Source: Candidatus Tectimicrobiota bacterium
Lineage (GTDB): Bacteria; JACPSX01
Direction of reading: 5' to 3'
Assembly: GCA_016193065.1 (NCBI GenBank)
Contig: JACPSX010000039.1
Coordinates: 1-20,611, forward strand
Length of the DNA: 20,611 bases
Positions within the stretch are counted from its first letter, which is position 1. Each line of letters opens with the position of its first letter. Below are positions 1-20,611 of the stretch, one piece after another. The notes under the pieces were generated by a model. The model ran no database searches and was not told the DNA's origin. It saw only the letters and a program-made list of their open reading frames with translations. Made by a program: the position numbers and the translations under genes.

Positions 1-166
1 CGGCGACAAGGCCCTCTTCAACCTAGCCCTGGTTTATGAAAAAACAGGCAAAAAGCAGGAAGCCATTCGAGCCTGGAAAAACTACCTGACCCTGGTCCTG
101 GAAGGAGAAAACGCTCAGATGGCCAAAGAGCACATCGCGGTATTGGAAAGGGAGAAAGCCCCCTGA
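1..166 (+). CDS. TPR-repeat protein, C-terminal fragment
   Basis: This is the last 54 codons of a gene that enters from the left edge in the frame starting at base 2 and ends at a TGA at 164-166. The visible residues include ALFNLALVYEKTGKKQEAI, a standard tetratricopeptide helix pair, followed by a second helical stretch ending in EREKAP. TPR units usually mediate protein-protein contacts. The partner and function cannot be told from this fragment. It is the only plus-strand gene in the window and converges on the minus-strand fmdB-like gene. The tail is not long enough to assign a subfamily. Confidence 0.8.
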   Translation, partial: GDKALFNLALVYEKTGKKQEAIRAWKNYLTLVLEGENAQMAKEHIAVLEREKAP

Positions 167-188
167 GCATTGAGGGGACAAAGGCCCT

Positions 189-245
189 GCCTCTCCACCT
201 CCGGGTGGCCCCACCGGACCCGCCTTGGGACCCGATCGGAGAGGC
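189..245. terminator. Nested inverted repeats between convergent genes (possible bidirectional terminator)
   Basis: GCCTCTCC at 189-196 pairs perfectly with GGAGAGGC at 238-245. Inside the loop, TCCGGGTGGCC followed by CCACCGGA (200-218) forms a second stem with one bulged G. The structure sits between the ends of two convergent genes, where a shared terminator is expected. Neither side has a T-run, so it does not meet the intrinsic-terminator pattern. The rest of 167-332 shows nothing recognisable. Confidence 0.35.
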
Positions 246-332
246 CCGGGATTCTCGCCTCCAGGGCAAGATAGAGGGGGCAGTTCTCAGAGTCGAGGCA
301 AGGGGAAATAATCACTCTCGCTGGTCTTCAGC

Positions 333-716
333 TCACAGGTCATCGTCGAAATCGCTCGAATCTTCTTCCCGAGAGTGTCCAGAGAGGCCTTCTTCGCCGC
401 CGTGAGACTCTCCTTCCATCATCTCGTCCACCATGGCATCAAAATCTTCGCCGCCTTCCTCTCCCAGGGCACTCCCCATCTTTCTGGCCCAGCGGGCCAG
501 ATCCCGGGGATTCTCGGGGTCCCCGATCTTCGTCGGGTCCGCCAACTCCTCCATAATCGCCTCTTCGGAACGGACCCGGGCGATCCGGGAGATGAGTTTT
601 CTGTAGTTCGTCCCTCCACACCTCGGGCAAGAAGCGGCGACTTCATGGGCCGATACACCGACCAGGAGGGAAAACTTCCTGCGGCAATCGTGACAGAGGT
701 ACTCAAAGATGGGCAT
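333..716 (-). CDS. FmdB-family zinc-ribbon protein
   Basis: A 127-residue protein starting MPIFEYLCHDC. It has the N-terminal FmdB/CxxC_CxxC_SSSS zinc ribbon with C8/C11 and C30/C33 as the metal-binding pairs. The family is annotated as putative regulatory after FmdB of methylotrophs, but its biochemical role is not established. The second half is a long, acidic, probably disordered tail ending in DDDL, longer than in the ~70-110-residue members. The ATG lies 17 bases after the stop of the upstream aminotransferase gene, so it is probably the last gene of that transcript. Whether it has anything to do with the sugar pathway is unknown. Confidence 0.85.
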   Translation of the reverse strand: MPIFEYLCHDCRRKFSLLVGVSAHEVAASCPRCGGTNYRKLISRIARVRSEEAIMEELADPTKIGDPENPRDLARWARKMGSALGEEGGEDFDAMVDEMMEGESHGGEEGLSGHSREEDSSDFDDDL

Positions 717-733
717 GCGGTTTCATTCCCCTG

Positions 734-1903
734 CTAAACAACAAGCCCGGGAGCGCCGGGGCCTGATTTAATAGACGACAGTTGATAGAACTCGGCGATC
801 TTTTCCACGATATAACTCTGTGCTTCGGCGCTCAACTCCGGATAGATGGGCAAGGCCAGCGTCTCCCGGGCGGCCCGGGCCGCCTCCGGGCAATCCTCCT
901 CCCGGTACCCCAAGTTACTGAAACAGGGCTGAGCATGCAAGGGCACAGGGTAGTAGATCATCGTGTCGACTCCCGAATCTTTCAGGAACCGCTGCAGCTC
1001 ATCCCGGCGCGGCATTCGGACAACGTACTGATGGAAGGTGTGGTCCCGCTTCGTCTTGGTGGTGGGAATGCGGATCGTCCCGAGCATACCGCGGCGGCGA
1101 ATCTCCTGCTCATAAATCCTCGACTTTTCCACACGCCCGGCAATCCACCGGAGAACATGAGGGAGTTTCACCCGCAAGACGGCCGCCTGCAAAGCATCAA
1201 GGCGGAAGTTTCCCCCGATCAGGGAGTGGTAGTATTTCGGTTTGGAGCCGTGGGTGCGTAGAATTTCCACTCTTTCAGCCAGCGTCCGATCATTGGTCAC
1301 CACCATGCCCCCATCCCCGAACCCTCCCAGGGTCTTGCTGGGAAAGAACGAGAAGCACCCCAGGTCCCCCATGGTCCCGGCTCTCCGGGTTGAGCCAGCC
1401 AGGTTGTACTGGGCTCCAATGGCCTGAGCCGCATCCTCCACCACCCAGAGCTTGTGCCGATGGGCCAGCTCCAGGACGGCATCCATGTCAGCACACTGGC
1501 CAAAGAGATGTACGGGGATAATCCCGCGGGTCCGGGGGCCGATCCAGGACTCGACCTTGCGCACGTCTAGATTGAGAGTGTCGGGCTCCACGTCCACGAA
1601 AACGGGTCTTGCCCCGAGCCGGCTGATTACTCCCGCCGTGGCAAAGAAGCTGTAGCTCGTCGTGATCACCTCGTCTCCAGGGCCGACTCCCAGGGCCATC
1701 AGGGAGACCAGTAAGGCGTCGGTTCCGGAGGACACTCCCACCGCATGCTTCGCCTCGCAAAATGCCGCGACTTCTTTCTCGAGAGCCTCCACCGGTTTCC
1801 CCAGGATGAACTGCTGGCTATCGCACAAACCGTCCATGGCAGCCCGCACTTCCTCCCGAATCGCGGCATACTGGCCCTGCAAATCGAGAAAGGGTATCTT
1901 CAC
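734..1903 (-). CDS. wlbC: DegT/DnrJ/EryC1/StrS-family sugar aminotransferase (WlbC/WbpE type)
   Basis: A 389-residue PLP-dependent aminotransferase acting on keto-sugar nucleotides. The N-terminus [10 protein letters not shown], the cofactor aspartate in [11 protein letters not shown] (D157) and the Schiff-base lysine in [15 protein letters not shown] (K190) are all present, and the length is normal for the family. The open frame continues 57 codons upstream, but the start chosen is the GTG at 1903. It overlaps the TGA of the preceding gene as GTGA and matches the family N-terminus. The preceding gene encodes a WlbA-WlbB-like fusion, so the likely reaction is glutamate-dependent amination of UDP-3-keto-GlcNAc uronate. 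Substrate choice is inferred from this context. Other DegT enzymes (perosamine, QuiNAc4N synthesis) look similar. Confidence 0.88.
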
Positions 1904-3522
1904 TTTTTTACCCTTGCTGACGGGATGGGCTCCACCTTCTCTCCCTTCATCCGGTAGCGCTCGCCGCAAGCGGAGCAGGAGAGTACGGTGCCGGCGGGCG
2001 AAGGTTTCTTGGTCTTTCCCTTGGCCCTGGGCTCCGAGTTCCCGGCCATCTTGACCCCGCACTGGCACATCCACCCCTGGATTCTACCCGGATTCCCCAG
2101 CACCAGGGCGTAATCGGGCACATCCTTAGTCACCACGGCCCCGGCACCGATGAAGGCGGACTTCCCCACCGTATGCCCGCACACGATCGTCGCATTGGCG
2201 CCAATCGTGGCGCCCCGGCGCACCAGGGTTTTCCGGTACTCGTCCTTCCGCGAGACGTGGCTGCGCGGGTTGATCACATTGGTAAACACCATGGAAGGCC
2301 CGCAAAAGACGTCATCCTCCAGGGTCACTTCTTCGAAAACCGACACATCGTTCTGGATTTTGACGTTGTTGCCAACCACCACGTTCTTACCGATGAAAAC
2401 GTTCTGTCCGATGGAGCAATTGCGTCCGATCTTTGCTCCACTCATGACATGAGAGAAATGCCAGATGCGCGTCCCTTCTCCGATCTCGCAGGGCTCGTCG
2501 ATGACCGCTGTGGGGTGAGCAAAATAGGGTTGCTCGGGGGCTTTCTCCAGCGCAACGATCTGGTTCTTCCCCTCCAGAGAAGATTGGGCCGCAGCCAGAA
2601 CTTCCAAAACCTGCAGGCCGCTTTCTCCGTCGGTGAGAGGGCGACTCCGAGTCTCTACACAGCCCAGAAAATGCTCGCATTCGGCCCGCAGGGGCTCGGC
2701 TTCTTCGACAGGGACAATCTGAGCATCCTCCCGGCGGGGCACCGGGATCCGATCCACCCACTCGATCTTGTGGTTAAAAAGGAGGAGTTTCTCTCTGGGG
2801 GCCACGTCGTCGAAGACGGCCATCTGGCGGTCCCCGACGAGGACCAGCTTTTGCTCCTTGTAGGGGTGAAGCCAGCTTACGAAGATGTGAGCCCGCACTC
2901 CGCTCTTGAAGCTCATGGTAGTGACGGTCACGTCGGCAATGTCCCGATGCAGGTAGTTGCCCCCGTTGGCAGACACCGCCACCGGAACCTCTCCCAGCAG
3001 GTACAGGATGACGGCAATGTCGTGAGGGGCAAAGCTCCACAGGATGTTTTCCTCGTTTCGGAAGCGTCCCAGGTTGAGCCGGTTGGAGTAGACGTACTGG
3101 ATCTTCCCCAGATCCCCCCGGGACACCATTTCCTTGAGCTTGAGGACCGCTGGGTGGTACCGCAAGACATGCCCCACCATGAGGATCAGACCCTTTTCTT
3201 TGGCCAGGTCGACGAGCGCTCTCCCTTCCGCCACCTTGAGGGAGAGGGGCTTCTCGACAAAGACGTCCTTGCCGGCGACCAGGGCCTGGCGGGCCATCTC
3301 GTAGTGCTGCTCGGCCCGAGTAGCGATGGCAACGGCCGGAATTGCGGGGTCAGCCAGAATTTCCTGGTAACCGGCCACCAGCCGCACTCCGGGTGCCACA
3401 TTCTCGAAGGATTTCAGCCGTTGCGGGTCGCTCTCGCAGACCGCACTGAGCTTCCCCAGGGCGGCAAAGTTCCGAACCAAGTTTTTTCCCCAGTACCCGG
3501 CTCCTACGACTGCCACACCCAT
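1900..3522 (-). CDS. Fused Gfo/Idh/MocA sugar dehydrogenase + left-handed beta-helix N-acetyltransferase (WlbA-WlbB fusion)
   Basis: A 540-residue two-domain enzyme. Residues 1-330 are a Gfo/Idh/MocA oxidoreductase with a Rossmann GAGYWG (7-12), the EKP motif at 90-92 and HDIA at 167-170. They resemble WlbA/WbpB, which oxidises UDP-GlcNAcA at C3. Residues 334-485 are a hexapeptide-repeat acyltransferase very like WlbB/WbpD ([34 protein letters not shown] near the end). It would acetylate the 3-amino sugar. A C-terminal zinc-ribbon tail follows, with C486/C488 and C516/C519. The start is the ATG at 3522, preceded by GGGGAG at 8-nt spacing. The longer open frame upstream is low-complexity Ala/Gly. 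The stop overlaps the wlbC GTG, so translation is coupled. Family matches are strong and the precise substrate is inferred. Confidence 0.88.
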
Positions 3523-3635
3523 ACACTCTGCTCCCCAGCGCTCAACAACCAGCTTCGGTCTTCCATCTGACACCGAATTGCCCGAAGCCTGCATCTTCAT
3601 GGGTCCCCCGCCTCCCGCCATCGGGGCTGCTGCCA

Positions 3636-3663
3636 ATTATCGGCAAAATGACGCAGGAATCAA
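3636..3663 (-). promoter_or_regulatory. Candidate sigma70-type promoter for the wlb genes
   Basis: On the minus strand there is TTGATT (3663-3658), a 16-nt spacer and GATAAT (3641-3636). It lies about 115 nt upstream of the fused dehydrogenase/acetyltransferase start, in the 205-nt gap after galE. The match is 4/6 and 5/6 to consensus. It would allow the wlb genes to be expressed independently of galE. Confidence 0.45.
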
Positions 3664-3727
3664 GACGCTTATCAGGCGCGAATCGAGAAACTTCGGAGCC
3701 AGTCATCGTTCTCCCAGACAAGATATT

Positions 3728-4840
3728 TCATCCCGGCCGAACGGGTTTTGGTTTGGTGTCCGCCGGAACCGCTCTCAGCGTCCTCCACTTCTGCTCCCAG
3801 GTCCAGGCGCTCGCAATGATGGTCTCCAAATCCGGGATGGCCGGCTCCCACCCCAGGACCCGGCGGGCCTTGGTGCTATCGCTAATGAGAACCGGGGGAT
3901 CTCCCGGGCGGCGCCCCGCGCTGGCCAGCCGAATTTTTTCCCCTCGGACCCTCTCGGCCACCTGAATGACTTGACGGACCGAAAAGCCGTTGCCGTTTCC
4001 CAGGTTAAACACGCCACTTTCCCCGCCCTTCTCCAGATAATCCAGGGCCAGCATGTGCGCCGCTGCCACGTCGCTCACGTGAACGTAGTCCCGAATGCAG
4101 GTCCCATCCGCAGTGGGGTAATCGCTGCCAAAGACTCTCAGAGCCTCACCCTCCCGCATTCCGGCCCGCAAGGCCAGCGGAATCAGGTGAGTCTCCGGAT
4201 CATGGAGTTCGCCTGTTTCTCCTTCCGGGTCAGCTCCGGAAGCATTGAAGTAACGAAGACAGACGGCGCGAAATCCGTAGGCCCGGCAGTAATCCTCCAG
4301 AATCTCCTCCACCATCTGCTTGCTTTTGCCGTACGGAGACAGGGGGTTTTTGGGGTGATCTTCTTTGAGAGGGAGGGAGAGAGGAGTCCCGTAGACTGCG
4401 CAGCTGGAAGAAAAGATGAAAAGCTTCACCCCGGAGGCTCTCATGGCTTCCAGGAGCACCAGGGACTTGCCCACATTGTTCAGGTAGTAACGCCCCGGAT
4501 CCCCCATGGATTCCCCCACATAGGCGTGGGCGGCAAAATGCATGACAGCAGAGATCGGGTAGCGGGCAAACAGAGTTTTCACCCGCAGATCGTCTCCCAC
4601 ATCCCCCTTCTCAAAAGTCCCCCAACGAGCCAGTTCCACATGCCCCGTACTCAGGTTATCCAGGATGATCGGGTGAAACCCTGCCCTGGCGAGGGCCTTA
4701 GCCGCATGGGAACCCACATATCCGGATCCTCCCGTAACCAGGATGAAGCGATCCTTTCGGGCAGAAGGGGCAGGGACATCTCTCCTTGCCCCTCTCATCC
4801 GTCTCCTCCTCACTTTGCCCGTTCTCCCAGTAGGTTCCAT
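3728..4840 (-). CDS. galE: UDP-glucose/UDP-GlcNAc 4-epimerase
   Basis: An extended short-chain dehydrogenase that interconverts UDP-Glc/UDP-Gal or their N-acetyl forms. It has the NAD motif TGGSGYVGSH (36-45), SSSCAVYG with the catalytic Ser, and YGKSK with Tyr170/Lys174. The GalE signature YFNASGADPEGETGE and the C-terminal RRPGDPP are also present. With the ATG at 4840 it is 370 aa, with an unusual ~30-residue basic N-terminal extension before the usual start. An ATG at 4798 (356 aa) also has an ideal AGGAGG at 6 nt, so the start is uncertain. Upstream is a terminator hairpin and a TTGACT hexamer (4900-4895) without a good -10. A hexamer inverted repeat covers the first ribosome binding site. 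It leads a sugar-nucleotide cluster. Confidence 0.92.
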   Translation of the reverse strand: MEPTGRTGKVRRRRMRGARRDVPAPSARKDRFILVTGGSGYVGSHAAKALARAGFHPIILDNLSTGHVELARWGTFEKGDVGDDLRVKTLFARYPISAVMHFAAHAYVGESMGDPGRYYLNNVGKSLVLLEAMRASGVKLFIFSSSCAVYGTPLSLPLKEDHPKNPLSPYGKSKQMVEEILEDYCRAYGFRAVCLRYFNASGADPEGETGELHDPETHLIPLALRAGMREGEALRVFGSDYPTADGTCIRDYVHVSDVAAAHMLALDYLEKGGESGVFNLGNGNGFSVRQVIQVAERVRGEKIRLASAGRRPGDPPVLISDSTKARRVLGWEPAIPDLETIIASAWTWEQKWRTLRAVPADTKPKPVRPG

Positions 4841-4846
4841 TAAGCC

Positions 4847-4865
4847 TCCTCCCCTCAGCGGAGGA
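4847..4865 (-). promoter_or_regulatory. Inverted repeat over the galE Shine-Dalgarno sequence
   Basis: On the minus strand TCCTCC (4865-4860) and GGAGGA (4852-4847) form a perfect 6-bp stem with a 7-nt loop. The right arm is the ribosome binding site of the ATG at 4840. Pairing would hide it and could favour the internal ATG at 4798, which has its own AGGAGG. This is a structural reading only. Confidence 0.35.
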
Positions 4866-4905
4866 TCTTTTTCATTTCCGGCAATGCAGGCCCAAGTCAA
4901 TCCAA

Positions 4906-4934
4906 TAGAGGAGCAACCCCACCGGGCTCCTCTA
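4906..4934 (-). terminator. Terminator-like hairpin after the histidine phosphatase gene
   Basis: A perfect 9-bp stem, TAGAGGAGC (4906-4914) and GCTCCTCTA (4926-4934), with an 11-nt loop. It begins 24 nt after the stop of the phosphatase gene. On the minus strand it is followed by TTGGATTGACTT, which is T-rich but not a run. It separates the phosphatase from galE. Confidence 0.55.
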
Positions 4935-4958
4935 CCCTTCTCGACTGTGGTAAGCGCG

Positions 4959-5573
4959 TCACTCTTTTAAGCCTGCCAGATGGAAAGTCTGATTCAAGGT
5001 GATCAGGGAGGTCTGGCCGTTGGCAAACTCGATAATGTTGAGAGCCGCCTCGTCTTGACGGATGATTCGGTAGAGATTCAAGTCCATCTGCAGAAGCCTG
5101 CACAGGGTCACCCGGTTGACCAGATTGTGGCTGACCACAACCACGCTCCCTTGCGGATGTTTCCCCACGATTTCCTCTATGGACCTCCAGGCCCGCTCCT
5201 GTAAAGACGCCAGGGATTCTCCGTCCGGGATCAGCACGCCGGCCGGAGCCTTCTTCCATTGCTCGATAAATGCCGGGTGGCGAGTGACAATTTCCTGATA
5301 AGTGAGCCCCTCCAGACGACCCTGATCCAGTTCCATGAGTCCGGGGCGTGTCTGCACGGGGATTCCGCGGGACGCCGCAATGCCTTCGGCCATGTAGAGG
5401 GCTCGACCCAGAGGAGAGGAATAGACGGCTTCGAGCGGCTCACCTTGCAGATGAAGCGCCACCCGCTGGCTTTGCTCTTCTCCGACCTTGGTCAGCTCCA
5501 CGTCCGTGACGCCCTGCACGCGGCCTTCCCGGTTCCATCGCGTCTGGCCATGACGCAATAAAATTAAACGCAT
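4959..5573 (-). CDS. Histidine phosphatase family protein (phosphoglycerate mutase / alpha-ribazole phosphatase-like)
   Basis: A 204-residue branch-1 histidine phosphatase. The phospho-acceptor is H8 in LILLRHGQTRWN, with the second-half histidine H149 in VVVVSHN. R57 (SSPLGRA) and E81 (ELDQGRLEG) complete the active site. Such enzymes are soluble and remove phosphate from small metabolites. Members of this length include CobC, GpmB-like and broad-specificity phosphatases, so the substrate is open. There are no cobalamin genes around it to support CobC. A consensus -10 lies 28 nt upstream, GGAGGAGG precedes the ATG, and a hairpin follows the stop. It therefore looks like a single-gene transcript. 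Confidence 0.88.
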   Translation of the reverse strand: MRLILLRHGQTRWNREGRVQGVTDVELTKVGEEQSQRVALHLQGEPLEAVYSSPLGRALYMAEGIAASRGIPVQTRPGLMELDQGRLEGLTYQEIVTRHPAFIEQWKKAPAGVLIPDGESLASLQERAWRSIEEIVGKHPQGSVVVVSHNLVNRVTLCRLLQMDLNLYRIIRQDEAALNIIEFANGQTSLITLNQTFHLAGLKE

Positions 5574-5600
5574 CGGCCCTCCTCCGATTCATTGCGGACG

Positions 5601-5630
5601 ATTATACCCAAGAGTCACGTAGCGGCGCAA
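5601..5630 (-). promoter_or_regulatory. Promoter of the histidine phosphatase gene
   Basis: On the minus strand a perfect TATAAT (5606-5601) lies 18 nt downstream of TTGCGC (5630-5625). The -35 matches only 3/6. The -10 is 27 nt before the ATG at 5573, leaving a short leader that contains GGAGGAGG. Confidence 0.6.
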
Positions 5631-5730
5631 CGCTCTTCGCTACCCACAGTTCTTGTCCGCGGAAGCGTGAGGGAGTACGAGAGTCTCATGCAAGGGGCAG
5701 TCCCCACAGGTGATTCAAGCATCTGCAAGC

Positions 5731-5879
5731 GGAGACCGGGGTGCCCCTTGGGGCTCCAGTAAACTTTTGCGCGGGAGGGCGATTAGGGTCTCTTGCTTTT
5801 CGCATGCGAGAAGATTCAAGTCTTCCACGAGCGACGCCTGCAAAACTTTAAGTCGCCCTGCGGGGCACACCCGGTCTCC
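5731..5879. repeat. ~150-nt imperfect inverted repeat
   Basis: GGAGACCGGGGTGCCCC at 5731-5747 reappears reverse-complemented at 5862-5879 with one inserted base. The midpoint is the palindrome CGCATGCG (5801-5808), flanked by CTTTT and GAGAAG. The arms between are recognisably related in reverse complement, for example AAACTTTTGC near 5761 and GCAAAACTTT near 5840. The whole can fold as one long hairpin. Confidence 0.65.
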
Positions 5880-5928
5880 CGGTCCATCTCCCCTTGCCAC
5901 AATCAACCGATCAACCGCCACCCTCCTT

Positions 5929-6045
5929 CTCCGAGGGGGCCGCCCCCGTAGGCGATCTAAGGGGTTGCGAGGAAGAGGACCCTCGATTCCGCCAACACAA
6001 CTCGCGTCGTAAGCCCTTCGTGAGCCAAGGGGGCACCCCCTCGGA
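5929..6045 (-). repeat. Dispersed GC-hairpin repeat, copy A
   Basis: Read on the minus strand, this 117-bp segment opens with TCCGAGGGGGTGCCCCCTTGG and closes with TCGCCTACGGGGG, two more bases and CCCCCTCGGAG. The plus-strand segment 8113-8228 has the same layout and nearly the same length. The two ends match closely and the middle is more diverged. Each end is a tight hairpin with a G5/C5 stem and a 2-3-nt loop. Confidence 0.65.
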
Positions 6046-6066
6046 ACTTGTCCTTGGGCCGATACC

Positions 6067-6828
6067 TCACGCGAAGCGGGGCAAATCAAAGAACGGCCGC
6101 AAGGAGATGGCCCTTCCCATGCGGGTTTGAATGTAGCGCTCCAGGACCTCAAGGCAACTCTGCACGGCGGCAGACGGCCCGGGCAACCCCACAGGCGATC
6201 CTGGTTCCGCCCGCAGACCGCAACGCAGGGCGGCCAGCACTGGGGGAGAGATTTCCAACCGATCCGGTGCCAGGGGTGCGCATCCTGAACAGAGGATCCC
6301 CCCCAGCAACGGGCTAAAGGAGGGGGCATCCCCCGGAAGAGTCTTACTGCAATGCACACACTGCCCGAGCTGGGGTTCGTAACCGGTGAGGGCCAGCAGG
6401 TTGAGCACAAAGGGCACCAGCAGAGCGATTCCGTCAACCTCCCCTTCCAGAGCCCGCAGACTGCGTGCCAGCAGCCCATACAGGAGGGGTGTGGCTTCCC
6501 CTTCCCGGGTGAAGCGATCCATAAGCTCAGACATTTTCAAGGCCGGGCCGAGCCGAGAGAGGTCCTCTCGCAGCGCCTGGAAGGAATGAATGAGATCGAC
6601 GTGGTTTACCCGAGCCAGGGTCTTCCCCTCTCTAAGGAAGTACACCAGATCCACCTCCGAGAGAGGTTCCAGACGGCCCGCAAACGGGCTTGCTAATTTG
6701 CGGGCCCGGCGGGATACACCGCTCACCTTCCCGTAACGGGCACTCAAAAAGACCGTGATCCGGTCTGTCTCCCCCAGGTTGTAGTTGCGCAGGACAATAG
6801 CCGAGGTGCGATGCAGGGACAAGCCCAC
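6067..6828 (-). CDS. recO: DNA repair protein RecO
   Basis: A 253-residue RecO, which anneals complementary strands and helps load RecA on SSB-coated DNA with RecR/RecF. The N-terminal OB-fold segment reads LHRTSAIVLRNYNLGETDRI, the family start. The zinc-binding cysteines are C157/C160 (CVHC) and C180/C183 (CSGC). Length is normal. The start is GTG 6828, with a TTG at 6822 as alternative; neither has a good ribosome binding site. A strong intrinsic terminator ends only 8 nt upstream of this GTG, and an extended -10 overlaps it. The gene therefore seems cut off from upstream transcription. Confidence 0.93.
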   Translation of the reverse strand: MGLSLHRTSAIVLRNYNLGETDRITVFLSARYGKVSGVSRRARKLASPFAGRLEPLSEVDLVYFLREGKTLARVNHVDLIHSFQALREDLSRLGPALKMSELMDRFTREGEATPLLYGLLARSLRALEGEVDGIALLVPFVLNLLALTGYEPQLGQCVHCSKTLPGDAPSFSPLLGGILCSGCAPLAPDRLEISPPVLAALRCGLRAEPGSPVGLPGPSAAVQSCLEVLERYIQTRMGRAISLRPFFDLPRFA

Positions 6829-6836
6829 CCCCGAAC

Positions 6837-6868
6837 AAAAAAACTCTTGCCCGCCTCCGGGTCAAGAG
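6837..6868 (-). terminator. Intrinsic terminator directly upstream of recO
   Basis: On the minus strand CTCTTG, a bulged A and CCCG pair with CGGG and CAAGAG across a GAGG tetraloop. This makes ten pairs, followed at once by seven T residues (6843-6837). It is a textbook rho-independent terminator for transcripts coming from the LysM lipoprotein gene. It ends 8 nt before the recO start codon. Confidence 0.85.
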
Positions 6869-6870
6869 CT

Positions 6871-6879
6871 TCTATACCA
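6871..6879 (-). promoter_or_regulatory. Candidate extended -10 promoter for recO
   Basis: TGGTATAGA on the minus strand fits an extended -10 (TGn plus TATAGA), with no clear -35. Initiation 5-9 nt downstream would fall at about 6866-6862, inside or just past the left arm of the terminator. Such transcripts would lack the full hairpin. Confidence 0.4.
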
Positions 6880-6902
6880 TCTTGCCAGTGGGCACCCGGG
6901 CC

Positions 6903-7010
6903 CTGGTGCCGTTCCAACTATTTTGGGCTACGTTCCCATCTCCTCCAATCCATACCTCTTCTGCCACGTACATCGCTCAAATTGGGCGCAGCAAGTTGGA
7001 ACGGTACTAG
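6903..7010. repeat. MITE-like inverted-repeat element, copy 1
   Basis: A 108-bp element with 17-bp terminal inverted repeats, CTGGTGCCGTTCCAACT (6903-6919) and AGTTGGAACGGTACTAG (6994-7010), 15/17 paired. It shares both ends with the element at 16333-16439, including GCTCAAATTGGGCGCA (6975-6990), while the middle differs. The outer four bases (CTGG/CTAG) could be a decayed target duplication. The right end contains the TAG stop of the LysM gene. No transposase is present. Confidence 0.75.
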
Positions 7011-7963
7011 CGGTTATCTTTTAAGGACCACCCCCCCCTCTGCCTCGCCTTGCGCTCCGCCTCTCGAGCCTTTTCTTCATCGTAATCTCGGGGAATGATG
7101 AGCGTCTGTCCCGGGCGCAGCAGATCAGGATCTTTCAGAGCATTTTCATTGGCTGTAAAAATCAAAGGCCACAGCCAGGGGTTGTTATACACCTCGGGCC
7201 TGGCAGCAATATTCCAGAGACTGTCTCCAGGTTTGACCGTGTAAGTTTGCGGAGGAGGCGCCGCGGGTTCCTTCTCTACGGGCTTCGCTTGAGGCGCCGA
7301 CGCCTGAACTTCTTCCGCAACGGGACCCGCTTCAGGAGCGGGGGCCGGCACTTCCTTCTTGGCTTCCTCCGCTAACTTACGCTGCCTCTCTCTTTCCTGC
7401 AGGACAGCCTGAACCCTGGAAAGAGCCCCCTCGACTTGTCCGAGAGACTGGCGCACTCGGGAAACTTCGATGAGAGAACTTTGCGCATCTCCTCGGTCGT
7501 TTGCATTTTGAGCCCTGACCAGCGCCGACTGCGCTTCTGCCACCAAGCCTGTGGCGATCCTCAAATCTTCCTCCAGCGCACCCTGGTCGCGCCAGGTGGC
7601 CACAGCCTGGCGCGCGCGCTCCATCTGCTGTCGAACTTCCGCAATCGCCCGGGTTGCCGTCTCCTTCGCTCGAGCCTTAATCACCAGCGTTTCCGCTTCA
7701 GCCGCTTCCGCATTTTCCCGCGCCTCGTTGGCCAAAGCCCTACCCATTTCCTGGTGCCCATCCGTCAACTCTCGCTCCGATTGGCGGATTGCCTCCTGAG
7801 CACGCCGGTAACGGTCCGGGGAATAAACTTCCGCTCCTATACTGCGGGCCGCTTCCAGAGCCGCTTTGGCATCGATCAGTTCTTGCTGAGTATCCAGGGT
7901 GACACACCCGGCCAGCCAAAGCATCATTCCGGTGATCAAAACCCGCCCCGGTAACCCCGGCAC
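7007..7963 (-). CDS. LysM-domain lipoprotein with N-terminal helical (DUF4398-like) region
   Basis: A 318-residue predicted outer-membrane or periplasmic lipoprotein. The start chosen is GTG 7963, preceded by GGAGGA at 7 nt. This gives a compact signal peptide ending in the lipobox LAGC, with C20 as lipidation site. An ATG at 7999 would add 12 residues with no ribosome binding site. Residues ~25-200 are long Ala/Glu/Arg-rich helices of DUF4398 type. A Pro/Ala/Glu linker follows (~205-238), then one LysM domain at 240-292 (YTVKPGDSLWNIAA to LRPGQTLIIP) for peptidoglycan binding. The tail is basic. The role is probably envelope structure or tethering. Its TAG stop lies inside the repeat element at 6903-7010. 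Confidence 0.85.
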   Translation of the reverse strand: MPGLPGRVLITGMMLWLAGCVTLDTQQELIDAKAALEAARSIGAEVYSPDRYRRAQEAIRQSERELTDGHQEMGRALANEARENAEAAEAETLVIKARAKETATRAIAEVRQQMERARQAVATWRDQGALEEDLRIATGLVAEAQSALVRAQNANDRGDAQSSLIEVSRVRQSLGQVEGALSRVQAVLQERERQRKLAEEAKKEVPAPAPEAGPVAEEVQASAPQAKPVEKEPAAPPPQTYTVKPGDSLWNIAARPEVYNNPWLWPLIFTANENALKDPDLLRPGQTLIIPRDYDEEKAREAERKARQRGGWSLKDNR

Positions 7964-8023
7964 TCGGATCTCCTCCGTCCCCCCCATCCTGGATTCCACA
8001 AAAAAGTCCGCAAAGTTTTAAAA

Positions 8024-8052
8024 ACACTAGCATTCGCCCAATGGCCTGTCAA
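8024..8052 (-). promoter_or_regulatory. Promoter of the LysM lipoprotein gene
   Basis: On the minus strand a perfect TTGACA (8052-8047), a 17-nt spacer and TAGTGT (8029-8024). The TG dinucleotide immediately before TAGTGT, one base away, makes an extended -10. It is about 60 nt upstream of the GTG start. Confidence 0.6.
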
Positions 8053-8109
8053 GGACAAACTAGGACTTGCCCACCCCCAGTTTGCCTGCGAAGAATTGTT
8101 GCCTCCATC

Positions 8110-8509
8110 AGCTCCTCGGGGGAGCCCCCTTGGGCTCCCGAACGGCTTGCGGCGAGAATCTTCCCGGCTAAGTCGCGAGGAATCGAGCGCAACCCGTTAT
8201 ATCGCCTGCGGGGGCTACCCCCTCGGAGGAGAGAGCACCGAGGGGACTGTGCTTCCTGCCCTGAGCGCAACTGCCGGGAGCAGCGCAACACCCGCAAAGC
8301 GGGTACCCGCACCGGGAGCGGCCAGGGATGGGAAACCGCGAAGCCAACACGCGCTTCCAGATAGCTGAAAACTTATCGTGGCGGTAGCGGAGGGATCCCA
8401 CCCTGGGCGCCCCGTAAGGGTCCGCTGCGGGAGGCGTGGAGCGAAGGGCAGAAGACAGTCCCTTTGCTATGGATTCGCAAAAACTGGGTGTGGGCACCCC
8501 CGAGGGGCT
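8110..8509. repeat. ~400-bp segment bounded by an 18-bp inverted repeat
   Basis: AGCTCCTCGGGGGAGCCC at 8110-8127 and its inverted partner at 8492-8509 match at 16 of 18 positions. Repeat copy B begins inside the left arm. The midpoint falls near the hairpin at 8290-8304. This may be the boundary of a small non-autonomous element or a large folded transcript. Confidence 0.5.
8113..8228 (+). repeat. Dispersed GC-hairpin repeat, copy B
   Basis: The 116-bp counterpart, in opposite orientation, of the repeat at 5929-6045. It starts TCCTCGGGGGAGCCCCCTTGG and ends TCGCCTGCGGGGG, two more bases and CCCCCTCGGAG. Both end hairpins are kept although loop bases differ, which hints that structure rather than sequence is conserved. 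Confidence 0.65.
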
Positions 8510-8619
8510 GGGATGACGGTAGTACATTCAGCGAATCTCAGTGGACGACCCGCCCGCGAGAAAATGAGAAAGCAACACAGGCGGTAGCTCACCAGGCAAA
8601 CAGAGGCTGGGAGAATTGA

Positions 8620-10413
8620 TTAAATCACCCGGATGTGCAGCTCACGAAGCTGGCGTTCATCCACATCGGAGGGGGCGTCGGAAAGCAGGCAGACCGCCTT
8701 CTGGGTTTTGGGAAAGGCGATGACGTCGCGGATCGATTTGGCTCCCACCAGGAGGGCAACTAACCTGTCCATTCCAAAGGCGATGCCTCCATGGGGAGGA
8801 GTTCCGAACTCGAGAGCCTCCAGGAGAAATCCAAATTTCGCCTCAGCCTCCTCCATGGAGAGGCCCAGAGCAGAAAACATGAGCTTTTGCACTTCGCGTT
8901 GGTGGATCCGGATGCTCCCGCCTCCGATCTCCTGGCCGTTGAGCACCAGGTCGTAAGCTTGGGCCCTGATTTTGCCGGGGTCGGTTTGAAACAAGGGAAT
9001 GTCCTCAGGCACGGGAGATGTAAACGGGTGGTGCATGGCCACATACCGGCCCAGTTCCTCATCAAGCTCGAGCAGAGGGAAATCGGTGATCCACGCCGTA
9101 GCGGTCTTCTCTTCCTGCATCAGCCCCAGTCGTTGGGCTCCCTCCAGACGGAGCCGTCCCAGGACAGTAGCAGCGATCCGTCCCTGGTCCGCCACCAGGA
9201 GAAGCAGATCGGAGGATTTGGCCTTCATCCGGGCTTGCAGTGGTTCCGCTTCCCCGGCACTGAGGTGTTTCCCGATGGACGACTGCACCCCGCTCTCCCC
9301 CACCTTCAGCCAGACGAGGCCCGCGGCGCCCCAGCCCTTCACCTGCTCCGCCATCAGGTCCAATTCCCGCCGGGACAAATTCCCCAGCCCGGGAAGGGCC
9401 AGAGCACGGACCTCTCCTCCGTTTTCCAGACAGGCCCGGAAAGGGGAGAAGGAAGAAGCCTTAAAAATATCCGATACCTCCACGAGTTCGAGGGGGAACC
9501 GTAAGTCCGGCTTGTCACTTCCGTAGCGGGCCATGGCCTCGTCGTAGCGCAGGCGCGGGAAAGGAAGCGCCAGCTCCACCCCTTTGACCGCCTGAAAGAT
9601 CGCCGCCACCATGCCCTCCATGAGATCGAACAGGATTTCCCGGGTAAGAAAGGACATCTCAATGTCGATCTGGGTGAATTCGGGCTGCCGGTCGGCTCTC
9701 AGATCCTCATCGCGGAAGCACTTCACGATCTGGTAGTACCGATCGAAGCCCGCCACCATGAGGAGTTGCTTGAAGAGCTGAGGGGATTGGGGCAAGGCGT
9801 AGAATTTGCCGGGATTGACCCGGCTGGGGACCAGATAATCGCGGGCGCCCTCCGGCGTGCTTTTGGTAAGAAATGGGGTCTCCACTTCGATGAAACCATG
9901 TTGATCCAGAAATTGGCGGACGACCCGGCACACCTGGTGGCGCACCAGCAGGTTTCTCTGCAACACGGGCCTTCTCAGATCCAGGTAGCGATATTTCAAG
10001 CGCAAGCTTTCCGAAGCCTCGGACCCCTCCTCCTCAAGGGAGAACGGCAGTACCCGGGATTCATTCAGGATCTGCATCTGATCGGCCCGTACCTCCACCG
10101 CCCCGCTCCCCAAGGCAGGATTCTGCGCCCCCTCGGGCCGCTCGACCACCCGGCCCCGGACGGCAATCACGAACTCGTTGCGCAGCGGCCTGGCACTACC
10201 ATGAAGTTCCGGATCGGAAGACGAATCAAACACCACCTGGGCGAGGCCCGTGCGGTCCCGCAGGTCGATAAAAATCAGGCCTCCATGGTCCCGGCGGCGA
10301 TGAACCCACCCCATCAAAGTCACCTCGTGTCCTACCTGCTCACGGCGCAAATCGCCGCAATAATGGCTGCGGTCCCAATCCACCTTCCGCTCAACCTCCT
10401 CTGTGCCCGGCAT
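8620..10413 (-). CDS. aspS: Aspartyl-tRNA synthetase, probably non-discriminating (Asp/Asn)
   Basis: A ~597-residue class II bacterial AspRS that charges tRNA with aspartate. It has an N-terminal OB fold (GWVHRRRDHGGLIFIDLRDR), class II motif 2 FRDEDLRADRQPEFTQID (233-250), the bacterial GAD insert and motif 3 GIAFGMDRLVALLVG (~543). H43 in RRRDHGG and G95 in RPEGAQNP are the residues linked to non-discriminating AspRS; E. coli has Leu and a different second residue. Starts: ATG 10413 overlaps lapB by 23 nt and has GAGG at 9 nt. GTG 10383 (587 aa) lies 7 nt after the lapB stop and fits the short N-terminus of most AspRS. Either is possible. It is the last gene of the phoH-aspS train. Confidence 0.95.
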   Translation of the reverse strand: MPGTEEVERKVDWDRSHYCGDLRREQVGHEVTLMGWVHRRRDHGGLIFIDLRDRTGLAQVVFDSSSDPELHGSARPLRNEFVIAVRGRVVERPEGAQNPALGSGAVEVRADQMQILNESRVLPFSLEEEGSEASESLRLKYRYLDLRRPVLQRNLLVRHQVCRVVRQFLDQHGFIEVETPFLTKSTPEGARDYLVPSRVNPGKFYALPQSPQLFKQLLMVAGFDRYYQIVKCFRDEDLRADRQPEFTQIDIEMSFLTREILFDLMEGMVAAIFQAVKGVELALPFPRLRYDEAMARYGSDKPDLRFPLELVEVSDIFKASSFSPFRACLENGGEVRALALPGLGNLSRRELDLMAEQVKGWGAAGLVWLKVGESGVQSSIGKHLSAGEAEPLQARMKAKSSDLLLLVADQGRIAATVLGRLRLEGAQRLGLMQEEKTATAWITDFPLLELDEELGRYVAMHHPFTSPVPEDIPLFQTDPGKIRAQAYDLVLNGQEIGGGSIRIHQREVQKLMFSALGLSMEEAEAKFGFLLEALEFGTPPHGGIAFGMDRLVALLVGAKSIRDVIAFPKTQKAVCLLSDAPSDVDERQLRELHIRVI

Positions 10414-11629
10414 CCTCCCAAACCTCTGCACTGCCATGATCGAGAAGCTTAACAGAATCCCAGTGGCCGCACTGGGGGCATTTCCAGAATACGGCCACAG
10501 ACCGATAGCCACAGTGGCTGCAGCCGAAGCGCTTCTCCTGGGCGCTCAAAATCTCCAACATGCGGGTCGTCTCTGCACTTGCCTCCTGCCACCGGCGCTC
10601 CTCCAAATAGGTCTGATGGAGGATTCGGTAAGCTTCCACCAGGGTTGGCTGGTGGTTCAACACTTCCTGGAACTCCCGGACGGCCTCCTCGTACATCTCC
10701 TTTTTCTGGTAGAGGCGAGCCAGAGCCATACGGGTTAGATAATCCCCGGGGTGGCGGCGCAGATGATCGAGATATTTTTCCCCCATGTGGTCGTAGCGAC
10801 CCAATTCGAAATAGGCCTTCTCCATGCGCTCAAAAGCCAGAAACATGAAACTGGGATCCGCTTCCTTTACCTCCTCCCAGGCCTGGATGGCCTTCTCGTT
10901 CTTGCCCTGCCGCTCCAGGGCATCCCCGAACAGGAGGCGGGCTTCCACGCATTTCTTATCCAGGGCAATGGCGGTTTTGAAACAGCGCAGAGCCTCTTTG
11001 ACCCGCCCCTGCCCCAGGTGGACTTTCCCCTCCTCGATCTTCAGGTGGGAGAGAACCTTGCCGTTGCCGCCTCCCCGCATCTTGTAGAGCTTCTTCTGAA
11101 TCTCGTAGGCGGATTCCCAGTCGCCGGTTTCCTGGTACAGTCCAAGCATGGATTGGTAGACTTCCCGGTTGGTGGGATCGAGAGACGCGGCTCGCTCCAG
11201 GATCGACAGGGCCCGTTCGCAGTACCCCAGCGTCCTGCAGTCATGCGCCAGCTCCAGGAGAGCTTTCACCTTGACCCCGAGAGGAATCTCCGGGCGCACC
11301 GTCAGACTCTCGTGGATTCTCAGGGCTCTCTCCACCTCCCCTTTGGACCTGTAGAGCTGCCCCAAGCGCACGTAAATGTCCGTGTTCTCCGGGTTCATCC
11401 GGGCCACCAGAGAAAACTCCCGGATGGCCTGGTCGGTTTTGCCGTCCGATACGTAGTCCAGCCCGCGGCGGTAGGCCTCCAGCTCCGCCTCGCGGAGTTG
11501 CAGGCTGCGGTTGCCCGACCAGATCTTGGGGCGCCGGACCATCCAGCCGCCCAGCAGGATTCCAAGCAAGAGGGCGGCCACTCCCACCAGAAACAGGATA
11601 TTTAGGGTATAGAGGGGGATACTGCTCAC
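10391..11629 (-). CDS. lapB: Lipopolysaccharide assembly protein B (TPR plus rubredoxin-like metal domain)
   Basis: A 412-residue inner-membrane protein of the LapB/YciM family, which presents LpxC to FtsH and so sets LPS synthesis. One membrane helix (~8-30) is followed by a chain of TPR units (~50-355). The C-terminal metal-binding module has C370/C373 (CSHCG) and C384/C387 (CPQCG). The start is GTG 11629, overlapping the lapA TGA as GTGA. The direct lapA-lapB arrangement is the one known from E. coli. The role in LPS control is inferred from family and synteny; FtsH and LpxC are not in the window. Confidence 0.92.
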   Translation of the reverse strand: MSSIPLYTLNILFLVGVAALLLGILLGGWMVRRPKIWSGNRSLQLREAELEAYRRGLDYVSDGKTDQAIREFSLVARMNPENTDIYVRLGQLYRSKGEVERALRIHESLTVRPEIPLGVKVKALLELAHDCRTLGYCERALSILERAASLDPTNREVYQSMLGLYQETGDWESAYEIQKKLYKMRGGGNGKVLSHLKIEEGKVHLGQGRVKEALRCFKTAIALDKKCVEARLLFGDALERQGKNEKAIQAWEEVKEADPSFMFLAFERMEKAYFELGRYDHMGEKYLDHLRRHPGDYLTRMALARLYQKKEMYEEAVREFQEVLNHQPTLVEAYRILHQTYLEERRWQEASAETTRMLEILSAQEKRFGCSHCGYRSVAVFWKCPQCGHWDSVKLLDHGSAEVWEDAGHRGG

Positions 11630-12012
11630 GATTGATATCTCACCGGAACTTCTGCCGGGAATTCCTTGGTCGGCGGTTTTGTCCGGCCCTCCCCCACGGC
11701 CTCCCCCTTTTCGGACAACTCGGAAGTCAGGGGCAGATTGCGCAAGGAATAGAGCTCCTCTTCCATGCGTCGCATCTTCCTCTCCAGGGAGCGGATTGTG
11801 TACCGGAGCCGCAGCTGTTCCCCGACGGCAAACAGAAGGGAGATCAGGGCTCCCAGGACCAGGGAGCCGAAGATGACCAGGAACAGGGGCATGGGAACGG
11901 ATTCCAGGCCAAAATAGTAATGGAGAATCACGTCATCCCCATTTTTCACCGCGAAGCTCGCGACGATGGCCAGAACCAGAAGAAAAACCATAAACTTGAC
12001 GATGGCCAGCAT
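11626..12012 (-). CDS. lapA: Lipopolysaccharide assembly protein A domain protein
   Basis: A 128-residue membrane protein with two hydrophobic helices (~3-22 and ~43-66) around a short NGDDV/YYFGLESVP segment typical of the LapA (DUF1049) family. A cytoplasmic coiled coil (~70-95, RSLERKMRRMEEELYSL) and a Pro-rich tail follow. It works with LapB at the inner membrane. The ATG at 12012 has GGGAGA at ~6 nt. The stop overlaps the lapB start by 4 nt, so the two are translationally coupled. Confidence 0.88.
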   Translation of the reverse strand: MLAIVKFMVFLLVLAIVASFAVKNGDDVILHYYFGLESVPMPLFLVIFGSLVLGALISLLFAVGEQLRLRYTIRSLERKMRRMEEELYSLRNLPLTSELSEKGEAVGEGRTKPPTKEFPAEVPVRYQS

Positions 12013-12037
12013 AGGATTCTCCCGTGTCCCGTACTTC

Positions 12038-12523
12038 TTATTTCATTTCCAGAAAGAAAGGAGCCAGAGCTGCAAATGTGTCCTCGATCATCTGTGGAAT
12101 GACCCGGGTCTCAGCCACGGAAGTCATGAAATTGGTGTCTCCCAACCAGCGCGGCACAACGTGGACATGAACATGATCGGCGATCCCGGCTCCCGCCACC
12201 TCACCGATGTTAATCCCCACGTTGAACCCCTGGGGATTGAAGGCCCTGCGCAGTCGCTCCACGCTTTTTCCGGTCAGTTCCATCAGCTCGAAGATCTCCT
12301 GCCGTTCCAAGCGAGAGATGCAGTCCACATGGGAGTATGGGGCAACCATCAGGTGCCCGTTGTTATACGGGTACGCATTCAGGACGACGAAGGCTTTCTC
12401 TCCCCGGTACAGGATCCCGCTCTGCCGATCCTCCCTGGCAGCGGTGATCTTGCAGAGAACACACCCCTGGGGTTTTTCTTCCACGATATAGGACATCCGC
12501 CACGGGGCCCACAATCTCTTCAC
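12038..12523 (-). CDS. HIT-family (histidine triad) nucleotide hydrolase/phosphorylase
   Basis: A 161-residue HIT protein. The triad is H117/H119/H121 in DHVHVHVVPRW. The N-terminal substrate-binding segment reads FVVLNAYPYNNGHLMVAPY, and a CVLC pair sits at 21-24. The sequence style (WAPWRMSYI at the start, NVGINIGEVAGAGI before the triad) is that of the Ap4A phosphorylase-like branch common in bacteria. The substrate is not certain. The start is GTG 12523 with AGGAG at 6 nt, 23 nt after the ybeY stop. It lies in the phoH-aspS train. Confidence 0.9.
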   Translation of the reverse strand: MKRLWAPWRMSYIVEEKPQGCVLCKITAAREDRQSGILYRGEKAFVVLNAYPYNNGHLMVAPYSHVDCISRLERQEIFELMELTGKSVERLRRAFNPQGFNVGINIGEVAGAGIADHVHVHVVPRWLGDTNFMTSVAETRVIPQMIEDTFAALAPFFLEMK

Positions 12524-12546
12524 AAGTCGCTCCTGGGCGCGCTGAC

Positions 12547-12987
12547 CTACGAGCCGGCTACGATGCCGAGCAACTGCCGCTCCCGTCTCCGCATCTCCCG
12601 GCGCTGCCTCTCCGAACCCGTATGGTCGTATCCCAGAAGATGGAGCACCCCGTGAATCAGGAGTACGTCCATCTCCTTCTCCAAGGAATGCCTCCTGCGC
12701 CTGGCCTGCCGGCTGGCCGCATCCATGGAAATGACCACGTCCCCCAGCAGAAAAGGGTGCACTCCGGAGTCCAGCCCTTCCTGCATGGGAAAGGACAGCA
12801 CGTCCGTCGTGCGGTCCAGCCCTCGAAATCTTCGGTTCAGCTCCCGCATGATCTCGTCGCCAACGAACAAAACGCTCAGTTCCCTATCCGGACATCCCAA
12901 GGCGCCTAATAATTTCCCCAGCTTGCTCCTTATCCTCCGCCGATCGATCTTCACCTTCTTTTGCCGGTTTTCGACCTGAAGCACCAT
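12547..12987 (-). CDS. ybeY: Endoribonuclease YbeY (16S rRNA 3' end maturation)
   Basis: A 146-residue zinc-dependent RNase needed for 16S rRNA 3' processing and ribosome quality control. The metal site HGVLHLLGYDH (H112, H116, H122) and the family segment RGLDRTTDVLSFP are intact. The ATG chosen at 12987 begins MVLQVENRQKKV, the usual YbeY N-terminus; an ATG at 13008 would add 7 residues. The ribosome binding site is weak (GAGGA ~13 nt away). The gene begins inside pgpH, overlapping its last 104 nt, so it probably depends on pgpH translation. The phoH-pgpH-ybeY order is a known bacterial arrangement. Confidence 0.93.
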   Translation of the reverse strand: MVLQVENRQKKVKIDRRRIRSKLGKLLGALGCPDRELSVLFVGDEIMRELNRRFRGLDRTTDVLSFPMQEGLDSGVHPFLLGDVVISMDAASRQARRRRHSLEKEMDVLLIHGVLHLLGYDHTGSERQRREMRRRERQLLGIVAGS

Positions 12988-15253
12988 TGCCGTTGTAATG
13001 TTCCTCATCCCCGGAGCCGCGCTCCTCCGTCGCCGGATAACTGAGACGTTGATGGAAGATGCCCGTCAGGATCCTCACGAAACTTTTGGCAATCAGGTGA
13101 AGATCCCTGAGCGTCAGGTCACACTCATCCATCTGTCCGTCAACAAAGCGGCTGTTGACAATCCTCTGGACGAGGCCCCGAATCCGGGCGGGGGTTGGGT
13201 CCACCAGAGCCCTGGAAGCCGCTTCAACCGGGTCGGCCAAGAGCACGATGGCGGCCTCCTTGCTCTGGGGCTTCGGGCCCGGGTAGCGGTAGTCTTCCTC
13301 CTTCACAAGACCATGCTCGGGATCCTCCTTCTCCTTGGCTTTGTTATAAAAATAGCCGATCAGGCCGGTACCGTGATGCTGCGGGATGATATCGATGATC
13401 TTCCGAGGCAGCTTGCTCTGGCGGGCCATCTCGATCCCCTCCTTGACGTGGGAGATCAAGACCAGGCTGCTCATGCTCGGAGAAAGCTTGTCATGCTTGT
13501 TCTTGGCCCCTGCCTGGTTCTCGACAAAATATTCCGGCCGGTTCGCTTTGCCGATGTCGTGGTAATAAGAGCCCACCCGCGCCAGCAGCGCATTGGCCCC
13601 GATGGCCGAGGCGGCTTCTTCCGCCAAGTTGCCAACCATGATGCTATGATGGTAAGTTCCCGGTGCCTGTACCGCCAGCCTGCGCAGCAAAGGATGGTTC
13701 AGATCGGCCAGCTCCAGCAGCTTGATGTCGCTGGTCATCCCAAACACGGACTCCACGATCGGCAAGGCCACCGACACCACCATGGCGGCCAGCACCCCTC
13801 CCAGGAACCCCAGGACGATCTCGAAGAAGGCTTTCGCCGACCACAATTCTCCGGAAATGAGATTGAGGGCCACGATGGTAACGATGTTGGCCAGCCCCAC
13901 CAGCAATCCAGTCTCCGTAATCGCGGATCGTTTCTTGTACTCTCCCACCCGGCTCGTAGCCACCAATCCGCCGATGAGAGCCACCAGAGGATAAGACCAC
14001 CCTTCCCTCATCATGATGCCGATGAGAAGGGCCGAGATCAGGGAGTAAACCACCCCGACGTCGGCGGAAAACAAAATGACGATCACCATGGCTCCGGCCG
14101 TGTAGGGGAACGCATAGAAATAAGAAGACATCTCGATATAGCTGACGCTCCGGGCCAAGGCACCTGCCATGAGCAGCGAAATCTTCACCAGAGCCAGATT
14201 GCCCACCAGGATCAAGCTCAGGAGTACGAGAGTGGGAAAATGGGTTGCCAGCTTGGGCTTGAATTTCTCCACGTAGCGCCAGATGATGTAAATAAGCAGA
14301 ATGATCAGGATGTTCAGGCCGATGACGCCGAAGATTCCCCCGCCCTTCTTCCGGAAGGAATTGAGGGCGTTCAACTTGCTCAACTGTTCCGCGCTGATCT
14401 TTTCCCCTTCCCGAACGATCATTTCTCCTTTTTGCACTTGCAAGTAAACAGGCTTCACGCCCTGATAGGCGGCTGTCTTCCTCTGCTCGGTCTCGCGCCG
14501 GTTCAAAGAAACATTGGGTTCGATGACAGCAGCCCCCAAAGCCGTCACGACCGGACGCAAGTGGCGCTCGCTGGCGGGAACCACGCCACGCAGCGCCCGG
14601 TCAATCACGGGCCTGATCCGGTTCACGTCGACCAGGGTTCCCGGGTCGGCCATCACGCTTTCGGTGTTGGCGGAGACCTCCCGCAGGACAATTCCCTTCT
14701 GCCGGTCCGTCTCGGTGATTTCCCCTCCCGCCGCCACCCCCGGCGCCATGACCCGCTGCACAAGTGTGGCGGCCAGATCTCCGATCCTGGCATTGAACCC
14801 TTGCTTCCGGAGCAGATCTCGGGTCTCCTCAGGCAAGGAAACGCCCAGGGTTTCCTCAAATTGACGATCGCTTCCTCCGCGGCGATTGGCCGCGGCAAAG
14901 GCGGCCTTCAGGCGCTCGACGATCTCCGGGGCCAGCGTGCTGTCAAAGTCGTAAACGGAACGCACGCCCCGCATGGCCTCCTGCCTCCGCGTCAGCGTGG
15001 AAGCCACATCTTCCACCAGAAAACTTTCGGGAGCCTTGAAGTCTCTGGGGGCGATGCCCCCCACACCCAGAGGAGTCGAGGGGAGCTCGATCGTCGGGGC
15101 CAACAGGAACGTGAGGAGCAAGACAGTCCCCAGCCCCAGAAGCCAGCGGTACATCTGGTTCTTGTTCATCCAGAGAGTAGCCGGTATTGACGAGGACAGC
15201 GTCTTCTTTTTAGGAACGCTGGACTTATTGCGCAGGTTCTTGTCTGCTTCCAT
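12884..15253 (-). CDS. pgpH: 7TM-HD phosphohydrolase, c-di-AMP phosphodiesterase type (PgpH/YqfF)
   Basis: A 789-residue membrane enzyme. It has one N-terminal helix (~36-53), an extracytoplasmic 7TMR-HDED domain (~55-300), a seven-helix membrane core (~310-490) and a cytoplasmic HD domain (~525-700). Metal ligands are in TYHHSIMVGN and YYHDIGKANRPEYF. In Firmicutes PgpH degrades c-di-AMP; that activity is assumed here from the shared architecture. The last ~35 residues are low complexity (NGNGASGRKPAKEGEDRSAED) and are read across the start of ybeY in another frame. It starts at ATG 15253, 26 nt after phoH. Confidence 0.92.
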   Translation of the reverse strand: MEADKNLRNKSSVPKKKTLSSSIPATLWMNKNQMYRWLLGLGTVLLLTFLLAPTIELPSTPLGVGGIAPRDFKAPESFLVEDVASTLTRRQEAMRGVRSVYDFDSTLAPEIVERLKAAFAAANRRGGSDRQFEETLGVSLPEETRDLLRKQGFNARIGDLAATLVQRVMAPGVAAGGEITETDRQKGIVLREVSANTESVMADPGTLVDVNRIRPVIDRALRGVVPASERHLRPVVTALGAAVIEPNVSLNRRETEQRKTAAYQGVKPVYLQVQKGEMIVREGEKISAEQLSKLNALNSFRKKGGGIFGVIGLNILIILLIYIIWRYVEKFKPKLATHFPTLVLLSLILVGNLALVKISLLMAGALARSVSYIEMSSYFYAFPYTAGAMVIVILFSADVGVVYSLISALLIGIMMREGWSYPLVALIGGLVATSRVGEYKKRSAITETGLLVGLANIVTIVALNLISGELWSAKAFFEIVLGFLGGVLAAMVVSVALPIVESVFGMTSDIKLLELADLNHPLLRRLAVQAPGTYHHSIMVGNLAEEAASAIGANALLARVGSYYHDIGKANRPEYFVENQAGAKNKHDKLSPSMSSLVLISHVKEGIEMARQSKLPRKIIDIIPQHHGTGLIGYFYNKAKEKEDPEHGLVKEEDYRYPGPKPQSKEAAIVLLADPVEAASRALVDPTPARIRGLVQRIVNSRFVDGQMDECDLTLRDLHLIAKSFVRILTGIFHQRLSYPATEERGSGDEEHYNGNGASGRKPAKEGEDRSAEDKEQAGEIIRRLGMSG

Positions 15254-15279
15254 CGCTCGTTTCCCGCGGCGGGGAAATT

Positions 15280-16251
15280 CTACCCGGCGACGGAGCCGCT
15301 GCTCCGTTTCTGACCGTTGTACGCCCGGATGATTTCCTGCACCAGAGGGTGACGCACCACATCCCGCTCCGTGAAATAGATGAAGCGTAGGCCCGAAATA
15401 TGCCCGAGCAGGGTTCGAGCTTCGATCAGCCCCGAAGGCTTTCCGTCCGGTAGGTCAACCTGGGTGATGTCTCCGGTGATGACAGCCTTGGAATTAAACC
15501 CCAGGCGCGTGAGAAACATCTTCATCTGCTCGGAGGTGGTATTTTGAGCTTCGTCGAGAATGACGAAGGAATCGTTCAGCGTGCGCCCGCGCATGAAGGC
15601 CAGCGGGGCAATTTCAATCGTCCCCCGTTCGATGAGTTTCTGGGCCCGCTCATAGTCCATCATGTCATACAGGGCGTCGTAGAGAGGACGCAGGTAAGGT
15701 AAGACCTTCTCGTAGAGGTCTCCGGGCAGATAGCCGAGCCTTTCTCCCGCCTCTACGGCCGGGCGGGCCAGAATGATCCGGCTGTACTCCTTGCGGGCCA
15801 GCCCGGAGACGGCCATCGCCATCGCCAGATAGGTTTTCCCCGTTCCTGCCGGCCCGATTCCGAAAACCATATCGTACTGACGGATCGCCTGGATGTAGTC
15901 CCTTTGGCCCGGTCCCTTCGGGGTCACATAGCGGCCGCGGGACGGAACTTCGATCCGTTCGCTCAGAATGCTGGGAATCTCATCCTGGCGCCCTTCCGCA
16001 GCCAGCTTGATGAAAAAATGCAGGTCGTTCTTTTGCAGGGGGTGGCCCTTGTCCAGGATCTGGCCGAGCTGGCCGAGGAGGCTCTCAACCTGCTCAACCT
16101 GGCTCTGGCTGCCGTGAATGGCCAGATGGTGTTCCCGAGCCGTGATCCGCACTGAAAACGCTTTTTCCAAAACCTTAAGGGACTCATCGTGGATCCCGTA
16201 AAGTCCTTGGATATCCTTTCCTTCCAAGAAATCCACCTGTTTTGTGACCAT
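15280..16251 (-). CDS. phoH: PhoH-family ATPase (YbeZ type)
   Basis: A 323-residue cytoplasmic P-loop ATPase. An N-terminal KH-like segment (~15-70) precedes the PhoH domain with Walker A GPAGTGKT (133-140) and Walker B FVILDEAQ (229-236). ITGDITQVDLP is the sensor region. PhoH/YbeZ works with YbeY in rRNA and RNA metabolism, and ybeY is two genes downstream. The start is ATG 16251. A TTG at 16260 has AGGAGG 4 nt away and would add 3 residues, so the start is not settled. A promoter lies about 40 nt upstream, between the gene and the repeat element that follows glnD. Confidence 0.94.
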   Translation of the reverse strand: MVTKQVDFLEGKDIQGLYGIHDESLKVLEKAFSVRITAREHHLAIHGSQSQVEQVESLLGQLGQILDKGHPLQKNDLHFFIKLAAEGRQDEIPSILSERIEVPSRGRYVTPKGPGQRDYIQAIRQYDMVFGIGPAGTGKTYLAMAMAVSGLARKEYSRIILARPAVEAGERLGYLPGDLYEKVLPYLRPLYDALYDMMDYERAQKLIERGTIEIAPLAFMRGRTLNDSFVILDEAQNTTSEQMKMFLTRLGFNSKAVITGDITQVDLPDGKPSGLIEARTLLGHISGLRFIYFTERDVVRHPLVQEIIRAYNGQKRSSGSVAG

Positions 16252-16287
16252 TCCCCCCAAAGGGCCTCCTTTCCCGAATCCTTATCT

Positions 16288-16316
16288 ACTATACCAGAAT
16301 CCCCCTGCTTTCAAAA
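16288..16316 (-). promoter_or_regulatory. Promoter for the phoH-aspS gene train
   Basis: TGGTATAGT on the minus strand is an extended -10 (TATAGT at 16293-16288). TTTTGA (16316-16311) lies 17 nt upstream and TTGAAA (16314-16309) lies 15 nt upstream as possible -35 elements. It sits between the inverted-repeat element and phoH. Confidence 0.5.
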
Positions 16317-16332
16317 GGAGATTCCCCCCAGG

Positions 16333-16439
16333 CTAGTGCCGTTCCAACTATTCTGAACTCCATGCCCGGTTTGCGAGGTCCATATTTTTGCGGCCAGGCG
16401 ACTGCTCAAATTGGGCGCATTCAGTTGGAACGGTACTAG
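16333..16439. repeat. MITE-like inverted-repeat element, copy 2
   Basis: A 107-bp element with terminal repeats CTAGTGCCGTTCCAACT (16333-16349) and AGTTGGAACGGTACTAG (16423-16439), 16/17 paired. CTAG stands at both ends and could be a 4-bp target duplication around 13-bp TIRs. Inside, GCTCAAATTGGGCGCA (16404-16419) is identical to copy 1, while ~50 bp in the middle are unrelated. The TAG stop of glnD (16438-16436) lies in the end repeat. Confidence 0.78.
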
Positions 16440-19168
16440 GCCGGGGAAGGCAACAGGGCTTCCCGGATCCCCTCCCGGACCGCCTGAATCTTCTCCTCCC
16501 CGACCATCTTCATCCCCTGGAGGTCGGTTACGTAGAAAACGTTGATGGCCCGGTTGGCCTCGGTGGAAATCTTGGCCAAGTAAATATCGATCCCGAGTTG
16601 GTAGAGCGCATTCGTGATCCGGTAGAGGTTCCCCATCAGGTCCGGGCAGACGACCTCGATGACCGTGTGGGTGTCAGAGGTCCGGTTGTCGAGTTCGATC
16701 CGGACCGGCACGGCAATCCCCGCCTCGCGCCGGAAAGGCGCCGAGCGCTGGCGGTTGGCCAGCAAGTCTTCGACCCGCTTCTCCCCTTCCAGGATCGCCA
16801 GCAGGTCTTCCCGGATGCTCTCCCAGACCCGCTCGTCGTAAATGGGAGTCCTCTCCAGGCTCTCTACCTGTAAGGTATCCACGGCAATGCCGTCGTTTCG
16901 GGTATAGATCTGGGCCCCCAGTATATTGATGTTCTTGGAGGTCAGGGTGCCGGCGATTTTGGAAAACACTCCCGCCTTGCCGATCGTGGAGACCATCAAC
17001 TCCGAGTAACGAACCTCGTCGTTGTGGGTGTAGTGGATCCGCAACTTGTCATCCCCCAGGGAAGTGGTCAGACGCACGTGGCGCGTGATGGTCTCGGCGG
17101 GCATGGACAAAATGTACTTGTAGGGCATGGCCTGAAAGTAATCTTCTACCGCTTCCCGGCCCACCTCGCGAGCCAGGCGCCGGACGACTTCCTCCTTCAT
17201 GCGGGCCACCTGCTCCTCGATGGATGTCTCCGGCTCTTCCACTCCTTCCAGGACATCGAGCGCTTTGTGATAAATCTCCCAGAGGAGGGCCCCCTTCCAG
17301 ACGGTCCACACATCGGGACCCACGGCCCGCAAGTCGGCGTAAGTGAGCAGGTAGAGCAGGCGCAGGTTCTCCACCGTGGACACCGTCTTGGCAAACTCGG
17401 CCACCACTTTTTTTTCGTTGATGTTCAGGCGCTGGGCCGTATGGCTCATGAGGATGTGGTTTTCTACCAGAAGTTCCACCTGCTCGATGAGGCGAGAGGG
17501 AAACCCCATGCGTTCCATGGCCTCCCGAGCCATCCTTACGCTGTGGGGGATGTGCCCCCCTCCCCGCCCTTTGCCCACATCGTGAAACAGGACAGCCATC
17601 TGCAGAGGCAGGCGATTTTCCAGGTTCCGGTAAATGGCGGCCAGTTCCTGTAGTTCCGGCTCCTCCGCCGTCTCCAGATCGTCCAGGATCCGCAAGGCCA
17701 GCAGCGTGTGCTCATCCACCGTGTAGCGATGGTACAGGTCGTACTGCATATGGCAGATAATCGCCGCGAACTCGAGAATGTAGCGGCCCAGGACCCCGGT
17801 TTCGTGCATCAGGCGCAACGTCTCGGAATAGCCCGGCCTTTTTAGGATGCTCACGAGGATTTCACGGGCCTCGCTGGAGGACTGAAAGGCACCGTCGATA
17901 AGCCAGAGGTGGGAGTGGATCAGCCGCTTGACATCCTCGCTCAACTGAGCCCCGTGATTCTGGCAGGGTTGGAAGATCCGCAGCAGCAGCAGCGGGTTCT
18001 CGACCAGGATGTTGCGCGACTCCTCGGGAATCCGCAATTCCCTCCGGAACAGGTAGAGCCCCGGCTCGATCTCCTTTTGCCGGAGAACGCGCAGCACCCT
18101 GTTGACCAGCCGGCTCGGCTCCCGGCAGCGTTCCAGGACCATCTTCGAGTAGTGATGGATCGTGTTGGCCTGCACGTAGTAATCCTTCATGAAGTACTCG
18201 ACGCCCAGTTGCTTCTCGTCATCCTCGTAGCGGAGCCGCCTGGCCACCTCTCCCTGAATCTGCAAAACCAGGTGATCGAACTTGCGCCCGGACAGATAGT
18301 GGAGATCGTTGCGGACCCGCATGAGGAAGTCGTAAGCCTCGGTGACCTCCTCGAGATCATCCCGGCCGATGAGGCCCTGGCGGTGCAGGTCTTCCGGATA
18401 ACGGAATCCGAAACGTGCCACGGCGGTCCACATGGCCATGTGGTAATCCCGCAACCCTCCCGGGCTCTCCTTGATGTTGGGCTCCAGGAGATTGGGCGCT
18501 TCGCCGTACTGGGTATAGCGAGCCTCGCGCTCGCGCAGTTTCTGCTCGATAAATGTGTTTACCCCCTTGCCCAGCACATGGCGCTTGCAGGCCGACGCGA
18601 AGGAATGAAAGATGCGGGCGTTGCCTTCCAGGAAGCGAGCCTCCATGAGAGAGGTCTTGGCGGTCAGGTCGGAGCTGGCAATCTTGAGACAGTTGGCGAT
18701 GGACCGGCTGCTGTGTCCCACTTCAAAGCCGATGTCCCACAGGAAGGTGAGAGTTTCCGTAACCACGGCATCCAGATACTGATCGGGTTTCTTGTCGTAC
18801 AGGAACATGACATCCAGATCGGAAAAGGGGTTGAGCTCCCCCCGTCCGTAGCCACCCACAGCCACCACGGCGAAAGTCGGCTGGAACTTGCCAATTTTCC
18901 GCGCGCAGCCTGCCGCCGCCAGGCTGTATATCTCTTTGAGGACCACATCGACCAGCAGGCCGCTCCGGGTGGCAATCCGAACCCCGCCGGCCCCCCGTTC
19001 GTGCTCGGCTCGGATTTTCTCTTTCTCCTCGCCGACCAGATCGCGGGCCTTTCTGACGAGTTCCTGCCGCCCCGACTGGGTAAAATTAAAGGCCGCGCTG
19101 AGACCCTTCAGGCGAGAGCGAAACTCTCGATCTTCCCGAGACTCTATCTTGGCAACCCCGATGGCCAC
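16436..19168 (-). CDS. glnD: Bifunctional [protein-PII] uridylyltransferase/uridylyl-removing enzyme
   Basis: A ~910-residue nitrogen-status sensor that adds UMP to and removes it from PII. Domains in order: nucleotidyltransferase with GGYGRGELNPFSDLDV (105-120, catalytic D117/D119), a linker helical domain, an HD domain with LFHDVGKGRGGGH (~527), then two ACT domains (~715-790 and ~828-905) that bind glutamine. All key residues are present. The start is GTG 19168 with GGAGG 4 nt away, overlapping xerD by 25 nt. A GTG at 19207 is possible but lacks a ribosome binding site. PII genes are not in the window. The TAG stop is formed by the inverted-repeat element that follows. Confidence 0.95.
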   Translation of the reverse strand: MAIGVAKIESREDREFRSRLKGLSAAFNFTQSGRQELVRKARDLVGEEKEKIRAEHERGAGGVRIATRSGLLVDVVLKEIYSLAAAGCARKIGKFQPTFAVVAVGGYGRGELNPFSDLDVMFLYDKKPDQYLDAVVTETLTFLWDIGFEVGHSSRSIANCLKIASSDLTAKTSLMEARFLEGNARIFHSFASACKRHVLGKGVNTFIEQKLREREARYTQYGEAPNLLEPNIKESPGGLRDYHMAMWTAVARFGFRYPEDLHRQGLIGRDDLEEVTEAYDFLMRVRNDLHYLSGRKFDHLVLQIQGEVARRLRYEDDEKQLGVEYFMKDYYVQANTIHHYSKMVLERCREPSRLVNRVLRVLRQKEIEPGLYLFRRELRIPEESRNILVENPLLLLRIFQPCQNHGAQLSEDVKRLIHSHLWLIDGAFQSSSEAREILVSILKRPGYSETLRLMHETGVLGRYILEFAAIICHMQYDLYHRYTVDEHTLLALRILDDLETAEEPELQELAAIYRNLENRLPLQMAVLFHDVGKGRGGGHIPHSVRMAREAMERMGFPSRLIEQVELLVENHILMSHTAQRLNINEKKVVAEFAKTVSTVENLRLLYLLTYADLRAVGPDVWTVWKGALLWEIYHKALDVLEGVEEPETSIEEQVARMKEEVVRRLAREVGREAVEDYFQAMPYKYILSMPAETITRHVRLTTSLGDDKLRIHYTHNDEVRYSELMVSTIGKAGVFSKIAGTLTSKNINILGAQIYTRNDGIAVDTLQVESLERTPIYDERVWESIREDLLAILEGEKRVEDLLANRQRSAPFRREAGIAVPVRIELDNRTSDTHTVIEVVCPDLMGNLYRITNALYQLGIDIYLAKISTEANRAINVFYVTDLQGMKMVGEEKIQAVREGIREALLPSPA

Positions 19169-20082
19169 GATTCCTCCACCCTCCGCTTCCCCGCCCGGGG
19201 ATGGCACTGATCGTATACGGCGCGCAGGCGGTCCTGAACCACCTGAGTATAGATCTGTGTCGTCGTGATGGCGGAGTGGCCCAGCAGTTGCTGGACCACC
19301 CGCAAATCCGCCCCCCCCTCCAGCATGTGCGTAGCGAACGAATGCCGCAGGGAATGGGGCCCGATCTTCTTTCCCAGACCCGCCCTGCCGGCATATCTTT
19401 TAAGTATGCGCCAGAAACTTTGCCTCGACAACTTTCCTCCCCGGCGGTTCACGAACAGGACGCCGTGATCCTTGCCGCGAATCAGCTTCGGTCTTGAGGA
19501 GGCAAGATAGTGCAGCACTTGCCGGCGAGCCGGCGCCCCCACCGGCACGATCCTCTGCTTGCCTCCCTTCCCTGTGCAGATGAGGAAGCCAAGTCCCAGG
19601 TTCACGGCCGAAACCGTCAGGCTCAGCAGTTCGGAGACTCGCAGTCCCGTCGCATAGAGGAGCTCCAGCATCGCTTGGTCGCGAACCCCGATGGGAGTGT
19701 TTCCCTCCGGAACCTGCAGCAGCTTTTCCACTTCGGCACGGGAGAGAACCTGGGGGAGGCGGCGCCAGTGTCTGGGCGACTTGAGCTCGGAAGCCGGGTC
19801 CCAGGCCAGCCACCCCTCCCGGAAGGCAAATTGGAAAAAAGACTTAACGGCGGAGAGATGCCGGGCCAGAGAGGCGACCGACCTACCCCGCTTCTGCAAT
19901 CGGGATAGGTACTCCACGATGGCCGCAGGGGTAATCCCGCCCAGTTCTTCCACGGAGTTCACCCCGCAGGCCCCCAGGAATCCCACCAAGTCCCGGCGGT
20001 AAGCCTCCACAGAATTGGCCGCCAGTCGCTTCTCAACCCGGAGAAAATGGACGAACTCGGCGACCAGATCTTCTTTTTTCAT
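19144..20082 (-). CDS. xerD: Site-specific tyrosine recombinase XerD/XerC
   Basis: A 312-residue tyrosine recombinase that resolves chromosome dimers at dif with its partner and FtsK. It has an N-terminal SAM-like core-binding domain (1-~95) and a catalytic domain with R148 (ATGLRVSEL), K172 (GKGGKQR), H243/R246 (HSLRHSFATH), H269 (LLGHSAI) and Y278 (TTQIYT). The spacing and the LLGHSAITTTQIYT string are typical of Xer rather than phage integrases. Choosing D over C is a guess. The ATG at 20082 overlaps the murJ TGA as ATGA. About 15 residues extend past the usual C-terminus, into glnD. Confidence 0.9.
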   Translation of the reverse strand: MKKEDLVAEFVHFLRVEKRLAANSVEAYRRDLVGFLGACGVNSVEELGGITPAAIVEYLSRLQKRGRSVASLARHLSAVKSFFQFAFREGWLAWDPASELKSPRHWRRLPQVLSRAEVEKLLQVPEGNTPIGVRDQAMLELLYATGLRVSELLSLTVSAVNLGLGFLICTGKGGKQRIVPVGAPARRQVLHYLASSRPKLIRGKDHGVLFVNRRGGKLSRQSFWRILKRYAGRAGLGKKIGPHSLRHSFATHMLEGGADLRVVQQLLGHSAITTTQIYTQVVQDRLRAVYDQCHPRAGKRRVEESWPSGLPR

Positions 20083-20611
20083 TGCCCCTTTCTGTGCAGC
20101 GCCGCCACCACGTACCGCAGTTCCTCGCTCCCCAACCAGCGGCAGACTGCCGTATAGACCCCCAACCCCAGAACCACGATTCCCATCAGTGTTGCCGTTC
20201 GAACAATCAAGGGCCGGGCCGGATCAAAGAACCCCACAGCCAGCGCAAAAATCGCCCCTCCCATCAGCAGGGAGGCCACCCCGGACCTCACCAGGGATTT
20301 GACCAGCCGGCGACTTCCCAGGCGCCCCATCCGCCGGCGCAGTTCGACCATCAGTAAAGTCGCGTTAAAGACCGAAGACAGGCTGGTGGCCAGAGCCAGG
20401 CCCCCGTGCTTGAGCGGCCCCATGAGCATCAGGTTCAGGACAATGTTGAGGAGCATGGCGCAGGCGGCAATTCCCACCGGGGTGCGGATGTCCTGCAGCG
20501 CATAAAAAACAGGGGCGATCACCTTCACGGCCGTGAAGGCGCAAAGCCCCAGGGAAAAGAAGAGCAAGGCCCAGGCCGTTCCCTGGGTCGTCACCGGGTC
20601 GAACTTCCCCC
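20079..20611 (-). CDS. murJ: Lipid II flippase MurJ (MviN family), C-terminal part
   Basis: About 177 codons of the 3' end of a gene that runs off the right edge in the frame GKFDPVTTQGTAWALL. The residues ALQDIRTPVGIAACAMLLNIVLN and GGLALATSLSSVFNATLL match the C-terminal half of MurJ/MviN, a multi-pass transporter of the MOP superfamily that flips lipid II for peptidoglycan synthesis. At least four hydrophobic helices are visible. The stop is coupled to xerD by a 4-nt overlap. The N-terminal half is outside the window. Confidence 0.9.
   Translation of the reverse strand, partial: GKFDPVTTQGTAWALLFFSLGLCAFTAVKVIAPVFYALQDIRTPVGIAACAMLLNIVLNLMLMGPLKHGGLALATSLSSVFNATLLMVELRRRMGRLGSRRLVKSLVRSGVASLLMGGAIFALAVGFFDPARPLIVRTATLMGIVVLGLGVYTAVCRWLGSEELRYVVAALHRKGQ

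Follow-up and report, generated by a model that had tools for sequence, protein, structure and literature searches.

Two MITEs at stop codons in a Candidatus Tectimicrobiota contig belong to a mobile family whose autonomous form is probably a 311-318-bp GIY-YIG nuclease element

The window, by which we mean the whole stretch of 20,611 nucleotides of Candidatus Tectimicrobiota DNA that was analysed, contains a LysM-domain gene and glnD, both on the minus strand and both ending in a CTAG tetranucleotide that adjoins a short inverted-repeat element. The features of the two loci are as follows.

6903..6906, no strand: outer 4-bp target duplication of copy 1, CTGG (diverged from CTAG), from the sequence and flank statistics
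6907..7006, minus strand: miniature inverted-repeat element (MITE) copy 1, 100 bp, subfamily A, right (R) end at 7006 and left (L) end at 6907, from alignment and L/R asymmetry
6907..6919, plus strand: terminal inverted repeat (TIR) TGCCGTTCCAACT, L end of copy 1, then AT
6994..7006, minus strand: TIR TACCGTTCCAACT, R end of copy 1, then TG
7007..7010, no strand: CTAG target duplication, whose TAG at 7009-7007 (minus strand) serves as stop codon for the adjoining LysM gene
7007..7999, minus strand: LysM-domain (DUF4398-like) gene ending in the CTAG flank, 336 codons open
16333..16336, no strand: outer CTAG target duplication of copy 2
16337..16435, minus strand: MITE copy 2, 99 bp, subfamily A, R end at 16435 and L end at 16337
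16337..16349, plus strand: TIR TGCCGTTCCAACT, L end of copy 2
16423..16435, minus strand: TIR TACCGTTCCAACT, R end of copy 2
16436..16439, no strand: CTAG target duplication, whose TAG is the glnD stop codon
16436..19207, minus strand: glnD (PII uridylyltransferase) ending in the CTAG flank, 987 codons open

A sequence-only reading had placed two such segments at 6903-7010 and 16333-16439, and we confirmed in the sequence both these coordinates and the outer CTGG/CTAG and CTAG/CTAG, the 13-bp TIRs on both segments (17 bp with the flank) and a common right end, which measured 36 bp at 92% identity. The same reading took the middles of about 50 bp to be unrelated, and this was wrong, as the middles are identical at 31/55 positions, a score matched by only 1 of 5000 shuffles. 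Aligned over their full length, middles included, the two copies are identical at 80/110 positions, and both align to a single subfamily consensus made from 12 copies of their own genome. Curated Rfam families gave no match anywhere in the window. Another inverted dispersed repeat pair of about 122 bp, unrelated to the MITE, lies at 5926-6048 and 8110-8231; it is G+C-rich (CCGAGGGGG...CCCCC), has a 44-bp arm that is 86% complementary, and flanks the recO/LysM region.

Counting further copies in the host genome had been named as a check, and such copies were found. The 2.9-Mb genome of the window has 33 exact occurrences of the 13-mer TRCCGTTCCAACT and none of its reversed control, so the window ends are far beyond chance; extraction and alignment yielded at least 19 complete copies of about 100 bp, nearly all of 99-101 bp, in at least two subfamilies. 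Scanning GTDB contigs for CTAGTRCCGTTCCAACT gave at least 115 stretches, where single matches may be due to chance. Complete, two-ended elements were present in Acidobacteriota, Gemmatimonadota, Pseudomonadota, Methylomirabilota, Nitrospirota, Omnitrophota, Armatimonadota and Myxococcota. The family is patchy across at least seven bacterial phyla. Exact ends numbered 98 + 98 (about 100 copies) in genome G147 and 182 + 161, that is 343, in genome G1084, while within one taxonomic family copies were present in 5 of 15 genomes and numbered zero in the remaining relatives. Among 145 genomes drawn as relatives of the window genome, all distant and hence weak evidence, copies were found in none but the window genome itself. 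Of six matches of the ends to viral contigs, at least three fall in the same phage sequence, which has no second end, and were set aside as chance. At L090:5671-5812, L121:247-338 and G1084:C54:21848-21960 the 25-bp end repeat is tandemly arrayed at a spacing of exactly 25 bp, which yields elements of 66, 91, 116 and 141 bp.

The consensus of 242 ends reads CTAG followed by TGCCGTTCCAACT and NNTTNNGNCNAAT, about 25 bp in all, with the 13-bp core conserved at 98-100% per position save positions 2 and 13. The proposal of a 4-bp target duplication around 13-bp TIRs was borne out: the flanking tetranucleotides are CTAG/CTAG in 83 of 121 elements and CTGG/CTAG in five, and the pairs TTAG/TTAG, CTAA/CTAA and CTGG/CTGG were also found. 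Because these variant or non-palindromic flanks occur as direct repeats, the duplication is genuine. Nested insertions in G147 gave the same result: one element lies within another, between TTAG/TTAG or CCAG/CCAG, and siblings of the interrupted element exist without the insertion. These 4-bp duplications rule out a TA duplication of the IS630 type. Empty sites had been named as a further check, and one orthologous empty site was identified upstream of gapA, where G147 carries CTAG-element-CTAG and G166 a single tetranucleotide, TCAG, with both sides alignable. Taken together, the nested insertions, the uninterrupted siblings, the empty site and the patchy spread demonstrate that the family is mobile. 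It shows TIRs, a target duplication, dispersed copies with an empty site, no coding capacity and a putative autonomous relative sharing its ends; the suggestion of a non-coding MITE therefore holds, and the MITE identity of the window copies is close to certain.

Insertion was concentrated at stop codons. In 106 of 191 distinct elements the TAG of a CTAG flank is precisely the stop codon of an open reading frame of 100 codons or more, as at both window copies (LysM gene, stop at 7007; glnD, stop at 16436), and counted per flank the stop-codon frame accounts for 123 of 379 cases versus 50 and 29 in the other two frames. The simplest reading of this siting combines a CTAG target with survival: through the duplication the host gene regains its stop codon and is unharmed.

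Among non-nested elements, 70/171 are exactly 100 bp and 111/171 are 99-101 bp long, and at least 39 interior clusters without detectable mutual similarity have median lengths of 99-101 bp; other lineages prefer 66, 71 or 82 bp, which indicates that 100 bp is not obligatory. Several longer members were also noted. In G147, L233, L236 and L242 measure 182-184 bp; their interior is rich in G+C and in hairpins, and one of their ends, AGTTGGAGGAGCA, is diverged. L280 (G000:C32:8041-8307) is a 144-bp element with the same ends and another interior; the next end adjoins it directly through a common CTAG and runs into the contig end, so a longer family member may be cut off there.

A full-length insertion sequence (IS) with these TIRs had been anticipated. 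Among the ends listed for about 20 genomes no ordinary IS was seen, but a larger candidate partner with the same ends was found: rare elements of 311-318 bp (L067, L076, L112, L135, L171), compared with 66-143 bp for the MITE copies, have CTAG flanks and a single open reading frame encoding a GIY-YIG nuclease of about 92 amino acids. Added genomes supplied more of them (L260, L373 (same family as G147) and the copies in G1084), and GIY-YIG elements with these ends are known to us from Nitrospirota, Gemmatimonadota, Acidobacteriota, Myxococcota and Methylomirabilota. The nuclease frame extends into the end repeat (...NKLERH) and its stop codon is the TAG of the flanking right-hand CTAG. The proteins match Pfam PF01541 above the cut-off (1.3e-8 to 6.2e-15), and an AlphaFold model (pLDDT 87.8) has UPF0213 (1zg2) as its best PDB match, then Slx1, with I-TevI distant. 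The nuclease gene is under purifying selection, with a dN/dS between lineages of 0.12-0.20 where dS is unsaturated. In a tree, a single branch separates the proteins that have these ends from the others in 82% of bootstrap trees, which is moderate support. Broken copies of the gene also occur (L374, L135, L112).

In the methylomirabilotal genome G1084 about 13 near-identical insertions of the nuclease element itself were found. The five complete copies examined are flanked by CTAG at either end and show 0-8 differences from the reference copy in 312 bp; the differences between copies are mostly non-synonymous, as expected if individual copies decay after insertion. Beside them stand 82-bp MITEs that consist of the first ~40 and the last ~42 bp of the nuclease element joined by internal deletion. 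In the window's own genome (86% complete) and in G147 with its roughly 100 copies, both incomplete assemblies, no intact GIY-YIG partner was found; the own-genome candidates were UvrC and an unrelated 160-aa reading frame that lacks family ends. Perhaps the window copies are relics, or perhaps they rely on a partner that is lost or unassembled. Plasmid and phage records gave no match to the nuclease protein. As a derivative of the nuclease gene the interior of the window subfamily was rejected, the match not being significant. Two 100-bp elements elsewhere, L232:1512-1612 and L090:7043-7143, show a weak match to the 5' coding sequence of the nuclease (GTCACGC-TCGCTGAA..GACGTATGTG), which may be what is left of the autonomous element.

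The nearest GIY-YIG relatives are 277-294-bp elements bounded by inverted repeats of other sequence. In genome G330, two such sister insertions (L393:1155-1449 and 4252-4546) have TGAA on both sides and are located at ATG start codons, where the host ATG starts the nuclease frame while the TGAA duplication and the inverted repeat recreate an ATG for the host gene; a search of G330 for more copies of this type returned these two complete ones only. The sister element L350 has a TTTA duplication, and at L286, L294 and L296 no duplication was recognised. Overall, an exact flanking inverted repeat of at least 11 bp accompanies 16 of 68 GIY-YIG loci, a few of which may be other repeats, versus 2.8% of mismatched pairings.

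From these results we conclude, with a probability of roughly three in four, that the window segments are non-autonomous MITEs of 99-100 bp whose autonomous form is the 311-318-bp GIY-YIG element. That the nuclease serves as the transposase is our inference, and it seems reasonably likely that the elements belong to a new DNA transposon class whose transposase would be this single-domain enzyme of about 92 residues, with MITE families in several phyla and sister families using other targets (TGAA at start codons, TTTA). In the mechanism we propose, a nuclease dimer would bind both 25-bp ends and cut CTAG at the element boundaries and at the target with a 4-nt stagger, after which host ligase or repair would join the ends and leave CTAG on both sides; as CTAG is its own complement, host ligase could join the cut ends. 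A copying route instead of simple cut-and-ligate is conceivable. MITEs would form when the nuclease element loses its interior, or when two ends come to enclose some other sequence, and would be moved in trans; the window copies would be passengers of this kind, deposited where the LysM gene and glnD have their 3' ends. Several points count against this reading: no partner was found in the window's own genome or in G147, some nuclease copies are broken, the nuclease may be a passenger of another transposase, hydrolytic GIY-YIG chemistry alone does not account for strand joining, and the window subfamily has an interior that is not recognisably derived from the nuclease element.

Several other explanations were weighed. 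That the similarity arose by chance or from a single local duplication has nothing in its favour except that the window holds two copies, and it is refuted by the 33 exact ends versus none in the control and by the copies at unrelated sites in many phyla. Another possibility is that the repeats are REPIN-like or otherwise selected hairpins with a role in RNA or DNA, for example 3'-end hairpins or terminators at stop codons, and selection on folded ends had indeed been suggested in the sequence-only reading. Most copies do lie directly after stop codons, and as RNA the two window copies fold more stably than shuffled sequences do (z about -3.5), yet any 13-bp TIR gives such a fold and the siting is explained by the CTAG target plus survival. 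Over the first 26 positions, column composition by itself accounts for essentially all of the agreement between the two ends, and core position 2, the only variable one, is usually mismatched when it varies (42 G/A versus 2 A/A). Moreover, the two ends are systematically unlike each other at positions 14-15, where 0 elements have AT/AA at both ends versus 17.7 expected. This lack of covariation, together with the L/R asymmetry, argues for recognition by sequence, and fits a protein that would distinguish two ends, L and R. Since the patchy presence, the elements nested in others, the empty site and the 4-bp duplications show the family to be mobile, and since the element is absent at orthologous sites, with neither conserved presence nor compensatory stem changes seen, hairpin selection is refuted as the main cause and we regard it as very improbable.

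A more serious alternative holds that these are ordinary MITEs of a DDE insertion sequence (IS5, IS701 or IS481-like) with CTAG/YTAR targets, in which the GIY-YIG gene would be cargo and the true transposase rare or lost in incomplete assemblies. A 4-bp CTAG-type duplication with short TIRs is typical of DDE elements, many host genomes lack a visible GIY-YIG element, and draft assemblies lose repeated IS. Against this, among the matches listed for about 20 genomes no pair of ends is spaced at 0.7-3 kb, as an IS would require, and no larger gene-bearing element appeared. Unpaired ends were also considered as termini of a long IS; at the 18 loci inspected by eye the flanking reading frames included no recognisable transposase, and several of these ends had decayed partner ends near 100 bp. 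Wherever a gene was found within the ends, in five phyla, it was this nuclease, on which purifying selection acts; sister GIY-YIG elements, whose ends differ, have nothing else in common, and in G1084 it is the nuclease element itself that has multiplied. On balance we consider a DDE origin unlikely, and retain the GIY-YIG element as the probable autonomous form.

Transposases are classed by their catalytic chemistry as DDE, HUH, tyrosine or serine enzymes, and to our knowledge GIY-YIG enzymes have not been found to move DNA through inverted repeats. The DDE insertion sequences of the IS5, IS701 and IS481 groups use CTAG/YTAR targets with a 4-bp duplication, which resembles the CTAG/TTAG/CTAA targets seen here, but no DDE gene was found within the family ends among the matches listed; the autonomous form, at 311-318 bp, would be about half the size of the smallest insertion sequences we know of. 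Prokaryotic MITEs derived from IS are of two kinds, having either an interior derived from the autonomous element or likeness at the ends only (PMC10969869). Like these, the present elements are short and non-coding, with TIRs, a short duplication and many copies per autonomous copy, and both kinds are represented, by the 82-bp G1084 copies and the 100-bp copies, respectively. Unlike in IS-derived MITEs, the matching element encodes a GIY-YIG nuclease and not a recognised transposase, and length is pinned near 100 bp over the many dissimilar interiors. REPINs, which RAYTs mobilise (PMC3116915, PMC3733652), are likewise numerous short palindromic repeats moved in trans, but REPs have a GTAG-type tag and a Y1 transposase, whereas here there is a CTAG target duplication, no GTAG tag, and ends that do not covary as hairpins.

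Among GIY-YIG enzymes, R.Hpy188I and R.Eco29kI are small restriction enzymes that cut short symmetrical sites, which makes GIY-YIG action at a short palindromic site biochemically possible (PMC2630997). These differ in having no TIRs and a paired methyltransferase, and R.Hpy188I leaves a 1-nt 3' overhang as opposed to the proposed 4-nt stagger. Homing endonucleases such as I-TevI offer the precedent of a GIY-YIG nuclease, with the PF01541 domain and a distantly matching fold, as the enzyme of a selfish element, but a homing enzyme does not recognise the mobile DNA to which it belongs (PMC1564403), while here the ends are conserved in the family. Homing also acts by repair at long allelic sites (intron or intein), with no TIRs, duplication or MITEs, in contrast to the TIRs and 4-bp duplications found here at many unrelated sites. 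Small UPF0213-type GIY-YIG proteins (PDB 1zg2, 1ywl) are the closest solved sequences and fold; most ordinary GIY-YIG relatives in the same searches, however, have no bounding inverted repeats of at least 11 bp. In open-licence PMC papers we found no description of a GIY-YIG transposon or of the end sequence.

The window copies themselves are MITEs, a known kind of element, and the novelty lies in the system to which they belong. The finding gives a testable answer to the old puzzle of MITEs without a findable autonomous partner: such a partner would be missed because annotation tools seek transposase genes and a small GIY-YIG reading frame is named by its domain only in current family models. 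An enzyme of about 92 residues that acts on defined ends and a 4-bp target would, provided that it works alone, be attractive as a tool. If the proposed reading is true, it adds a class of transposase and brings the size limit of autonomous transposons down to about 0.3 kb, and the 311-318-bp element, if autonomous, would be the smallest autonomous DNA transposon of which we are aware.
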